Assembly: GCF_004117075.1 (NCBI RefSeq)
Contig: NZ_CP026721.1
Span: forward strand, 930,001 to 994,000
Source: Fervidobacterium changbaicum
GTDB taxonomy: Bacteria > Thermotogota > Thermotogae > Thermotogales > Fervidobacteriaceae
Direction: 5' to 3'
Length of the DNA stretch: 64,000 bases
The notes under the pieces are model-generated. The model made no database searches. It had not been told where the DNA came from and worked only from the letters and a program-made list of their open reading frames with translations. Shown piece after piece: positions 1 through 64,000 of the stretch (within the stretch, counting starts at the first letter, position 1; the number at the start of each line of letters is the position of its first letter). The position numbers were made by a program, and so were the translations under genes.

Positions 1-112
1 AAAAGAGCGTCTCTCCCATTAGAAACGTATCCGCAATGAGAATTATAGCAACTAGTAACAAGAAGATACTCCTTACAATTGGAGCTCTACGTTTCAATGT
101 GTTCAGCTCCAT
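1..112 (-). CDS. N-terminal fragment of an unrecognised membrane or secreted protein (runs off the window)
   Basis: An open frame starts at ATG 112 (or the in-frame TTG at 97, which has a GGAG sequence 9 bases ahead) and stays open to base 1. The start reads MELNTLKRRAP, followed by a hydrophobic stretch with the core IFLLLVAIILIA, so it resembles a signal anchor or first membrane helix. It lies downstream of yebC on the same strand, 52 bases past its stop, and could be the next gene of that unit. Only about 37 codons are visible and no family can be named. The call rests on frame, start and hydrophobic pattern alone. Confidence 0.4.
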   Translation of the reverse strand, partial: MELNTLKRRAPIVRSIFLLLVAIILIADTFLMGETLF

Positions 113-164
113 TCTCAATGTTTTTTACTATCGGGTCATCACAAAATATGCAATTCGAAACTGC

Positions 165-923
165 TTAGCCTTCCAACTTTGCCATTATCGCTTCAAGTTC
201 GGCATCGTCGATATCGAAGTTTCCGAAAACTTCCTGTACATCGTCGTTATCTTCAAGTGCATCGACAAGTTTTAAAACTTTCTCCGCATCTGAACCTGTT
301 ACTTTTACATAGTTCTTTGGTTTGTAAGTGATCTTTGCAGAACCTTCAAAGCCGTTCTTTGCAAGGTTTTCCTTCAGTGTTGTAAGGTTCTCAGGAGATG
401 TGTAGACAAGCACTGGATCGCCTTCCTCTATGTCTTCCGCCCCTGCGTCAATTGCCAAGAGTGTGAATTCATCCATATCGGCGATCTTTTCTGCAGGTAT
501 TTCAACGACACCCTTTCTTTCGAAAATCCAAGCGACCGAACCGCTTTCGGCAAGTGAGCCACCGTTCTTGCTGAGTATGTGCCTCAATTCTTGCGCTGTT
601 CTGTTCTTGTTATCCGTTAGTGCGAGAATGTAAAGCGCAACTCCACCAGGAGCGTATGCTTCGTAGATAACTTCTTCGTATTTTTCGCCTTCGAGTTCTC
701 CAGTACCTTTCTTAATAGATCTTTCAATTGTATCTTTTGGCATGTTCGCTTCTCTTGCTTTTTCAAGAACAGCTCTCAACCTTGGGTTCGTTTCTGGATT
801 TCCGCCACCTTCTCTTGCGGCAACGATGATTTCCCTAATGAGTTTTGTGAAGATTTTCGACCTCTTTGCATCCTGGGCGGCTTTCCTGTGCTTAATATTT
901 GCCCACTTATTGTGACCCGACAT
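165..923 (-). CDS. yebC: YebC/PmpR family protein
   Basis: A 252-residue protein of the YebC/TACO1 family, cytoplasmic. Members have been described as DNA-binding regulators and, more recently, as factors that help ribosomes through difficult (proline-rich) stretches. The diagnostic N-terminus [19 protein letters not shown] is present, followed by the usual three-domain length (family about 240-250). A GGGAGGAAGAG ribosome site precedes ATG 923. It follows clpP by 46 bases in the same direction, so tig, clpP and yebC may be co-transcribed. The family call is certain; the in vivo role is not settled by the sequence. Confidence 0.95.
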
Positions 924-969
924 ACTCTCTTCCTCCCTACTCAGTTGTCTTATTTAAAATGCCTCTTGA

Positions 970-1590
970 TTATCTTTCTCCCGGCATGATGACCCTATCT
1001 ATTATACCATATTCCTGTGCTTCTTGTGCACTCATGAAGAAATCTCTGTCTGTATCTTTTTCTATCCTTTCTATCGGTTGACCAGTGTGCTTGCTAAGGA
1101 TTTCGTTTAGGAGGTGTTTAATCCTCAAAAGTTCTTTCGTGAGTATCTCTACATCCTTAGCGGTTCCTTCCGCACCACCGAGTGGCTGGTGGATCATTAT
1201 CCTGCTGTTTGGCAGCGAAAATCTCTTGCCTTTTGTACCTGCGGCAAGTAGCACTGCAGCCATTGAGGCAGCTTGACCAATACATATCGTTGCAACGTCG
1301 CATTTAACGTACTGCATCGTATCGTAAATGGCGAGTCCTGCCGTCACCAAACCTCCCGGTGAGTTGATGTAAAGCTGTATATCTTTGTCCGGGTTCTCCG
1401 CCTCCAAGAACAACAGCTGTGCAACAACAAGATTGGCGACGTGATCATCAATGGCACTACCAAGGAAGATAATCCTATCTTTTAAGAGCCTCGAGTAAAT
1501 ATCGTACGCACGCTCGTATCTACCTGTTGTTTCAATAACTATCGGCACGTACTGGTCGAGTATCTTTTTCATTTCTCTATCCATTTCCAT
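970..1590 (-). CDS. clpP: ATP-dependent Clp protease proteolytic subunit
   Basis: A 206-residue serine peptidase that forms the tetradecameric barrel fed by Clp ATPases, cytoplasmic. The catalytic triad is visible: Ser109 in GQAASMAA, His134 in MIHQP, and Asp183 in the DRDFFMSA segment. The [13 protein letters not shown] block near residues 31-43 is typical. The N-terminus is a few residues longer than many homologues ([13 protein letters not shown]). A GGGAGATGAG site precedes ATG 1590. It lies directly downstream of tig, the common tig-clpP pairing of chaperone and protease; no ClpX gene is next to it in this window. Confidence 0.97.
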
Positions 1591-1625
1591 AAACTCTCAT
1601 CTCCCTAAACATTTCGAAAAGTTGC

Positions 1626-2933
1626 TTATTCCCTTTGCTCCTTTGTTTCTTCGTTTTGCTTTTCCTGTTCTTTAAACGATACTTCCTCTATCTGAGCCTG
1701 CTGTGCAAGAATCTTTGCAACCTTTGATTCTACTATCTCCATAACTACTTCGTTTCTTATATCCTGCCTGCTCTTGATTATCGCCTCAGCCCTATCCGGA
1801 CTTACTCCCCATTCAACCGAAACTCTCTCAGCGTAAGTTTTTATATCTTCGGCATCAACTTTTATATCGTTTTCTTCCGCAATCTTTTTAACTACCAGGT
1901 CTTTCTTTATCATATTCAGGTAGTAATTCTTCAACTCTTCGACAAGCTTTTCTTCGCTTCCGTAATTTTGAACGTAGGAATCATATTTTCCATCTTCTTT
2001 CAGGTTATCTATAATGTTCTCGACAGCCCTTTCGATTGTCTTCTCGCTGATTTCAATTTCCGAAATTTCCGAAATTTGGTCAATAATCTGTGCACGGTAG
2101 GATTCTGCCAGTTCTCTGTCGTATATCTCTTTACCTTCTGTTCTAAACTTATCTTTGAGCTGTTCTGTTGTTTCTATGTTTTCAATTGCCAAAGACTTTA
2201 CAAATTCATCGGTGAATTCTGGGAGAATTCTCTTGTATACCTCTTCTACTTCAAGGACGTATTTGTAGACGATTTTGTCATCGCCCTTTTCGAATGCTCT
2301 TTCGAATTCAACAACATCACCCTTTTTCTTTCCGTAAAGCTGTTTGACAACTTCTCTTTCGTCATCCTTTAACAAGACGTATTCTCTTTCTTCCGCATCC
2401 CTAAGTTTCTTCTCCCCGAGCATAACCGTTTCTTTCACCTTAACCAAGTCGCCTTCTTCTGCTTCGCCATCTTTTGGTTCGAGAACAGCGTTTTCCTCTA
2501 TCACGTATTTTATTCTCATGTCAACATAACCATCAAGAACCTCGTCTTCCTTTGCCTTTCTTAGTTTGAGCTTTGTTGGGTCGAATTTAACTACCGGTTC
2601 CGTATGAAGTTCAACAACGACTTTTCCACCTTCTGCAGTGAAATTGGCATCGGCAATTACGGGGGGAAGAAGAAGTTGGAATTCTTCTTTATCGAGCTCC
2701 TTTTCGACCTCTTTAATCGCTTCATCCGCTACGTATATCTCATAGAATGCATCTTTTAACCTAAGTTTGTATACTTCTTTTGGAACTCTTCCGGGTCTGA
2801 AACCTTCGATGTGGTAATTTTTCCTGTTCAGCTCTGCCACGGCTTTGTCTTCGAGTCTCATTATATCTTCTTTGCCAAAAAGGTACTCTCTTATTATAAC
2901 GTTCTTATCTTTTGAGATTTCTTTGACTTCCAT
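1626..2933 (-). CDS. tig: Trigger factor, ribosome-associated chaperone and peptidyl-prolyl isomerase
   Basis: A 435-residue trigger factor that binds at the ribosome tunnel exit through ribosomal protein L23 and shields nascent chains. The ribosome-binding signature appears as GFRPGRVPKEVY at residues 44-55. Length fits the full N-domain, FKBP-like domain and helical C-domain; the C-terminus is very acidic and glutamine-rich (KEQEKQNEETKEQRE). The frame is open 8 codons further upstream, but an AGGAGGTG site ends 5 bases before ATG 2933, so that start is chosen. It follows the terminator of the ribosomal operon, so it should have its own promoter or depend on read-through. Confidence 0.95.
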   Translation of the reverse strand: MEVKEISKDKNVIIREYLFGKEDIMRLEDKAVAELNRKNYHIEGFRPGRVPKEVYKLRLKDAFYEIYVADEAIKEVEKELDKEEFQLLLPPVIADANFTAEGGKVVVELHTEPVVKFDPTKLKLRKAKEDEVLDGYVDMRIKYVIEENAVLEPKDGEAEEGDLVKVKETVMLGEKKLRDAEEREYVLLKDDEREVVKQLYGKKKGDVVEFERAFEKGDDKIVYKYVLEVEEVYKRILPEFTDEFVKSLAIENIETTEQLKDKFRTEGKEIYDRELAESYRAQIIDQISEISEIEISEKTIERAVENIIDNLKEDGKYDSYVQNYGSEEKLVEELKNYYLNMIKKDLVVKKIAEENDIKVDAEDIKTYAERVSVEWGVSPDRAEAIIKSRQDIRNEVVMEIVESKVAKILAQQAQIEEVSFKEQEKQNEETKEQRE

Positions 2934-2985
2934 CTTTGCACCTCCTGGATTCACCAAAAAACTGTTTTCTATTATTTATCACTTT

Positions 2986-3005
2986 AAAAAGGGGCATTCC
3001 GCCCC
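2986..3005 (-). terminator. Intrinsic terminator at the end of the str-S10-spc-alpha run
   Basis: On the minus strand a GGGGC stem, GGAAT loop and GCCCC stem is followed by TTTTTAAAG. It lies 42 bases past the rplQ stop and before tig, as expected for the end of the roughly 20-kb ribosomal unit. Confidence 0.8.
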
Positions 3006-3046
3006 CTCTTTGTGTAGATAATCAGTTCCACATTTTTGACTCAGGA

Positions 3047-3433
3047 TTACTCTTCAACAAGTTGAAGGACTGAAAGCTCTGCTCCGTCGCCTCTTCTCTG
3101 GCCAACTTTGATAACCCTTGTGTATCCTCCGTTTTTGGATGCGTATTTAGGAGCTATTTCATCGACAAGTTTATTTACGAGCCTTCTGTCACCAAGTTCT
3201 GCGAATATCTGTCTTCTGAGAGCAACACTTTCAGCCTTGTTTTCATCTTTTATCTTGTAAGCCTTTACTGCTTTTGTTATGAGTTTTTCAATGTACGTTT
3301 TCCCGACCTTTGCCTTAACCGTCGTCGTCATGATTGTTCCGTGTTCGATTATCTCTTTTGCAAGGTTTCTCATGAGAGAAGCCCTGTGTGAACCGTATCT
3401 ATTGATTTTGTTCCTCTTCATTCGATGTCTCAT
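3047..3433 (-). CDS. rplQ: 50S ribosomal protein L17
   Basis: A 128-residue large-subunit protein located near the tunnel exit. The N-terminus [17 protein letters not shown] and the motif [14 protein letters not shown] are typical of L17. It is the last gene of the alpha-operon segment, one base after the rpoA stop, with a GGGGGAC site inside the end of rpoA. The intrinsic terminator at 2986-3005 follows. Length is normal. The first ATG is retained because it matches the conserved MRHR start. Confidence 0.97.
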
Positions 3434-3434
3434 C

Positions 3435-4421
3435 TCATTTGTCCCCCTTTCTTAGCGAAAGACCGAATTTTTCTCTGAGTTTTTCTTTCACTTCGTCAAG
3501 CGATTTCACACCAAAATTTTTGATTTTTAGTAAGTCCTCTTCAGTTCTTTCGAGCAAGTCGCCTATTGTCTCTATTTTGTCTCTTTTCAGACAATTCAGT
3601 GACCTTGCTGAAAGCTCAAGCTCTTCTATCTTTTTCGATGCAACATCTTCAGCCGATACACTTTCTTCAACTACAGAATATGTTTCTTCATATGCTGGAA
3701 TTGGTAGTTCTTCGACGTCGCTAAGGCTCTGCTCAATGAAATTGAAGTGGTCGAGTATGATCTTTAGCGAATGTTTCAATGCCTCGGCCGGCTTTATGCT
3801 CTTTTTCGTCCAGATTTCAAGTATCAATTTCTCAAAGTCTGTTCTTTTATCAACACGTACGTTCTCAACGAGCCAGTTCACTTTCAAAACAGGACTGTAA
3901 ACACCATCCATGACAATCCAGCCTATCTCTGGTCTTTCGTTTCTTTCGCTCGCTGGAACGAAACCTTTACCAAACGTTGCGTAGAGCTCAACTTCGATAT
4001 CAGCATCTTCATTAAGCGTGGCTATGTAATGATTTGGATTTACCACCACGACGCCTGCTGGGCATTGAATATCTTTCGCCGTTAATATAGCTGGACCCTT
4101 CTTTTCGATTATCAGCTTAACTGGAGATTCGACGTACGCTTCTACACGCAACTGAACTTTTTTCAAATTCAACAAGATATCCATTATGTCTTCTTTAACG
4201 CCTTCTATTGTATCGAACTCGTGGTACTTTTCAGGCTTTACAAATCTAACATCCGTAATTGCAAAGCTTGGTATGGAAGAGAGCAAAACTCTCCTCAACG
4301 TGTTTCCTATCGTAACTGCATAGCCCTTTTCAAGCGGCGCCATTGAGTATTTCGCATAGTAGTGGTCTTCGTAAACCGCTTGCTCCTCGAGCTTGAACTT
4401 TCTTCCAAAAGTTTGAAGCAT
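3435..4421 (-). CDS. rpoA: DNA-directed RNA polymerase subunit alpha
   Basis: A 328-residue alpha subunit that assembles the polymerase through its N-terminal dimerisation domain and contacts promoter DNA and activators through its C-terminal domain. The C-terminal HhH region is visible around residues 265-320 ([14 protein letters not shown], then [18 protein letters not shown]). Three start codons are available close together; ATG 4421 is chosen because a GAGGTG site ends 6 bases before it, inside the end of rpsD. It sits between rpsD and rplQ in the classical alpha-operon order. Certain family assignment. Confidence 0.96.
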
Positions 4422-4426
4422 TAACA

Positions 4427-5056
4427 TCACCTCGAGTAGAATTCAACGATAGCCTGTACATTGACTGGAAGGTCTGTAACTTCTTCAAGTTTCGGATTCC
4501 TGACGTATTTTCCTGTGAATTGGTCGTAATCGACTTCAAGCCATGGAGCAACTGCTCTACCTTTGTTAAGTTCAAGTGCTTGCTTTATCGGCTGAATTCC
4601 TCTGCTGCTTTCTTTTATTGAGATTGCATCACCGGGTCTTACTTGGTAAGATGGTATGTCAACCTTCTTACCGTTCACAAGTATGTGACCATGGGAAACG
4701 AGCTGCCTTGCAGTTCGTCTATTGATGGCAAATCCAAGTCTATATACCACGTTATCAAGTCTTCTTTCGACCTGAGCAACCAAGTTTTCACGGGTATCGC
4801 CCGATTGCTTTGCTGCCCTTTCGTAGTAAATCCTGAACTGTTTTTCAAGAACTCCGTATATTCTCTTCATCGTCTGTTTAGCTCTCAATTGCAAACCGTA
4901 TTGCGTTAATTTTTTCTTCTCCCTACCGTGCTGTCCGGGTGCGAATGGTCTTTTATCGAAAGGACACTTTTCGCTGAAACATCTTTCGCCTTTCAAATAG
5001 AGCTTCATTCCTTCTCTTCTACACAGCCTGCAAAGAGCACCTGTATATCGTGCCAT
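4427..5056 (-). CDS. rpsD: 30S ribosomal protein S4 (zinc form)
   Basis: A 209-residue primary 16S rRNA-binding protein. It is the cysteine-containing form: C9, C12, C26 and C31 in the first 35 residues make a probable zinc site. The S4 RNA-binding domain is seen around [11 protein letters not shown] and [19 protein letters not shown]. In many bacteria S4 represses its own operon; no obvious pseudoknot target was identified here. It stands between rpsK and rpoA, 5 bases upstream of the chosen rpoA start. Length is normal. Confidence 0.97.
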
Positions 5057-5096
5057 TATTTTCCCTCCTTATCACTTAGACACCAAATTGAGCTGA

Positions 5097-5486
5097 TTAT
5101 ACTCTTCTTCTTTTCGGTGGTCTGCATCCGTTAAATGGAATTGGTGTAGCATCTTTTATGTTTTCAATTTCCAGTCCTGCCGCTTGAAGTGTTCTTATAG
5201 CTGTTTCTCTACCTGCACCAGGTCCTTTAACGATTACATCTACCCTTTTGATTCCCATTTTAACAGCTTCTTTTGCAACCTTGTCTGCTGCAAGTTGTGC
5301 CGCGTAAGGTGTTCCTTTCCTTGTTCCTTCAAAACCTGCCGTTCCTCCACTGCCCCAGCTTAACACATTTCCATTTGGGTCCGTCAATGTGACTATTGTG
5401 TTATTGTACGTGGATTTGATGTGGACTACACCGTGGTCAACGGTTACCTTTTTCTTAGCTTTCGCTCTTGTTCGACCTTTCGCCAT
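5097..5486 (-). CDS. rpsK: 30S ribosomal protein S11
   Basis: A 129-residue platform protein of the small subunit. Diagnostic blocks are [19 protein letters not shown] and the C-terminal [11 protein letters not shown]. The N-terminus is basic ([13 protein letters not shown]). AAGGAGGGA precedes ATG 5486. It follows rpsM after 71 bases and precedes rpsD after 40 bases, as in the standard alpha operon. Length and sequence are ordinary for the family. Confidence 0.97.
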
Positions 5487-5557
5487 TTAGCTTTCCCTCC
5501 TTCGGTTCTCTCAGTCCTCAGAAATATCTTGAATAACCTAACCGGTCAAGTCTTTAC

Positions 5558-5929
5558 TTATTTACCCTTTTTCTTAATCCTACTTGGTCTCGGACCTTTG
5601 CGTGTCCTTGCATTTGACCTGGTCCTCTGACCTCTCACTGGAAGCCCCAGTTTGTGCCTTAAGCCGCGGTAACACCCGATATCTATGAGCCTTTTGATAT
5701 TTCTCATGACTTCTGTTCTTAATTCACCTTCGACCTTGTAGTTCTGCTGAATAAACGACGAAATCTTGCTGATTTCATCTTCTGTGAGGTCCTTAACTCT
5801 TTTTTCTGGATCTACACCTGTGTGTTTACAGATTTCGAGTGCTCTGGTTGGTCCAATTCCGTATATGTATCTAAGAGCAATATGTACTTTCTTGTTGCTC
5901 GGTATTTCAACACCAACGATACGAGCCAT
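5558..5929 (-). CDS. rpsM: 30S ribosomal protein S13
   Basis: A 123-residue head protein that contacts the 50S subunit and P-site tRNA. The helix-two-turn-helix region around [18 protein letters not shown] and the C-terminal basic block [17 protein letters not shown] are diagnostic. A GGAGGGAG site precedes ATG 5929. It lies 32 bases after rpmJ, the usual order infA-rpmJ-rpsM-rpsK-rpsD-rpoA-rplQ. Ordinary length. Confidence 0.97.
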
Positions 5930-5961
5930 TAATCTCCCTCCTCAAAAGATTTTCCACTATC

Positions 5962-6078
5962 TTAACCCTGTCTCTGGTTGTGTTTTGGGTTTACTTTGCA
6001 AATAACGTAAACTCTACCTTTTCTTCTTATAATCTTACAGTACTCGCATCTTTTCCCAACGGATGCTTTTACTTTCAT
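5962..6078 (-). CDS. rpmJ: 50S ribosomal protein L36 (zinc form)
   Basis: A 38-residue protein read from the minus strand between infA and rpsM. The sequence starts [19 protein letters not shown] and ends in [12 protein letters not shown]11, C14, C27 and H33 form the zinc knuckle of the C+ form of L36, one of the last proteins placed in the large subunit. ATG 6078 has a GGAGAGGGAG site just ahead. Its position in the operon is canonical, so the call is firm despite the small size. Confidence 0.95.
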
Positions 6079-6118
6079 AGCTCCCTCTCCTTTCGGAAAA
6101 AATTTGTTCTATTATCAT

Positions 6119-6391
6119 TTATTCTTCGTCGTCAAGTATCTCTTCTTCACCTTTAGCGTCGAGCTTTTTTCGATAAACTATTCGGCCACGTGTAAGGTCG
6201 TAAACCGTTAGTTCGACAACCACACGGTCTCCTGGTACAAGCCTGATAAAATTTTTGCGCATCTTTCCAGACACGTGTGCCAACACCTTGAAACCGTTGT
6301 CTAGCTGTACTCTGAACATAGCGTTGGGTAGTGCTTCAACTATTGTTCCTTCCATTCGTATGACGTCTTCCTTGTTTTTCAGAAAAATCAC
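6119..6391 (-). CDS. infA: Translation initiation factor IF-1
   Basis: A 90-residue OB-fold factor that binds the ribosomal A site during initiation. The core [21 protein letters not shown] and the run [20 protein letters not shown] are typical. The C-terminus is extended and acidic ([10 protein letters not shown]) compared with the usual 72 residues. The start is unclear: there is no ATG near. GTG 6391 has GGAAGG 7 bases ahead. A CTG at 6382 lies exactly 6 bases after GAGAGGTG and would give [12 protein letters not shown], closer to the usual length. The gene follows map, as in the Thermotoga-type spc operon. Confidence 0.93.
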
Positions 6392-6428
6392 CTCTCAGCC
6401 TTCCGAGACTTTCCGCCTGGTTAAAAAA

Positions 6429-7178
6429 CTACAAAGTTGTTAATACCTCACAACCACTCTCGGTTACAACAATAGAATGTTCAAAATGTGCTGATCTCTT
6501 ACCGTCAACGGTAACAACCGTCCAACCATCTTCCAAAACCACTACGTGACAGCCGCCTTCAGTAACCATAGGTTCTATCGCAAGTGTCATTCCCGCCTTC
6601 AAGATTACACCCGTGCCGGGCTTTCCATAATTTGGAACCTGCGGATCTTCGTGAAGTTGCTTGCCGATTCCGTGTCCTACAAAATCTCTGACCACGTTAA
6701 ATCCGTTGCTTTCTACATAGCTTTGAATGGTGTAAGATACATCTCCCAATCTGATACCAGGTTTCACAACCTCTATTGCCCTCATTAGCGATTCTTTAGT
6801 GACCTCGACAAGCTTTTGACCTATCTCGTCAGTCGTTCCAACTATAAACGTTGCTGCCCCGTCTCCATAGTATCCTTCGTAAATTGCCCCGACATCTACT
6901 GAGACAATATCACCTTTTTTGAACACCTTGCTTTTCAAGGGAAACCCGTGAATAACCTCTTCGTTTACGGAAACCGTCGTGATATAAGGATATCCACCGT
7001 AACCCTTGAAAGCTGGTTTGCAGCGATATTCCTTAATGACCTTTTCTGCCATGATTTCTATATCGTACGCAGTTGCTCCCTCAACAACTAATCTCCTTGC
7101 TTGCTCAAGCACCGCTGCAACCGCACGACCTGCTATTCTCATTTTTTCTATCTCGTGCTTGGTCTTTACACGTATCAT
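6429..7178 (-). CDS. map: Methionine aminopeptidase, type I
   Basis: A 249-residue metallopeptidase that removes the initiator methionine from nascent proteins. Metal ligands are visible: the two Asp of the DVGAIYEGYYGDGAATF region, His of GHGIGKQLHEDP, Glu of MTLAIEPMV and Glu of HFEHSIVVTE. Length is that of the short bacterial form without extension. Its ATG overlaps the adk stop by 4 bases, so it is translationally coupled to adk. It stands in the common secY-adk-map-infA order. Confidence 0.97.
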   Translation of the reverse strand: MIRVKTKHEIEKMRIAGRAVAAVLEQARRLVVEGATAYDIEIMAEKVIKEYRCKPAFKGYGGYPYITTVSVNEEVIHGFPLKSKVFKKGDIVSVDVGAIYEGYYGDGAATFIVGTTDEIGQKLVEVTKESLMRAIEVVKPGIRLGDVSYTIQSYVESNGFNVVRDFVGHGIGKQLHEDPQVPNYGKPGTGVILKAGMTLAIEPMVTEGGCHVVVLEDGWTVVTVDGKRSAHFEHSIVVTESGCEVLTTL

Positions 7179-7831
7179 TTCTTTTCAATACCACCCAATA
7201 TATTAAACAACATTTTCATTACTTCTTCTACACTCTTTCTTCCGTCCAAAGTAAAAAGTTTGTTTTGATTTCTATAATATTCGATTAACGGCGATGTTTT
7301 TTCGATGTAGACTCTGTATCTGCCTCTAACAACATCTTCTTTGTCGTCTTCTCTTTGGATGAGTTGCCCACCGCAATCGTCACAAATACCTTCGGTTTTT
7401 GGTGGTAAAGTGATCAAATTGTAAACCTTTCCACACTTTGAGCAGACTCTTCTTGTTGAAATCCTCTGAACGACCGTTTCCTCGTCTATTTCGAAATATA
7501 TAGCCGCGCAAAGTGCTTTCCCCATAGCAGAGAGCATTTCGTCCAATGCTTTGGCTTGGTTTAGTGTTCTTGGGTAACCGTCCAAAATGAACCCGTTTGC
7601 ACAATCTGGCTGTTTCAATCTTTCTTCAACTAAAGCGTTCGTAAGCTCGTCTGGAACGAGGTTCCCTGAATTGACAATGTCTTGGACCTTTTTCCCAAGC
7701 TCAGTACCCTTTGCTATGGCCTCTCTAAAAATATCACCTGTTGAGATGTGAGGAATATTGTATTTTTCCACAACTCTTTTCGCGTAAGTTCCCTTTCCCG
7801 CACCCGGAGGTCCTAAGAAGACCAAGTTCAT
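7175..7831 (-). CDS. adk: Adenylate kinase (zinc-LID form)
   Basis: A 218-residue nucleoside monophosphate kinase (ATP + AMP to 2 ADP). The P-loop GPPGAGKGT is at residues 7-15 and the AMP-binding DGYPRT segment near 84-89. The LID domain carries C130, C133, C150 and C153, a zinc site seen in Gram-positive and thermophile enzymes that stabilises the lid. It follows secY after 14 bases and overlaps map by 4. The arrangement couples SecY, adenylate kinase and Map production. Firm call. Confidence 0.97.
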   Translation of the reverse strand: MNLVFLGPPGAGKGTYAKRVVEKYNIPHISTGDIFREAIAKGTELGKKVQDIVNSGNLVPDELTNALVEERLKQPDCANGFILDGYPRTLNQAKALDEMLSAMGKALCAAIYFEIDEETVVQRISTRRVCSKCGKVYNLITLPPKTEGICDDCGGQLIQREDDKEDVVRGRYRVYIEKTSPLIEYYRNQNKLFTLDGRKSVEEVMKMLFNILGGIEKK

Positions 7832-7845
7832 AATTCCACCTTCTT

Positions 7846-9132
7846 TTATTTCCTACCAGCTATTTTACCCTTCTTAACAAATCCTTCGTAGTTTCTCATG
7901 ATAAGGTGTGCTTCGAGCTGCTGTGCGATATCGAGTGCTACACCAACAGCGATAAGCGCACTTGTCCCACCAAGCCAGATGTTTACCCTGGTTATACCCT
8001 CAACGAGGTACGGAAGCAGGGAAATACCTACCAAGAAGATAGCACCTATGAACGTCACCCTGTTGAGTACGTAAGTGATGTATTCTTCCGTCGGCTTACC
8101 TGCCCTGATACCAGGGATAAATCCACCGTAACGTTTGATATTCTCCGAGATGTCCTTTGGATCAATAACTACAACGCTGTAGAAGTATGTAAAGAAGAAT
8201 ATGAGTAGTGCGTAGATTATTATCATAAGTGGGCTCTGCATACTGAAGAGCTTGACTGCCCATTGAGCACCTGTTATTTGAGCGATTGCTTCAGGAATAC
8301 TGACAATTGCCCATGCGAAGATTATTGGAATAACTCCCGAGTGGTTGACCTTTATCGGCAGGTATGTGCTCGTTCCACCATATATCCTTCTTCCAACCAT
8401 CCTTGTCGCATACTCGATCTTGATTCTTCTTTCAGCTTGTTGAACGTAGATGATAGCAACAACCATGAATATCGCAACAGCGATGAGGAAAATCCAACCG
8501 AAGATGTTGAGATTGCCAAGAACAGCAGTCCTGAAGTAAGCCGGGTACCTTGAAACGATACCTGCGAAAATGAGTATACTTACACCATTTCCGATACCTT
8601 TTTCCGTGATCCTGTCACCTATCCAAAGAAGGAACATCGTTCCAGCAACAAGAGATACCGTTGAAACAAATGAGAATAACCATCTGTTAACAGCTATTAT
8701 ACCTTGATAACTGTTTGCCAAACCAAATGAAACCACAAACGATTGGAGCGCTGCGAGTCCAAGCGTGAGGTTTTTTGTGTAGTGCTGGAATTTCTTCCTT
8801 CCCTCTTCTCCCTCTTTTAAAAGTTCTTTGAGTGAAGGAATGATGGAAGCAAGTAACTGCATGATAATCGATGCGTTGATATACGGTGTAACGCTCATTG
8901 AGAATACTGAGAATCGGCTGAATGCACCACCGGTGAAAACGTCATAGAAACTAAGAACGCCACCGGCAAGGCCGGTGCCCTGCTTGGAAAGCGCTTCCCC
9001 CCAAGCTTTGATGTTTATACCAGGAACTGGAACGTAAATTCCCAACCTGAAAACAAGTAACATTAAGAATGTAAAGATAACCCTATCCCGAACCTCTGGA
9101 ATCTTCATCGCATTGCGCAGCGCTTTCCACAT
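7846..9132 (-). CDS. secY: Preprotein translocase channel subunit SecY
   Basis: A 428-residue integral membrane channel of the Sec translocon with ten predicted helices. The opening MKIPEVRDRVIFTFLMLLVFR, the plug region and the GNGVSILIFAGI segment are typical. The C-terminal cytoplasmic loop sequences YGGFIPGIRAGKPTEEYI and a basic end (KKGKIAGRK) also fit. GAGGTG precedes ATG 9132, and only 2 bases separate it from rplO. It holds its usual place in the spc operon. Normal length. Confidence 0.97.
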   Translation of the reverse strand: MWKALRNAMKIPEVRDRVIFTFLMLLVFRLGIYVPVPGINIKAWGEALSKQGTGLAGGVLSFYDVFTGGAFSRFSVFSMSVTPYINASIIMQLLASIIPSLKELLKEGEEGRKKFQHYTKNLTLGLAALQSFVVSFGLANSYQGIIAVNRWLFSFVSTVSLVAGTMFLLWIGDRITEKGIGNGVSILIFAGIVSRYPAYFRTAVLGNLNIFGWIFLIAVAIFMVVAIIYVQQAERRIKIEYATRMVGRRIYGGTSTYLPIKVNHSGVIPIIFAWAIVSIPEAIAQITGAQWAVKLFSMQSPLMIIIYALLIFFFTYFYSVVVIDPKDISENIKRYGGFIPGIRAGKPTEEYITYVLNRVTFIGAIFLVGISLLPYLVEGITRVNIWLGGTSALIAVGVALDIAQQLEAHLIMRNYEGFVKKGKIAGRK

Positions 9133-9134
9133 TA

Positions 9135-9590
9135 TTAGATCACCTCTATTTTACCGCCGACTTTTTCTATCTTCTCTTTCGCCTTTTCACTGAATTTGTG
9201 TGCCTTAACCACAAGTGGCTTGGTTATTTCCCCTCTTGCAAGTATCTTGACACCATCGTACAATTTGTCAATTATGCCTCTTTCCAAAAGAACTTCTGGA
9301 GTTACTACATCGTTGCTTTCGAATTTTTCTTCAAGTGTGTCAAGATTAACAACTGCATAGACCTTCTTAGCGAAGTTCTTAAATCCAAACTTTGGAAGTC
9401 TTCTGTGTAATGGTGTCTGACCACCTTCCAACCATGGACTAACTTTACCTTTTCCTCTTGCCTTCTGACCTTTGTGTCCTTTACCTGCCGTTTTACCCTT
9501 TCCTGAACCCTGACCTCTCCCAAGACGTTTGAATTTCTTATTTGAACCTGGTGTTGGTCTGAGCTGGTCTATAGTTAGAATTTCAGGCAT
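9135..9590 (-). CDS. rplO: 50S ribosomal protein L15
   Basis: A 151-residue large-subunit protein. The glycine- and lysine-rich N-terminal extension ([20 protein letters not shown]) is diagnostic; it threads into 23S rRNA. The later block [16 protein letters not shown] is also conserved. It lies 20 bases after rpmD and 2 bases before secY. AGGGAGG precedes ATG 9590. Ordinary for the family. Confidence 0.97.
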
Positions 9591-9610
9591 TTCTGATTCC
9601 CTCCTTATTT

Positions 9611-9796
9611 TTATTCTTCAATCTCTTCAACCTTAAGAAGGTGCTTTACCTTTTCAACCATACCTCTTATCTGCGGAGTATCATCTTTAATTACCGTCTG
9701 GTGCATTTTTCTCAAACCAAGTCTTCTGACCGTATCTTTTTGGTCGTATTTGTATCCAATTGGACTTCTCACAAGCGTAATTTTCAGCTTTTTCAT
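9611..9796 (-). CDS. rpmD: 50S ribosomal protein L30
   Basis: A 61-residue protein of the ferredoxin-like L30 fold. The segment [19 protein letters not shown] and the [19 protein letters not shown] run match L30 well. The start ATG 9796 follows AGGAGGGCTAAGAT, a ribosome site that covers the rpsE stop 3 bases away. It is in canonical position between rpsE and rplO. Confidence 0.96.
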
Positions 9797-9799
9797 ATC

Positions 9800-10330
9800 T
9801 TAGCCCTCCTTTTTTACTCCGCGAACTACTTGAGCAGGGGTTATATCTCTTAGCGCTGCTATCTTTTCAATTGGATAGAGGTTCTTAATACCATTAATCG
9901 TTGCCTGAGCCATAACAACTGGGTTTGTTGAACCCATAGCCTTTGTCAAAACGTTTTGAACACCAGCCAGTTCAAGAATAGCACGGACCGTACCATTTGC
10001 GATGATACCAGTACCGGGTGCAGCTGGCTTCATAAGTATTTTTGCTGCATCTTGTCTACCAATTACTTCGTGAGGAATTGTTCCTTTCACTACAGGTACA
10101 TCGATGATATTCCTTCTTGCGCTGACGAGTGCCTTTCTAATTGCATCTGGCACTTCTCTTGCTTTTCCTACTCCAACACCTACTTTACCTTCCCTGTTAC
10201 CAACAACAGCAAGAACTCTGAATGAAAGGTTCTTACCACCTTTTGTAACCTTTGTTGTTCTTCTGATTTCTATTATTCTTTCTTCAAATGTTTCAGCAGA
10301 TTGTTTTATCTTTTCTGTAATTTCTGACAC
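9800..10330 (-). CDS. rpsE: 30S ribosomal protein S5
   Basis: A 176-residue protein at the back of the small subunit that affects decoding fidelity. The double-stranded-RNA-binding-like domain [18 protein letters not shown] and the [19 protein letters not shown] segment are diagnostic. The start is GTG 10330: an AGGAGGTG site ends 6 bases before it, and this site contains the alternative in-frame GTG at 10339. It stands between rplR and rpmD in the spc operon. Normal length. Confidence 0.96.
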
Positions 10331-10355
10331 TGTGAGCACCTCCTAACCTATACAA

Positions 10356-10724
10356 TTAGAATTTCAATCCAGCTTCTCTTGCAGCATCCGCAAGAGCCTT
10401 AATTCTTCCGTGGTACTTGAATCCACCGCGGTCAAAAACAACGGTAGTTATACCTTTTGCCAGCGCTCTTTCGGCTATAATCTTTCCGACCTCTTTAGCT
10501 GCTGCTACGTTCCACGTCTTCTTAACCTTTTCCTTTATATCCTTCTCGACAGTGGATGCTGCGACGAGCGTTCTTCCAGCAATGTCATCTATTATCTGTG
10601 CATAGATGTGCTTCTCACTTCTGTAAACGGCGAGTCTTGGTCTTTCGGGCGTTCCAAATATCTTCTTTCTTATTCTTCTATGCCTGATAAGTCTCAATTT
10701 CTTGCGATCTTCTCTCTTAATCAC
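10356..10724 (-). CDS. rplR: 50S ribosomal protein L18
   Basis: A 122-residue 5S rRNA-binding protein. The [21 protein letters not shown] block and the C-terminal [21 protein letters not shown] region are typical. It starts at GTG 10724 after AAGGGGG. It lies 13 bases after rplF and 25 bases before rpsE. Ordinary length. Confidence 0.97.
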
Positions 10725-10737
10725 GTTTTATACCCCC

Positions 10738-11292
10738 TTATGCTTTCTTTCCTTCTTTGAGTCTGATGACCTCGTCTACATACTTAATACCCTTGCCACT
10801 GTACGGGTTCGGTTCTCTCCATCTTCTGATGTCAGCTGCGAATTGTCCTACTCTCTGTTTATCAATACCGCTGACGATGATTTTGTTCGGTGCTGGTACT
10901 TCAACCTTTACATCGGCAGGTATTTCCATTTCTACGGGGTGCGCATAACCAAGGTTCATAACGAGCTTGTTTCCCTGAAGCTGAGCCCTGTAACCAACAC
11001 CAACGATTTCAAGCTCTTTTTTGAATCCTTCAGTAACACCTATCACCATGTTCCTTACAAGTCTCCAATATGTACCAACCATCGCTTTGAACTTTCTTTC
11101 GTCTGCTTTCCTTTTTGCAATCTCAAGATTTGGTGAGAACCATACTTCATTTCCTTCAATTTTGATATTTACATAGGGATGAGCTGCGAGTTTCAACTCG
11201 CCTTTCGGACCCTTTACTTTTATTTCAGAGTCGGTGATTGTTAATTGAACGTTCGATGGAAGTACGACGGGCTTTTTCGCAATACGAGACAT
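10738..11292 (-). CDS. rplF: 50S ribosomal protein L6
   Basis: A 184-residue protein with two repeated L6 domains near the factor-binding region. The N-terminus is [16 protein letters not shown] and the C-terminal block [24 protein letters not shown] is highly conserved. The frame is open 27 codons further upstream inside rpsH, but AAGGAGGTGCAGCCT directly precedes ATG 11292, and the start matches the conserved MSRI. Canonical position. Confidence 0.97.
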
Positions 11293-11305
11293 AGGCTGCA
11301 CCTCC

Positions 11306-11710
11306 TTACCAGATATAGGCGATAACTTCTCCACCGACTCCAAGTTCTGCTGCTTCTTTGTCGGTGAGCACACCTTTGGATGTTGAGATTATCGCAATTC
11401 CTAAACCATTCTTCACTCTTGGAAGATTGTTCTTGCCTACGTATATCCTTCTTCCTGGTTTTGATACGCGAACAATTCCGTGAATTACTCTTTCTTTGTT
11501 CTTTCTGGATCCTTTGTACTTCATCTGGATTCTGAGTATTCCCTGCTTTCCATCTTCAATGTACGTATATCCTTTTATGAATCCTTCTCTTGCCAAAATA
11601 TCTGCTATCGCCTTTTTCAAATTTGAAGCAGGAACATCTACTTGATCTTTGAAAACAAGGTTTGCATTTCTAATTCTTGTAAGCATGTCAGCTATTGGGT
11701 CGCTCCACAC
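11306..11710 (-). CDS. rpsH: 30S ribosomal protein S8
   Basis: A 134-residue 16S rRNA-binding protein, often the translational repressor of the spc operon. The core [15 protein letters not shown] and the C-terminal GISTSK-like run ([23 protein letters not shown]) are typical. The start is GTG 11710 (M-W-S-D-P), 6 bases after GGAGGTG; the upstream in-frame GTG lies inside that ribosome site. It lies between rpsN and rplF. Normal length. Confidence 0.96.
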
Positions 11711-11727
11711 GGTTAACACCTCCACGA

Positions 11728-11913
11728 TTACCAGCTTGCTTTCCTAACGCCCGGGAGTTTTCCCTCGTTAGCGAGTCTTCTGAAGCAAACTCTGCATATT
11801 CCAAATTCTCTATAAACTGAATGTACTCTTCCACAAATGTGGCACCTTGTGTATTCTCTTACTTTGTACTTTTTCGGCTTTTTCCATCTTTCGACCATTG
11901 ATTTCTTCGCCAT
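11728..11913 (-). CDS. rpsN: 30S ribosomal protein S14, zinc type
   Basis: A 61-residue short S14 with a zinc finger: C24, C27, C40 and C43 in CHIC and CRVC. The short zinc form is typical of thermophiles and many Gram-positives; the long form found in E. coli is not seen. The end LPGVRKASW is conserved. GGAGGGA precedes ATG 11913. Canonical place between rplE and rpsH. Confidence 0.97.
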
Positions 11914-11954
11914 TTAATATTCCCTCCTCACGTTGAACTACTTTTCTACTGAAA

Positions 11955-12509
11955 TTACTGTTTTCTGAACGGGAAGCCGAGTAATTCTAATAACCTCCTT
12001 GCTTCCTCGTCTTTCTTTGCCGTCGTAACAATTATGATATCCATTCCCTGAATTCTCTTGATCTGGTCTGGCGAAATTTCTGGGAAGACAAGTTGTTCTG
12101 TTAAACCAAAGCTATAGTTTCCTTTTCCATCAAATGAGTTCGGATTGAGTCCTCTGAAGTCCCTAACTTTTGGAAGGACAAGGTTGACAAGCTTGTAAAC
12201 GAAATTGTACATTCTTGGTCCTCTGAGCGTTACTTTGACACCGATTGTCATGCCTTTTCTGATTTTGAAGTTTGATATACTCTTCTTTGCTCTTGTAATA
12301 AGGGGTTTTTGACCGGTAATTAATGAGAGTTCTCTTGCGTGTGACTCAATAACATCCTTGTTTCTGGCACCTTCACCAACACCCATGTTGATGACAACTT
12401 TTACAAGTCTCGGAACCTCGTGGATGTTCTTGTATCCAAACTCTTTCATTAACGTCGGTACCACTTCTTTAAGGTATTTATCTTTCAGCGGTACGTATTC
12501 GTAGGCCAT
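11955..12509 (-). CDS. rplE: 50S ribosomal protein L5
   Basis: A 184-residue 5S rRNA-binding protein at the central protuberance. Conserved blocks are [16 protein letters not shown], the segment [21 protein letters not shown] and the C-terminal [26 protein letters not shown]. It lies 13 bases after rplX. AAGGAGGAG precedes ATG 12509. Ordinary length and order. Confidence 0.97.
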
Positions 12510-12522
12510 TTTTTACTCCTCC

Positions 12523-12846
12523 TTACTTCTTATCTATGATTTCTCCGCATTTCTTGCAGAATCTCACCTTTGAACCGTCTTCTAGTACTTTAAATCCAAC
12601 TCTTGTTGGCTTGTCACAGCTAGGACACACGAGCATAACTTTTGACCAGTAAAGTGGTGATTCTTTCTCGATGATTCCGCCTTGTCTCAATTGTCCTGTT
12701 GGTCTTTGGTGTCTCTTTACTACATTAACTCCTCTGACAAGCAATTTTTGTTCCTTTGGGAGAACCTGGATAACCTCTCCTCTTTTACCTTTGTCCCTTC
12801 CAGAAATAACCTGGACTGTATCGCCTTTTTTAATCTTCTGTGCCAT
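12523..12846 (-). CDS. rplX: 50S ribosomal protein L24 with Cys4 C-terminus
   Basis: A 107-residue assembly-initiating protein. The KOW motif is in [20 protein letters not shown]. The C-terminal part has two CxxC pairs (CPSC near residue 75 and CKKC near 99), suggesting a zinc ribbon, which is found in some but not all bacterial L24 proteins. It lies 13 bases after rplN and 13 before rplE. Firm call. Confidence 0.96.
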
Positions 12847-12859
12847 CGATTACCACCCC

Positions 12860-13228
12860 TTACCATACTTCTGGAGCAAGAGATACGATTTTCATGAAAC
12901 CTTTTTCTCTAAGTTCCCTTGCCACTGGCCCAAAGACACGTGTTCCTTTTGGTTGATTGAACTTATCAAGTACAACTGCTGCGTTGTCATCGAACCTTAT
13001 GTAGCTTCCGTCTGGTCTTCTAATTTCTTTTTTCGTTCTTACTATAACTGCTTTAACAACGTCACCTTTTTTAATGTCAGTGTTTGGAACAGCTTCTCTA
13101 ACGCTGCAAACGACTATATCTCCAACTGTTCCGTATTTCTTGTGTGAGCCTCCAAGCACTCTTATAACCCTTAAAACCTTAGCACCGGAATTGTCCGCCG
13201 CTACGAGGTAGCTTTCGTTTTGTATCAT
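12860..13228 (-). CDS. rplN: 50S ribosomal protein L14
   Basis: A 122-residue beta-barrel protein at the subunit interface. The N-terminus [18 protein letters not shown] and the block [20 protein letters not shown] are highly conserved. Its ATG overlaps the rpsQ stop by 4 bases, indicating coupled translation. Standard length and position. Confidence 0.97.
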
Positions 13229-13533
13229 TGTTCACTACCCCCTTCAACTAGGTCTGTGTCTAATACCTCTGTCTCAGGCGTTTCTCCAAGTTTCGATCTT
13301 TCGACAATTCTTACAACAACCCATCTCTTAAGTTTGCTAAGGGGTCTTGATTCTTCGATTTCAACAACATCTCCGACTCTGCAGGCGTTGTTTTCATCGT
13401 GTGCGTAGAATTTCTTGGACCTCTTAACGTACTTTCCGAACTTTGGATGTTTAACGAGTCTTTCAACTTTAACTGTTACTGTCTTATCCATTTTATCGCT
13501 TACAACAACTCCGATGAATCTTTTCTTAGGCAT
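13225..13533 (-). CDS. rpsQ: 30S ribosomal protein S17
   Basis: A 102-residue primary 16S rRNA-binding OB-fold protein. The [21 protein letters not shown] and [26 protein letters not shown] regions are typical. It is longer than the usual 80-90 residues because of an acidic C-terminal tail ([19 protein letters not shown]), a feature of several thermophiles. It overlaps rplN by 4 bases and follows rpmC by 5. Confidence 0.96.
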
Positions 13534-13538
13534 GTGGA

Positions 13539-13739
13539 TTACCTCCTTATACCAAGTTCACGTTCGCGAAGGATTGTCTTGATTCGTGCAATGTCTCTTT
13601 TTGTCTTCTGAATCAAGCTGAAATCTCTGAGTTCTCCCATCGCGTTCTGAAATCTCAAGTTCATGAGCGTTCTTTTCTTTTCTTCAAGTAGCTTTAACAA
13701 TTCTTCATTACTCATATTTCTAATTTCCACAGGTTTCAT
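13539..13739 (-). CDS. rpmC: 50S ribosomal protein L29
   Basis: A 66-residue helical hairpin protein next to the tunnel exit. The run [21 protein letters not shown] followed by [13 protein letters not shown] is diagnostic. Its ATG overlaps the rplP stop by 4 bases. It lies in the standard rplP-rpmC-rpsQ order. Normal length. Confidence 0.96.
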
Positions 13740-14164
13740 ACTGCTTCACCACCTATGTGATGTCTCGTGACTATTTTTGTCTTTATCGGGAGCTTTGTCG
13801 CCGCATATTCGAGCGCTCTAATAGCTGTCTCTTCGTCCACACCACCGATTTCAAACATAACCTTTCCTGGTTTCACTACTGCAACCCATCCTTCGACGTT
13901 ACCCTTTCCCTTTCCAAGCTTCGTTTCAGGTGGATGTTTTGTATAAGATTTGTCTGGGAATATTTTTATCCAAAGTTTTCCTTCTTTCTTAAGTGTCCTT
14001 GTTATAGCCAACCTACATGCTTCTATCTGTTGTGCTGTGATCCAAGCCGGTTCTAATGCCTTAAGGCCGTATTCACCAAATGCGACCAATGCTCCGCCTT
14101 TTGCATCGCCCTTTGTTCGGCCTCTCTGCTGTTTTCTGTATTTTACTCTTTTCGGCATCAACAT
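13736..14164 (-). CDS. rplP: 50S ribosomal protein L16
   Basis: A 142-residue protein near the peptidyl-transferase and A-site tRNA. The N-terminus [17 protein letters not shown] and the blocks [14 protein letters not shown] and [21 protein letters not shown] are typical. ATG 14164 follows AAGGAGGTT at 11 bases; a second ATG two codons later fits the conserved MPKR start but is closer to the site. The first is kept. It precedes rpmC with a 4-base overlap. Confidence 0.96.
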
Positions 14165-14237
14165 GGTTTTGCTAACCTCCTTTTACGCTATATCGTGTCA
14201 TGCTCTCGAGTCAATCGCAGGCAAATGCTTCTGACTG

Positions 14238-14867
14238 TTATATATTTGCATCGCCTTTGTATATCCAAACTTTTACACCGATGGTTCCGTATTTTGTTTC
14301 TGCTCTTGCTGTTGAGTAGTCTATAACGGCTCTTAAAGTTTGAAGTGGGAGTCTTCCTTTCAGGTACCATTCCGTTCTTGCGATTTCAGCTCCAGCAAGC
14401 CTACCGGCTACCATTATCTTGATTCCTTTTGCTCCCCTTCTCATTGCCGCAGCAATTGCTCTTTTCATAACAATCTTATAGGAAGCCCTCTTTTCAATTT
14501 TCTGTGCTATGGACTCTGCCACAAGGCTTGCCTCGGTCTCAGGCGTTTTCACTTCAACTATATCAACACCGAACTTCCTGTTGAATTTGCCCTCAAGAGC
14601 TTGTCTTAGTTCCGTTATACCGGCACCTTTCCTTCCTATGAGTATTCCAGGTCTTGCCGCGTGGATTGTAACCAATACTCTTTCGGCGTCTGGTCTTTGG
14701 ATGAACACTCTTGCTATACCTGCCTGGTTGTAGGTCTTCTTTATGAAGTCTCTTATAGCCTCGTCTTCAAGTAGGTATTCGCTGTATTTCTTTTCATTGA
14801 ACCACTGTGCATCCCAGTCTGTTGTTAATCCAAGCCTAAAACCCTTCGGATGAACTTTTTGACCCAC
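14238..14867 (-). CDS. rpsC: 30S ribosomal protein S3
   Basis: A 209-residue head protein at the mRNA entry site. It opens with [20 protein letters not shown], carries a KH domain ([20 protein letters not shown]) and the C-terminal [21 protein letters not shown] segment. The start codon is GTG 14867 with GAGGTG ahead. A 73-base gap to rplP is one of the larger spacers of the unit, with nothing clear in it. Normal length. Confidence 0.97.
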
Positions 14868-14896
14868 CTATATCACCTCACAAGCATGTTTTTGTA

Positions 14897-15346
14897 TTAT
14901 TTTGCATTTTCTTTCTGTTCTTTTTCTTTTTCCCTGTCTCTAACAACAACAGTTATATGGGACATCCTTTTTTGAATGATGTCCGCTCTTCCTCTTCCGC
15001 GTGGCCATACTCTCTTCATTCTTGGTCCATCGTTCACATAGCACTCAGCAATGTAAAGATTGTCCTCGGAAAGTCCAAAGTTATTTGTTGCATTCGCTAC
15101 TGCAGATTTTAGCACATTATATACGAGTCGTGCAGCCTTTTTAGGCAAAAATTCAAGAATTGTATACGCTTCTGAAACATTCTTACCCCTTATGGAGTTG
15201 ATGACAGCTCTTGCCTTCCTTGGAGATATGCGGACAAACCTCGCAACAGCACGTGCTTCATACTTTGGTAAAGTAGCAAGAACTTCTTTGCGTCTCGCAT
15301 GGAACTTGGACCTTTTGAGTCCCTCTCTTTTGACGATGGGTTGCAT
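14897..15346 (-). CDS. rplV: 50S ribosomal protein L22 with N-terminal extension
   Basis: A 149-residue protein whose beta-hairpin lines the exit tunnel. The core starts at [19 protein letters not shown] and ends in [16 protein letters not shown]. The family is usually about 110 residues; here about 30 basic residues precede the core ([20 protein letters not shown]), and the C-terminus adds a charged tail. AAGGAGGGAG supports ATG 15346. It stands between rpsS and rpsC. Confidence 0.95.
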
Positions 15347-15360
15347 TATATACTCCCTCC

Positions 15361-15648
15361 TTATTTCTTGACCTCACCTTTTTTAGCAGATTTGTTTGTG
15401 TGTCCTCCGAATCTCCTGGTGAATGAAAACTCGCCAAGCTTATGTCCTACCATATTCTCCGTTATGTAGACTGGTATATGTTTCATTCCGTTGTATACAG
15501 CTATCGTGTGACCAACCATTTCCGGAACGATTGTGCTTGCTCTACTCCATGTTTTGATTATCTTCTTCTCACCAGTTTCGTTAAGCATCCTTATTTTCTT
15601 TAACAGTTTCGGATCAACGTAAGGTCCCTTTTTACTGGAACGGCTCAT
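15361..15648 (-). CDS. rpsS: 30S ribosomal protein S19
   Basis: A 95-residue head protein that contacts the A-site finger. It opens [19 protein letters not shown] and contains the conserved [27 protein letters not shown] precedes ATG 15648. It lies 37 bases after rplB and 14 before rplV, the standard order. Ordinary length. Confidence 0.97.
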
Positions 15649-15685
15649 TTATTACACCTCCTGATTGGCTACTCAACACTGCTTA

Positions 15686-16513
15686 TTAAGCATTCCTTCT
15701 TCTCACAATGAATTTGTCGCTTGGCCTCTTACCTCTTCTGGTCTTGTAACCCTTTGCCGGAACGCCCCATGGACTCTGTGGATGGTGACCTTTACCTCTA
15801 CCTTCTCCACCACCATGTGGGTGGTCAACTGGGTTCATGACAACACCACGTACGTGTGGCCTTCTACCCTTCCATCTTTCCCTACCAGCTTTACCGGACA
15901 CTTCGTTTTTGTGGTCTTCGTTACCTACAACACCAACGGTTGCATAGCATCTAACGTGAACTTTTCTGAGTTCACCAGATGGCATCCTAAGAAGTGCGTA
16001 GTCCCCTTCTTTTGCCATGAGCTGGCAGGAAACACCGGCACTTCTTGCAATCTTGGCACCACCGCGTGGATAGAATTCAATGCTGTGCACAATTGTACCA
16101 ACTGGTATGTTCTCAAGTGGAAGCGCGTTACCGGGCTTAATTTCCGCGTTTGGTCCAGCCATTACTGTGTCTCCAACGTTCAAACCGTTTGGAGCAAGGA
16201 TATACCTTTTTTCACCATCAGCGTAAACAAGTAACGCAATTCTTGCAGTCCTGTTAGGATCGTACTCTATAGCTGCAACCTTCGCGGGGATATTTTCTTT
16301 TTCCCATCTTCTAAAGTCAACTATTCTGTAGAGCCTCTTGTGGCCACCACCTCTGAACCTAACGGTTATTCTACCGTGGTGGTTCCTTCCTCCTGTCTTC
16401 TTAAGAGGAACAATTAACGACTTTTCGGGTTCTGTTTTTGTGATCTCCGAAAAGTCTGGTATGACCATGAATCTTCTACCTGGAGTTGTTGGCTTGAATC
16501 TTTTAAGACCCAT
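15686..16513 (-). CDS. rplB: 50S ribosomal protein L2
   Basis: A 275-residue protein needed for peptidyl transfer and subunit association. Conserved blocks are [19 protein letters not shown] near residue 44 and the C-terminal [21 protein letters not shown] loop with its essential histidine. AAGGGGTGAATAAC precedes ATG 16513. It lies 13 bases downstream of rplW. Normal length. Confidence 0.97.
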
Positions 16514-16526
16514 TGTTATTCACCCC

Positions 16527-16829
16527 TTACGCTTGGAGTTCTTTAATCGTGTAGCCTTCTGCTAATTTGACTATGGCCTTTTTCCATTCTTTTGTATGTC
16601 CTTCTCTCGCCATATAGCCTCTTCTGAGGTCTCTTTTTGGCTTCGGCTTCACGATAAGTGTGTTCACACGCTCTACCTTAACGTTGAAAAGTTTTTCAAC
16701 AGCTTCTTTTATCTGTTTCTTGTTTGCATTCTTGTCCACTTCGAAAACGTATTCTCTTTCAGCACGTAGATTCATCGATTTTTCACTGATAATCGGCCTG
16801 ATGATGACATCTGAGTATTCTTTCCTCAT
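16527..16829 (-). CDS. rplW: 50S ribosomal protein L23
   Basis: A 100-residue protein at the tunnel exit that docks trigger factor and SRP. The segment [21 protein letters not shown] and the motif [20 protein letters not shown] are diagnostic. Its ATG overlaps the rplD stop by 4 bases. It is in the standard rplC-rplD-rplW-rplB order. Confidence 0.96.
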
Positions 16830-17497
16830 TTTCCGAGCACCTCCTCAATTTTGCGAACGGTGCCCTCCGTAAGGACAACCTTTGACGCGTTGATGATATC
16901 GTAAACGTTCAATCCGTCAATGTTATTTCCGTCGTTGTTGTTCGGGTTGTCAGCAATGATAACCTTTACACCGGGTATGTTTCTTCCGGAAAGCTTAACG
17001 TTTACGTAGGAATCTTCTTTCTTTGGAAGAACGAAAAGAACCTTTTCGTCAGCGATTCCGAGAGCCTTCAAAACTTCTCTCATCTGTTTTGTTTGAGGCT
17101 TATCAAATCGTATATCGCTCACAACTATAAGGTTGCCTTCCTGGAATCTCACAGAGAGCGCTGATTTCAGTGCTAACCTCTTCATTTTCTTATTCAATCT
17201 CTTCAAGAACTTTCTTGGTTTTGGACCGTGCGCAACACCACCGTGTCTCCAGTGAATAGCCCTTATCGAGCCTTGCCTTGCTCTACCGGTGTGTTTCTGT
17301 GGCCACGGTTTCCTTCCACCACCAGAAACTTCTCCTCTTGTCTTTGTCGATGCCGTTCCTGACCTTGCGTTTGTGAGCTGCATATCGATGTAACGCCACA
17401 TAACATCGAGGTTCGGTTCAATGTTAAAAACTTCGTCGCTAACCTCAATCGTTCCGATCTTCTCACCTTTGATATTCAAAAGTGCCACATGTGCCAT
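16826..17497 (-). CDS. rplD: 50S ribosomal protein L4
   Basis: A 223-residue protein with a tunnel-reaching loop ([26 protein letters not shown]) and the conserved [25 protein letters not shown] helix. L4 is the autogenous regulator of the S10 operon in E. coli. Here an asparagine-rich insertion ([15 protein letters not shown]) near residues 185-200 lengthens the C-terminal domain slightly. A 96-base spacer separates it from rplC. Firm call. Confidence 0.96.
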
Positions 17498-17514
17498 GTT
17501 CTTCTTCCTCCCTT

Positions 17515-17529
17515 ACTCCGTTTTCGGAG
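17515..17529 (-). promoter_or_regulatory. Small hairpin just upstream of the rplD ribosome site
   Basis: In the 96-base rplC-rplD spacer the minus strand reads CTCCG-AAAA-CGGAG immediately before TAAGGGAGGAAG. A five-base-pair stem next to the ribosome site could influence rplD translation. Function is inferred only; the stem is short. Confidence 0.3.
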
Positions 17530-17593
17530 CACGTCCTTTGTACTGCATCAGAAAGCGCCAAGCTTTTTTTCAAGAAATCCTTCGAAGAAAAAA

Positions 17594-18223
17594 TTACTTG
17601 TCTACTTTCACAGCGCTTCTGATGAGAACAAGGCTGCCCCTCGCTCCTGGCACTCCACCCTTAACTGCTATAAGGTTATTTTCTGGATCGACTTTCACAA
17701 CTTCCGAATTGAGTACTGTTACCCTTTCGTTTCCGTATCTTCCAGGCATCTTCTTGCCTTTGAAAATTCTTGCTGGTTCGGTGTGCTGACCAACAGAACC
17801 AAGCTCTCGGTGGAATTTCGCACCGTGCGATTTCGGACCACCTTGGAAGTTCCATCTTTTCATTGCGCCAGTGTAACCTCTACCTTTTGTCCATCCCGTA
17901 ATGTCAATTTTATCGCCTTCTTGGAAAATTGCAACTGTGATTTCTTGTCCAACGGAGTATTCGTCTACACTGTCAACCCTAAATTCTTTTAAAACTCTCA
18001 TAGGTTTTACGTTAGCCTTTTTGAACACTCCAAGAAGTGGCTTTGTAAGTCTCTTCTCATTTACTTCCTCGAATCCCAATTGGACTGCATTGTATCCGTC
18101 TTTATCAGCTGTCTTTTTTTGGACAACAACGCATGGACCAGCTTTAAGAACCGTAACAGGAACAACCTTATCATCTTTCCACAAGCGGGTCATTCCAACT
18201 TTTCTAGCAATTATAAATTTCAT
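17594..18223 (-). CDS. rplC: 50S ribosomal protein L3
   Basis: A 209-residue early-assembly protein that reaches the peptidyl-transferase centre. The N-terminus MKFIIARKVGMTRLW and the conserved GWTKGRGYTGAMKRWNFQGG and SVGQHTEPARIFKGKKMPG segments are typical. The frame opens 8 codons further upstream, but GGAGGTGTTTTGTG directly precedes ATG 18223. It lies 20 bases after rpsJ. Normal length. Confidence 0.97.
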   Translation of the reverse strand: MKFIIARKVGMTRLWKDDKVVPVTVLKAGPCVVVQKKTADKDGYNAVQLGFEEVNEKRLTKPLLGVFKKANVKPMRVLKEFRVDSVDEYSVGQEITVAIFQEGDKIDITGWTKGRGYTGAMKRWNFQGGPKSHGAKFHRELGSVGQHTEPARIFKGKKMPGRYGNERVTVLNSEVVKVDPENNLIAVKGGVPGARGSLVLIRSAVKVDK

Positions 18224-18243
18224 CACAAAACACCTCCGAGGAC

Positions 18244-18552
18244 TCACAGATTGATTTCAACGTCGACACCTGCTGGAAGGTTTATCTTCATCAGAGCGTC
18301 AATCGTTTTTGAGTTTGGATCAATGATATCTATAAGTCTCTTGTGTATTTTCTTTTCGAATTGCTCACGTGAGTCTTTGTGCTTTAACGGTGACCTAAGA
18401 ACAACGTAGAGTGTTCTTTCCGTTGGTAGTGGAATTGGACCTGAAACCTTTGCATTCGTCTGCTTAGCTACTTCCACTATCTTCTTTGCTGATTCATCCA
18501 ATAATCTATGGTCATATGCCCTTAGTCTGATTCTAATTTTCTGTCCTGGCAT
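18244..18552 (-). CDS. rpsJ: 30S ribosomal protein S10
   Basis: A 102-residue small-subunit head protein, also the NusE transcription antitermination factor. The blocks [20 protein letters not shown] and [29 protein letters not shown] (read in two parts) are diagnostic. AAGGAGGG precedes ATG 18552; the G7/C7 hairpin described separately ends about 15 bases before that site. It is the first gene after tuf. Confidence 0.97.
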
Positions 18553-18570
18553 GTCTTACCCTCCTTCTTA

Positions 18571-18590
18571 GAAAAGGGGGGGAACCCCCC
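18571..18590 (-). terminator. G7/C7 hairpin with T-run between tuf and rpsJ
   Basis: The minus strand reads GGGGGGGTTCCCCCCC followed by TTTTC. This has the form of a very strong intrinsic terminator or attenuator, although the tight loop forces at least one G-C pair to open. It lies inside a series of genes otherwise read together, 64-83 bases past the tuf stop and just ahead of the rpsJ ribosome site. Confidence 0.6.
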
Positions 18591-18653
18591 CGATTACCGT
18601 TTTGTCAAAGAGCAAAAAAAGTATTCACCTGATCGCGTCTTAAAGTTCATAAA

Positions 18654-19856
18654 TTACTCAATTATTTCGGAAACGACACCTGCGCCAACCGTTCTTCCAC
18701 CTTCACGAACTGCGAACCTCATACCTTTTTCGATAGCAACTGGGTAGATGAGTTCAATTGTCATTTCGACGTTATCACCGGGCATGACCATTTCGACTCC
18801 AGCTGGAAGGTCAACGATTTCACCTGTAACGTCTGCTGTTCTGATGTAGAACTGTGGTTTGTAACCTTTTGTGAATGGCGTGTGGCGTCCACCTTCTTCT
18901 TTCTTCAAAACGTAGATGTTTGCTTTGAACTTCTTGTGAGGTGTAATGGAGCCTGGTTTTGCAAGAACTTGTCCTCTTTCAACCTCGTCCTTGTCGATAC
19001 CTCTGAGCAGACATCCAACGTTGTCACCAGCGATTGCTTCATCGAGTTCTTTTCTGAACATTTCAACACTTGTGATAACTGTCTTTTTAATTTCGTAGCT
19101 CATACCGATGATTTCTGCTTCAACGCCTGGTTTGATTACACCACGTTCGATTCTTCCAGTGACAACCGTACCCCTACCAGTGATGGAGAAGACGTCTTCA
19201 ATTGGCATAAGGAATGGTTTGTCAACTTCACGAACTGGATCCGGGAAGTATGTATCCATTGCGTCAAGGAGTTCTTTGATTGGTTTGTATGCTGGGTCGT
19301 TCGGGTCGTTTGGTGCTTCTATCGCTTTGAGAGCTGATCCTCTAACTACTGGAACTTCGTCACCAGGGAATTCGTATTTGCTGAGGAGGTCTCTGACTTC
19401 CATTTCAACAAGATCAACAAGTTCTGGGTCATCAACCATATCAACTTTGTTAATGAAAACTATCATTGCTGGAACGTTAACCTGTCTTGCAAGAAGAACG
19501 TGTTCCCTTGTTTGTGGCATTGGACCATCTGTTGCAGCAACGACAAGGATTGCACCGTCCATCTGAGCTGCACCAGTGATCATGTTCTTAATGTAGTCAG
19601 CGTGACCTGGACAGTCGATGTGTGCGTAGTGTCTCTTTTCTGTCTGGTATTCAACGTGTGTGATGTTGATGGTGATACCTCTTGCCCTTTCTTCCGGTGC
19701 TTTGTCAATCATTTCGTATGGTGTGTAGTCTGCCCATCCGAAGAACGAACAGTACTTTGTAATAGCTGCTGTAAGTGTTGTCTTACCGTGGTCGATGTGT
19801 CCGATCGTACCAACGTTCATGTGAGGTTTGGTTCTTACAAATTTTTCCTTTGCCAT
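18654..19856 (-). CDS. tuf: Elongation factor Tu
   Basis: A 400-residue GTPase that delivers aminoacyl-tRNA to the ribosome. G motifs: GHIDHGKT near residue 18, the RGITI effector loop, [14 protein letters not shown] and GSALKA. Domains II and III follow with the expected [16 protein letters not shown] block. AGGAGGGTCAAAGGT precedes ATG 19856. It follows fusA after 64 bases in the str segment. No second tuf copy is in this window. Normal length. Confidence 0.98.
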
Positions 19857-19920
19857 ACCTTTGACCCTCCTTCTTCACCTATGGTGGAGTATAGTTTTTG
19901 TTTTTTTATTGATATCGGTA

Positions 19921-21999
19921 TTAAGCACCTTTCAATATCTTTTCAGCAACCTTGTCAGGCACTTTGTCGTAGTGGGAAAGTACCATTACATAATTTGCTC
20001 TTCCTTGAGAAAGTGACCTCAGCGTTGTAGCGTAGCCAAACATTTCACTTAGCGGCACAAGTGCCCTTACAATTCTCAAGTGTCCTCTGTTTTCAAGCGC
20101 CTCGATGTGCGCTCTTCTGGAGTTCAAGTCTGCAATGATGTTACCCATGTATTCTTCTGGTGTGGTTACTTCAACTTTCATTATTGGTTCCAGAAGAACG
20201 GGACTGCCTTTTTCCATCGCTTCCTTAAATGCCATGCTTGCAGCTATTTTGAACGCCATTTCGGATGAGTCGACTTCGTGGTATGAACCATCGACGAGGG
20301 TAGCCTTTACTCCGACAACTGGGTAACCTGCCAAAACTCCAACCTGCATGGCTTCCCTGATACCTTCTTCAATTGCCGGTATGTACTGTTTCGGTATAAC
20401 ACCGCCAACTGTTCTATCTTCAAACTCAAATGTCTTATCAAGACTTAATGGCTCGAATTCAACGATGACATGTCCGTACTGACCTCTACCACCACTCTGC
20501 CTAATGTACTTACCTTCCGCTTTGACTGGTCTGGTTATTGTTTCTCTGTAGGCCACTTGTGGTTTGCCAACTCTGACGTTTACGTTGAACTCTCTCTTAA
20601 GTCTGTCAACTATGATTTCCAAGTGGAGCTCGCCCATACCAGCAAGAATTGTTTCTCCGGTTTCTTGGTCGACGTACGCTCTAAGCGATGGATCTTCTTC
20701 AAGAAGAGCCTGTAAGGCTTTTGAAAGTTTCGTTTCATCATCCTTTGTTTCTGGTTCAATCGCAATAGATATAACTGGTTCTGGGAACTCCATCTTCTCA
20801 AGGATGACGTGTGTACCTTCTTCACAAACCGTGTCGCCTGTTATCGTGCTCTTCATTCCTATAACGCCAACGATGTCTCCTGCCCTAACGTATTCAACAT
20901 CCTCTCGTTTATCAGCATGCAGGAATATCAACCTTGAGACACGTTCCTTCACACCTTTTGTGGTGTTAATAACGTAGCTTCCCTTTTCCAAGCGTCCGCT
21001 GTAGACTCTCAAGAACGTGAGCTTACCAACATACGGATCTGTCTGTATCTTGAAAGCATAAGCAACAAAGGGTGCATCTTCTTTTGGAAATACCTGAACT
21101 TCGTTTCCGTTCTTGTCAAATCCCCTGACAGGTGGTAAATCGAGTGGGGATGGAAGATACCTGATAACACCATCCAGAAGTGGTTGAATTCCAACGTTCA
21201 TCTTTGCTGAACCGCAGAATACCGGTGTTCCTAGATTTCCTATTGTAATTCTCCTCAGTGCATCGTGGATCTGCTCTTCCGTTGGTTCTTCACCTTCAAG
21301 ATAAAGCATCATGATTTCGTCGTCTACTTCGGCTATTTTTTCAATCATATCCTCTCTTGCTTCTTCAGCCTTTTCGAGCCATTCTTCAGGTATATCTTCA
21401 TAGACATACTCAGTTCCTTCTGGGTTCAACCACCTGATGGCCTTCATCTGAATCAGGTCAATAATACCTTTAAAATCGCTTTCCGCACCCATCGGTATCT
21501 GGACTGGAATTGGATGAGCACTGAGTCTTTCAACCATGGTCTGGACGGCCATTTCAAAGTCTGCACCTGTTTTATCCATCTTGTTCATGAACGCAATTCT
21601 TGGAACGTTGTATTTATCAGCCTGTCTCCAAACCGTTTCAGACTGTGGTTCAACACCAGCGGTCGCATCAAAAACTGCTATTGCACCGTCAAGAACTCTC
21701 AGTGACCTTTCGACTTCAATTGTGAAATCGACGTGGCCCGGTGTGTCGATAATGTTTATTCTGTGACCTTTCCAAAAGCACGTTGTCGCAGCCGAGGTGA
21801 TTGTGATACCTCTTTCTTTTTCCTGTATCATCCAGTCCATCGTAGCTGTTCCATCATCAACACTTCCGATGGTGTGCTTTCTTCCAGTGAAAAACAGGAT
21901 ACGCTCGGTAGTTGTTGTCTTACCAGCGTCGATATGAGCCATTATTCCAATGTTTCTAAGCTTATCCAAGTCAACATATAAAGCCTTTATCTCTTCCAT
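19921..21999 (-). CDS. fusA: Elongation factor G
   Basis: A 692-residue translocase GTPase. G motifs: [13 protein letters not shown] near residue 20, [23 protein letters not shown] and [10 protein letters not shown]. Later domains carry [18 protein letters not shown] and YKSGTR-like end regions adapted as [29 protein letters not shown] precedes ATG 21999. It is placed between rpsG and tuf, the usual str order. Length is normal for the bacterial translocase. Confidence 0.98.
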
Positions 22000-22040
22000 A
22001 GTTTCCTCCTCGAAGGCACTTTCCTGTTTTGTTTTTCAAA

Positions 22041-22508
<468 letters not shown>

Positions 22509-22520
22509 CTAATTCCCTCC

Positions 22521-22925
22521 TTATTTCTTACCCTTTGCTGCAGCAGCTGCGCCTGCTTTTGGCCTCTTTGCACCGTACTTACTCCTGCTCTGGCGTCTGT
22601 TCTCAACACCAGCTGCGTCAAGGGTTCCGCGGATGATCTTGTATCTAACACCTGGTAAGTCCTTAACCCTTCCGCCTCTGACGAGAACGATTGAGTGTTC
22701 CTGAAGATTGTGTCCAATACCTGGGATGTATGCCGTGACTTCGATACCGTTTGAAAGTCTTACTTTTGCAATCTTTCTCAAAGCGGAGTTTGGTTTCTTT
22801 GGGGTCATTGTAGAAACCCTAACACAAACTCCTCTTTTCTGTGGGTGTCCCTGGAGTGCTGGTGATTTGGATTTCTCCTTAACTTTTTCCCTTCCGTGTC
22901 TTACTAACTGATTAATAGTTGGCAT
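22521..22925 (-). CDS. rpsL: 30S ribosomal protein S12
   Basis: A 134-residue decoding-centre protein. It carries the conserved [20 protein letters not shown] segment (wild type at the lysine linked to streptomycin resistance) and [21 protein letters not shown]. The C-terminal tail is alanine- and lysine-rich ([13 protein letters not shown]). GGGAGGG precedes ATG 22925. It is the first gene of the ribosomal unit, directly downstream of the promoter at 22961-22989. Confidence 0.97.
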
Positions 22926-22960
22926 CTTAACCCTCCCTTCAAACTCTACATTCGTGAGAT

Positions 22961-22989
22961 ATTATAACCGCCTATTTTAGAAAATACAA
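22961..22989 (-). promoter_or_regulatory. Sigma-A-type promoter of the ribosomal super-operon
   Basis: On the minus strand TTGTAT (22984-22989) and TATAAT (22961-22966) are separated by 17 bases. The predicted start lies about 30 bases ahead of rpsL. The spacer ends in GGCGGT, a sequence also seen next to the -10 box of the rnpB promoter. Confidence 0.8.
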
Positions 22990-23084
22990 TAAAGCCCGTG
23001 TGAATTTTTTGTTTCGAACACTCAGTCGGGCGTTTCTGATAAGGGTATAAAATATTAAGCACACTTAAGCCATTTACAAAATCC

Positions 23085-23108
23085 AAAATAAAGGGCGCAA
23101 ACGCGCCC
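23085..23108 (-). terminator. Intrinsic terminator after tRNA-Gln
   Basis: On the minus strand a GGGCGC stem, GTTT loop and GCGCCC stem is followed by TTTATTTT. It ends the tRNA-Val/tRNA-Gln transcript before the rpsL promoter. The plus strand also has a T-rich side (CTTTTTCTTT), so it could act in both directions. Confidence 0.8.
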
Positions 23109-23135
23109 GGCTTTTTCTTTAGACTTTCTGCAATT

Positions 23136-23210
23136 TGGCTGGGGCGGTAGGACTCGAACCTACACAACTGGAGCCAAAGTCCAGGGTCCTGCCAATTAGA
23201 CGACGCCCCA
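23136..23210 (-). tRNA. tRNA-Gln (anticodon TTG), CCA encoded
   Basis: A complete cloverleaf on the minus strand. The acceptor stem TGGGGCG pairs with CGCCCCA, the anticodon loop is CTTTGGC (anticodon TTG), the T-loop is GTTCGAGTC, and CCA follows discriminator G. It lies 34 bases downstream of tRNA-Val and before a terminator, so the two are probably one transcript. Confidence 0.95.
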
Positions 23211-23244
23211 GCGCTTTGCTTTAGCTTGTAGTTCCATAAAAAAC

Positions 23245-23319
23245 TGGTGGGTGCGGCAGGGATTGAACCTACGACCTCTTCCGCGTCAAGGAAGCGCTCT
23301 CCCACTGAGCTACGCACCC
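23245..23319 (-). tRNA. tRNA-Val (anticodon GAC), CCA encoded
   Basis: A complete cloverleaf on the minus strand. The acceptor GGGTGCG pairs with CGCACCC, the D-arm is GCTCAGTGGGAGAGC, the anticodon loop is TTGACGC (anticodon GAC), and the T-loop is GTTCAATCC; CCA is encoded after discriminator A. A promoter overlaps the end of ldh just upstream. Confidence 0.95.
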
Positions 23320-23347
23320 ACTAATTCTTTGCCGTCAAGCGATACAC

Positions 23348-23376
23348 ATTTTACTATGTACCACTAATTCTGTCAA
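23348..23376 (-). promoter_or_regulatory. Promoter of the tRNA-Val/tRNA-Gln unit, overlapping the 3' end of ldh
   Basis: On the minus strand TTGACA (23371-23376) and TAAAAT (23348-23353) are 17 bases apart. The -35 box lies in the last codons of ldh. The predicted start is about 20 bases ahead of mature tRNA-Val. Confidence 0.75.
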
Positions 23377-24325
23377 GGGGTGAATTTTTCGTCTCTAAGA
23401 CTTTCTTAATTTCTTCAATAGCCTTTCTGATAACGCTTTTGGAGTGTTCAAGCAATTCCTGCTCTTCATCGACTAATTTCAGCTTTACAATCTTTTCTAC
23501 CCCGTTTCGACCTAAAACTGCAGGGAACCCGATGTACACGTCATCGATAAGCACTGAAGGTGTCCAAACCCTCTTTTCGTTTTTCCAAATACTATCTATT
23601 AGTTTTGCTGTTATGGCACCAATTGCCAGATTTGTAGCCCCTTTCTTCTCGATAATTTTGTAAGCAGCAGTTCTTACTTCCTCAACTATCTTTTCGAAGT
23701 CCAAACAAGTTGATGAACCTTCGGCTTTCATATCACAGTCTGCGCAGTAATCTCTTAACAAAACTCCGCCGATTGTTGCACTAGATAATGGCATGAACTC
23801 ACTATCACCGTGTTCGCCGATGATGTAAGCATGGATACTGGCGGATGAAACTCCACATTGCTGAGCTAACAAAGTCCGTAGTCTAAGAGTATCAAGCGTC
23901 GTCCCAGTTCCAATGATCTTTCTGGGGTCGAATTCAGTGAACTCCCATATTAAGTACGTTAGTACATCTACCGGATTAGTTATATTAATTACGATACTGT
24001 CCTTAGCGTACTTTTTTATATCTTCTGAGATAGACTTTATGATTTTCACATTGTCAATCAACAAGTCCAATCTTGTTTCACCTGGTCTTTGTGCTCGTCC
24101 AGCAGTTATCACAACAAAATCGCTATCTATGATATCTGATGGATCACCTGCGTATATATTGCAATACTTGAAAACTCCAGAAGCATGTAGAAGATCCATC
24201 GCTTCACCAATACTTCTGTTCTTGTCTATGTCCACCATAACAATCTTATCCACTATTGAATAGTGCAAAAGTGAAAAAGCAACACTTACACCAACCCTTC
24301 CGGCTCCGTAAATACTCACTTTCAT
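23354..24325 (-). CDS. ldh: L-lactate dehydrogenase
   Basis: A 323-residue NAD-dependent dehydrogenase that reduces pyruvate to lactate. The Rossmann motif GAGRVG is at residues 7-12. The specificity loop reads AGRAQRPGETR, with Gln where malate dehydrogenases have Arg, which favours lactate over malate activity. The catalytic His is in IIGEHGDSE. AAGGAGGGAAAGCTT directly precedes ATG 24325; an upstream in-frame ATG at 24352 lacks such a site. It has its own promoter (24359-24386). No terminator is visible after it before the tRNA genes. Confidence 0.93.
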   Translation of the reverse strand: MKVSIYGAGRVGVSVAFSLLHYSIVDKIVMVDIDKNRSIGEAMDLLHASGVFKYCNIYAGDPSDIIDSDFVVITAGRAQRPGETRLDLLIDNVKIIKSISEDIKKYAKDSIVINITNPVDVLTYLIWEFTEFDPRKIIGTGTTLDTLRLRTLLAQQCGVSSASIHAYIIGEHGDSEFMPLSSATIGGVLLRDYCADCDMKAEGSSTCLDFEKIVEEVRTAAYKIIEKKGATNLAIGAITAKLIDSIWKNEKRVWTPSVLIDDVYIGFPAVLGRNGVEKIVKLKLVDEEQELLEHSKSVIRKAIEEIKKVLETKNSPLDRISGT

Positions 24326-24358
24326 AAGCTTTCCCTCCTTTTGCAGCTTCAATATTAA

Positions 24359-24386
24359 ATTTTATCATAAATTAAAATTTGTACAA
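24359..24386 (-). promoter_or_regulatory. Promoter of ldh
   Basis: On the minus strand TTGTAC (24381-24386) and TAAAAT (24359-24364) are 16 bases apart. The predicted start is about 27 bases ahead of the ldh ATG. The remaining bases up to 24480 show no further clear signal. Confidence 0.6.
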
Positions 24387-24483
24387 CCTAATTTGTCTTC
24401 GTGCTGAATTTGATTAAGATCTTTATCTTATTTTACCGCTCAGAAACTCCAAGTTGGTTTGTACGTGTAGCGAGCTATACAAT

Positions 24484-24510
24484 AAAAAAAGCGCGCTCAT
24501 CTGAGCGCGC
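24484..24510 (-). terminator. Intrinsic terminator of the GH13-like gene
   Basis: On the minus strand GCGCGCTCA and TGAGCGCGC form a perfect nine-base arm pair with a tiny loop, followed by TTTTTTTATTG. It lies 30 bases past the stop at 24540. Confidence 0.9.
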
Positions 24511-24539
24511 CAACATGTTGAAAGTGGTAGTTTAGAACA

Positions 24540-26546
24540 CTATTCCCAATTGACAAACAGAATCACAAAATCGCCAGCCATCAGGTTTACAGGTATGGTG
24601 TTTCCTATACCGTACGTCATTTTCCTTTTCCCATGTCTTGTTGCGATTGTAACACTTCTTATTTCTATATTTCTACCAACGGTTTCATTTACCAAGATTT
24701 CGATGTACTTTTCATGAGCGAAGTCCAAGTTTCCAAGAACTATTACTCCTTTGTCGTCTTTCCAATAACTGTAGTTTGCGGTTGTCCCATCCTGGTAGTT
24801 CAGATACACGTATCTAAACTCCGAATCCATAAAGTCAGCTATCTCATCACGTATAGTCAAAACCCATTTGAGGAAATTGAACATATCATCTTTTGAATTC
24901 TCCCAGTGCAAAGCATAGTAGTCAAAGAACGCAAGTTTTCCGTAAAATTGGTCATCAGGTGGCAAGACAGTTTTTCCATATATGGTGTTATCAAGACCTA
25001 AGTTCATGGGTTGAATTTCCTCTATTTCTTGACCTGAGTTTATATATGCTATTGAGTTCGGTGATAGGTACAATAGTGCTGGTGCAAGGTACTTTAATTT
25101 ACTTCCGTTTTCTCTTGCCACAATTCTTGGTGTATCCGGGGTTTCACACGATGCTATATACGGAACCTCGAGGTTAGGCGTTATTTCTTCGATAAATTTG
25201 TACAATTCCGAAGGTCTTGCTGCTGCATACCAGCTATTACCAAGTATGCAGTCGTACCCTTCCAACTTAGCTTTCTTGTCGTTTTTCATTTCCAGCTCTT
25301 CTGCGATAAATCCAAAAGCTGGGTCGATTTCTCTGGCAGCTGAAATTATCATATCTTGAAGCTGAGATGGTAATGCATGCCCCATATCTATCCTTGCACC
25401 ATCGATACCGTACTTTTTCTGATAGGTTGGTATGATATTCGCTATGTACTCCCAGAGCTTTTTATTGGGCTTTTTGCCAGGGAATTTGCTTGACTTTATA
25501 ACATCAAACAAAATATAAGGTGGTTGGTCTTTACTCACATATCTTGCGCTCGCCTCCGGATGGTCGAGATACAACCTCAGAAACGTCACATCATCCCACG
25601 TTGGTTGTGGATCGTTAACCCAGTCGGAGAAACCGGGAGGGGTGATGATTCCAAATTCTTTAGCTATATTTGAAAGTATATCGCCTTCCATCTTCTTGAC
25701 TTTTTCCCACTTTTCTTTATCGATCTTATCGGGAGACAAGGTGAATTTTGAAAGGTGTGTTTTCACCTCTTCCGATGAGTAGATTATCTCTAAGTCTTCT
25801 GTGTCTGGAATTTTAAACGGGAGTTGTGGTATGTGTGGTGGTCTGTAACTCGCTGCCTCTTCTATCTTTATCCAGTAGAACCAGTCTGGATGAGATTTTA
25901 TCAAGTCACTATCCCTTGCGGCTGTACGCGGGATGAAATCCAAGACCACCCTTATTCCAAGCACATGAGCAGCTTGAATCAAAGCTTTGAATTGTTCTTC
26001 TAATTTTATTCCATCAAGAAGTGGATCCGCATAGCTTTCATCAAGTTCTACAGGGTTTTTCACCGCGTAAGGAGAGCCAACCTCTCCTTTTTTGAAAACA
26101 TCGCTCATCTTAGAAATAGGAAGCATGTAGAGTACGTTTATACCCATCTGTTTTAGATAAGGCAAAAGGCCTATCATTTTGAGAAATGTTCCTGATTCCC
26201 GATATCCAAAGATGTCTTCTGGTTCAAATGCACCGAACCCTTTGTGGTTGTATGCAACCGTTGCCCTTGGCAGAGCACCGTACATTTTTGCTTTTCTTAG
26301 CCAACTCGCATCTTTTTCGCCGTTTAAGAGCGCAAGTGATTTCGAATAATCCAAACCCTTATCGTGTTCCAATATAGTGTCGATAACTATTGAGTAGTAC
26401 TCATAAGGGTCAACAAAATACCTACCGTCCTTTATGGAAAGCTTTCCAGGGTAATTTGAAATAATCCACTGACGCGGTAGAGCGTATAGTGTTTTACCAG
26501 TTATCTTCCTTTTTAGGTACTTGCTTAGTTCCCTGAGTTCTTTCAT
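24540..26546 (-). CDS. Cytoplasmic GH13-like alpha-glucan-active enzyme, divergent
   Basis: A 668-residue protein without signal peptide. It has the alpha-amylase clan layout in modified form: region I as LDFIPRTAARDS, region II as GARIDMGHALP (candidate nucleophile Asp), region III as FIAEELE (candidate acid Glu) and region IV as ASCETPDTPRI in place of the usual NHD/HD. An all-beta C-terminal domain closes the protein. The HPDWFYWI segment after region I resembles a feature of GlgE-type maltosyltransferases, but the exact subfamily cannot be given. AAGGAGGTATAAAG precedes ATG 26546. It may process intracellular maltodextrin or storage glucan; substrate is unknown. Confidence 0.75.
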   Translation of the reverse strand: MKELRELSKYLKRKITGKTLYALPRQWIISNYPGKLSIKDGRYFVDPYEYYSIVIDTILEHDKGLDYSKSLALLNGEKDASWLRKAKMYGALPRATVAYNHKGFGAFEPEDIFGYRESGTFLKMIGLLPYLKQMGINVLYMLPISKMSDVFKKGEVGSPYAVKNPVELDESYADPLLDGIKLEEQFKALIQAAHVLGIRVVLDFIPRTAARDSDLIKSHPDWFYWIKIEEAASYRPPHIPQLPFKIPDTEDLEIIYSSEEVKTHLSKFTLSPDKIDKEKWEKVKKMEGDILSNIAKEFGIITPPGFSDWVNDPQPTWDDVTFLRLYLDHPEASARYVSKDQPPYILFDVIKSSKFPGKKPNKKLWEYIANIIPTYQKKYGIDGARIDMGHALPSQLQDMIISAAREIDPAFGFIAEELEMKNDKKAKLEGYDCILGNSWYAAARPSELYKFIEEITPNLEVPYIASCETPDTPRIVARENGSKLKYLAPALLYLSPNSIAYINSGQEIEEIQPMNLGLDNTIYGKTVLPPDDQFYGKLAFFDYYALHWENSKDDMFNFLKWVLTIRDEIADFMDSEFRYVYLNYQDGTTANYSYWKDDKGVIVLGNLDFAHEKYIEILVNETVGRNIEIRSVTIATRHGKRKMTYGIGNTIPVNLMAGDFVILFVNWE

Positions 26547-26595
26547 CTTTATACCTCCTTCTCACCTTTTATCACAACCTGTGCAGCATGGCTAT

Positions 26596-26624
26596 TGACG
26601 ATATCAAAGAGTTGTTGTATAATC
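26596..26624 (+). promoter_or_regulatory. Promoter of tRNA-Ser
   Basis: TTGACG (26596-26601) and TATAAT (26619-26624) are 17 bases apart. The predicted start is about 8 bases ahead of mature tRNA-Ser, so the 5' leader is very short. Confidence 0.85.
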
Positions 26625-26638
26625 TTTCGTGCTGGACG

Positions 26639-26727
26639 GAGGCGTGTCCGAACTGGCTAAGGAGCCGGTCTTGAAAATCGGTGGTGGTCAAACCACCGTG
26701 TGGGTTCGAGTCCCACCGCCTCCGCCA
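26639..26727 (+). tRNA. tRNA-Ser (anticodon TGA), CCA encoded
   Basis: An 89-base class II tRNA. The acceptor GGAGGCG pairs with CGCCTCC, the anticodon loop is CTTGAAA (anticodon TGA), a long variable arm (GGTGGTGGTCAAACCACC) follows, and the T-loop is GTTCGAGTC. Discriminator G and CCA are encoded. It converges with the MFS gene, whose stop is 11 bases away on the other strand. Confidence 0.95.
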
Positions 26728-26738
26728 TTTTTTTGTTT

Positions 26739-28091
26739 TTATTCCTTCATTCCTTCCGAAGAACTGTTCGCATCAAGCGTTTGACTTGCCATTTCCATAG
26801 CAAGTTCCCTCATCTTTTTATTGAGTGCCTCTACTTCTACCTCAAAATACCACGCAGAAAGCATGAGTAGGAAACCACAAACAAGCCAAAAGTACGCTGT
26901 GATTTCCAACGCTGCTCCCAAAGTTCCCAAAGTAACAGATAACGAACCACCAACGAACCTTCCGATTCCAGTACCAACTGAATCCGTTAGATTAAATATC
27001 GAGAAGATTCGGCCACGGTCCTTTGGTTCATTCACATTCAGCAACATCATTTTCACATTCGGACCAGTGTACGAATCCATTGCAGCAGCGATGAATCCAA
27101 GCATTCCAAATGTTAAGAACCCTAACAAGCTATTAGATGTGTTAGATGTGTACGAGTACCTAAAAACACTCACTGTTAGAAAAACACCCAATATCGTCGT
27201 TATTGCAGAGACAAGCGGAACCAATTTCTTTGAGCGCCTATAAATCTTCTCACCAATAAAACCTCCTGCGATATTACCAGCGATACTTCCAAGTGCAAAA
27301 AGCAGGAACATCGTCGTTGCTTGGTTTAAATCCATGGACTTTTCACGCCTGAAGAATTCTATCATGAAATAGGGAATAGCACCCCAGGGTATTGTACCTG
27401 CGATACCTTGCAGAAAAAGTAGAAGGTTTGTTTTGATTTTTACAAGCTGAGTATAATCCGAAAGCTTTATGGTATAAGAATAATCCGCTTGTGTCTCAGA
27501 GAAACCTTCTTCGCTCGCACCACGTCTTGGTTCTTGGAGCACGTTGATTATTAAAGGTATCAAAAGAAGATTTGGAGCGGAAACGAGTATGAACGGTATC
27601 CTCCATCCAAAAATATTGGCAGTGTAACCTGCTACAAGCATTCCTACTATACTTCCGACAGTTGAGGCAAGCCCTAATACAGATACTATCTTACCTCTTT
27701 CCCTATGACCATAAAGGTCCCCGACAAGTGAATAAGATATTGGGAATGAAGCACCAATTCCAATTCCTGTTAAAACTCGCCAAAAGAACAGTTCGCCGTA
27801 AGAACCGGAAATAGCAGTTAGCAAACAAGGAACTTCACCAACAAGGATTGAGCCTATCAGTAACCATTTTCTACTGTACTTGTCTGTTAAATATCCCCAG
27901 ATCAAGCTGATGAGTGCACCAACAATACTAAAGACTCCTCCGATGAGTCCTATGTGTGAATCCGTGATATTGAATTCTTTCTCTATCATTCCAATCACAG
28001 GACTCATTACCATCTGGTCTGCATTCAATACAACAAGTAGCAAGAAAAGAAAAAGAGAGATCTTTTTTCGATCTTTTGCACCCCTATCCAT
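26739..28091 (-). CDS. Major facilitator superfamily transporter
   Basis: A 450-residue membrane protein with about twelve hydrophobic helices. The MFS signature between helices 2 and 3 is WGYLTDKYSRKWLL; the helix 5 region (GLASTVGSIVGMLVAGY) is glycine-rich. A charged cytoplasmic loop with EEGFSETQADYS separates the halves, and a tail rich in Ala, Met and Ser ends the protein. The nearest idea is the spinster/sugar-phosphate-like drug or metabolite transporter group, but the substrate is unknown. GGAGGGAGTTTT directly precedes ATG 28091; the upstream ATG 28121 is not supported. An extended -10 promoter precedes it. Confidence 0.85.
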   Translation of the reverse strand: MDRGAKDRKKISLFLFLLLVVLNADQMVMSPVIGMIEKEFNITDSHIGLIGGVFSIVGALISLIWGYLTDKYSRKWLLIGSILVGEVPCLLTAISGSYGELFFWRVLTGIGIGASFPISYSLVGDLYGHRERGKIVSVLGLASTVGSIVGMLVAGYTANIFGWRIPFILVSAPNLLLIPLIINVLQEPRRGASEEGFSETQADYSYTIKLSDYTQLVKIKTNLLLFLQGIAGTIPWGAIPYFMIEFFRREKSMDLNQATTMFLLFALGSIAGNIAGGFIGEKIYRRSKKLVPLVSAITTILGVFLTVSVFRYSYTSNTSNSLLGFLTFGMLGFIAAAMDSYTGPNVKMMLLNVNEPKDRGRIFSIFNLTDSVGTGIGRFVGGSLSVTLGTLGAALEITAYFWLVCGFLLMLSAWYFEVEVEALNKKMRELAMEMASQTLDANSSSEGMKE

Positions 28092-28136
28092 AAAACTCCC
28101 TCCGCTATTTCTAAAATGCAAACCGAATTCTTAAGT

Positions 28137-28147
28137 ATTATACCACA
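28137..28147 (-). promoter_or_regulatory. Extended -10 promoter element of the MFS gene
   Basis: The minus strand reads TTGTGGTATAAT, i.e. TATAAT at 28137-28142 with TG one base ahead. No good -35 box is found at 17 bases. The same string TTGTGGTATAAT occurs upstream of the fchA-like gene. Confidence 0.5.
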
Positions 28148-28220
28148 ACATCTCTTTTCAAAAGCCAGAGAAAGCACTATTTCCATGGAGACTTTATAAT
28201 AAATGTCAACTGCTGAAAAT

Positions 28221-28254
28221 AAAAACCAGAGGCTCAGGTTTCCCCAAGCCTCTG
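28221..28254 (-). terminator. Intrinsic terminator of the ferritin-like gene
   Basis: On the minus strand CAGAGGCT and AGCCTCTG pair around a loop with TGGGGAAACCTG, followed by GGTTTTTATTTTC. It lies 18 bases past the stop at 28272. Confidence 0.85.
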
Positions 28255-28271
28255 ATTTGATTTATTTTAGA

Positions 28272-28778
28272 TTAAAAGAGCGGTTCAAAGCCCTGCTGAT
28301 TCCAGTAATTTCTTTTTGCCTCTTCGTAAGCATCCTCCAAGACTTTTTTATGACCATTTTCCCAATTCCCAAGTAATTCCAAGATTTTCTTCATCTCCAA
28401 ATCTGACACTTTCTGTGCACTCTCTTTGTAGAACTTCTCAAAATCTTCTTCAATCAGGTATGCCATTCTAAGTATGGCAAGATCATTCGCCATCTGGTCT
28501 AGTGTTCCATTTACCATCTCTGATTTTTCTCTTCCTTCAAAAAAGTCCGTGCGAACTATCGCTTGCTGTGCATCATCCAGTGTTATTTCCACGTTGTTCT
28601 CAACCTTTTTCATCAAGTTTTCAATGAACTTGATGTGGTCCTCCTCCATGCTTGCAAGACCTTCAAGAAGTTCTTTGACTTCCTTGCTGGAAACCTTTTT
28701 TGCTTTCTCTTTGTAAAATTCTCTACCTTCAATTTCTCGCATCAACGCAAATCTCAGTATACCTATCACTTTTTCCAT
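28272..28778 (-). CDS. Ferritin-like (rubrerythrin-type) diiron domain protein
   Basis: A 168-residue four-helix protein without a rubredoxin domain. Metal-ligand motifs appear in two halves: REIEGREFY (about residues 14-22) with EEDH (45-48), and IEEDFEKFY (109-117) with WENGHKK (139-145), matching the ExxH pattern of rubrerythrin-family diiron sites. It may act in peroxide detoxification or iron handling in an anaerobe, with an outside electron donor. GGGGGTG ends 5 bases before ATG 28778; the frame's earlier GTG lies inside that site. A thioredoxin-fold gene lies just upstream, a plausible functional partner. Confidence 0.8.
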   Translation of the reverse strand: MEKVIGILRFALMREIEGREFYKEKAKKVSSKEVKELLEGLASMEEDHIKFIENLMKKVENNVEITLDDAQQAIVRTDFFEGREKSEMVNGTLDQMANDLAILRMAYLIEEDFEKFYKESAQKVSDLEMKKILELLGNWENGHKKVLEDAYEEAKRNYWNQQGFEPLF

Positions 28779-28814
28779 GCTCACACCCCCTTGTGAAGAG
28801 TTGAAACTTTAAAC

Positions 28815-29108
28815 TCACTTTGCATCCAGCTCAATTCCAAGTATATCATACATTCTCTGGATATATTCCCTTATTTCAAATTCAGAAAAATTCCTTGCGA
28901 ATCTCTTCAGCTCGTTTCCTTCGTCGTCTAAAAAAATAATAGTTGGAACTGTAAAAACCATGTTCTGACCTGCTATCTCTGGTTTCTCAACTACATCGAC
29001 GACTTCTAACTCGAGGCTGTATTCCTCAGATATTCTTTTCATTTTCGGTAAGAACGCAATACACACTCCACACTTATCGTTTTTGAAGTAAAGAGCCTTT
29101 ATTTTCAT
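28815..29108 (-). CDS. Small thioredoxin-fold protein with CGVC active site
   Basis: A 97-residue protein with a thioredoxin fold. The redox motif CGVC is at residues 13-16 and the cis-proline segment reads FTVPTIIFLDDEG. There is no signal peptide, so it is cytoplasmic. The CGVC motif differs from the CGPC of classical thioredoxin and gives no clear substrate. It is read before the ferritin-like gene (36 bases away), which suggests a shared oxidative-stress role; this is inference. It follows the class B PBP gene by 46 bases. Confidence 0.8.
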   Translation of the reverse strand: MKIKALYFKNDKCGVCIAFLPKMKRISEEYSLELEVVDVVEKPEIAGQNMVFTVPTIIFLDDEGNELKRFARNFSEFEIREYIQRMYDILGIELDAK

Positions 29109-29154
29109 AACCTTCTGACCAACCTCCTACTTTTTGTTTTCTTCACTACTTTCA

Positions 29155-30783
29155 TCAAAAAAAACCGTTCTGTAACATGAAATCAAAGACTTTGCGAGCC
29201 AGTGGAGCTGCGTTATGTCCACCACTTTCTCCGTTTTCTACCAGCACCAGGACCGAATATTTCGGATTTCTTGAAGGTGCAAAACCCACAAACCAAGCAT
29301 GGGGAGGACCACTGTGGGTTTGTGCAGTTCCCGTCTTACCAGCAACTGTGATTTCGAAACCTTGGAAACTTTTCGCAGCCGTTCCACCGCTGGAAGCAGG
29401 ACCTTGAACTGTTGTCACCTGTTCTAACCCATCTATTAAAGTGTTCCAAACGTTCTCTGGAACGTTCAGCGGTATTTTCTTAGTTGAAACTTCCTCATTC
29501 AAAACCAATTTGGGTCTAACAAACAGCCCTTTGTTAGCTACGGTGTTGTAAAGGCTCAGCACTTGAATCGGAGTGAGGTCAAGAAATCCCTGCCCGATTC
29601 CAAATAAGATTGTGTCTCCTGGATACCATTTCTCATCTAATTTTTTCAATTTCCACTCGGGAGTTGGTAGCGTTCCGGCAACTTCTCCGGGCAAGTTTAT
29701 GCCAGTTTTTTGGTCAAGGTAAAATGCCTTTGCAACGGTAATAAGTTTATCAATTCCAACATCTAAAGCTGCGTTATAGAAGTAAACATTACAAGATACT
29801 CGAATGGCCTTCCTCAAATCCACAACTCCATGTCCCGTAATTAGCCAATCTTTGTAAGTTGCTGTCACTCTCCCCTTTGAATCTCTATATCTGAAAACTC
29901 CGTTGCACGTTATTGTATTAGGATGGCTATAGAGCAGCTGGGCTATCGCAGTGACAACTTTAAACGTCGAACCTGGCGGGTAAACGTTTGATATTGCCCT
30001 GTTTAGTAGAGGCTTCAGTGGATCGTTGACGAGCTTTTCCCATGTGAGAACATCTACCCCGTTTAAATCTACCTCCGGTGCAGGATAGGAAGCCATTGCG
30101 AGAATATCACCTGTTTGAACATTGCTTACAATGATAACAGAAGGAGTTGCAAGTTCACTGAGCAGGTCGTAAGCGTACTTTTGGAGTTTAAAGTTAATCG
30201 TTGTCTGTAAATCAAGGCCATTCTCTCCGAAGCTTTCTATGATGCTTTGCTGGTATTTACCACCCGGTGACCTGATGCCGTATGAGACGGATAATTTGCC
30301 TTTTAGTACATCGTTGTAAACATATTCAAGCCCAGAAATACCTTCTCCGTCCTTGTTAACGCTACCAACTATATGATAGAGGAAGCCATAAGACTTTCGT
30401 CGTTCAGTGGGGATAATTTCGTATCCCATACTCTGCAAAACAAAAGCTTGTTCCCAGCTAACTTCAACACTACCGTTGTTTTTTAAGATTGCAAGCTGTG
30501 AATCATCAATATATTTTCGTAATTTCTTCTCATCTTCCGCAGTGTATTTTTTCAAAACGAGTGTTGGTATTCTTTCACTCCAAGCAATTTTGACACCATC
30601 TGAAGAGTATATCGCTCCACGTAACCCTTTACTGTAAACACTCCGCTCAAGCAAAGAATTGAGCAAAGCCCTATGTTTTGGTTGGTCTATGACCTGAACT
30701 TTTACAAGACCGTAAATGATGTAGAAAAACATAAAAAAGAACATCACAAACGGTATAAAGCGCCTTATAGAACTTCCTGACAC
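29155..30783 (-). CDS. mrdA: Class B penicillin-binding protein (PBP2-like transpeptidase)
   Basis: A 542-residue peptidoglycan transpeptidase with one N-terminal membrane helix (about residues 8-30) and the bulk outside the inner membrane. Active-site motifs: S272-T-F-K275, S330-C-N332 and K483-T-G485. The dimerisation-like N-terminal domain is short and the whole protein is shorter than E. coli PBP2 (about 630). The PBP2-type role in elongation is likely but PBP3/FtsI cannot be excluded by motifs alone. Neighbours are not the usual rodA/mreB set; it follows the CCA-adding fusion gene. GTG 30783 or the ATG codons close by may start it. Confidence 0.85.
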   Translation of the reverse strand: MSGSSIRRFIPFVMFFFMFFYIIYGLVKVQVIDQPKHRALLNSLLERSVYSKGLRGAIYSSDGVKIAWSERIPTLVLKKYTAEDEKKLRKYIDDSQLAILKNNGSVEVSWEQAFVLQSMGYEIIPTERRKSYGFLYHIVGSVNKDGEGISGLEYVYNDVLKGKLSVSYGIRSPGGKYQQSIIESFGENGLDLQTTINFKLQKYAYDLLSELATPSVIIVSNVQTGDILAMASYPAPEVDLNGVDVLTWEKLVNDPLKPLLNRAISNVYPPGSTFKVVTAIAQLLYSHPNTITCNGVFRYRDSKGRVTATYKDWLITGHGVVDLRKAIRVSCNVYFYNAALDVGIDKLITVAKAFYLDQKTGINLPGEVAGTLPTPEWKLKKLDEKWYPGDTILFGIGQGFLDLTPIQVLSLYNTVANKGLFVRPKLVLNEEVSTKKIPLNVPENVWNTLIDGLEQVTTVQGPASSGGTAAKSFQGFEITVAGKTGTAQTHSGPPHAWFVGFAPSRNPKYSVLVLVENGESGGHNAAPLARKVFDFMLQNGFF

Positions 30784-30820
30784 CAGTTCTCACCCACACA
30801 ACTTTAGTCTACTGATCTGC

Positions 30821-33496
30821 TCATGTCTTTTGGTTTTCTGAAATTTCCGCCTGCTCAAGGTTTTTCAGGAACTGTTCAGCGATTTTTTCAACGGTTTGAA
30901 TCTCATCAAGTTTTGGATTGTCCAATTTCATTGCGTACAGTCTTTCCAAAATCTCGTTTATAACAGGTCCGGATTTGAGACTAAATCTTTCAATAACGTA
31001 TTTACCAGAGACTTTCTCAAGTTTTGTGTTAAGAATAGCGTCTATGTAAGTTATTAGGTATTCTTGGTCATCCTCTTCAAGGTATGCCGAGAGATGGATA
31101 AAGATGTACGGATTGCCTTTGCCAATCACTTTGTAGATATCTGAAAAATTCAATCGCGTTTCGATCATCGACTTTAAAGGCATCATCATATTCTCAGTGA
31201 ATTTCAAACTTTCAATGAACTTCTTTGGATAACCGTAGCGGTTTCTCATGTCATCCAGAGTCTCTTTGTCGTAGAACTCCAGAAGAACCGTTGATATCGC
31301 GTAAAAATCACTGATGTTTTGGTACCTTTCTTTGACACTTGGCAAAAACTTAAAGACTCGTTCCAGTTTTTCATCCATAGTAGGTGTGTAGTATGTTTTT
31401 GGAAAGATGTGTTTTAAAATCCCAAGTTCTGCTAAACGTCTGATTGCTTTCATCGGCTCTCTTTCTTCCAATATCTTTTCTATCTCCTGCCTTATCCTCG
31501 ATCCTGAAACCCTTTCTAAATATTTGCCCTCCAGATTCTTTTTCAAAATGTCCAATGTATGTTCTTCTATTCTGAAGTTGTACCTTGTTTCAAACCTGAC
31601 AGCCCTAATCATGCGAGTAGGGTCTTCTATGAAACTCAAGTTGTGAAGTATCCTTATGATACCTTCTTGAAGGTCTCTTTGGCAGTTAAAGAAGTCATAG
31701 AGCACTCCAAACTCGTTGGGATTCAACTTTATTGCCATTGCGTTTATTGTGAAATCCCTTCGGTACAGGTCTTTCTTTATCGTGCTCACGTCAACTTGTG
31801 GAAGTTCTCCTGGCTTTTCATAGTATTCCGTTCGCGCTGTTGCAATATCTATTTTGAAACCATCTTTAAATACCAACGTTGCAGTATAAAATTTCTCGTA
31901 AGGGACAACAATCGCATCGAGCTGTTTGCCCACGTACTTTGCAAACTCAATCCCATTCCCCTCTACGACTATATCTATATCGTAATTAGGTATATTTAAT
32001 AATAAGTCCCTGACAAATCCACCCACTACATAGACTGGCATCTTCAATTCATGTCCATAAATACCAATGAGTCTCAACAAGTTGACAATTCTCTTGTCGA
32101 GCCTTTCGTATATAATATCAGTTACATTCTTGAAATTAAAGCTAACTTCGCTTTCCTGAGGTGTTTGAACCGGTTGCTTTTGACTTGCCCTGATGATATC
32201 TGACCTTGTAACGATTCCAACAAGTATATTGTTTTCATCCAAGATAGGTATTCTCCCGACGTCGTGCTCGATCATCAGCTTTTTGAGAGTACTTACAGGT
32301 GTGTCTGTCTTTGCCGTTATAAGCTTCGATGTCATTACCGATTTAACGGGTCTTTTGCCTAAACCGTGGTTAATAGCCTTTTCTATCGTCTTTTTAGTAA
32401 CAATCCCAACAAGCTTATTACCTTCAACAATTGGTATACCGTTGTGCCCGGTTATTTCCATTGTTTTGTTAACCTCTTCTATTGTTTCCGATGCCAACGC
32501 CGTTCTAACAGGTGAAGACATGATGTCTTTAGCCTTGAGGCCTGATGAAATGTATTTTGGAAGTGTATTCAAAACCTTGTGTATGACCTCTTCGACAGCC
32601 ACCATCGAGAGCGTCGCAGAAGCTGCCTGCCTATGTCCTCCACCTCCAAATTCACTCATCAAGCCTCTTATGTCCACATCGGGAGACTTCGTCCTTCCCA
32701 CGATAAAGACTTTCTTTCCCATTCTCACCACTGCGATCAGCGTCTCCGGTTCTTGAGCATACCAGTATTTTGCAACGACCGCAGAAAGCCCACCTACGAA
32801 TTTTTCGGTTTCCGCATGCGTTATCGTAATGATATGATTGTCTATGGTGTAAGTTTGCGTGTTCTGTAGTAAATTTTGGAGTAGTAATTTCTGGTCTATC
32901 GTCAGATCAAATTTCACGTATTCGGCTACTATTTCTACCTCTAAACCGCTTTCAAATAGATATCTAACTGCATCGATATCATCCAACGTTGTGCTTGAGA
33001 AGAGCAGATTACCAGTGTCTTCGTATATGGCAATCCCAAGCAAGGTAGCTTCTATTCTATTTGGTTTAACCCCGTGTTCCCTCAACATTTTCGTTACGAT
33101 GCTTGCGGCAGCTCCTGTTTGTCGAAAGATTTTAGTGATACCATATCCGAGCGTACTTGTGCTATTTTCTGAACTATCAGAACCTCTTATATCGGGGTGA
33201 TGGTCAATTATCGTTATCTTGGCATCAGGTCTTAGTTTCTTCTTTATCTCATCACCGATTCTCTCCAAGCCTGGCGTATCGACGATTATCAGTTCCTCTA
33301 TACCCTCTTCCACCTTCGCAATCTGATCACTTGTTAAATAGGGAAATTCGTCCTCGTAAAGTCGTAGGTATTCTTTAAGGTTCTGCATGGGAACCCCAGA
33401 GATAACGATTTCAAAGTCCGGATGGAGTTTTTTCATACCTACACAAGAAGCAAACCCATCAAAATCTGGATTGTTGTGAGTGGTTATAACCTTCAA
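30821..33496 (-). CDS. cca: tRNA CCA/A-adding nucleotidyltransferase fused to DHH and CBS domains
   Basis: An 891-residue multidomain protein. Residues 1-300 are a DHH/DHHA1 phosphoesterase: NNPDFDGFAS (8-17), DHHP (98-101) and GGGGHRQAAS (284-293). Residues 323-440 hold two CBS domains (KDIMSSPV and KSVMTSKL start them). From about 488 a class II nucleotidyltransferase head follows: VVGGFVRD (490-497), DID (506-508) and RRDFTINAMA, then the RNA-binding helical body. The same fusion is known in Thermotoga. It adds or repairs the 3' CCA end; the DHH part may be a nuclease or cyclic-nucleotide phosphodiesterase. Its stop overlaps nothing, but its start overlaps the upstream phosphoesterase stop by 4 bases. 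Confidence 0.9.
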   Translation of the reverse strand: MKVITTHNNPDFDGFASCVGMKKLHPDFEIVISGVPMQNLKEYLRLYEDEFPYLTSDQIAKVEEGIEELIIVDTPGLERIGDEIKKKLRPDAKITIIDHHPDIRGSDSSENSTSTLGYGITKIFRQTGAAASIVTKMLREHGVKPNRIEATLLGIAIYEDTGNLLFSSTTLDDIDAVRYLFESGLEVEIVAEYVKFDLTIDQKLLLQNLLQNTQTYTIDNHIITITHAETEKFVGGLSAVVAKYWYAQEPETLIAVVRMGKKVFIVGRTKSPDVDIRGLMSEFGGGGHRQAASATLSMVAVEEVIHKVLNTLPKYISSGLKAKDIMSSPVRTALASETIEEVNKTMEITGHNGIPIVEGNKLVGIVTKKTIEKAINHGLGKRPVKSVMTSKLITAKTDTPVSTLKKLMIEHDVGRIPILDENNILVGIVTRSDIIRASQKQPVQTPQESEVSFNFKNVTDIIYERLDKRIVNLLRLIGIYGHELKMPVYVVGGFVRDLLLNIPNYDIDIVVEGNGIEFAKYVGKQLDAIVVPYEKFYTATLVFKDGFKIDIATARTEYYEKPGELPQVDVSTIKKDLYRRDFTINAMAIKLNPNEFGVLYDFFNCQRDLQEGIIRILHNLSFIEDPTRMIRAVRFETRYNFRIEEHTLDILKKNLEGKYLERVSGSRIRQEIEKILEEREPMKAIRRLAELGILKHIFPKTYYTPTMDEKLERVFKFLPSVKERYQNISDFYAISTVLLEFYDKETLDDMRNRYGYPKKFIESLKFTENMMMPLKSMIETRLNFSDIYKVIGKGNPYIFIHLSAYLEEDDQEYLITYIDAILNTKLEKVSGKYVIERFSLKSGPVINEILERLYAMKLDNPKLDEIQTVEKIAEQFLKNLEQAEISENQKT

Positions 33497-34680
33497 ACAA
33501 TCACTTCCCTCTTTCTTAACTTGTTGACAGAACCTGTGACAATTTCAATTTCACCTGAGGCATCAACACGAGCAATAGCGTAGAATATTTCAAAGAATCT
33601 TTGGAAAATATTCTTTGACTTTCTTTCGACAACGGGCTTCCAAGAACCACAGTTCACGTAAAACTTCACATCGTCTTTTATTTTAATCAAGTCAAAACCA
33701 GGTTTGTGGTTATGTCCCATCACAATACCTTGTATGTCTTCAAAAGGCTTGCTAAGAAAAGTTTCGTTTAAATACCCATCCATATTCTTGAAAAACCACT
33801 CCGGATCTTTGAATATCTTAATCGCAGCCTTTTTCAAATAATCCGTTTTCCTAACATTTCGTGCTTTCATAACCCCGCGTACCAATAACTCACCAAGTTT
33901 TATTCCGCCAATTTTGTTCAAAAATAGTATCGACAAGTTACTCATCAACGGGTACCTTTTTTTCATCCAGTACTTAGCCTCATCTTCGCGCATCATGGTT
34001 ATGAAGTTGTCTATCCACAACTTCAGTAAATCGACGCTCGTTTCATACAATTTCGAAATCTGTTCAAGCCATTGGAAAACATCGAGTGAAGGTCTGACGT
34101 TATCGTAGTCGCTCACTACTTCTTCTGGCAAATATTCTCTCAACACGTCGTCGAAGTTTATCATCATGTACCTTGAGATAAAATCACCAAGTGGAGGGAT
34201 TATCTCACCGTTGACTTCGGTAAACTTGTTGATAGCATCGAACTGATTTCCATGTACCGCTAGGATCTGTGTTTGCTCATCGTAGTAGTACGGGACTATT
34301 TCGAGATTCCTTATCTTTTCCTTTAGCCTTTCTTGCAGCGTTTTATTTCCTAAAATATAGTAATCGTGGTTACCAACCACGTATGTAACTTTTCCTTTAA
34401 ATTTTGCCAGAGCATCAAATACTTTGGGATGAGCTTGCTCTATAGAATCTATAAGTTTTCCATCAAGTGAATGAACAATTTCCCAGAACGGTTTTAACCC
34501 AGCATGCCTAATGTATTCGGACTCGAGAATCTCAAACCCGTCACCTACAATAACAAGCTCTGGGTTTTCCAAACCGTTCCACTCATTTATGAAGTTAGTA
34601 AAAAGTTCGTCTTGTGTGAAATCATCTTTACCGTTTCCATCTCCGATGTGCAAATCACTGACGAATATTATATTCCTCAA
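33493..34680 (-). CDS. Calcineurin-like metallophosphoesterase
   Basis: A 395-residue cytoplasmic phosphoesterase. Metal motifs in order: SDLHIGD (residues 8-14), VGDGFEI, VGNHDYY, the VHGN segment and GHNHKP. The D-H, GD, GNHD, H and GHxH pattern is complete. A helical insertion in the middle makes it longer than most UDP-2,3-diacylglucosamine hydrolase relatives. The start is TTG 34680: an in-frame stop lies 4 codons upstream, and AAGGGGATG is about 11 bases ahead. It is coupled to the CCA-adding fusion by a 4-base overlap and follows rnz by 24 bases, so a role in RNA or nucleotide 3'-end processing is possible. Confidence 0.85.
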   Translation of the reverse strand: MRNIIFVSDLHIGDGNGKDDFTQDELFTNFINEWNGLENPELVIVGDGFEILESEYIRHAGLKPFWEIVHSLDGKLIDSIEQAHPKVFDALAKFKGKVTYVVGNHDYYILGNKTLQERLKEKIRNLEIVPYYYDEQTQILAVHGNQFDAINKFTEVNGEIIPPLGDFISRYMMINFDDVLREYLPEEVVSDYDNVRPSLDVFQWLEQISKLYETSVDLLKLWIDNFITMMREDEAKYWMKKRYPLMSNLSILFLNKIGGIKLGELLVRGVMKARNVRKTDYLKKAAIKIFKDPEWFFKNMDGYLNETFLSKPFEDIQGIVMGHNHKPGFDLIKIKDDVKFYVNCGSWKPVVERKSKNIFQRFFEIFYAIARVDASGEIEIVTGSVNKLRKREVIV

Positions 34681-34704
34681 ATCCCAACTTCATCCCCTTT
34701 TCTA

Positions 34705-35541
34705 TTAGAGTTCAAATATTCTCTCAGGATGGACGTACAATATCTTTGTTCCCGGGATCTGTATTTTCCTGATGACCTTCTCCATGCTTCTTATGTATCT
34801 GGAAGATATATGATAAAGGACGAGCGTTTGAACATTTGCCTCTTTCACAAGTTCTATTACTTCTTCGAGTGATGCGTGGTTGTTGAATTTTCTGTCCTCT
34901 TTCTTTAGAAAAGTGCACTCGTGAAAGAGGATTTCGGTGTCTTGTATGTCTTCTTTTTTCAACAAGATCGTGTCGCCCGAGATAGTCAGAACCTTTTTTT
35001 CGTACGTTTCCGTCACTTGCTCGCTTCCATAAGTCTTGACAAGCCTTGTTATTTCTTCTTTCGAAAGGTCCCTGTATTCTGCTTTCAACCTTTTGCGGAC
35101 CTCGACAAGGTGATAACCGAATGCCGCTTCGCTGTAAGTATGCAGAACACTAAATGGTTTTATATAACGATTCGTTGTTTCAGAATCTCTCAATGGAACC
35201 TTTTCACCTTCTTTGAGAGGCACAAACTGGAGTTTAAATCGTAGTTCGCTGTTTGCTCTCCTTAAGAAATCTGCGTACAGTTCTATGCCTTTGTTTCCCG
35301 AAGGATAATAAATGGTCAAAGGTTTTTCTCTATCGCCCATTGCATTGTTTCTTGTGTTGATTATCGACCATAGACCTGATATATGGTCAACATGACCATG
35401 CGTCAAAAAGATGTGCTTAACTGCGTATATTTTATTTGTTAACATCGTTGCTACGCCTTCACCTGCGTCAAATAGTATGCGCTCAGGTGAGTAGTAAATC
35501 CATGTGGAATAAAGTGCCTTGGAAAAAGCTACTATGTTCAT
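34705..35541 (-). CDS. rnz: Ribonuclease Z, short form
   Basis: A 278-residue metallo-beta-lactamase-fold endonuclease that matures tRNA 3' ends. THGHVDH at residues 47-53 is the metal motif; HTYSEAAFGY, ISGDT, FHEC and NNHAS follow with the expected ligands, and the C-terminal YHISSRY carries the last His. In Thermotoga maritima this enzyme is known to cleave mostly after the encoded CCA. All three tRNAs in this window encode CCA, which agrees. It lies upstream of a metallophosphoesterase and the CCA-adding fusion. Length matches the Thermotoga enzyme. Confidence 0.92.
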   Translation of the reverse strand: MNIVAFSKALYSTWIYYSPERILFDAGEGVATMLTNKIYAVKHIFLTHGHVDHISGLWSIINTRNNAMGDREKPLTIYYPSGNKGIELYADFLRRANSELRFKLQFVPLKEGEKVPLRDSETTNRYIKPFSVLHTYSEAAFGYHLVEVRKRLKAEYRDLSKEEITRLVKTYGSEQVTETYEKKVLTISGDTILLKKEDIQDTEILFHECTFLKKEDRKFNNHASLEEVIELVKEANVQTLVLYHISSRYIRSMEKVIRKIQIPGTKILYVHPERIFEL

Positions 35542-35590
35542 ATCTTTGCATCTTCAACTCCTTTTTCAGCGCATTTAGGATCTTGGTCTA

Positions 35591-36043
35591 TTAATCTTCG
35601 CCCCTCACTACTTCAACTTTAATTTTTCCAGAAACACCGCCGGGTAATTTAACAACCACGTCGTAGAGTCCCACGCTTTTTATAGGTGTATCAAGTGATA
35701 TCCACCTTTTGTCAAACTCCCTTCCTAAGATTTTTTCTATTTCCTCTGCGATGTTCGAATTTGTAAGCGAACCAAATAACTTACCGCCCTCGCCAGCTTT
35801 TGCTTTGATTTTAAAGAGGTGTTTTTGAAGTTCGGCAAGGAGCTCTTCACTTGCTTTTTTCTGTTCTTCTTGTCTTCTTTTTTCCTCTTCTTTTTGTCTT
35901 TCCAACTCTTTAATCACTTCAGGTGTCGCTTCCTTAGCCAATCCCTTTGGAATAAGGAAATTTCTGGCGTATCCATCGGAAACGCTGACTATCTGACCTC
36001 TTTTTCCAAGTTTCGGAACATCCTGCATCAGGACTACTTTCAT
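35591..36043 (-). CDS. rplI: 50S ribosomal protein L9
   Basis: A 150-residue two-domain protein of the L1 region. The N-terminal domain MKVVLMQDVPKLGKRGQIV and DGYARNFLIPKGLA is diagnostic; a long charged helix (ERQKEEEKRRQEEQKKASEE, near residues 49-68) links to the C-terminal domain KLFGSLTNSNIAEEIE. Its neighbours prmC and rnz replace the usual rpsF/rpsR setting. GGGGTGAAGAAGCT precedes ATG 36043. Normal length. Confidence 0.96.
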   Translation of the reverse strand: MKVVLMQDVPKLGKRGQIVSVSDGYARNFLIPKGLAKEATPEVIKELERQKEEEKRRQEEQKKASEELLAELQKHLFKIKAKAGEGGKLFGSLTNSNIAEEIEKILGREFDKRWISLDTPIKSVGLYDVVVKLPGGVSGKIKVEVVRGED

Positions 36044-36082
36044 AGCTTCTTCACCCCTTTTTTGAAACTTTAGAAATTTGAC

Positions 36083-36901
36083 TCAATCTCTTGGCTCAAT
36101 AACCAAATATCTATCTTTTCCAGCGAGGTCTTTTAAGATTTTTCCACCGGTTAAACTTATTAATTTCTCACCTTGGTCCTCGCCTATTTCCATTATAACA
36201 ATTTTACCTGAGATATCATAGCGATTGAAGAATTCTCTGTAAAAGTCCAGCCCATCCTCTCCAGCAAAGAGTGCTTCTTTTGGTTCAAAATCGAGTTCTT
36301 TTTGGAGTTTGGCATTATTCCTTACATACGGCGGATTAGAGACTACCAATTCTATACTATCCCACTCTTTTCGGAACGGTTCTGCATAGCTGCCAAGTCT
36401 GAATTCACAACTTGTACCATATCTCTCCGCATTCTTCTTGGCAAGTCTTATCGCTTTTTCGTTAACGTCCGTTCCGAGAACTTTCACACCAAGTGTTGAC
36501 AATTCTTTGTTGGTAGCACACTCAAGTGCAATGGTCACAGCTATCACTCCGCTACCAACACCTATGTCTAAAACTTTCCTCAGCTTGTATTTTCTTATGT
36601 ACTCCAGGCTCAAATCTACAAGTCCTTCTGTTTCCCACCTTGGTATGAGCACGCCTTCTTCTATGTAAAACAACCTGCCGTAAAATTCCACTTCGCCAAC
36701 GATATACTGCAGCGGATATCCTGTGAGACGTTTCTCAAACAGGTGAATTATGGAATCAAGCTGTTCATCTGGGCATTCTTCATCATAATGCGCAATTACG
36801 TATTCTTTCCTTTTTCCAAGTACTTTTCCAATCAAAAGAAGAGCCTCCCGCTCGGGAAGCCCTCTTTCCTTGTAAGTGCGAACAATTTCAGAAAACTTCA
36901 T
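36083..36901 (-). CDS. prmC: Release factor glutamine methyltransferase
   Basis: A 272-residue S-adenosylmethionine-dependent enzyme (PrmC/HemK) that methylates the Gln of the GGQ motif in RF1 and RF2. The SAM-binding segment is VLDIGVGSGVIAVTIAL and the catalytic substrate motif is VVSNPPYVR. An N-terminal helical domain with QYIVGEVEFYGR is typical. The frame opens at GTG 36916; ATG 36901 is preferred because it follows GAAGG and gives a normal N-terminus. It sits between the DUF59 gene and rplI. No prfA lies next to it, unlike many genomes. Confidence 0.93.
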   Translation of the reverse strand: MKFSEIVRTYKERGLPEREALLLIGKVLGKRKEYVIAHYDEECPDEQLDSIIHLFEKRLTGYPLQYIVGEVEFYGRLFYIEEGVLIPRWETEGLVDLSLEYIRKYKLRKVLDIGVGSGVIAVTIALECATNKELSTLGVKVLGTDVNEKAIRLAKKNAERYGTSCEFRLGSYAEPFRKEWDSIELVVSNPPYVRNNAKLQKELDFEPKEALFAGEDGLDFYREFFNRYDISGKIVIMEIGEDQGEKLISLTGGKILKDLAGKDRYLVIEPRD

Positions 36902-36930
36902 GGAGCCTTCGAGCACTCAAAACACTGTTC

Positions 36931-37239
36931 TTAAATCCCGAGTTGTTTTCGAATGACTGGATCTATTCTATCAGGTGTCCAAGGTGGGTCAAATGTGAGT
37001 TCGACTTCTACATTATTAACACCCTCTATAGACCTTATCTTCATTTCCGCATCACCCATAATTCCACCAGCGAGCGGGCACATCGGGGTAGTCATCGTCA
37101 TGAGCACTTTGACATTGTTTTGGTCATCCACCTGTATATCGTAAACAAGACCCAATGTAACCACGTCAAGTCCTATCTCCCAGTCAATAACTTCCTTAAG
37201 TTTGTTCCACACAGCATTTTTTAGTTCTTCCTTTGTCAT
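36931..37239 (-). CDS. DUF59/MIP18 family (SufT-like) protein
   Basis: A 102-residue protein of the iron-sulfur assembly-related DUF59 family (SufT, PaaD, MIP18). The family core is seen in DVVTLGLVYDIQVD and the loop TPMCPLAGGIMGDAE with the conserved Cys, then ELTFDPPWTPDRI. The structure of the T. maritima member is known, but its exact task is not. Its ATG overlaps the glmM stop by 4 bases, so it is co-translated with glmM. No suf genes are next to it. Confidence 0.88.
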   Translation of the reverse strand: MTKEELKNAVWNKLKEVIDWEIGLDVVTLGLVYDIQVDDQNNVKVLMTMTTPMCPLAGGIMGDAEMKIRSIEGVNNVEVELTFDPPWTPDRIDPVIRKQLGI

Positions 37240-38540
37240 GCATTTTCACCTCCGTTGGTAAGCTCTTCTATCTTACTGGCTATTTCGTATGCAACATTAT
37301 TAATGTATTCTTCATCTGGTCCCTGAACAAAGACCCTTACAAGCGGTTCGGTTCCCGACGGTCTGACGACGATGTCCGTGTCTTCTCGTTTGTATTTCTC
37401 AATCAGTTCTCTTACCTCTTTGTTTTCAACAACAAGTTTATTCTTGCACTTGATATTGAGCATAACTTGTGGATAATCCGATATTTCGTCAGCAAGTTCA
37501 GATAGTTTCTTCCCTTTTAGAATCATTACCCTTATAGTTTCCAATGCCGTTATCAATCCGTCACCTGTTGTCGACCTATCCAAGAAGATAATATGCCCGC
37601 TTCTCTCTCCACCAAGGACCGCACCATGTTCCATCATCTGCTCAAGAACGTACCTATCTCCGACTTTCGCCCTTAAAAGTTTGATACCGTGCTTTTTAAG
37701 GAAGACCTCAAGCCCCATGTTAGAAAGCACAGTTCCCACAACTACATTGTTCTTCAAACGTCCCTCGCTTTTCATCTGGACCGCACACATTCCTAATATT
37801 TTGTCACCATGAACTTCCTGCTTTTTCTCATCTAGCAAAATACATCTATCAGCGTCACCATCGTGAAGTATCGCAAGGTTGTGACTTGTCATCTTTTCTC
37901 TTGCATGGTCTGGATTTGTAGAACCGCAATCTACGTTTATATTATAACCATCCGGATTATTATTAATCACTTCTACTTTTGCTCCGAGTTGTTTTAAAAC
38001 ATAAGGTGTTGTTTCATACGCTGCTCCATTTCCGGCATCAACCAATATCTTCAAACCTGACAAATCTAAATTTGGGAATTGTTGAATAACGTAGTTTGCA
38101 TATTCCTCAAAAGCAAGCTTGTAGTCAACTACGCAACCTATCTCGTTGTAAGGAGCGTAATGAAGCTCTTTCATCCGCTTTTCCAAATTTTCCTCCACAT
38201 CATCTGGAAGCTTAAAGCCTTTGGAGATGACCTTTAAGCCGTTGAATTCTGGAGGATTGTGCGAAGCGGAAATCATCACTCCCACAGCATCTTCAAGTTT
38301 CGTTATTATCGCCAACGCTGGGGTCGGAAGAACACCGCATCGATAAACCGTGGCACCCGCAGCAGTAGCCCCGGCAATAATTGCCGCTTCGAGCATATCA
38401 CCGCTCGCTCTTGTATCTTTAGCTATAAATATTCTGTTACTGATGTATCTGCCAAGTGCATTTCCCAACCTAAACGCTATTTCTGATGTAAGTTCTTCGT
38501 TAACCACACCCCTTATGCCATCAGTTCCAAAGAGCCTCAT
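37236..38540 (-). CDS. glmM: Phosphoglucosamine mutase
   Basis: A 434-residue alpha-D-phosphohexomutase that converts glucosamine-6-phosphate to glucosamine-1-phosphate for peptidoglycan precursors. It opens with MRLFGTDGIRG; the phosphorylated serine is Ser93 in SASHNP, the metal loop is DGDADR near residue 230, and the sugar motif GERSGH marks GlmM rather than PGM/PMM. The C-terminal phosphate loop is VRPSGTEPLVRVF. GGGAGGATTTCTT precedes ATG 38540. An insertion sequence begins only 28 bases upstream, so the native upstream region is displaced. Confidence 0.95.
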   Translation of the reverse strand: MRLFGTDGIRGVVNEELTSEIAFRLGNALGRYISNRIFIAKDTRASGDMLEAAIIAGATAAGATVYRCGVLPTPALAIITKLEDAVGVMISASHNPPEFNGLKVISKGFKLPDDVEENLEKRMKELHYAPYNEIGCVVDYKLAFEEYANYVIQQFPNLDLSGLKILVDAGNGAAYETTPYVLKQLGAKVEVINNNPDGYNINVDCGSTNPDHAREKMTSHNLAILHDGDADRCILLDEKKQEVHGDKILGMCAVQMKSEGRLKNNVVVGTVLSNMGLEVFLKKHGIKLLRAKVGDRYVLEQMMEHGAVLGGERSGHIIFLDRSTTGDGLITALETIRVMILKGKKLSELADEISDYPQVMLNIKCKNKLVVENKEVRELIEKYKREDTDIVVRPSGTEPLVRVFVQGPDEEYINNVAYEIASKIEELTNGGENA

Positions 38541-38584
38541 AAGAAATCCTCCCTTGATTCATTTGATGCTGTTAACTAAAAGTA

Positions 38585-38613
38585 TTGAAAATTTCCAAAA
38601 ACCGTATTATCTT
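38585..38613 (+). promoter_or_regulatory. Probable promoter of the transposase gene
   Basis: TTGAAA (38585-38590) and TATCTT (38608-38613) are 17 bases apart, just inside the left end. The predicted start near 38620 falls at the first base of the hairpin that would cover the ribosome site. Confidence 0.45.
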
Positions 38614-38618
38614 CTTAT

Positions 38619-38669
38619 TAGTGGAACACCCCCCACCATCAATTCTCACAAAAAGGAGGTACTCCACTA
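38619..38669 (+). promoter_or_regulatory. Predicted hairpin hiding the transposase ribosome site
   Basis: TAGTGGA (38619-38625) is a perfect inverse of TCCACTA (38663-38669). Further in, ACC (38628-38630) can pair with GGT (38658-38660) and CC with GG of the AAGGAGGT site. Transcripts entering from outside the element would thus have a blocked ribosome site and start codon, a known protection against unwanted transposase synthesis. Confidence 0.55.
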
Positions 38670-39598
38670 TGCAGAATTCTGTAGTCTCTTGCCCCAAATG
38701 CGGCTCTACCAACATCTACAAAAACGGTCATGATAAGTACGGTAACCAACAATACTTTTGCAAAGACTGTAAGCGCACTTTCAGACTTGTTCATTCAAAA
38801 AAACACAAGCTCTTCTCTTTCCCTTATCCTAAATGCCCTGTCTGTGGAAAAACTATGCAAATCCACAAAATCAAAAAAGCCTTCGTTAAGTTCCGTTGCC
38901 GTTCTTGCCATACCAGAGACGAAATCCCAACTAACTTACCTCAATTTGTCCCTCTTCCTTTCGACTCTTTCAAGTTCTTCCGTTTCCCTATCTTTATTGT
39001 CCTTAAAGCCTTCGTCCTTTATTTCAAAGCTGTGTCCTTGCGTTCCATCAGAGACTCACTTAATATCAAAGTCTCTCATGTCGCTATCTACAAGTGGATC
39101 CTTAAGTTGTCTTGTTTCTTTTCCATCCTCGTTCCTGTAGATGCTTTCAAAGTCCATGGTGATGAAACTGTCGTTTTGTTTAAATCCAAAAAGTACTACG
39201 TTTGGTTCTTAGTTGAGCACGATTCGAATCTTATTGTTGCTTGGCATGTATCCAAATATCGCGATATGGGTCAAGTGAAGATATTGTTAGAGAAGTTCTT
39301 TGGTAACAACGAAAGAACAATCGAACTAATTACAGATGGACTTGGTGCATATGGTGCAGTGAAGATACTATACAAGAATATCAATCATATTGTTGTGAGA
39401 CTTGGGCAAAACAATCAATGTGAATCGAAGTTTTCGTTATTCCAAGACTTTGTACGAGCCAAGCGTGGATTTAAGAATATTGACAATCTTCCAATGTACG
39501 TGAACAGCTTTTGTGTAGTGAGAAATCTCTTGAAACTGAACAACAATGATATTGCGCGTGTTATCTGTGTTCTATTGTCTTCCATCACTACAAGTTAA
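38669..39598 (+). CDS. Transposase, IS6-like DDE type with zinc-ribbon N-terminus
   Basis: A 309-residue transposase. The N-terminus holds two cysteine-rich ribbons: CPKCGSTNIYKNG with CKDC, and CPVCGKTM with CRSC. The RNase H-like core shows the acidic triad: Asp in VHGDET, Asp in LITDGLGAYGAV, and Glu in NNQCESKFSLF, with FVRAKRGFKN after it, a layout like the IS6 family. ATG 38669 follows AAGGAGGT; the frame is open further upstream but without a site. The gene looks intact. The exact IS family needs a database comparison. Confidence 0.85.
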   Translation: MQNSVVSCPKCGSTNIYKNGHDKYGNQQYFCKDCKRTFRLVHSKKHKLFSFPYPKCPVCGKTMQIHKIKKAFVKFRCRSCHTRDEIPTNLPQFVPLPFDSFKFFRFPIFIVLKAFVLYFKAVSLRSIRDSLNIKVSHVAIYKWILKLSCFFSILVPVDAFKVHGDETVVLFKSKKYYVWFLVEHDSNLIVAWHVSKYRDMGQVKILLEKFFGNNERTIELITDGLGAYGAVKILYKNINHIVVRLGQNNQCESKFSLFQDFVRAKRGFKNIDNLPMYVNSFCVVRNLLKLNNNDIARVICVLLSSITTS

Positions 39599-39646
39599 CA
39601 GGATCATTCATTTTTTGTTAGTTTAGAATACCTCCGAACGTTTTTA

Positions 39647-40321
39647 TTATCTGCTTCCAGTATCTCGAGGAACAAGGGATTTGATCCACTCCACAAATTC
39701 AGGATAATTTCTCGTTTGCACGTATATTCTCCCGGGTCCTGTGAAATCGCAAACCAAGCCTTCCCCACCAAAAAGCGTAGACTTAATTCCGCCGAAGGTT
39801 CTGACATTGTAGCTAACACTTCCATCAAAAGCTACGACGTGTCCTGTATCAATGGTTAGCTTCTCACCTACTCCCAATTCGATCATCTTAATAGCCCCAA
39901 AGGAAGAAACTGCGACATCACCGTACCCTTGAAGTTTGAGTAGGAAGATGCCTTCACCTGCAAAGAATGATTTAAATCCACCGAAGGAGACATCTACATC
40001 AACTTGCGTATCACTCGCCAAGAATGATGTCGACTGAACAAAAAGCGTACCGTTCACCTGAACGATTTCTATATCACCAGGTAGTTCCGGAGCTATACCG
40101 AGCTCTCCGTTTCCTGAGGAATAATAAGTATTCATGAAAAAGCTCTCGCCACCGAGAAACGCACGCTTTAATGCCTTCCACACTCCACCTGTTGACGTCT
40201 CAACGTTGATTGGACCTTTCATATAAACCATCGCGCCAGGTTCTACTCTCACTTGCTCACCAGGTCCGAGGTACACCTTCAAGAGTGCATAACTACCCCT
40301 GAACTCTATATCCCCTCTCAT
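39647..40321 (-). CDS. AIM24 family protein
   Basis: A 224-residue all-beta protein of the AIM24/TIGR00266 family, found in many bacteria and, distantly, in mitochondria. Typical segments are [20 protein letters not shown], the [11 protein letters not shown] block and [14 protein letters not shown]. There is no signal peptide. No biochemical role is established for bacterial members. Its ATG overlaps the pyrR stop by 4 bases. The insertion sequence ends 46 bases past its stop. Confidence 0.88.
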
Positions 40322-40854
40322 ATGTCATCCCCCACCTTTAAAATATAGACTCCGTCTTCACCATCAACTTCTTTCAACCTGACTTTAACGACTTCAAGGT
40401 CTTTTGAGCTTGGGATGTTTTTTCCCACGTAATCCGGTCTTATTGGAAATTCTCTGTGCCCTCTATCAATAAGAACCGCAAGCTGTATGGATTTCGGTCT
40501 TCCACGCGAGATGATCGCATCCATTGCCGCTCTAATCGTTCTACCTGTGAAGAGTACATCGTCGACAAGAATCACTTTCTTGCCTTGCAAATTGAAATCA
40601 ATTATACTTTTGTCTTGTTCCTTTGTGGTTCTCTTTTCGTCATCCCTAAAAGGTGCAACATCCAACGCCCCCACTGGGAGCTCCACACCTTCTATCATCG
40701 ATATATTCTTAGCTATCCTTTTAGCCAGATACCAACCACGCGTGATGATTCCGATTATCACCAAATCTTCGGCACCTTTGTTCTTTTCTAATATCTCATG
40801 CGATATACGCATAAGCGACCTTCTAACATCGTCTTCTCCCAGTATCTTAACCAT
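40318..40854 (-). CDS. pyrR: PyrR bifunctional pyrimidine regulator / uracil phosphoribosyltransferase
   Basis: A 178-residue type I PRTase homologue. The PRPP loop is [19 protein letters not shown]; the N-terminal [15 protein letters not shown] helix and [15 protein letters not shown] region are typical of PyrR, which attenuates pyr operons in a UMP-dependent way and has weak Upp activity. No pyr biosynthetic gene is near, so it must act elsewhere if it regulates. The frame is open to 40917, but ATG 40854 follows GGGAAGTGAG and gives the normal start [10 protein letters not shown]. Confidence 0.9.
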
Positions 40855-40900
40855 TTTCTCACTTCCCACCATCGGTGCTTGCCCTAAATATCCCACAATT

Positions 40901-41665
40901 CTACATATTAAATCCAAGACTTATTTTGAGTCCATAATTCGACTTCAGTTCCTCGTAAGTCGAAACGCTTTCACCAAAATTGTAAAATCCACTCACTTCG
41001 ATTATGTAGTTATCAATCAGCAATTTCATCTTTCCGTAGACAAGATGGTATATCATCCCTCCAGAGAGTGCGTAGACTGGAACGTATGAAAGAACTACCT
41101 CGTCAAGTGGCAGTAATTTAGATAACACGAAGCCTAAATTGAATTTCAAATAATCAAGCCCAAGATTCATCAAGCCAAATTTTAAAGTTGTCTGAGGTGT
41201 AACAGACCAGCCGAAAACCGATTCCATACTGGGCAAAAGGCGTTCCTGTCTTTCCGAGTAGAGCATCAGATTGTATATTGCAAAACTTAAACTGGAAGAA
41301 TCCGAAATCTTAATCAATCCTCCGACATCCAAGCTCAAAGCTTTAGCATCGAATGGGAGTAACTTAAGCTTCAGGTTCAGCCCGTACAACTTTGAAATAT
41401 CGACCAACCTGTAGTTTATAGTCCCTGTTGCGTAGGTGGAGTCCGTTGTGTAACCGAGCTCCCCAAAGAGTGTTCCCTGCCTCTGCCTCCAGTAAACTCC
41501 AAGCTCCCAATCAGACTGCTGTGGAATTTTGATTGTAAACATCAATGTATTATTACCCGACGTGAAATATACGGGATTTTCGTAGAACTGTGCGTACAGC
41601 AATGAAGTCGTTATAAAAGTAAGAATAACAACAAGAAGGTTAATCTTACGAAGATTGCTTTTCAT
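40901..41665 (-). CDS. Secreted protein, predicted beta-barrel, function unknown
   Basis: A 254-residue protein with a signal peptide ([20 protein letters not shown], cut near YAQ). The rest is rich in alternating hydrophobic strands such as [21 protein letters not shown] and [12 protein letters not shown], and the end is LKISLGFNM. This pattern fits a small outer-membrane (toga) barrel or a periplasmic beta-protein. No family was recognised. The start overlaps the end of tgt by 20 bases, so it is expressed with tgt. The frame runs past the pyrR upstream region but ends before the pyrR start. Confidence 0.6.
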
Positions 41666-42764
41666 ACGCTTTTTTCACCTTCTCTCTGAATTCAAAAAAG
41701 GTACCATTTTCTATGCTTTCGCGCATCTTCTCACCGAATTCCATCATGAAGTGTACGTCGTGAATGGTTAATAGTATCTGCCCGAGTACCTCTTCCCTAT
41801 CAAAGAGGTGTCTTATGTAGCCCTTTGAAAAATTGCGACAAGTGTAGCACGTGCAATTTTCATCAATCGGTGTCTTATCATATTTGTACCTTGCTGAGCG
41901 GATGTTGAATTTTCCATTCCACGTAACTGCAAGCCCATGTCTTGCAACACGTGTTGGGAAAACGCTATCAAACATATCAACACCATTTGCGACCAGATCT
42001 ACCAACAAATCGGGTGAACCACCGCCCATGAAGTACCTTGGTTTGTTTTCAGGCATCTTTGGACCTACGAACTCAACCATTTTCAAAGTAACCTCTCGTG
42101 GTTCGCCAACACTTAGCCCACCGATGGCGAATCCATCAAAATCCAATTCGGTGATTTCTCTTAAACTCATTTCTCTGAGGTCTTCGTATACTGCGCCTTG
42201 TATTATGCCAAAGATCGCCTGGTGAGAAATTCTTCTTAAATGTTCTAAACTCCGCTTTGCCCATTTCGTTGTGAGCTTCACAGACCTTTTTGCTTCTTCA
42301 TACCCGTCCTTGGGATCGGCGCAGTAATCGAATGCCATAACGATATCTGAGCCGAGTGTTGCCTGTATTTCCATAGACAACTCCGGCGTAATGTAATGTT
42401 TTGACCCGTCTGTGGGAGACATAATCCACACGCCATCATCTGTGATCTTCTGACCTTTCTTAAGGCTAAAGACCTGGAATCCTCCACTATCGGTCAGAAT
42501 AGGTCTATCCCAATTCATGAAGTTGTGCAGCCCACCAAACTCGCGGATAACATCCAAGCCCGGCTTGAGGTACAAATGAAACGCGTTTGAAAGAATTATC
42601 TGAACATTGTTTTCTTTCAAAATATGCGGAGTGACCAACTTTACATTCGCATTAGTACCAACCGGCATGAACGTAGGAGTTTCAACAACACCATGCGGAA
42701 GGTGTATTCTTCCCCGTCTTGCATTTCCAACAGTTTTTAAAACTTCAAATCTTAGTGAACCCAT
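41646..42764 (-). CDS. tgt: tRNA-guanine transglycosylase
   Basis: A 372-residue enzyme that exchanges the wobble guanine of GUN-anticodon tRNAs for preQ1. The general acid/nucleophile segments are [10 protein letters not shown] near residue 95 and MFDSVFPTR near 265. The zinc site is CTCYTC with the following Cys/His of the HDVHFM region. It overlaps the fchA-like gene upstream by 20 bases and the beta-barrel gene downstream by 20 bases. AGGAG is about 12 bases before ATG 42764. Length is normal for the bacterial form. Confidence 0.95.
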
Positions 42765-43377
42765 TTTCTTTTACCAACTCCTGTATTCTTTCGTAGTAGA
42801 CTTTTGCTTCTCCCATAACTTCGTACATTTCATCCAAAATTTTATTTTTGAATTCTTCGTCGGTTATCGACTTGAGGTTAATCATAACGTTATATTCTCC
42901 TATCTTACAAGCGGCTCTTGCCAATTCTGCGGCGCTGAAAGCATCAGATACTGCGTTCTGATTACCCCACTTTGCAACAATTTCACTGTATTTGAGTATA
43001 TCTCTCGCACATTCAACAAGTTCGAAAGGCGTTTCAACAGCTTTTTTAAGTGCCTCCTGAAGCTTTTTCTCCTTCTCGGGATCTTCCTTTGGCAGTTTGT
43101 AAGCTTCCATAACCTTATTGAACGCTTCGACATCTTCGGAAGCTAACCTGAGTGTTCTTTCTACAACAAGTTCCATATTTTCTAACACTTCTTGCATGAG
43201 TCCTTCGTAATTTTCGTATTTTTTCTTTCCGAGCGTGAGATTTGCAACCATCGAGTTCAGCGATGCACCGAGTGCGGCAACGACAGCACCAACGGCTCCT
43301 CCGCCTGGAACCGGTGTTTTTTCTTTCACTTTATTACAAAGGTCCTCAACAGATAATTTTCTAATATCCATCATCAT
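42745..43377 (-). CDS. fchA: Formiminotetrahydrofolate cyclodeaminase-like protein
   Basis: A 210-residue helical protein of the FTCD_C family. The motif [20 protein letters not shown] near residues 20-39 is the folate-binding loop. Family members remove ammonia from formiminotetrahydrofolate to give methenyl-THF. The usual partner hutG/ftcD genes are not here, so the precise reaction is uncertain. GGAGGGGGAAGCGT supports ATG 43377; the open frame continues upstream without a site. A TTTTCA-17-TATAAT promoter with an extended -10 element lies about 100 bases ahead. Confidence 0.82.
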
Positions 43378-43477
43378 ACGCTTCCCCCTCCTCGTCAATG
43401 AGTTTAAAAAGCACTGAACTTTCAATATTAAAAACCTCTTCACAATAGAAAAATTATTAAACATTCCTATTTACAAA

Positions 43478-43506
43478 CATTATACCACAAAAAAGCACAA
43501 TTGAAA
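43478..43506 (-). promoter_or_regulatory. Promoter of the fchA-like/tgt unit
   Basis: The minus strand reads TTTTCA, 17 bases, then TATAAT, with TG one base ahead of the -10 box (TTGTGGTATAAT). It lies back-to-back with the SRP RNA promoter, the two -35 regions overlapping. Confidence 0.55.
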
Positions 43507-43528
43507 AATCTCAAAAACGTGATACAAT
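43501..43528 (+). promoter_or_regulatory. Promoter of the SRP RNA gene
   Basis: TTGAAA (43501-43506) and TACAAT (43523-43528) are 16 bases apart. The predicted start is at the first bases of the RNA (about 43535). Confidence 0.75.
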
Positions 43529-43534
43529 TCATAC

Positions 43535-43809
43535 GGGTGCCGTACTAGGCGGGGGGTTGGTGGTCCCCTGTAACCCGAAACCCACCTTAGCGGGGCCGAA
43601 CTCCCCGACTGAGGCTGCCCGGGTTCGGTACCGGCACACCCGGTGGCAACGAAGGTTGGGTCCCACGCAATAACTGCCTACGAACCGGGTCAGGTCCGGA
43701 AGGAAGCAGCCCTAAGTAGGTAAGTGTGTGCCGTGGGGGTGCCCGGCTGGAGCCATGCAGGGTGTGTACGGCCGGGTCTGGACAAGTCGAAGCGGGGTGT
43801 ACGGCACCC
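43535..43809 (+). ncRNA. ffs: Signal recognition particle RNA, large (Alu-containing) form
   Basis: A 275-base RNA closed by GGGTGCCGTAC at the 5' end and GTACGGCACCC at the 3' end. The conserved Ffh-binding hairpin contains GTCAGGTCCGGAAGGAAG and AGCAGCC near 43689-43711. Length and the 5' region fit the large bacterial SRP RNA of the Bacillus type, with an Alu-like domain, not the 4.5S form. The closing stem followed by an eight-base T-run (43810-43817) serves as its terminator. Confidence 0.95.
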
Positions 43810-43840
43810 TTTTTTTATTTCAAGGTTGCATTATCACTCT

Positions 43841-44160
43841 ACCCGAGGGAAGCTGTAAGCCGGATTCTGTCTAGACAGGCATCTGTCTATGCGGCCTACC
43901 CGGGGGAATTTGGGCGGAGCCACCCTACCCCCTGCTTGACCTTGCTCCGGATGGGGGTTGCCAAGCCGGTGCATCGCTGCACCGCTGGTGAGCTCTTACC
44001 TCACCTTTCCACCCTTGCCCTAAAATAGGGCGGTTTTCGTTTCTATGGCCCTGTCCGTGGCTCACACCACCTGGCCGTTAGCCAGCATCCTGCCCACGGA
44101 GTCCGGACTTTCCTCAGGTCAGCCTTGTGCGACCGCCCGCGCCTGTCCACTCCCCTCGGG
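43841..44160 (-). ncRNA. rnpB: RNase P RNA, class A
   Basis: The minus strand has the conserved 5' core GACCTGAGGAAAGTCCGGAC (seen near 44105-44124), the CACGGACAGGG and AGAAAC-type segment, GGTGGAAAGGTGAGGTAAGAG, and the 3' end ACAGAATCCGGCTTACAG pairing region. The ends CCCGAGGG (44153-44160) and its partner at 43842-43849 form P1. It matures the 5' ends of tRNAs. It converges with the SRP RNA gene; only about 20 bases separate them. Confidence 0.95.
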
Positions 44161-44194
44161 AATTTACAAAATTTACATTCCTCAAACCTGAATA

Positions 44195-44223
44195 ATTATA
44201 TACCGCCCATTCCAATAATTCAA
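44195..44223 (-). promoter_or_regulatory. Promoter of rnpB
   Basis: On the minus strand TTGAAT (44218-44223) and TATAAT (44195-44200) are 17 bases apart, giving a leader of about 28 bases. The spacer has GGGCGGT just ahead of the -10 box. Confidence 0.7.
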
Positions 44224-44305
44224 GAAAAATGCTTTCCTTACTTGTTCAGCATGATTTTAAAAAGTTATTTTCCAAATTGCGAAATTTTCAGTGCGTAGAA
44301 CACCT

Positions 44306-44334
44306 TTGATAATTGCAGAAATATATGTTAGAAT
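44306..44334 (+). promoter_or_regulatory. Promoter of the MATE/HAD unit
   Basis: TTGATA (44306-44311) and TAGAAT (44329-44334) are 17 bases apart; the predicted start is near 44341. This argues against the in-frame TTG at 44344 as start codon, because it would be leaderless. Confidence 0.65.
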
Positions 44335-44397
44335 AAAGATGTATTGTTCGCTATACGAAACATCCTAAAGATTGCACCAAAGGAGCGTGCTTTTCAA

Positions 44398-45744
44398 GTG
44401 GCTAGAGTTGAAGTACTAAATCAAAGAATCGAATACTCGATTTTTCAACTGGCTTGGCCGTTGATAATTTCTAACTCACTTCAAACAATCTACAACATCG
44501 TAGACTCTTACTTCCTTGGTAAGCTTGGGCCAATCCAATTTTCCGCTGCGACCGTTACCTGGCCGGTGATTTTCACATTTATTTCCCTTGCGATGGGCTT
44601 TGCAAATGCTGGTATAGCCCTCGTATCCCAAAACGCCGGTAAGAGAGATACCTTAGCCATGAAAAAATCTGCTGGTCAGCTGTATTTAGTAACAATCGTC
44701 ACAGGTGTTGTTTCAACTATTCTGGGACTTGCTTTTACAAAACCCATCGTATATGGAATAGTCGGTCCAAAGAACCCGCAAATAATACCATATGCGATTA
44801 GTTACTATGTTGTAGACATGATAGGTCTTCCACTTGTTTTTGTTATCAACTCCACGACCTCCGTGATGCGGGCCATAGGTGATTCGCAATTTGGAATGCG
44901 AATGACATTTTACATGAACGTAATTAACATGATTTTCGACCCTCTGTTGATCTTCGGAATAGGTCCTTTTCCAAAGCTTGGTGTTGCGGGAGCCGCATGG
45001 GCCACAAACTTGGGAAGGTTCGTGGCTGCAGCGATTAGTATCCAACACGCCTTTTCAGAAAGAGCTGTACTAAAAGTCCAAAAGCATGATTTCAAGCCTG
45101 ACTGGAAGATGATATCTATAATCTTGAAACTTGGGCTTCCCAGCGCAATAGGTTTGTCTGTAACATCGGCAGGTTTTGCAGTCATCATGAAGTACGTAGC
45201 GATGTTCGGACCTGCGGTGATCAGTGCGTATGGTATTGGCAACAGAGTGACAAACCTTGTCTCCATGGTTTCTTTTGGTTTGGCGGGGGCAGTCTCGACA
45301 ATGGTTGGTCAGTTCATCGGGGCAAGAAGGTACGAAGATGCGGAAAGGACGGTGAAAACTGCATTTTTCTGGAATGTAGTTATTGTTGGTATTCTCTCGG
45401 TACTTACGTTTGTATACGCAAAACAGGTCACAAAATTCTTCATCAACGACCCGGAAGTTATACAAATGGGGGACATATTCTTCAAGTACATTTCGTTCTC
45501 ATTGCCCATATTCACGTCCTACATGATTTACAATAACGCACTTATAGGTGCTGGAAAGACTGTGCTTTCAATGATTGGAGATATACTGAGGTTATGGGGT
45601 ATAAGGATTCCAATAATCGCAGTACTTGCAACAACTATGGGGTTTAAAGGGATTTTTATAGGTATGATAATCAGTAACTTGATCGTCTTCTTCATTACTT
45701 ACGCATTCTTCAAATTCTCAAATTGGAAAAAAGCGATCGTATGA
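44398..45744 (+). CDS. MATE family efflux transporter
   Basis: A 448-residue membrane protein with about twelve helices in two homologous halves. The family opening LAWPLIISNSLQTIYNIVDSYFLGKLG and the matching second-half segment LKLGLPSAIGLSVTSAGFAVI are clear. MATE pumps export drugs or metabolites in exchange for Na+ or H+; the substrate here is unknown. The start is uncertain: GTG 44398 lies 12 bases after AAGGAG, while the frame is open to TTG 44344 without a site. A HAD phosphatase gene follows by 29 bases. Confidence 0.88.
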   Translation: MARVEVLNQRIEYSIFQLAWPLIISNSLQTIYNIVDSYFLGKLGPIQFSAATVTWPVIFTFISLAMGFANAGIALVSQNAGKRDTLAMKKSAGQLYLVTIVTGVVSTILGLAFTKPIVYGIVGPKNPQIIPYAISYYVVDMIGLPLVFVINSTTSVMRAIGDSQFGMRMTFYMNVINMIFDPLLIFGIGPFPKLGVAGAAWATNLGRFVAAAISIQHAFSERAVLKVQKHDFKPDWKMISIILKLGLPSAIGLSVTSAGFAVIMKYVAMFGPAVISAYGIGNRVTNLVSMVSFGLAGAVSTMVGQFIGARRYEDAERTVKTAFFWNVVIVGILSVLTFVYAKQVTKFFINDPEVIQMGDIFFKYISFSLPIFTSYMIYNNALIGAGKTVLSMIGDILRLWGIRIPIIAVLATTMGFKGIFIGMIISNLIVFFITYAFFKFSNWKKAIV

Positions 45745-45773
45745 ATCCATTTGCTAAGGAGGGTACTTAAGAA

Positions 45774-46412
45774 ATGGATACTACACCAGTTAGATACATT
45801 TTTTTGGACTACGACGGGACGATAATTGAAAACGCGGAAGGAGAATTTCTAAAAGAGTACTTCTCGTTGCTTTCGAAGAAATCGGGTATTGAATTTAACC
45901 AACTGTTCCAGCTTGTAATGTCTTCAGTGGAAGAGAGTATAAGAAACATGCAACCGAACGAAAGCCTTTTTGAAAAGTTCAGCAAAGCGATTTCAAGCAA
46001 GTCAGAAAAACCCAAAGAATACTGGCAGAATCTATTCTACGATTTCTATGAAAATGAATTCGACGAACTCTCAAAGATAGTGAAACCAAACATCGAATTA
46101 ATAGAATTAATTAAAAAAACCAACAAAAAGGTTATCTTTGCATCAAACCCTCTCTTTCCCAAAATTGCAACTCACAAGCGGATACAGTTTGCTGGTTTAG
46201 AACCCGACATGTTCTTTTATATCGCCCACATGGAAAACAGCACGTACGCTAAACCGAATCCCTTGTTTTTCCAAGAAATTCTCAACAAACTGAACATTTC
46301 ACCAAATGAATGCGTAATGATAGGTGACTCGGAATTTGACATGTCCTCAGAAAAAGCTGGCATTAAATTTGTACACATCGACGAAGTGGAAAAATGGAAA
46401 CCCATATTTTAA
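45774..46412 (+). CDS. HAD superfamily hydrolase
   Basis: A 212-residue haloacid-dehalogenase-type phosphatase. Motif I is FLDYDGTII (nucleophile Asp about residue 12), motif II is the FASNPL region, and motif III/IV is KPNP with MIGDSEFDM. A helical cap lies between motifs I and II. Substrate unknown; small phosphorylated metabolites are typical. AAGGAGGGTACTTAAGAA precedes ATG 45774. It is co-directional with the MATE gene. Confidence 0.85.
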   Translation: MDTTPVRYIFLDYDGTIIENAEGEFLKEYFSLLSKKSGIEFNQLFQLVMSSVEESIRNMQPNESLFEKFSKAISSKSEKPKEYWQNLFYDFYENEFDELSKIVKPNIELIELIKKTNKKVIFASNPLFPKIATHKRIQFAGLEPDMFFYIAHMENSTYAKPNPLFFQEILNKLNISPNECVMIGDSEFDMSSEKAGIKFVHIDEVEKWKPIF

Positions 46413-46414
46413 AC

Positions 46415-46448
46415 AAAAAAGCCCTGAGGACCTTTAAATCCTCAGGGC
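46415..46448 (-). terminator. Shared terminator between the HAD gene and the small-gene cluster
   Basis: GCCCTGAGGA and TCCTCAGGGC form a ten-base-pair stem with loop CCTTTAAA. The minus-strand side is followed by TTTTTTGTTT; the plus side has only GTTGTT, so it is stronger for the minus-strand genes. Confidence 0.85.
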
Positions 46449-46509
46449 GTTGTTAATCGAGCTTAAAAATCTTAATTCCTTATTCTCTAAACAATGTCAA
46501 ATCAGGTTT

Positions 46510-46704
46510 TTAAAAGAGTACGAATGCAAGGTAATCTATCGCCGATGAAACAATCAAGTGGTAGATCTCCCTTGGAATCTGTATGTTTAGTTCATCGTAG
46601 AGTTCATCCATGAGTTCCATGACTTCCGCTTTCTTCTTGTCTCCCTCACCGGGCCTTTCAACAAGGTACATGAAGAGCTTAAGAATGTCCCAAACCCACT
46701 TCAT
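46510..46704 (-). CDS. Small protein of unknown function (third gene of the DUF1659/DUF2922 cluster)
   Basis: A 64-residue protein starting MKWVWDILKLFMYLVERP, with a charged middle (EGDKKKAEVMELMDELYDE) and a hydrophobic end (YHLIVSSAIDYLAFVLF). The two hydrophobic edges could associate with the membrane. No family was recognised. ATG 46704 follows GGGTGATAGGG; the frame is open 12 codons further. It follows the DUF2922 gene by 47 bases and precedes the shared terminator, so it probably completes a three-gene unit. Confidence 0.6.
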   Translation of the reverse strand: MKWVWDILKLFMYLVERPGEGDKKKAEVMELMDELYDELNIQIPREIYHLIVSSAIDYLAFVLF

Positions 46705-46751
46705 CCCTATCACCCGCAATCTGCACCAAGAGAATTTCAACCATTCATAAG

Positions 46752-46970
46752 TTATTCGATCAGATTAACAAGGATTTCGACGTTTGTTTCTGTTAATCTT
46801 GCTTCGTCTGGTTCGAACCCATCGGGTACAACACCGAGCTGTTTGAGCTGTTGCATATCTTGTGTCAATTCTGTTGGATTGATAGAATCAACAGGTTCTG
46901 GAATGTTCAACCTATAAGTTCGCATTCTTGTTCCATCGCTTTTCCTAAACATCAGTGTGAGTCTTTTCAT
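46752..46970 (-). CDS. DUF2922-like small protein
   Basis: A 72-residue protein, MKRLTLMFRKSDGTRMRTYRL at the start, then PTELTQDMQQLKQLGVV. The pattern (short beta-strands, then one helix) resembles DUF2922, a family of small proteins in Firmicutes often next to DUF1659 genes. Function unknown. Its ATG overlaps the stop of the DUF1659-like gene by 4 bases, so the pair is coupled. The assignment is from memory of the family's pattern and needs a profile check. Confidence 0.65.
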   Translation of the reverse strand: MKRLTLMFRKSDGTRMRTYRLNIPEPVDSINPTELTQDMQQLKQLGVVPDGFEPDEARLTETNVEILVNLIE

Positions 46971-47167
46971 AATTCATCACCTACACTTTCGGTAGTAACA
47001 AGCTGAGCACTTTCGCACATGTACTTTGAATACTTATCAAGTATTGAAACAATCACTTGAGCGTTTTCGCTGTTAAAAGAATCAGAAACCGCGATACTCT
47101 GCCTTCTGTAAATAGGTTCGTTGTTCTCATCAAACCCCACTACCCATCTCAAAACCAATCTTTTCAT
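46967..47167 (-). CDS. DUF1659-like small protein
   Basis: A 66-residue protein, MKRLVLRWVVGFDENNEPIYRR at the start, then SENAQVIVSILDKYSKYMC. The 'GFDENNEPIYRRQS' strand pair followed by a helix resembles DUF1659 proteins. Function unknown. GGGGGTGTGAGT precedes ATG 47167; the frame is open further upstream without support. It is the first gene of a three-gene unit that ends at the shared terminator near 46.4 kb. Confidence 0.65.
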   Translation of the reverse strand: MKRLVLRWVVGFDENNEPIYRRQSIAVSDSFNSENAQVIVSILDKYSKYMCESAQLVTTESVGDEL

Positions 47168-47277
47168 ACTCACACCCCCGTTCATGTTCCAGTACTCATA
47201 CTTTGCTGCTCGCCACCTGCGCAGGCAATGAGATGTATCTACGACCAAATTGATGGTTAACGTAAAATTTACAAAAT

Positions 47278-47308
47278 AAAAAAAGCCCAGGTATTATCCT
47301 CCCTGGGC
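47278..47308 (-). terminator. Intrinsic terminator of the small membrane protein gene
   Basis: On the minus strand GCCCAGG and CCTGGGC pair around GAGGATAATA, followed by TTTTTTTATTTTG. It lies 20 bases past the stop at 47328. Confidence 0.85.
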
Positions 47309-47327
47309 CTGTTTGATTATCTATTTC

Positions 47328-47549
47328 TTATCTTCTTTTTAAACCTCTAAACGCACTGTAGATTATCCAGATCAAAAACCCTATAGCCACTATAGGAACG
47401 AGTGCAACCAAGAAGACGTACGCAATTACAAGCATTACCAAAAATATGATAACACCAAGAATCCAAACCAAAAGTGGTGTTAAGAACGGCAATAATGAAA
47501 TCACTATCAGTGCAACAACCAAAATCCCTATAAGTGTGAATATCCACAT
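47328..47549 (-). CDS. Small hydrophobic membrane protein
   Basis: A 73-residue protein made almost only of hydrophobic residues: IFTLIGILVVALIVISLLPF, then LVWILGVIIFLVMLVIAYVF, then a last stretch ending WIIYSAFRGLKRR. Two or three membrane helices with a positive cytoplasmic tail are likely. No family was recognised. Its start is 24 bases past the phosphofructokinase stop, so it may be co-transcribed with pfp. GAAAAGAGGTAACTAAA precedes ATG 47549. Confidence 0.6.
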   Translation of the reverse strand: MWIFTLIGILVVALIVISLLPFLTPLLVWILGVIIFLVMLVIAYVFLVALVPIVAIGFLIWIIYSAFRGLKRR

Positions 47550-47573
47550 TTTAGTTACCTCTTTTCTTTAGAA

Positions 47574-48752
47574 TTACTTCAAATCCAGCAATTTATAATC
47601 AGGCAACCCGTTCTTGAATGGTGGATAGAACTCTCCCTGGATCAACGGTAGGGCGTATCTGAAGAACTTCTCGGTTACCGCAAATTTGTCAAAGTAATCC
47701 TTCGGAAGCATCTTTGTTTGTTCAGCGACTAAGTTCAGTGGTACGGAAGAATACCTAATCTCGTATGGATCATCCGAAACGCGCTCCATTGTGACCATAA
47801 CACCGTAGTTATCCTCAAGTGCATACCTCACTGCCATCCTTCCGCACATCTCAGCTTCCTGGACATCAGTGGCACTTGCTATATGCCTGCCGCTTCTTTG
47901 CAGATAGTCCGGAATTGCAACATGCGTTTTCAAACCAAGCTCGGACCTCACCATTCCAGCGATAGTAAATCCGACACCACCAAGCTGTCGGTTACCAAAA
48001 CTGTCGGTGAATCCCATATCCGAGACAAAGAAACCATCGGGATACTTCAAACCTTCGGCAACTGCGATTGCGCAGTGCCCCTTTTTCGAAACGACATTAT
48101 CAACCGCAGCGATAAACTCATCCTTATTGAAAGGTTCTTCCGGAAGTAGGACAATATCTGCGCCTATACCATTCACCCAGCCAAGAGCTGCCGCTGCAGC
48201 AAGCCAACCTGCATGTCTTCCCATGATTTCCATAACAAAGACTTGTGTCGAGTCCACGTACATACTTCGCAAATCAAGAGCTGCTTCCATCATTGCTATC
48301 GCTATGTATTTCGCAGCCGAACCGTACCCTGGACAATGGTCGGTGTGGGGCAAGTCGTTGTCAATTGTTTTGGGCACACCGACAACTTTCAGTTCATATC
48401 CCCTTTTTTGTGCTTCCATTTGTAACCTCCAAGCTGTATCCATAGAATCGTTACCACCATTGTAGAAGAAATATCTAATATCGTTTTTCCTAAAAATCTC
48501 GAAGAGTTTCTCTATGTCAGATTCGCTTTTCAGCTTTTTCCTGCACGACCCAAACGCACCTGCAGGAGTATACCTCAGAAATTCTATGTCAAGCTCAGTT
48601 GCATCTAAAAACTTCTCTTTCAAAACTCCTGTAACACCGTTGATGCCGACGTATATTTCCAAGCCGTTCCTTCTTGCCTCATCGATAACTCCGTACGCGC
48701 TCGCGTTTATAACGCTCGTAACTCCACCCGACTGTGCGTACAACGCCTTCAT
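47574..48752 (-). CDS. pfp: Pyrophosphate-dependent 6-phosphofructokinase
   Basis: A 392-residue glycolytic enzyme making fructose-1,6-bisphosphate. Two residues mark PPi use: GGNDS has Asp where ATP enzymes have Gly (GGDGS), and PKTIDND has Lys where ATP enzymes have Gly. Other conserved segments are MEIMGRHAGWLAAAAAL and the C-terminal YLQRSGRHIAS. Thermotoga carries such a PPi enzyme alongside an ATP form. GGGGGTGTTGAT directly precedes ATG 48752. It lies downstream of the surface glucan locus and is separated from it by the terminator at 48843-48872. Confidence 0.92.
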   Translation of the reverse strand: MKALYAQSGGVTSVINASAYGVIDEARRNGLEIYVGINGVTGVLKEKFLDATELDIEFLRYTPAGAFGSCRKKLKSESDIEKLFEIFRKNDIRYFFYNGGNDSMDTAWRLQMEAQKRGYELKVVGVPKTIDNDLPHTDHCPGYGSAAKYIAIAMMEAALDLRSMYVDSTQVFVMEIMGRHAGWLAAAAALGWVNGIGADIVLLPEEPFNKDEFIAAVDNVVSKKGHCAIAVAEGLKYPDGFFVSDMGFTDSFGNRQLGGVGFTIAGMVRSELGLKTHVAIPDYLQRSGRHIASATDVQEAEMCGRMAVRYALEDNYGVMVTMERVSDDPYEIRYSSVPLNLVAEQTKMLPKDYFDKFAVTEKFFRYALPLIQGEFYPPFKNGLPDYKLLDLK

Positions 48753-48842
48753 ATCAACAACACCCCCAAACTCCGTCCGAAATTTTATAGTCTCCAAAGA
48801 ATACTTATCAGTATTTTACCATAAGAGTCTGAAAAAACAAAC

Positions 48843-48872
48843 AAAGCCCCGGAGGTTCCAACCCGGGGCTTT
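48843..48872 (-). terminator. Terminator of the CBM48-barrel gene
   Basis: AAAGCCCCGG and CCGGGGCTTT form a ten-base-pair stem with loop AGGTTCCAAC region; on the minus strand the stem is followed by GTTTGTTT. It separates the surface glucan locus from pfp. Confidence 0.85.
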
Positions 48873-48906
48873 GTAATTTGTAAAACAATAATTATTGGAC
48901 AACAGA

Positions 48907-50856
48907 TTAGAAGTTCACATACCCACTAATCATTATTGTATTTGTCATTATGTCTGTAATATCTGGATTTTCTATCTTTATGTTAAGTCCTTTTTCCTTA
49001 TCGAACAGTCCGAACAAGAGGTATACCTTGGTTGGATATGTGTAACCCAAACCAACTTTGTAACCATCCGCAATGTACGTAACATTCCCACTCAAGTCCG
49101 CACTTGAAATGTCGAAAGAACCAGAAAATGCCAATTTTTCTTTACCAAGCACAACGTTTCCACTCATTCCGATTATCGAACCATCGAAATCAACAGACAA
49201 CCCCAAGAGCTCGGTATCGAAACCAAGCGCGAAGTAGTAGCTGTTGTCCAAACTGTAAAGTCCAACGAGCGAGACATTTATCGCACCTTGTAGAGAATAT
49301 TCACCAACAACTGAATAGTTATTTGTGTAATAATCCTTCGCGCCGAAAAGTCTAATACCACCGAACTCAATACCTGCTATCAAGGGCAATTTGTTACTTT
49401 CGTATCCCAAGCCAAAGACGATGCTGGTGTCTTTCGCAATTTCGTAAGAAAACACTATTCCTGTATCCTTTCCTTCAACAGGCAAAGTCCAAGGCTTTTT
49501 GTAGTGGAAACCAACAAGCAGTCCATCGTTTTTCATTCTCAGCAATGCGTTGGAAATTGCTGCACCACCGTATGTCAATGACAGGGAAAGGTCTGGATTT
49601 GGGGTGAACGTTAATGTCAACTTGCTTGTTGCCCCAGAGAAAACAAGGTAATTTGTTGCGTTCGTTTGAAGTGTGTATGTGAATTCGTATTTCCCTTTTA
49701 CTGGTAGTCCCCCACTTTGTGCTTCTACTCCCTCTATTTTTAGAAGCCCATCCTTTTGGACTAGGTTGAAAACACCGTTCTTACCACCAAAGCCATCTGG
49801 TTCATACCCAGGTGCGTGCAGGTCTTCTTCCCAAACGTCGTTTCCACCAATTACAAAAACGTATTTATATTTGTGAACCCCCGGTTGCAGAGCGAGTGAA
49901 GTCACCCAATAACCATCAACAAGTTGCATCTTCTGCGCCCTTGGATTCCAACCGTTGAAAGTTCCGGCAAGGTAAGCCTCCTGCGCGTTCTCTTTCTTAA
50001 CAACAAACACAACCTTGCCATCGACAATTGAAAGTCCCGGAGTTACCTTCACGGTTGTCACTACTGCTGGCTTTTCTTCTACTTTAACTACTTGCTCTTG
50101 CTTTCCTTCCTTGACCGCTCCGGCTGGTGCTCTCACAACGAGCTTTCCACTTTCCATAGCAACTTCAAGAACTGAGTTCAACCCGCCAAATCCGTCATCT
50201 GTGTACGCAAATGCATTCGGGTCTGGTATCCAGTTACCGTCAACAACAAACTTGTATTCGTACACCCCTGGCTTTAGTTCCAAAACCGCTTCCCACCAGC
50301 CATCTTCGATGAAATAAAGCGGTGTGTCATCAGCTTTCCAATTGTTGAATGAACCAGCGATATATGGCTGCTTTGCATCCTTGTTGTAGTAGCGGATGAT
50401 GACGTAACCATCGACATCAACGAAAATTGTGTTCTCTCTCTTTTCGTTCAACACATATTTCTTCCCAGTTGGTTGGGCTTGTGTACTTTCCGCTTGCCCT
50501 AATATTTTGCCGTCTGGTGTAAGTGTAAACATTCCATTTTTCCCGCCGAATCCGTCATCTGTGTATGCTGGAGCTTCTGGGTCTTCTTTCCAAGTCTTGC
50601 CGTCAATAACGTACTTGTATTGATAAGTACCGGGTTTCAACTCGACTTCGTACACCCAAACACCGTCAATTAATTTCATAGGCCATGCAGTTGGACTCCA
50701 ATTGTTAAACGAGCCTGCAAGATAGACAACTTGTGCTTGAGATTTGAATGTGAATACGACCTTACCATCTTTGTACTGAACAGCAGCAAACGAAAGTGTG
50801 AAAACAATCAAAAATGCAACCAATAAGAATCTCCTCATCATTCTCAAACCTTCCAT
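48907..50856 (-). CDS. Triple CBM48/AMPK-type glycogen-binding protein fused to a predicted beta-barrel
   Basis: A 649-residue exported protein. After a signal peptide (residues 1-25) come three repeats of an AMPK-beta/CBM48 fold: YLAGSFNNW (45-53), YIAGSFNNW (165-173) and YLAGTFNGW (295-303), each followed about 50 residues later by a DGFGG[KL]N motif (100-108, 220-228, 353-361 regions). A linker rich in Val, Lys and Glu (246-275) separates modules 2 and 3. Residues 390-649 are alternating beta-strands (e.g. LTLTFTPNPDLSLSLTYGG) and end in ISGYVNF, with the terminal Phe common in outer-membrane barrels. It probably holds alpha-glucan at the cell surface. GGGAGGTG precedes ATG 50856. Confidence 0.85.
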   Translation of the reverse strand: MEGLRMMRRFLLVAFLIVFTLSFAAVQYKDGKVVFTFKSQAQVVYLAGSFNNWSPTAWPMKLIDGVWVYEVELKPGTYQYKYVIDGKTWKEDPEAPAYTDDGFGGKNGMFTLTPDGKILGQAESTQAQPTGKKYVLNEKRENTIFVDVDGYVIIRYYNKDAKQPYIAGSFNNWKADDTPLYFIEDGWWEAVLELKPGVYEYKFVVDGNWIPDPNAFAYTDDGFGGLNSVLEVAMESGKLVVRAPAGAVKEGKQEQVVKVEEKPAVVTTVKVTPGLSIVDGKVVFVVKKENAQEAYLAGTFNGWNPRAQKMQLVDGYWVTSLALQPGVHKYKYVFVIGGNDVWEEDLHAPGYEPDGFGGKNGVFNLVQKDGLLKIEGVEAQSGGLPVKGKYEFTYTLQTNATNYLVFSGATSKLTLTFTPNPDLSLSLTYGGAAISNALLRMKNDGLLVGFHYKKPWTLPVEGKDTGIVFSYEIAKDTSIVFGLGYESNKLPLIAGIEFGGIRLFGAKDYYTNNYSVVGEYSLQGAINVSLVGLYSLDNSYYFALGFDTELLGLSVDFDGSIIGMSGNVVLGKEKLAFSGSFDISSADLSGNVTYIADGYKVGLGYTYPTKVYLLFGLFDKEKGLNIKIENPDITDIMTNTIMISGYVNF

Positions 50857-50917
50857 TAACTAACGCACCTCCCAATTTTTAACCAATTTATCGATAATTT
50901 TTTCAAACATCTGTTCA

Positions 50918-52132
50918 TTACCACCAGGTGTTTATAATAACATTAACAACTGGCCTGAATGGATTATCACCTGCAAAATCACCATTCCCGAGCTGCATAG
51001 AGATTTGAGCATTCTGAAATCCTGTCAATTTCAGTTCACCGAAGAAGAAGTCCTTTTCTTCGTAATAACCTATAATTTTCTGGTATTTTGCAAAGGCTGA
51101 GACGTTGCCAAACGACCTTCCCAATTCCAAGTAGTATATTTCACCTATTGTGTTAACCGAGGAGTGTATCGGTTTACCGAACGAGTAAGACGCTTTTCCT
51201 GAAAAGTCCATAAACGAGAACGTGGACCCAAAAGTTACGATGAACTTTCCCCACTCTGTTGGCATGAAACCTGTGACATCAGAAAAACCTACCTTTTTGA
51301 GATTCGCAAAGAATTGACCGAAATTAACATCTATACCAGCTTCGGAATTGTTGAGCAAGTCATCGAGAGTGTTCTCAAAATCAAAGTTTGTGTTCACATA
51401 CGTATTAAACGCCGGTGAGCTGCCAAATTTGTACCACAAGCTTACGACATTCTGATTGCTTATATTCGTCGGGCTCAACGCTAAGCGAGTATTTGTAGCA
51501 CCAGCAAGAATGTACCTAACTCCCCAGTTGTAGCTTCCTTCTGCAAGCGATAAAAAGGCGACACTGTTTTTGAGTTCAAAGTTTGTTAAATCCTGCTGGA
51601 TGAGTTCATAACTTAGATTAAAACCTGAGACCTTTTGATAACCGGAAAGCCCTACGTCAAACCTATTCCCTCTCTTACCGAGTATGACTTTGTGGTTGGG
51701 AATCATCGGCACTGGAGCATCGAAATACATCACATCCGCGCTCAGAACCAACTTACCAAAAGCGGTATTTACATCTATCCCATCCCTGCCACTGTCAACT
51801 TTGTACAACACAACTGGATCACTTGTTGAAATGAAAGATATATTTTTGTACAGGTTCAATTTCAAATCGCTGAGCTTTAAGGAAAGCTTGGCAGACTCCA
51901 AATTGCTGTCTTTCAAACTTATCGTAAGGTCAAAATCTTTGCTAAACGCCGAAGGATTCATTCTAAATTCGGTAGAAATAGACATCTTGGGCTGTTCAAA
52001 GCCGTTCGAAAAGTCAAAGCCGAGTGAAAAATTCGCCGAGTAAGTCGATTGGAATGCAAAAACATATGCGGTAAGTAGCAAAGTACAAAACAATATTGCT
52101 AACCGTTTCATTAAATTCCGAGCATTTCTCAC
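50918..52132 (-). CDS. Predicted outer-membrane/toga beta-barrel protein
   Basis: A 404-residue exported protein with signal peptide (MKRLAILFCTLLLTAYVFAF). The mature part is full of amphipathic strands (STYSANFSLGFDF, FDLTISLKD, WGVRYILAG) with aromatic residues at strand ends, and it ends in VNVIINTWW. Length fits a barrel of about 16-18 strands. No family was recognised. It lies between the two-module lipoprotein gene and the CBM48-barrel gene, so it is a candidate glucan or maltodextrin channel; this is inferred from context only. GAGGTG is 8 bases ahead of GTG 52132; ATG 52111 is the alternative. Confidence 0.65.
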   Translation of the reverse strand: MRNARNLMKRLAILFCTLLLTAYVFAFQSTYSANFSLGFDFSNGFEQPKMSISTEFRMNPSAFSKDFDLTISLKDSNLESAKLSLKLSDLKLNLYKNISFISTSDPVVLYKVDSGRDGIDVNTAFGKLVLSADVMYFDAPVPMIPNHKVILGKRGNRFDVGLSGYQKVSGFNLSYELIQQDLTNFELKNSVAFLSLAEGSYNWGVRYILAGATNTRLALSPTNISNQNVVSLWYKFGSSPAFNTYVNTNFDFENTLDDLLNNSEAGIDVNFGQFFANLKKVGFSDVTGFMPTEWGKFIVTFGSTFSFMDFSGKASYSFGKPIHSSVNTIGEIYYLELGRSFGNVSAFAKYQKIIGYYEEKDFFFGELKLTGFQNAQISMQLGNGDFAGDNPFRPVVNVIINTWW

Positions 52133-52178
52133 GCCATCATCACCTCACAAGGTAATTATTCATATTTACCAACAAAGG

Positions 52179-52934
52179 CTATTTCTTCTCGTATTTCACT
52201 TCCAGAATAGAGAATTTTGGATTATACGTGAACGTTACATCGTACGTTCCAGCCTCTGGGAGCGAGAATGATGCGTCTTGCCCCATCCCCGCATCGTATT
52301 TCTTCCCATCGTAGTTCATTTCCCACGGCTTCCAGTCGTTGTCTGTTCTTGAAAGCTTGTATTTGTACTCTTTCTTCTCACCTGTGAAGTTCGTTCTTTC
52401 GTACAAAAAGACCTTCTTTGCACTATCCCAATTCATCTGCCCTTGCGACAAATTCCAACCGTTAATTTCCCCACCAATTGACCAGTTCTTAAGTGCTGTT
52501 TTGAATTTCTCAGAATCACCCACTCCAACCGCCTGACCGTTCACCATAGCCGTTGGTGTTGCGTAGATGGTCAGTTTAGTATCAGAACCGAGGTTTTCTT
52601 TCCAAACGGGTATTGCCGAAGAGACTTTCGTAACTCCACCTTGTTTGTAGATAACCTTGTACCATCCGATCGAAAACTGAGGACCTGATCTACTCGGATT
52701 AAACGTGACAGATGCAACCGGTAGTTCAAATACATATGCATCTTCCTCGCTACTATAAGTCATTTTGTCTGCTTCTGTTGGCACCCAGCCATTCCATTCT
52801 CCGACAACGTACGCACCATCAGGTAATTGTAGGTTCAATAATTTCATACAACTTGAAACGGTTCCAAGAACAAGTAAAAAAATCGAGATGGTGTAAAGCA
52901 AAATTAACAAACTTTTTTTCTGCCCTCTTCTCAA
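52179..52934 (-). CDS. Lipoprotein with two starch-binding-like beta modules
   Basis: A 251-residue lipoprotein: hydrophobic stretch LLILLYTISIFLLVLGTVSS followed by the lipid-anchored Cys29. Two E-set-like segments follow, marked by VVGEWNGWVP (near residue 43) and IGGEINGWNLSQGQ (near 158), each continuing with a strand carrying aromatic residues, as in starch-binding modules. The layout recalls SusE/SusF proteins, but no sequence link can be claimed. The start is TTG 52934, 6 bases after AAGGGGTG; the open frame starts at GTG 52943 inside that site. It lies between the DOMON-like lipoprotein gene and the barrel gene. Confidence 0.65.
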   Translation of the reverse strand: MRRGQKKSLLILLYTISIFLLVLGTVSSCMKLLNLQLPDGAYVVGEWNGWVPTEADKMTYSSEEDAYVFELPVASVTFNPSRSGPQFSIGWYKVIYKQGGVTKVSSAIPVWKENLGSDTKLTIYATPTAMVNGQAVGVGDSEKFKTALKNWSIGGEINGWNLSQGQMNWDSAKKVFLYERTNFTGEKKEYKYKLSRTDNDWKPWEMNYDGKKYDAGMGQDASFSLPEAGTYDVTFTYNPKFSILEVKYEKK

Positions 52935-52984
52935 AAAAATCACCCCTTTTACAAGCTGCTGGGTTTCTCAGATTTTACCATTAA

Positions 52985-53006
52985 AGAAGGGGCTGACGCC
53001 CCTTCT
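52985..53006 (-). terminator. Hairpin after the DOMON-like lipoprotein gene
   Basis: AGAAGGGGC and GCCCCTTCT form a nine-base-pair stem with a four-base loop; the minus strand continues TTAATGG, so the T-run is short (CTTCTTT). It may be a partial terminator that lowers expression of the following genes. Confidence 0.6.
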
Positions 53007-53037
53007 AAATGGAAATCTATAGTTAGAGCTTTGTAAC

Positions 53038-53724
53038 TTATTTTTTTAGAGGATTAGAAATAGTCTTAGCTATGACAACCGGCACGTTATAACCACCATC
53101 TCCAGCTTCAAATCCCTGATTCGGGTAGAAGTCACCTGCGTATTGCTTGCTTCCGTCATCGCTCAACCCACCAGTTAATACGAAAACAGCCTTTACAGAA
53201 AGTTTATTGGGATCCGTGACACCAAGCTTATTAAGTGGGACGGCTATTTCGACTACTTTGTGACCATCAGATGTTTCTGTTGATGCAAGTGTAACTTGAA
53301 CACTCGTAGCTTCAGCTGATGTAAATCTCCAAGCACCGTAGCCATCGCCCCATGTTTCAAGGACAAAGTCCACATCACCTTTCTCGAATTTGTATTTTCT
53401 TCCCCAAGGATGTTTGGTTGTGTCTTGTGCACCAGTTACACCTGAAAGGTCGACGATGACCATGAAGTTGTTATATCCTTCTTTCGTGAATTCTCCAGCA
53501 ATGTAGAGGTTCGTTGCATCAAAGAGAATACCAGCTTTGTGGATTTCGTTATTTGCACCCCATCGTGAATCTGTTGCTCCGTCGGTGTAAACATAGTTTC
53601 CCCAATCTGAAAGGCTACCGTCAAGTGTCACGGTCTTAAGGAGTGGTGGAGCCTGGAAGAGTTCACAACTCGTAAGCAGCAACACAACCAAAACAGCCGC
53701 AAATACCTGCAGTACTTTCTTCAT
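53038..53724 (-). CDS. Lipoprotein with CBM9/DOMON-like domain
   Basis: A 228-residue lipoprotein: signal MKKVLQVFAAVLVVLLLTS with lipid-anchored Cys20. The mature domain begins with TLDGSLSDWGNYVYTD, the usual opening of CBM9-like/DOMON-type sugar- or haem-binding domains, and continues with LYIAGEFTKEGYNNFMVIVD and VDFVLETWGDGYGAWRF. Such domains occur next to surface amylopullulanases. It probably binds glucan ends at the surface. GGGGAGGTATGGGTT precedes ATG 53724. A promoter-like -10 box and an inverted repeat lie upstream. Confidence 0.75.
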   Translation of the reverse strand: MKKVLQVFAAVLVVLLLTSCELFQAPPLLKTVTLDGSLSDWGNYVYTDGATDSRWGANNEIHKAGILFDATNLYIAGEFTKEGYNNFMVIVDLSGVTGAQDTTKHPWGRKYKFEKGDVDFVLETWGDGYGAWRFTSAEATSVQVTLASTETSDGHKVVEIAVPLNKLGVTDPNKLSVKAVFVLTGGLSDDGSKQYAGDFYPNQGFEAGDGGYNVPVVIAKTISNPLKK

Positions 53725-53824
53725 AACCCATACCTCCCCTTTCTAAAGGTTTTTTAAGTTCAGTTACTAAGTAGCAGCGGACATCGTTAGAACAAAATAG
53801 GTCGATTAGATCATCCAAATTTAT

Positions 53825-53830
53825 ATTATA
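53825..53830 (-). promoter_or_regulatory. -10 element upstream of the DOMON-like lipoprotein gene
   Basis: TATAAT on the minus strand (AATAGTATAATATAA), about 95 bases ahead of the start codon. No convincing -35 box at 16-18 bases. It would give an internal transcript start after the amylase gene. Confidence 0.45.
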
Positions 53831-53858
53831 CTATTTTCCAGAGCATAGATTTTTCGTC

Positions 53859-53874
53859 GTGGAACAAATTCCAC
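53859..53874. promoter_or_regulatory. Inverted repeat GTGGAA-N4-TTCCAC, possible operator
   Basis: A perfect six-base inverted repeat with a four-base spacer, 29 bases upstream of the -10 box at 53825-53830 and 27 bases past the amylase stop. Neither strand is followed by a T-run, so it is more like an operator than a terminator. A near-identical repeat lies at 56606-56621. Confidence 0.45.
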
Positions 53875-53900
53875 ACTCTTCCAATTGTAAAATACAATTC

Positions 53901-56525
53901 TTAGTCCTTCACAAACACATACACTTGCCTTGGATTGACTGTCCAGTTGGTATCTTGGCTCAGTGGTGATTCGTTTTTATTGCCAAATTCAAACAAACTC
54001 CCATTAAAGAACGCATACCAGACCCACCTGTATCCACCTGGTAACGTGTAATTGTTCGGCCAAGTTGGGTCTAAGTTTATCAATACAAGCACTTCCTGAT
54101 TTCCGTAGACTCGTTTGATAACGTACAGGTTCTTCCAGTCGCGTTCTATCGTTATCGAACCTTTCGATAGAGCCGGATATGTCTTCCTCAGGGTTATGAA
54201 TTGTTTAAAGAAGTTATTTATCGTGTAACCATTCATCTGCTCTTCTACTGAAACCCCATCATTTGGATCATCGTACATCGCACCATCGACGTTTGCATTT
54301 CCAAATGTGATTCCTTTTTGCTGGTAGACAGGCTTTGTCCACCATGTCTGCCCAGCTCCACTTTGACTTGCGTACCACTGCATCGGCTCTCTCACCGGCA
54401 AATCCCACGGGTCTTGTCCCCATTTCCATCCTCTCAAGCCTATTTCATTCCCATAATAAATAACAGGCATACCGTTTAAGGAAAGCAAGAGCGCATTTGT
54501 TAAAATATACTGCTTCGTACCAACTTGTGTGTTTCCACTATACTTTTGGTCGATAAGTATCGATATCCATCTGTTCAAATCGTGATTGTCTATGAACGGG
54601 AAATGTTTTACGTTGAGATAATAACTCGCTCCATTAACCCATGAAATTGTTTCTCCCAGCAGGTTATCTTTCCCCTCATGGTTGCCTGTTATTCCATACA
54701 TGAATGTGAAGTTGAACGCCGGCATCGGTGCAAATTGTGAAAGAACCGATGGATTTCCATCGTACACTTCCCCGACAACTATCGCATCGTTTCCTAACTT
54801 GCTCCTGATGTAACTTTCTATTTCCCTCGCGATTGCTGCTGAACCTGAAATGCCGTCGTCCCAATCCCACCCTTTATAATGCTTTGGTGCATCAAGTCTG
54901 AATCCATCAACACCAACCGTTATCCAAAAATCGATTATCCTCTTTATCTCTTCCATTACCGCAGGGTTATCGAAATTCAAATCTGGCATCGACAAATCAA
55001 ACAACCCAAAGTAATAAACTTTTTGACCTTTAGAGTTTATCTTCCAGTGCCAGTGGTTCCATCCGTCTCTATTTTCCAATGTCATGATGTAATAATTCCA
55101 ATATTTCGAATTCGTTGTATTTTCAACCGCATCGAGGAACCACGGATGGGTATCGGAAGTGTGGTTAACGACTAAGTCCATAACCACCCTGATGCCGTTT
55201 TGGTTGAGCTCTTTTATCATATTTTCAAGGTCCAAGAAACTACCGTAATCCGGTTCCACGTCGTAATAGTCCTCGACATCGTAACCATGGTATGATTTGG
55301 CTTTGTTGAAAGGAAGGAACCAAACTGTGTCAACACCCAGGGATTTAAGATAGTTTATCTTTTGAGAAACCCCTTTAAAATCACCTATTCCATCACCATT
55401 TGAATCGTAGAATGAGCGTATGAAAAGAGTGTACATTGTTGAAGATGTCAATGGTACGTTAATTGACGTGATATTGACGTTTGATTTGTCAATGTATTCT
55501 ATCTTGCTTTCCTTTCCATTGACAACCGCACGGACACCAATTTTTTGCACATTCCAAAAATCTACCCCAAGGAGTTCTTTTGTACTTGAGTGTGAAGTTG
55601 TTATGTCCCAAAGAGAAAGGTTGTTGTTTTTATCCAAAAGATAAACGTAAAATTTCGCGTTAGCTATCGACGAAGGATAAGACCAATTTATCGTTAATTC
55701 GTTCGTATCAACATTGTAGATAGCACCATTAATTGTTGGAGCGAGTGCCCCGAATTTGTATGTAATCTGCGGATGACCTTCTGCTGGGTCAAAGAAAATC
55801 CTAAATCCATCTAAAACACTTGTAAGTCCAGGTTTTATTTCAACACTTACAGCTGTTTCGTCCAAATTGTTACTCCATTCTTCTGAAGTTGCCTTATCCT
55901 TCAGCCTTGCAGAAATACCAACAGAATACACTCTTGGATAGCAGTCAATAGAGATACTTAATCTTGTAGCTTGTGGTGTTATCTGGAAATTCTCATCTTT
56001 GATAACATTACCTGAGCTGTCTTTTAGAAGAGCTCTTAATTCCTGAACATCATACATAACCAACAATTCATCATCTAAATCTACAAAGACTGCAAGATAA
56101 CCATTTACAAATTTTGTATCTATGGAAATTGTGTAACTTTGCCCTGGTTGGAGGGTTTGTGTTTTTTCACCTGTAAAGACCAAGCTGTTGTCGTTTCGTT
56201 TTCCATTTACAACGAATTTGTAGGTACCACCTCTTGGTAATTCAAATGAAAATGATATATCTTTATTTTTGTTCACACTCTGCTTAAGAACTTCCGTGTT
56301 CGCCGAATCGTAAACAATCAACTCGACACTCGATACTTCGTCGATGTATGCATTAAGACCATGTTTTATGTCCTTCGTTTCTACCGGTTTGGGAGTATTA
56401 ACATTTATCGAAATTTGTATCTTGCCAGCCGTTTTCAAAGAAGAACATGCTGAAAGACTAAGAACAATAATTAAGACAATCAATACCACAAAAGATAATA
56501 AGCTAAGCTTGTTGATTCTGAGCAC
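53901..56525 (-). CDS. Lipoprotein alpha-amylase (GH13) with N-terminal beta domains
   Basis: An 874-residue surface lipoprotein: hydrophobic segment SFVVLIVLIIVLSLSA with anchored Cys27. Residues 35-350 are beta-rich, including an immunoglobulin-like segment LTINWSYPSSIANAKFYVYLL. The GH13 barrel begins near 363 (YTLFIRSFYDSNGDGIGDFKG); region I is DLVVNHTS (450-457), region II GFRLDAPKH with nucleophile Asp545, region III VVGEVYDG with acid Glu586, and region IV FIDNHD with Asp649. An all-beta C-domain ends the protein. It degrades starch outside the cell, like the known lipoprotein AmyA of Thermotoga. GTG 56525 follows GGGAGGTTGAG. The closest subfamily is not determined. Confidence 0.9.
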   Translation of the reverse strand: MLRINKLSLLSFVVLIVLIIVLSLSACSSLKTAGKIQISINVNTPKPVETKDIKHGLNAYIDEVSSVELIVYDSANTEVLKQSVNKNKDISFSFELPRGGTYKFVVNGKRNDNSLVFTGEKTQTLQPGQSYTISIDTKFVNGYLAVFVDLDDELLVMYDVQELRALLKDSSGNVIKDENFQITPQATRLSISIDCYPRVYSVGISARLKDKATSEEWSNNLDETAVSVEIKPGLTSVLDGFRIFFDPAEGHPQITYKFGALAPTINGAIYNVDTNELTINWSYPSSIANAKFYVYLLDKNNNLSLWDITTSHSSTKELLGVDFWNVQKIGVRAVVNGKESKIEYIDKSNVNITSINVPLTSSTMYTLFIRSFYDSNGDGIGDFKGVSQKINYLKSLGVDTVWFLPFNKAKSYHGYDVEDYYDVEPDYGSFLDLENMIKELNQNGIRVVMDLVVNHTSDTHPWFLDAVENTTNSKYWNYYIMTLENRDGWNHWHWKINSKGQKVYYFGLFDLSMPDLNFDNPAVMEEIKRIIDFWITVGVDGFRLDAPKHYKGWDWDDGISGSAAIAREIESYIRSKLGNDAIVVGEVYDGNPSVLSQFAPMPAFNFTFMYGITGNHEGKDNLLGETISWVNGASYYLNVKHFPFIDNHDLNRWISILIDQKYSGNTQVGTKQYILTNALLLSLNGMPVIYYGNEIGLRGWKWGQDPWDLPVREPMQWYASQSGAGQTWWTKPVYQQKGITFGNANVDGAMYDDPNDGVSVEEQMNGYTINNFFKQFITLRKTYPALSKGSITIERDWKNLYVIKRVYGNQEVLVLINLDPTWPNNYTLPGGYRWVWYAFFNGSLFEFGNKNESPLSQDTNWTVNPRQVYVFVKD

Positions 56526-56605
56526 GCTAACTCAACCTCCCTGGCAATTTATAAGTTTTACCATTTTGTTATTTTATCATCTTATCAAACCATAACTTCA
56601 AGCTC

Positions 56606-56621
56606 TTGGAACTTTTTCCAA
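56606..56621. promoter_or_regulatory. Inverted repeat TTGGAA-N4-TTCCAA, possible operator of the amylase locus
   Basis: A perfect six-base inverted repeat with four-base spacer, 81 bases ahead of the amylase start. It shares the core TGGAA-N4-TTCCA with the repeat at 53859-53874. No other gene in the window shows this core at its 5' side by eye. Confidence 0.45.
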
Positions 56622-56663
56622 AAAAAAGAAAAGCCCCTTGTTGCCATTTCTGACAACAAGGGG
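56622..56663 (-). terminator. Intrinsic terminator of the opp operon
   Basis: On the minus strand CCCCTTGTTG and CAACAAGGGG form a ten-base-pair stem with loop TCAGAAATGG, followed by CTTTTCTTTTTTTT. It lies 22 bases past the oppF stop. Confidence 0.92.
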
Positions 56664-56685
56664 ATTATCATCTAGCATTGACTTT

Positions 56686-57681
56686 TTATTTTATTTTACC
56701 TTCATGCACTAAATAACAAGCAACGTAGTGACCAGGTGCAACTTCTTTTAATTCTGGGTGTGGATCCGTTTTACATCTGTCAACTCTAAATGGACATCTG
56801 TCATAGAATCTGCATATTGGTGGTGGGTCAATTGGTGCACTTATATTTCCAATGATATTCGGCTCATTCCTTTTGTATTCTGGGTCTGGCACAGGAACAG
56901 CGTCCATTAAAGCTCGTGTGTATGGGTGCATAGGATGATGTAATAATTCTTCAGTTTCGGCAAGTTCGACAATCTTTCCAAGGTACATAACCGCTATCCT
57001 GTTAACCATGTATCTTGCAACCGCAAGGTCGTGTGTTATGTATAGGTAACTCATTCCATGAATTTGTTGTAATTCCATCATTAGCTCCATAACTGCTGTT
57101 CTGACAGAAACATCCAACATCGATGTTGGTTCGTCTGCGACGATGAGTTTAGGATTCAAAACGAGTGCCCTTGCGATAGCAACTCTTTGTCTTTGACCAC
57201 CGGAAAGTTCATGAGGATATCTCCACAAAAAGCTGTCAGGTGGTGTAAGACCAACTTCCTGGAGTAGTTGTGAGACTTTCTCTTCTCTGTCTTCAAGTGT
57301 TCCAACGTTATGTATATTTAGTGGTTCTGCTATTATGTCGAATATAGTCATCCTTGGGTTTAGAGATTCGTATGGGTCTTGGAATATCATTTGAACCATC
57401 GCATGGTATTCCATCCGTTCATATTCATCGATGTTTTTGCCAAGTACTTTTATCGTCCCATCCGTTGGTGTTTCCAATCTTACAACCATCCTACCAGTCG
57501 TTGTTTTTCCACAACCAGATTCACCAACAAGTCCCAGCGACTCGCCTTCCAAAATTTCGAACGATACGTCATCTACTGCATGGACAAAATGTTTTGCCCT
57601 GGAAAAGAGTGCTCTTTCGGCCGGAAAGTATTTCTTCAAATTCTTTATTTCAAGTAGTACATTTTTATTTTCTAAACGCAT
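56686..57681 (-). CDS. oppF: Oligopeptide/oligosaccharide ABC transporter ATP-binding protein, OppF-type
   Basis: A 331-residue ATPase. Walker A is GESGCGKTT (near residue 53), the signature is LSGGQRQRVAIARAL, Walker B is KLIVADEPTS and the switch His is in ITHDLAVA. The C-terminal extension with four cysteines (CRFYDRCPFRVDRC) is typical of OppD/F proteins. In Thermotogota many transporters of this family carry oligosaccharides, so a peptide substrate should not be assumed. It overlaps oppD by 17 bases. GAGGTG precedes ATG 57681. Confidence 0.93.
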   Translation of the reverse strand: MRLENKNVLLEIKNLKKYFPAERALFSRAKHFVHAVDDVSFEILEGESLGLVGESGCGKTTTGRMVVRLETPTDGTIKVLGKNIDEYERMEYHAMVQMIFQDPYESLNPRMTIFDIIAEPLNIHNVGTLEDREEKVSQLLQEVGLTPPDSFLWRYPHELSGGQRQRVAIARALVLNPKLIVADEPTSMLDVSVRTAVMELMMELQQIHGMSYLYITHDLAVARYMVNRIAVMYLGKIVELAETEELLHHPMHPYTRALMDAVPVPDPEYKRNEPNIIGNISAPIDPPPICRFYDRCPFRVDRCKTDPHPELKEVAPGHYVACYLVHEGKIK

Positions 57682-58666
57682 CTCTTCTCACCTCTTCAGT
57701 CAGTGGGTGCCAGCATGCTACATAGTGTCCTTTTTCAACCTCTTTGTATTCCGGCTCATCGGTTCGGCACTTATCCGTTGCCCATGGACATCTTGGTGCG
57801 AATCGACATCCTGTAGGCGGATTGAGCAAGTTTGGTGGCTCTCCAGGTATTGTAAATAGCTTTTTCTTCTCACCAACGTGGCTCGGGAATGCATTCATAA
57901 GCAAGAACGTGTACGGATGCATCGGACGTTTGAAGACAGTTGTTGCATCTGCTTGTTCAACAAACTTTCCTGCATACATTACAGCAATTTTATCGCTTAC
58001 TTCTGCAATAACTGCAATATCATGAGAAATGTAAATCATCGCCATGTTCAGTTCTTTTTGAATTTTCTTCAATTCTCGTAATATCTTGTCCTGAACGATA
58101 ACATCCAAAGCTGTTGTTGGTTCGTCTGCAATTATAACCTTGGGGTTACAAGATAGCGACAGTGCGATAACTGCCCTTTGTTTCATACCACCACTGTATT
58201 GGTGAGGGTATTGGTCCATACGTTTTGGGTCGAGCGTTACTAATTCAAAAAGCTTTGCAACTTTCGCTCTTGCTTCGTCGATAGGCGTATCTGGATAGTG
58301 GTTGAGTATAGCTTCAACGATTTGGTCACCGACTCTGTACACTGGGTTTAGCGAATTCATTGCAGCTTGGAAAACCATTGAAATACCTTTCCATCTATAG
58401 TGGCGCATTTCTTCTTCTGATAAGCTAACGAGGTCGACCATCTTTCCATTATCATTGAACCATACATGTCCACCCTTAAATTCTGCGTTTTCTGGTAGTA
58501 TCCTTAACAATGTCATTGAAACTGACGTTTTACCACAACCAGATTCACCGACTATACCTAGACTTTCTCCGGCTTCTAACTCAAACGATATCCCATCAAC
58601 GGCTTTTACATAGCCCATTTTTGTTTTGTAATGCATCTTTAAGTCTTCAACTTTCAACACTGCCAC
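57665..58666 (-). CDS. oppD: Oligopeptide/oligosaccharide ABC transporter ATP-binding protein, OppD-type
   Basis: A 333-residue ATPase. Walker A GESGCGKTS, signature YSGGMKQRAVIALSL, Walker B KVIIADEPTTALD and switch ISHDIAVIAE are all present. A cysteine-containing C-terminus (CRFAPRCPWATDKC) matches the family. The start is GTG 58666, 6 bases after AGAGGTG; an in-frame GTG at 58675 lies within that site. It forms a heterodimer with the oppF product, with which its gene overlaps by 17 bases. Confidence 0.93.
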   Translation of the reverse strand: MAVLKVEDLKMHYKTKMGYVKAVDGISFELEAGESLGIVGESGCGKTSVSMTLLRILPENAEFKGGHVWFNDNGKMVDLVSLSEEEMRHYRWKGISMVFQAAMNSLNPVYRVGDQIVEAILNHYPDTPIDEARAKVAKLFELVTLDPKRMDQYPHQYSGGMKQRAVIALSLSCNPKVIIADEPTTALDVIVQDKILRELKKIQKELNMAMIYISHDIAVIAEVSDKIAVMYAGKFVEQADATTVFKRPMHPYTFLLMNAFPSHVGEKKKLFTIPGEPPNLLNPPTGCRFAPRCPWATDKCRTDEPEYKEVEKGHYVACWHPLTEEVRRDAFRK

Positions 58667-58671
58667 AACAA

Positions 58672-61158
58672 TCACCTCTTTCTAAGTCTTGGGTTGACTA
58701 TTTCTTCAAGTCCCCTACCGAGGAAGTAGAAGGCAGAACAAAGAAGCGTGATAGCTCCACCGGCTGGAACCCACATCCACCAGTAAGCGCCGATGTTACC
58801 AGAGCCAAGGTAACCAGAACTCCAAACAGTATTTATCATCAATCCCCAAGACATCCTTACTTTCATTAGTCCAAAGAAGCTAAGAACCGCTTCTGAAAAG
58901 ACTGCACCTGTGACATTGAACATCATATACAGGAACGAAAGAGGCATGACATTCGGAATTATGTGGTTAAATATGATGTACCCATGGCTACCTCCCGAAA
59001 CTCTCGCTGCATCTATGTAAGGTTTGACCTTAATTGTAAGTGCTTGAGCTTTCAAAACAAGCGTAATGCCTCCAAAACCACCGAGTAAACCAAGTATGAC
59101 TGCAAGCTTAAATAGATTCATCGTCATGAAACCAGAGAGGACTATCAAGAACGCTGTTGATGGGAAGAGCATCATTAAGTCGGCTATGCGCATGAATATA
59201 ACATCAACAACTCCGCCATAGTAAGCTGCCGCAGTACCAATTATCGTACCAATTACAACCGTAATGAGTGCTGCGAGCACACCAAGAACAAATTCACTTG
59301 GAGTACTTACCATTAGTTGCACCAATATATCCCTTCCAACAGGGTCCGTTCCGAGCCAATGCCATCTGTTTGGTGGAAGCGGATGAGCAACACCAATTTT
59401 ATTGGTAATAGACAGCCTATTGAATAACTCAACAAGCTTTGTCTCAGCAAATTTCTTATCCCACTCTACTTTTTTTGGTTGCATTTTTGCAACCGTTTCA
59501 GAAGAAATCTTGTCCCAAAGAGTGGTGTCCTCAAGATGCATCTTATGTTCTTCTATCATCCTCAGGTATATTTCTTCGTTGATATCTCCTTGACCAATCA
59601 AAAAGTTCACTGCTTCAATAGGCTCTTTATTTTCGTAGTTTTTCAGTTTTTCGACTATATCTAACCGTTTGAAATCATCCAGCTGTGAATTCTCTATGTT
59701 GGAAATAACTTTTTGTAGTTTGTTCGTTCCTCCAAAGGCGTAGCCCATAAGAGATGCAACTGGGTCAGATAATACCTTTACAACCTGACTACCAAGTGTT
59801 TCGTAACTCTCAGGAACGTTAGTATCGTTCAGAAGTATTGCCATCATTGACCTTGCCATTGCTATATCTTTGAATATTTTGTTCAACTCATAGACATATG
59901 ATTTATGAGTTTCTTCGGAGTATTTTCTTATACCATTCTCAAGTTTCGCTCTTGTCTCGGGACCGATATCAACAGAAACTTTTGCTAGTTCAAAACCAGC
60001 GTATGCTTCCAAAAATTTTTCCACATCCTTGTAAGAAACTTCAACGCCAGCTTCCTTCATTTCTTCTTCGATTGTTGTAAGCGTTGCTTTAGCCTTTTTC
60101 AAAGCAGGTTCAAGTATTTCTTTTCTTGAAAGATCAGAAAGCTTACCCTTTGCAATGTCTACAAGATGCTTAAATCTGGATGCGTTTAGTTTTTCGGTTA
60201 TTTCTTTATCTTCGTATCCTACTACTAACAGTTCCTGAATCAACGGAAAAACGGCTGCGTTAACCAAATCGGAAACACCAACAATTTCGTTGTTTACTAT
60301 TTCTGAAAATTGTGAATCCGAACTTACAAAAAGCTGTTGTCCAGTGCTTTCGGATACCAAAGACCTTGCAACTTCCAGCACTTTATTTTCAGCTTCCTCA
60401 ATTTGCTCTTGTGGATACTCGGTAGATAATTTTGCATTGAAATCATCAATAACTTCGGGTCTATCTCTGTTCAAACTTCTGAACCAAAGTATTACTCTTG
60501 AGACCTCATCCGAATCTTTGTAAGGAGACAAAGCAACCGCCAAGGTTGTGTAATCAATTTTTTGGAGTAACTCTGAGAAGTTCTGGAACGAGAATTTTTC
60601 CCTGTTTCCTATGTCTTTAACACTAACTATGGCAGAGAATTTAATTATACCTTTCTCAACGAGCTCCGAAATACTATTTTGGAAATACATTCTCTCTTTA
60701 GCAGGAATGTAACTATCAGCTATCGTATCAAGTAAGTGTCTAAGAGCATCTGGAGCGTAAGTGGTCATAATTTCGTATTGTGAGTTTCTCACTAAGTTCT
60801 CCATTGATTCCTTAAAAGCTTCTCCTTTATCCATAAATGAATATACCCAAATTTGTGCTGTTGGAATTTCGATTCCCTTGACCAAGTTTTGAGTTGATAA
60901 ATAGTCCGTAATGTACTTGCTGGAAAGTATCCTTGAATCAAGACCTGTGACGGGATCATAGATGTTCGGGTCAAGTATGTTGAGGACAACAGGAGATAGC
61001 GCTCCAAATATACCAAAGGCTATGATAACCCAAAGTCCAAACATTCCCATCTTGCTTTCTCTAAAGAGCGCCCAGTTCTTTTTGAAATTTTTGATAAAAA
61101 GCTTGAATTTTATCTTCAGTATTGATTCTTTTAATTCTGTGTTTTTAGTTTGTGCCAT
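58672..61158 (-). CDS. oppC: OppC-type ABC permease with a large inserted domain
   Basis: An 828-residue membrane protein; usual OppC proteins have about 280-400 residues. The cytoplasmic N-terminus (1-38) and first helix (MGMFGLWVIIAFGIFGALSP, about 37-56) are followed by roughly 530 residues of mostly helical, charged sequence (about 65-590). The normal OppC core then starts at HWLGTDPVGRD (600-610) with five more helices and the ATPase-contact loop DAARVSGGSHGYIIFNHIIPN (117-137 of that core). The insert would lie outside the inner membrane, where the binding protein docks. Its role is unknown. The stop lies 5 bases before oppD. Confidence 0.88.
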   Translation of the reverse strand: MAQTKNTELKESILKIKFKLFIKNFKKNWALFRESKMGMFGLWVIIAFGIFGALSPVVLNILDPNIYDPVTGLDSRILSSKYITDYLSTQNLVKGIEIPTAQIWVYSFMDKGEAFKESMENLVRNSQYEIMTTYAPDALRHLLDTIADSYIPAKERMYFQNSISELVEKGIIKFSAIVSVKDIGNREKFSFQNFSELLQKIDYTTLAVALSPYKDSDEVSRVILWFRSLNRDRPEVIDDFNAKLSTEYPQEQIEEAENKVLEVARSLVSESTGQQLFVSSDSQFSEIVNNEIVGVSDLVNAAVFPLIQELLVVGYEDKEITEKLNASRFKHLVDIAKGKLSDLSRKEILEPALKKAKATLTTIEEEMKEAGVEVSYKDVEKFLEAYAGFELAKVSVDIGPETRAKLENGIRKYSEETHKSYVYELNKIFKDIAMARSMMAILLNDTNVPESYETLGSQVVKVLSDPVASLMGYAFGGTNKLQKVISNIENSQLDDFKRLDIVEKLKNYENKEPIEAVNFLIGQGDINEEIYLRMIEEHKMHLEDTTLWDKISSETVAKMQPKKVEWDKKFAETKLVELFNRLSITNKIGVAHPLPPNRWHWLGTDPVGRDILVQLMVSTPSEFVLGVLAALITVVIGTIIGTAAAYYGGVVDVIFMRIADLMMLFPSTAFLIVLSGFMTMNLFKLAVILGLLGGFGGITLVLKAQALTIKVKPYIDAARVSGGSHGYIIFNHIIPNVMPLSFLYMMFNVTGAVFSEAVLSFFGLMKVRMSWGLMINTVWSSGYLGSGNIGAYWWMWVPAGGAITLLCSAFYFLGRGLEEIVNPRLRKR

Positions 61159-61173
61159 CTGCTATCACCTCAC

Positions 61174-62553
61174 TCAGTATCTGATTCTTGGGTCTAAGAA
61201 TGCGTAAAGTATATCAGCAACCAGGTGGGCGACAAGTACTAAAACACCCGTAAAAACCAGACACCCAATAGCTAATGGTGTATCCTGAGAGGTTGTTGCG
61301 TCAAGAAGTGTAAGTCCCATACCTTTCCACGAGAACATCGTTTCTGTGATGACTCCTCCACTTACCGTGGAAGCAAGACCTATAACAAAGCTGGTCATTA
61401 AAGGAAGCAAAGCGGTTCTTGCAGCATGTTTATCTCGTATAACCTTATCAGGAAGTCCCTTTGCTCTGGCTGTCGTAATGTAATCTTCTTTAATTACCTC
61501 AAGCATGGTATCACGCATAACAAGCATATCTCCTGCAAAGTGTAATGTCACAAGTGCAATGACGGGGAGTGCAAGATGGTAAATTATATCAAGAGCATAG
61601 CTCCCCATTTTGTTGGTACTCCAGTACATGATTGAAAGAACAACACCTGCTATAACAAACGACCAGACGGCTATCTTCTTAGCCTTTATCGTTTTTAACT
61701 TCGACGCTAATACAATACCGATAATCCACATGACAAGCAAAAAGAATTCCGTCCACAATAACCTTATGAACACATCCTGTGCACTAAAAGGAGCGTTAAA
61801 CCACTTGGCAGGCGTAACAAAACCAGATAACGGGAACCACTTTAATGTAACCGCAAAGAGCCATATAAGGATAAGCATGTAGAATGGAGTGAATATCGTC
61901 CAAAAGACAATTCCCACAAATGTAGCTGCCTTATCTATTAATCCTCCCCTTCTCCATGCAATTCTTTTCCCAAGGTCAAAACCAAGGAGGAACGAAAGAA
62001 CGGAGCTTGCGAGGAACAAGAATAAAGTTCTCGGTAATCTTTCAGCGATGATTTCTTCCACTCTCCTAGGATATTCACTGAATGATATACCCATCTCCAA
62101 GTTAAAGAAATTTCTCATGTGTTTGTAATACTTAACATACCACGGGTCGTCCACACCAAAGAGTTTTTTCATTCTTTCATACATTTCAGGATTTCTCATC
62201 AACTTCGGATCCAAAAATTTCGTGGTATAGTCACCTGGCATGGCTAAGAAGATAAAGAAGACAACAGTTACATAGATGATAAGCAAAAGGACAATCTGAG
62301 CAGTCCTGTTCCTGATGAACTTGGCAAGTCCAGGCAAGTCAAAACCGTAGAAGTATATTATTGGTGCAATGATGAAATTAAATCTTGGACTGAACAAGTA
62401 AAGGTATTTCACATTGAAAAGAGCACCATAGTACAACGCAAGTGAGATTGCAAGGAATATGTAATTAATAGGTCTCTTGCCTTTCCTGAGGGAAAAATAG
62501 ATACCTACCAAAGGTATCACGAGTGCGTATAAAATCAGTTCCCAACTTCTCAT
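61174..62553 (-). CDS. oppB: OppB-type ABC permease with extended N-terminus
   Basis: A 459-residue membrane protein; OppB proteins usually have 300-340 residues. About 85 residues with three or four hydrophobic stretches (ELILYALVIPLVGIYF, INYIFLAISLALYYGALF, FNFIIAPIIYFYGF) precede the common start RNRTAQIVLLLIIYVTVVFF. The core has the DPWYVKYYKHMRNFFNLEMGISF region and the ATPase-contact loop TTARAKGLPDKVIRDKHAART. It pairs with the oversized OppC-type protein. ATG 62553 is preferred over GTG 62559, which lies in the GAGAGGTG ribosome site. Confidence 0.9.
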   Translation of the reverse strand: MRSWELILYALVIPLVGIYFSLRKGKRPINYIFLAISLALYYGALFNVKYLYLFSPRFNFIIAPIIYFYGFDLPGLAKFIRNRTAQIVLLLIIYVTVVFFIFLAMPGDYTTKFLDPKLMRNPEMYERMKKLFGVDDPWYVKYYKHMRNFFNLEMGISFSEYPRRVEEIIAERLPRTLFLFLASSVLSFLLGFDLGKRIAWRRGGLIDKAATFVGIVFWTIFTPFYMLILIWLFAVTLKWFPLSGFVTPAKWFNAPFSAQDVFIRLLWTEFFLLVMWIIGIVLASKLKTIKAKKIAVWSFVIAGVVLSIMYWSTNKMGSYALDIIYHLALPVIALVTLHFAGDMLVMRDTMLEVIKEDYITTARAKGLPDKVIRDKHAARTALLPLMTSFVIGLASTVSGGVITETMFSWKGMGLTLLDATTSQDTPLAIGCLVFTGVLVLVAHLVADILYAFLDPRIRY

Positions 62554-62646
62554 CTTCACCTCTCCCTTTAATCAGTTTGGACACTTTTATATGATTTGGG
62601 AAGTTTTTTCTGCAAGTTTTGAATTTCTCAAGCACCTCATTTAATA

Positions 62647-62666
62647 GTCCCCCCTTGCGGGGGGAC
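62647..62666 (-). terminator. Strong hairpin between oppA and oppB
   Basis: GTCCCCCC and GGGGGGAC form an eight-base-pair stem with a four-base loop. The minus strand continues TATTAAATG, a weak T-run. It may act as a partial terminator or 3' stabiliser so that more binding protein than permease is made. Confidence 0.55.
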
Positions 62667-62709
62667 CTTACGTATTTAGGTTTTAATAATAGAGTGGTTC
62701 AGCTTAGAA

Positions 62710-64000
62710 TCACTGAACCTTCCTTACACCTTCTGGGAATCCGAAGTAACCCTGGATACCATCAAGCATATTGTCAAATGGGAATTTGATTGATGTTCTG
62801 TAAGCCTCAATCAACGGGTTGGTGAAGAGAATTATATATGGTAAGTCTTCCGCGAGTATCTTTTGTGCTTCGAATATAGCTTTCCTTGCTTGTTCAAACG
62901 TATCTGCATATTCGAATTCTTCAACAAGTGCATCAAATTCTGGGTTGTTGTAACCTGGTGTGTTGAATCCATCTGGTGCCATTTCTTTACTGTGCCAGAA
63001 TGACCTGAAGTATGTTGGCACCCTTCCGATACCCCAACCAAGTATGTACATGTCGAAGTCAACTTCATCAAATGCTTTCGTACTAATTTCGTTGAAGTCT
63101 GTGAGCTTCAAGTTAAGTGGTATACCGATGTTCTTTGCCCATTGTTCGATGTACATTGCTGTCTGTGCTCTCATTGGGTCGTAGTCCATACCCGGTGAAA
63201 GGAGTGTAAGTGTTGGTACTGGCTTTCCGTCTGGACCTTTCAAACCTTTACCAGGTGTCTTAACTGGGTTCTTTGCATCTTTTGGATCGATAACTGGTTC
63301 TGTATCCCATTTGAATCCTGCTTTCTTGAGCAAGCTGACTGCAAGTTGATACCTTTCACCCATGCTGAGTCCTTCTCCGATGGTCTTAACAGCAGAGTTG
63401 TACCAGAAACTATTTGCTGGTGGTACTGGTGTTGCAAGTGGAATTGCTCTTCCTTGGAGCACTTGGTTACAAATGAAATCGCGGTCGATAAGTGCAGCTA
63501 TAGCTTGCCTGAATTCCTTAACATTCATTGGGAACTTTCTCATATTGAATGCAAGGTATCTGAATCCAAGTTGTGGGTTGGAAACTATCTTTATATCCTT
63601 TTGACCTTTGAGTTGTTCAGCCTCACCAGCGGTAAGTCCAACTGGGTTGTAAATATAGTCAATATCGCCAGCGATGAGAGCCTGGATAGCAACCTGTTTG
63701 TTACCGAATACCTTGTAAACAATTGTGTCTACAAATGGTCCATTCTCCACTTGAAGTGTGACAGGTTGTTTTGTGTCTCCAGTTGACCATTTGAAACCTG
63801 TTTTTGGGTTAACAATTGAGAACCCGCCACCTTTGTAGTAAATGTTCTTTTCACCGTATGCCCAGTATTTGTCATTTGGAACTTGTTTTACAACTTGCAC
63901 GAACGCACCTTTTTCAATCTTTCCAAGGTTGAGTGCCGTAATACCAGGGTCAATAACTTCTTGTGAAAGTAGCCATTTTACTGGGTCTTTTTGTTTCTTT
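62710..64000 (-). CDS. oppA: Extracellular solute-binding protein family 5 (OppA-type), C-terminal part
   Basis: At least 430 residues of a periplasmic binding protein; the frame is open to the window edge, so the start and signal peptide lie outside. Family 5 features are GDIDYIYNPVG, FRYLAFNMRKFPMNVKEFRQAIAAL (read in parts) with the conserved LIDRDFI, and the C-terminal LPYIILFTNPLIEAYR. It delivers the substrate to the OppB/OppC pair. The frame continues upstream of the in-frame GTG at 63900 (…DPGITALNLGKIEKGAF), which shows that GTG is not the true start. Substrate could be peptide or oligosaccharide. Confidence 0.92.
   Translation of the reverse strand, partial: KKQKDPVKWLLSQEVIDPGITALNLGKIEKGAFVQVVKQVPNDKYWAYGEKNIYYKGGGFSIVNPKTGFKWSTGDTKQPVTLQVENGPFVDTIVYKVFGNKQVAIQALIAGDIDYIYNPVGLTAGEAEQLKGQKDIKIVSNPQLGFRYLAFNMRKFPMNVKEFRQAIAALIDRDFICNQVLQGRAIPLATPVPPANSFWYNSAVKTIGEGLSMGERYQLAVSLLKKAGFKWDTEPVIDPKDAKNPVKTPGKGLKGPDGKPVPTLTLLSPGMDYDPMRAQTAMYIEQWAKNIGIPLNLKLTDFNEISTKAFDEVDFDMYILGWGIGRVPTYFRSFWHSKEMAPDGFNTPGYNNPEFDALVEEFEYADTFEQARKAIFEAQKILAEDLPYIILFTNPLIEAYRTSIKFPFDNMLDGIQGYFGFPEGVRKVQ

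Follow-up and report, generated by a model that had tools for sequence, protein, structure and literature searches.

The locus at positions 30821-35541 of the window, the whole 64,000-nucleotide stretch of Fervidobacterium changbaicum DNA analysed here, is on balance best read as the end of a housekeeping block, in which a calcineurin-like metallophosphoesterase (MPE) probably hydrolyses some small molecule or lipid headgroup at its phosphoester or pyrophosphate, with no connection to tRNA and with a target other than lipid A. The locus would form the downstream end of this co-translated block throughout the Fervidobacterium/Thermosipho family. Within it, a Thermotoga-type RNase Z would, by homology, generate the tRNA 3′ end by one cut after the encoded CCA, and a DHH-CBS-nucleotidyltransferase fusion would mend damaged CCA ends, with its intact DHH-DHHA1 part as the likely in-cis nuclease or phosphoesterase partner of the nucleotidyltransferase. 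The MPE would be a phylum-wide enzyme that combines a two-metal core like that of LpxH with a long helical cap. Its tie to rnz and cca in this family would be no more than shared expression, arising from a single ancestral rearrangement and a stop/start overlap that has been conserved. As its substrate we favour a small molecule of the lipid-headgroup or nucleotide-diphosphate kind. Counted for this explanation are the presence of the MPE in 96 of 103 Thermotogota genomes, its linkage to rnz and cca in 20/20 genomes of one family versus 0/76 elsewhere, the lack of LpxC in all 103 genomes, and the GNHD motif in 33/33 MPEs, together with MPE retention in family f8, the LpxH folds, the MPE pI of 5.65, and the membrane segments of distant relatives.

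The two flanking genes, rnz and the CCA fusion, are known enzymes with expected roles. The rnz gene (34705-35541, minus strand; 278 aa, ATG start) encodes a short tRNase Z of the TM type. TIGR02650 (RNase_Z_T_toga) is by far its top model (E 8.8e-114), even though the score of 379.4 bits does not reach the curated cut-off of 507.05 bits, which is an annotation threshold and no biological feature. Apart from this score, the protein resembles T. maritima tRNase Z (TM0864, PDB 1ww1/2e7y), with no functional difference seen: residues 1-278 align end to end onto 1-280 of 1ww1 (E 6.5e-112), and the two are alike in their start, HGHVDH, HECT (at 207), HIS (HISS at 244), and a KL-like arm (RLKAEYRDLSKEEITRL at 151). 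The CCA anti-determinant motif PxKxRN was absent in a motif scan of the protein, whose pI is 8.84. The available text of PMC3161902 gives the lack of PxKxRN, variant HEAT and HST motifs, and a KL-type arm as traits of TM-type tRNase Z, and rnz possesses all of these. Cleavage 3′ of CCA by T. maritima RNase Z, which the initial annotation had noted, is in print in the accessible part of PMC7479834.

The three tRNA genes of the window, tRNA-Gln(ttg) (23136-23210, minus), tRNA-Val(gac) (23245-23319, minus), and tRNA-Ser(tga) (26638-26727, plus), all encode CCA, and the same holds for each of the 48 tRNA genes found genome-wide, which is consistent with rnz cutting after CCA. Since all tRNA genes found encode CCA, the fusion is probably a repair enzyme; the initial proposal that it serves mainly for repair thus follows from the encoded CCA and the RNase Z type.

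The CCA fusion (30821-33496, minus; 891 aa, TTG start) has a DHH-DHHA1-CBS-CBS-class II tRNA nucleotidyltransferase architecture, identified by Pfam, NF041569, and PDB 3h37. It comprises a DHH domain (residues 3-157, 33026-33490, minus; PF01368, 1.1e-9) with HNNPDFD, VDTP, DHH, and EDTG intact, a DHHA1 domain (residues 240-312, 32561-32779, minus; PF02272, 1.1e-5) with GGGGH intact, a CBS pair (residues ~322-436, 32189-32533, minus; two stretches of PF00571, the range following the PDB 3kpc match), and a nucleotidyltransferase head (residues 488-615, 31652-32035, minus; PF01743, 5.4e-28) with VGGFVRD, DIDIV, and RRDF. The Pfam set of DHH, DHHA1, two CBS, PolyA_pol, and PolyA_pol_RNAbd includes everything required of the DHH-CBS class II type. 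The full-length architecture is common to the TmCCA/A-adding DHH-CBS nucleotidyltransferase family (PDB 3h37, 4wby; NF041569). NF041569 covers residues 1-862 (E 3.5e-186) with a score below the model cut-off, and the catalytic core matches T. maritima TmCCA (PDB 3h37) over residues 455-873 (E 5.7e-138). The fusion is the only nucleotidyltransferase match in the genome at E <= 1e-10 and is closest to TmCCA, so it presumably adds whole CCA and not A alone.

Between these two genes lies the MPE (33493-34680, minus; 395 aa, PF00149, 1.1e-6). Adjacency of the three genes with the identities first assigned is borne out by their open reading frames and by profile and PDB matches, and so are the TTG start of the MPE and the 4-base overlap of the last two genes, a TTGA at 33493-33496 (minus) common to the MPE stop and the CCA start. 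From its sequence context, GAGGGAAGTGAT (33500-33511, minus), within the coding end of the MPE, is a Shine-Dalgarno-like element for the CCA gene. The MPE lies less than 1 kb from both cca and rnz in 20/20 genomes of the Fervidobacterium/Thermosipho family, an adjacency that exceeds chance inside this family, and the trio closes a longer gene block that is conserved across it. A 4-base overlap of MPE and cca (TTGA or GTGA) is found in 14/20 of these genomes, and is kept despite a protein divergence of ~50% within the family. The arrangement of the trio is consistent with a single rearrangement; the retained overlap could reflect functional coupling of the MPE and cca, which counts against the preferred housekeeping reading.

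The MPE is mostly single-copy across Thermotogota, and its linkage to rnz and cca, counted from the best match per genome only, was seen in 0/76 MPE-bearing genomes of other families, i.e., in one of 11 families in all; phylum-wide linkage was therefore rejected. The CCA table left out G022 and G033 (weak matches, that of G022 in the CBS region), G054 and G055 (~68 bits, another CCA type), and G087, which had no match; the RNase Z table left out G004 (weak), G062 (split over two contigs), and G001, G007, and G086, which lacked one. Since many genomes are in fragments, MPE pairs on other contigs are no proof of separation; the separation argument rests on 24 cases outside the family in which the MPE and CCA genes share a contig, always at least 21 kb apart, and on 20 neighbourhoods outside it, in which neither rnz nor cca was near the MPE and the neighbours varied by family. 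The MPE of family f2 is followed by a gene that we take by eye to be argS, another tRNA gene. Six Thermotoga-like genomes have a nearly constant MPE-cca spacing of 22 kb and G063 has a spacing of 21 kb, so the MPE and cca may once have lain in one region. Both the argS-like neighbour and the ~22 kb spacing in Thermotoga-like genomes are also set against the preferred explanation. In MPE relatives from Chloroflexi and Omnitrophota, no consistent, interpretable functional neighbour was found.

The initial annotation had suggested that the MPE could strip a 3′- or 2′,3′-cyclic phosphate from tRNA before CCA repair. On such a reading it would take over the task of the HD domain of other CCA enzymes. 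Part of the premise holds: HD-domain CCA enzymes such as those of E. coli and M. tuberculosis possess 2′,3′-cyclic phosphodiesterase/phosphatase activity, according to the accessible text of PMC10673834, which is the chemistry that had been given to the MPE, and no HD domain was found in the fusion by Pfam. However, the HD domain is a covalent part of those enzymes and is unrelated to the calcineurin fold, and in this locus it is the DHH domain rather than the MPE that is physically joined to the CCA enzyme. The adjacency in 20/20 genomes and the co-translational overlap in 14/20 favour such end healing, whereas the MPE is unlinked in the 76 MPE-bearing genomes of other families, so that neither its linkage to the CCA enzyme nor its co-occurrence with it proved to be conserved. 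A missing link to rnz/cca in relatives was one of the outcomes that the initial annotation had named as refuting its proposal. Moreover, the MPE is missing from G042, G043, and G045 (given as 99% complete), which keep cca and rnz, and is kept in G054 and G055, in which the sole CCA enzyme found is of another type (HD by Pfam for the G055 copy; completeness is 80% for one of these genomes, and contamination 6% for the other). In G085, a member of the Fervidobacterium/Thermosipho family, the MPE is split by a frameshift while cca and rnz are retained. MPE presence is thus independent of DHH or CCA enzyme type, and the neighbourhood, being restricted to one family, is weak evidence that the MPE acts on tRNA. 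A role in tRNA end healing is therefore not borne out and appears unlikely. It is very doubtful even that the MPE was recruited within the Fervidobacterium/Thermosipho family as a stand-alone healer replacing HD, with cleaning and CCA repair coupled by co-translation.

The calcineurin-like metal motif set D-Xn-GD-Xn-GNHD-Xn-H-Xn-GHxH is invariant in 33/33 aligned MPEs (D9, H11, D47, N104, H105, H143, H323, and H325), all of which match PF00149. The predicted structure of the MPE has a pLDDT of 88.9 and, by model secondary structure, contains a helical insertion (residues 163-298, 33787-34194, minus; column conservation 0.57) between metal motifs 4 and 5, in which W204, W222, and W238 are invariant. 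When the MPE by itself was searched against PDB sequences, no useful match emerged, and a search with the family profile gave weak LpxH matches alone (best E 0.016). In the fold comparison, the model matches LpxH with Z 17.5 over 210 residues at ~15-19% identity, and every one of the 23 highest-ranked VIA rows among the matches listed is LpxH (Z 16.1-17.5). Among the next folds listed is PolD DP1, a nuclease (Z ~15), a likeness that would leave room for a nucleic acid substrate and weighs against the preferred explanation; no RNA-repair phosphatase is among the matches listed, which excludes nothing.

LpxH (UDP-2,3-diacylglucosamine hydrolase) shares the two-metal calcineurin core with the MPE and likewise has an insert separating metal motifs 4 and 5. 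It is the top fold match of the MPE, and its NCBIfam model is weakly touched by 18/33 MPEs, both of which would suit a lipid A enzyme of the LpxH type. In contrast, the MPE has a longer cap, scores 17.8 bits against the curated NCBIfam LpxH cut-off of 134 bits, and carries H105 (GNHD) in 33/33 sequences, never the GNRD with arginine in the third block that is the LpxH signature in the available part of PMC3087551. In addition, LpxC was found in 0/103 genomes by a search that detects it in 4/14 controls including E. coli. Because GNRD is absent and LpxC is missing from 103/103 genomes, the MPE is not considered a lipid A enzyme, and such a role is extremely improbable. A lipid A-type substrate had been named initially as a finding that would speak against tRNA; the fold does resemble LpxH, yet the lipid A pathway is missing.

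A narrower form of the preferred explanation, in which the MPE is specific to membrane-lipid or envelope-precursor metabolism, e.g., as a lipid phosphate or nucleotide-diphosphate-lipid hydrolase, is possible and is put forward tentatively. The LpxH-like core and the large, aromatic-rich helical cap, placed where LpxH has its lid, point this way, as do the predicted membrane segments in 26/37 scanned distant relatives; in the Thermotogota MPEs, on the other hand, just 1/33 contains a segment hydrophobic enough to reach the scan threshold. In family f8, the MPE adjoins what we take by eye to be a PAP2-like gene and a phosphohexomutase, which also speaks for this narrower reading. The most obvious vacancy is already filled: PgpA was above cut-off in 0/103 genomes and pgsA occurs in 100/103, but a PF09419-type phosphatase is found in 97/103, and the MPE was dropped as candidate phosphatidylglycerophosphatase. 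Likewise, UppP in 91/103 genomes leaves no general vacancy for an undecaprenyl-diphosphate phosphatase; UppP is absent from 10/10 f8 genomes, in which PAP2 proteins occur.

No description of the Thermotogota MPE was recognised in the available portions of the open-access literature on the fusion or on Thermotoga metallophosphoesterases (including PMC9757072 and PMC3925840). It is an uncharacterised, phylum-wide LpxH-fold enzyme of hosts that lack lipid A, and its substrate would close a gap in Thermotogota metabolism. Family f8 also bears on the fusion: the match begins past the DHH region in 10/10 genomes, all of which retain the MPE, and Pfam found no DHH domain in the two f8 fusions examined. 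The DHH domain has been eroded repeatedly while the CBS pair is retained, a modest evolutionary puzzle about the purpose of DHH.

On the minus strand of the window, the open reading frames run in the order rnz (34705-35541), a gene for a metallophosphoesterase of 395 aa (MPE; 33493-34680), and cca (30821-33496), which encodes a fusion of 891 aa, and an ORF check on the sequence confirmed all three at the coordinates of the initial annotation. The rnz gene starts with ATG at 35541, MPE with TTG at 34680, and the DHH-CBS-CCA fusion with TTG at 33496. The MPE stop and the fusion start have the TTGA at 33493-33496 in common, and a Shine-Dalgarno-like GAGGGAAGTGAT lies inside the MPE gene on the same strand, shortly upstream of the fusion start. 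Of the 20 genomes in the window's Fervidobacterium/Thermosipho family, 14 have this 4-base overlap (TTGA or GTGA), and in the remaining six the homologous cca starts 5 to 64 bases past the MPE stop.

The rnz and cca fusion genes are ordinary, and MPE is the orphan enzyme of the trio. Thermotoga maritima tRNase Z matches the window's rnz end to end (E 6.5e-112), and a Thermotoga-specific NCBIfam model matches it at 8.8e-114 with a score under the model's curated cut-off. PxKxRN is missing from the rnz sequence, in which HECT and HIS motifs and a KL-like arm are present, in agreement with the TM-type features (no PxKxRN; HECT- and HIS-like motifs, KL-like arm) in the relevant section of PMC3161902. 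RNase Z of T. maritima cleaves directly downstream of CCA in 45 tRNAs, according to a section of PMC7479834, and by its sequence the window's enzyme would probably cut after CCA in the same way. The window has three tRNA genes and the whole genome 48 Rfam tRNA matches; ARAGORN, run on short stretches around all of these matches, found an encoded 3'-end CCA in 48/48. Because CCA is encoded throughout, the fusion is most likely a repair enzyme that would restore CCA ends, and the earlier proposal that it serves mainly for repair is borne out as the most likely reading. Pfam identifies DHH, DHHA1, two CBS stretches, PolyA_pol, and PolyA_pol_RNAbd in the fusion, with the DHH and DHHA1 motifs intact. 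Its nucleotidyltransferase part matches 3h37, a solved structure of the CCA enzyme of T. maritima, at 5.7e-138, and NF041569, named for an A-adding enzyme, matches the full-length fusion with a score under the model's cut-off; the architecture is therefore already known. At E ≤ 1e-10, the window's genome yields a single nucleotidyltransferase match.

Among 103 Thermotogota genomes, MPE is present in 96, a fusion or CCA/CBS match in 102, and RNase Z in 100. Conservation of the trio in Thermotogota, the check put forward in the initial annotation, does not extend across the phylum: MPE has cca and rnz each at a distance of under 1 kb in 20/20 genomes of the window's family and in 0/76 MPE-bearing genomes elsewhere, a negative weakened by fragmented assemblies. 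Where MPE and CCA share a contig outside the family (24 pairs), they are always separated by at least 21 kb, and neither rnz nor cca occurs in any of 20 fetched MPE neighbourhoods. The genes beside MPE vary among the other families; named by eye, they are an argS-like gene in family f2, a polA-like gene in f7, phosphohexomutase and PAP2-like genes in f8, and in f10 genes for pyruvate phosphate dikinase and a substrate-binding protein. The MPE-cca distance is ~22 kb in six Thermotoga-like genomes and 21 kb in one further genome, possibly a remnant of an earlier common region. The trio ends a longer collinear block, with glmM, a MIP18-like gene, prmC, and rplI (names by eye) upstream, in the window and in ten other genomes of its family. 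Since rnz also adjoins the rplI cluster in three other families (loci L096, L097, L098), the rplI-rnz pairing looks older and MPE-cca a later addition to it in the window's family. The 20/20 linkage is explained by a single rearrangement in an ancestor, retained by descent, and counts as one event; the neighbourhood of MPE is weak evidence that it works on tRNA.

In the initial annotation, MPE was suggested to remove 3'- or 2',3'-cyclic phosphate from tRNA before CCA repair. The best argument for this suggestion comes from HD-type CCA enzymes, for which removal of 2',3'-cyclic phosphates is described in a section of PMC10673834. Whereas these carry an HD domain, the window's fusion carries DHH with no HD domain detected, and therefore the end-cleaning activity could be missing from it. 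The first candidate for that activity, ahead of MPE, would be the DHH part covalently linked to the CCA enzyme, which probably trims or cleans ends in cis, and a role of MPE at tRNA 3' ends is improbable. The distribution of MPE is independent of the tRNA-end machinery: MPE is absent from three genomes given as 99% complete that keep rnz and a cca match. In family f8, the fusion match starts past the DHH region (residue 308-321) in 10/10 genomes, all of which keep MPE, and Pfam found neither DHH nor DHHA1 in the two fusions examined. In genus g32, the match starts at residue 185 to 304 and MPE is present in 4/7 genomes; Pfam found no DHH in 3/3 fusions examined and a weak DHHA1 remnant in one. 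MPE is also kept in two genomes of genus g36 (G054 and G055; one 80% complete, the other 6% contaminated), whose one full match of CCA type belongs to a separate, different enzyme, with an HD domain by Pfam in the one examined (L186, G055). Within the window's family, a frameshift near residue 230, possibly a sequencing error, splits MPE in G085 (L088, 8577-9753), the arrangement of the trio being otherwise intact.

Seeming loss or erosion of the DHH part, with the CBS pair and nucleotidyltransferase kept, was observed at L179 and L180 (f8), L181-L185 (g32), and L188 (genus g27); in L188, DHH was detected and DHHA1 was not. A second, shorter nucleotidyltransferase frame (~335-379 aa) occurs in addition to the DHH-less fusion in six f8 genomes (G008, G012, G013, G015, G016, G017), and CC- and A-adding work is possibly divided between the two.

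The window's MPE, like 33/33 members of the MPE alignment, belongs to PF00149. D9, H11, D47, N104, H105, H143, H323, and H325 are invariant in all 33 and are placed in the metal site because of the superfamily signature outlined in part of PMC3087551. The AlphaFold model has high confidence (mean pLDDT 88.9) and predicts a calcineurin-type fold; its top 24 Foldseek matches and top 23 VIA-align rows (Z 16.1 to 17.5) are all LpxH, and the VIA-align rows that come next, at Z ~15, are B-subunits of DNA polymerases and PolD DP1. Assignment as LpxH was rejected, since the MPE family has histidine in the third block in contrast to the arginine of LpxH, LpxC was found in 0/103 Thermotogota genomes by a search positive in 4/14 controls, and MPE scores far under the LpxH cut-off. 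Between motifs 4 and 5, MPE has a mostly helical insertion of 136 residues with three invariant tryptophans. MPE probably hydrolyses a phosphoester of a small molecule or a lipid headgroup. Separately, UppP/BacA is absent in 10/10 f8 genomes as against its presence in 91/103 overall. In many Thermotogota, PF09419 often matches twice per frame of ~355 aa, which suggests a tandem or fused PGP-phosphatase-like protein.

Follow-up and report, generated by a model that had tools for sequence, protein, structure and literature searches.

The SusCDEFG systems, or 'utilisomes', of Bacteroidota bring together, in one operon, one or more outer-membrane barrels, an amylase lipoprotein at the cell surface and starch-binding proteins in tandem (PMC7618045). 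In the CBM48 module of the AMPK beta-subunit, mutagenesis identified W100, K126, W133 and N150 of rat beta1 as critical (PMC4032982). Type Va autotransporters combine a signal peptide, an N-terminal functional region and a C-terminal barrel that ends in Phe; the barrel has 12 strands and comes with a helical linker. For the outer envelope (toga) of Thermotoga maritima, a published study describes the alpha-amylase AmyA (TM1840) as toga-associated and gives YLYLKASVAF as the C-terminus of OmpB (TM0476) (PMC3387000).

We analyzed 64,000 nucleotides of Fervidobacterium changbaicum DNA (the window) and found an operon with features of each of these systems. Its genes are ordered amyA-LP1-LP2-BAR1-CBM-BAR, with CBM-BAR last, and are bracketed by two strong terminator-like hairpins (Table 1). 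As in a SusCDEFG utilisome, an amylase lipoprotein, predicted starch-binding proteins and a predicted barrel are encoded in one operon. Sus binding proteins are lipoproteins, however, whereas CBM-BAR has a binding array fused to its putative barrel. Judged by domain content, the operon is not a SusCD system, since neither a TonB-receptor Plug domain nor a SusD_RagB domain (the SusD-like lid) was recognizable in the genome. LP2 is similar to SusE and SusF in kind only, through its degenerate CBM48-like regions; its match to SusF was not significant (E 1.7), and no other sequence relation to Sus was found. The operon, the second barrel-like protein BAR1 and the conservation of the cassette are additions to an earlier note on this DNA, which had drawn attention to CBM-BAR.

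Table 1. Features of the CBM-BAR operon (positions are those of the window).
Feature	Position	Strand	Length or residues	Description	Basis
CBM-BAR gene	48907..50856	(-)	649 aa	Signal peptide, three CBM48/AMPK modules and C-terminal beta-barrel-like domain	
CBM-BAR signal peptide	50785..50856	(-)	Residues ~1-24	Without lipobox; predicted cleavage site	Sequence
CBM48 module 1	50503..50775	(-)	Residues ~28-118		Pfam, PDB match, alignment
CBM48 module 2	50131..50418	(-)	Residues ~147-242		Pfam, PDB match, alignment
Linker, modules 2/3	50041..50127	(-)	Residues ~244-272	Lys/Glu/Val-rich; length varies among homologues	
CBM48 module 3	49726..50034	(-)	Residues ~275-377	NGW variant	
Barrel-like C-terminal domain	48910..49695	(-)	Residues ~388-649	About 17-20 predicted strands	
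C-terminal strand	48910..48939	(-)	Last ten residues	TIMISGYVNF; beta-signal-like, terminal Phe	
BAR1	50918..52132	(-)	404 aa	Second exported beta-barrel-like protein; ends NTWW; distant kin of CBM-BAR barrel	
LP2	52179..52943	(-)		Lipoprotein; two degenerate CBM48-like regions (GEWNGW, GEINGW)	
LP1	53038..53724	(-)		Lipoprotein with LTSC lipobox; weak Firmicu-CTERM match, under cut-off	
amyA	53901..56525	(-)		AmyA-type GH13 alpha-amylase lipoprotein; long N-terminal extension	Pfam/NCBIfam
Hairpin at operon end	48841..48874	(-)	13-bp stem	Terminator-like	
Hairpin upstream of amyA	56634..56663	(-)	13-bp stem	Terminator-like; closes preceding ABC-transporter genes	

Read by eye, CBM-BAR begins with a signal-peptidase-I-type signal (LVAFLIVFTLSFA, with the predicted cut before AV), contains neither a lipobox nor a helical membrane anchor, and ends in ISGYVNF. 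A Pfam search of the protein found no catalytic domain. The earlier description of an exported protein with three N-terminal CBM48 modules and no enzyme is thus borne out by the Pfam matches and the signal peptide. Module 3 joins the barrel-like domain through roughly 10-14 residues, and no helical linker was seen at this junction.

Three stretches of CBM-BAR matched AMPK1_CBM (Pfam PF16561, E 3.7e-37, 126.8 bits; cut-off 26.8), and the same three modules also matched CBM_48 (Pfam, E 4e-21). Searched singly against the PDB, each module retrieved AMPK-beta and a CBM of a type II pullulanase. AMPK beta2 was aligned with the 53 modules found in 21 CBM-BAR proteins, and positions were numbered by rat beta1. 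The equivalents of W100, K126, W133 and N150 were W, K, W and N in 53/53 modules, including all three from the window. Aromatic residues for glucan binding, which the earlier note had named as a possible point of failure, are therefore present in every module. CBM-BAR modules belong to the same family as the AMPK beta-subunit CBM48 and share its four contacts; they differ in being present in three copies, exported and fused to a putative barrel. They also differ in detail. In the aligned CBM-BAR family modules, Phe or Tyr invariably replaces Leu146 and Gly stands in the place of Thr148, and in module 1 the loop that follows the first Trp (the Trp100 side) exceeds that of AMPK-beta1 by about 2 residues. 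A similar loop insertion in plant AKINbetagamma was proposed to favour starch (PMC4032982). By these comparisons the three modules look functional and are predicted to bind alpha-glucan.

The earlier note singled out module 3 for having NGW in place of NNW and for its charged linker. Both are present, but neither is of consequence. Third modules of relatives have NNW, NSW or NGW with W, K, W and N intact in 16/16, so NGW was ruled out as a functional difference and is a local change. In a tree of the modules, in which many inner supports are low, grouping was by position and not by species, and the third modules formed one clade (support 0.98); the array therefore appears to be old. An additional match of CBM-BAR to a T9SS plug protein (NCBIfam NF052315, E 4.7e-12) was rejected. 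It scored 45.7 where the cut-off is 100, and its three matching stretches cover a short FN.W-type region, a reflection of the shared CBM48/E-set motif.

The C-terminal region of CBM-BAR carries several marks of a membrane barrel. Averaged over 20 homologues, its 264 residues held 17 non-overlapping amphipathic segments of 9 residues, whereas shuffled sequences gave 4.4 on average and never more than 11, so the barrel-like C-terminus of about 260 residues claimed earlier is above chance. BAR1 also had 17 such segments, in 377 residues (null 6.7, maximum 13), and controls stayed within their shuffle ranges (8 for the CBM region, null 6.2; 7 for LP2, null 3.8, maximum 9). Two-residue hydrophobic alternation in the barrel region was far above that of soluble beta controls. 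Phe was terminal in 21/21 CBM-BAR homologues, most of which also have hydrophobic residues third, seventh and ninth from the C-terminus. Thermotoga OmpB is similar in C-terminal strand pattern, terminal Phe and toga outer-membrane context; the CBM array distinguishes CBM-BAR from OmpB and from the other T. maritima porin candidates (PMC3387000). Comparison of the barrel profile with the BAR1 profile gave an hhalign probability of 93% (LP2 control, 0.2%), and a genome search with the barrel profile matched one BAR1 (E 3.4e-4). BamA/Omp85 is present in the genome.

Structural modeling was suggestive. An AlphaFold model of CBM-BAR, of low confidence and built from a 2-sequence alignment, had 18 strands (mean pLDDT 51, pTM 0.40). 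Foldseek with this model ranked VDAC, TOM40, porins and ushers first, with a TM-score of about 0.4 that is suggestive only. The BAR1 model (pLDDT 31) was uninformative. No Pfam family was found for the barrel region of CBM-BAR homologues or for BAR1, and a PDB profile search with the barrel alignment returned no significant relative, only FadL (E 3.4). A match of the barrel region to a sucrose phosphorylase C-terminal domain (E 0.0056) occurred in 1/20 members and was attributed to chance. One weak CBM-like match, considered irrelevant, was obtained when viral contigs were searched for CBM-BAR relatives. Collectively, segment statistics, the terminal Phe, loop lengths (see below) and modeling point to a probable outer-membrane beta-barrel in the last ~260 residues, its closure and strand number being putative.

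Promoter scans of the operon gave nothing beyond chance. Between LP1 and LP2 (window 52979-53005, minus strand) lies a GC-rich hairpin, GAAGGGGCGTCAGCCCCTTC, followed by TTTAA; it may be a partial terminator through which the downstream genes are expressed at different levels. AmyA of the window has 874 aa with an N-terminal extension of ~340 residues before GH13, and the T. maritima-type protein has 556 aa. Elsewhere in the window (58672-61158, minus strand), a DppC/OppC-like permease of 828 aa, far above the usual length, appears to carry a large insertion that separates its N-terminal part from the permease core.

The order amyA-LP1-LP2-BAR1-CBM-BAR recurs in a T. maritima-type genome, between malE and pulA. 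By gene order, we take the cassette to correspond to TM1840-TM1845 and CBM-BAR to TM1844. The six porin candidates listed for T. maritima (PMC3387000) do not include the counterparts TM1843 and TM1844, and TM1841-TM1844 appear as entries in a gene-order table of the mal2 region only (PMC2246101). That table was all that we found on TM1841-TM1845, or on a fusion of CBM and outer-membrane barrel, in the open-access literature. The CBM-BAR family is real and conserved, and is undescribed in that literature.

Across 103 Thermotogota genomes, profile matches were found to the barrel in 36/103 and to BAR1 in 33/103; these counts are raw, with no correction for phylogeny. BAR1 lay directly upstream of the barrel gene, on the same strand, in 33/33 genomes, and no genome had BAR1 without the barrel. 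Three genomes had the barrel without BAR1: G082 and G087, where the barrel gene is at a contig end, and G080. In G080 (L075 5855-6607, minus strand) the gene is truncated to the barrel, without modules or signal peptide, and LP2 and BAR1 were not found nearby, a state consistent with shared loss of cassette parts. Family f10, presumably Petrotogaceae-like, has forms of 410-433 aa with one CBM and the same barrel, adjoining LP2 and BAR1 homologues. In another relative (L056 10080-11489, minus strand), a cassette lipoprotein of 469 aa in the usual place of LP1 carries a CBM48-like array with the repeat motifs YIIGNYCNW, YIIGSYCGW and YVRGSFNNW.

CBM-BAR modules have further relatives among secreted GH57 enzymes that carry a pair of CBM48 modules plus Glucodextran_C (e.g. 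L076 1894-5469) and in which an enzyme takes the place of the barrel. Modules 1 and 2 of such an enzyme, and of a paralogue lacking GH57, clustered with modules 1 and 2 of CBM-BAR. The paralogue is encoded in the same genome as the window (L038 5751-7748; G000:C1 ~1345750-1347750) and consists of two CBM48 modules and Glucodextran_C without a GH57 domain. Thermosipho-like relatives (L076) show the same layout with the GH57 enzyme intact; it seems, then, that in Fervidobacterium-type genomes the catalytic domain was lost while the binding parts were retained. A link between these two module-sharing families comes from a short contig (L059 1-3857), where CBM-BAR is followed immediately downstream by a gene for a CBM48-GH57 enzyme.

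Taken together, it is very probable that CBM-BAR combines an outer-membrane barrel with a glucan-binding array and belongs to a starch system. CBM-BAR would be an integral protein of the outer membrane (toga): BamA would insert its C-terminal barrel, and three working alpha-glucan-binding modules would make up its N-terminal array. Made with AmyA, LP1, LP2 and BAR1, it would form the outer-membrane part of a Thermotogota starch-utilization system. In this scheme starch would be cut by AmyA and held by the lipoproteins, and BAR1 and/or CBM-BAR would provide passage for maltodextrins. Chains bound by the CBM array at the channel mouth would be kept near the pore and handed to the maltose/maltodextrin importer.

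The side of the membrane on which the modules reside was approached through strand parity. To our knowledge, bacterial outer-membrane barrels have an even number of strands, with both barrel ends periplasmic; an even number would therefore place the barrel N-terminus, and hence the CBMs, in the periplasm. In an exploratory test, two terminal amphipathic segments were added by hand to the 18 strands of the low-confidence model, giving 20, and loops were counted back from the periplasmic C-terminus. Putative outer loops averaged 7.0 residues and were variable, and putative inner turns averaged 3.0 and were nearly constant. With strand limits taken from this weak model, the alternation had one-sided p values of 0.007 and 0.03, or 0.02 and 0.07 for internal loops only, and is in keeping with an even strand number and an N-terminus in the periplasm. 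We consider a periplasmic array slightly more likely than a surface array because the barrel is most likely even-stranded. The full reading, with the array periplasmic, stands a little short of an even chance; for it we infer closure, binding, a pore, sidedness and a complex. The earlier note had proposed that the outer sheath contains a starch tether. Glucan-binding-like modules, export, the lack of an enzyme, a probable barrel and the starch context all agree with that proposal, but its outside position was assumed, and loop parity fits the periplasm.

A point in favour of surface modules is that large starch is met first outside the cell, and an intact CBM array would be most useful where the starch is. 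In the manner of a type Va passenger, the modules might cross the membrane inside the barrel or alongside it and form a starch-holding array outside the toga that does the job of SusE and SusF, which would supply the earlier note's tether with a route to the surface. Such autotransporter-like export would be needed because an even barrel puts the N-terminus in the periplasm. In CBM-BAR a signal peptide, a passenger and a probable C-terminal barrel of ~260 residues with a final Phe follow one another as they do in type Va proteins (PMC3297439), and AmyA is itself toga-associated (PMC3387000). However, the autotransporter domain PF03797 was found neither in CBM-BAR nor in the genome, the short junction after module 3 shows no helical linker, and the 17-20 strands predicted from the low-confidence model are well above 12. 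We regard surface display as possible but doubtful.

The remaining readings question the barrel or the substrate. If the C-terminal region were a secreted beta-domain, aggregation-prone or sheath-associated, CBM-BAR would be a soluble or toga-adsorbed starch-binding factor. The weak structure prediction (pLDDT 51, pTM 0.40), the want of a Pfam family or significant PDB relative for the region, and short predicted strands of 6-10 residues all lean this way. Against it stand alternation and segment counts far above those of soluble beta controls, the universal C-terminal Phe among homologues, fold matches that are nearly all membrane barrels, distant kinship to BAR1 and alternating loop lengths. 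The first and third of these also speak against the soluble beta-sandwich that the earlier note had raised as an alternative, and we judge a non-barrel domain unlikely. More improbable still is a protein with no part in starch use that would bind a different alpha-glucan, perhaps glycogen made by the cell or a glycan of the envelope, and help to structure the toga. AMPK-type modules of other proteins do bind glycogen (PMC4032982), yet the CBM-BAR operon includes a GH13 amylase lipoprotein, the T. maritima-type locus lies between malE and a pullulanase gene, modules 1 and 2 are common to a secreted GH57 enzyme in relatives, and CBM-BAR is absent from most sampled Thermotogota, unlike a structural toga protein.

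How polysaccharides pass the outer membrane is poorly known in diderms outside Proteobacteria and Bacteroidota, and few proteins have been assigned to the toga. The operon described here supplies linked, conserved outer-membrane candidates for starch handling, including the T. maritima counterparts TM1841-TM1844, without recognizable TonB-receptor or SusD parts. We tentatively suggest that the cassette LP1-LP2-BAR1-CBM-BAR may be a Thermotogota starch-uptake machine independent of SusCD and TonB. At the mouth of the pore, one channel protein would have a glucan-binding array of its own, which might lie in the periplasm as a trap against back-diffusion of maltodextrins. As a thermostable scaffold for starch capture, a barrel with such an array built in would be of practical use too.
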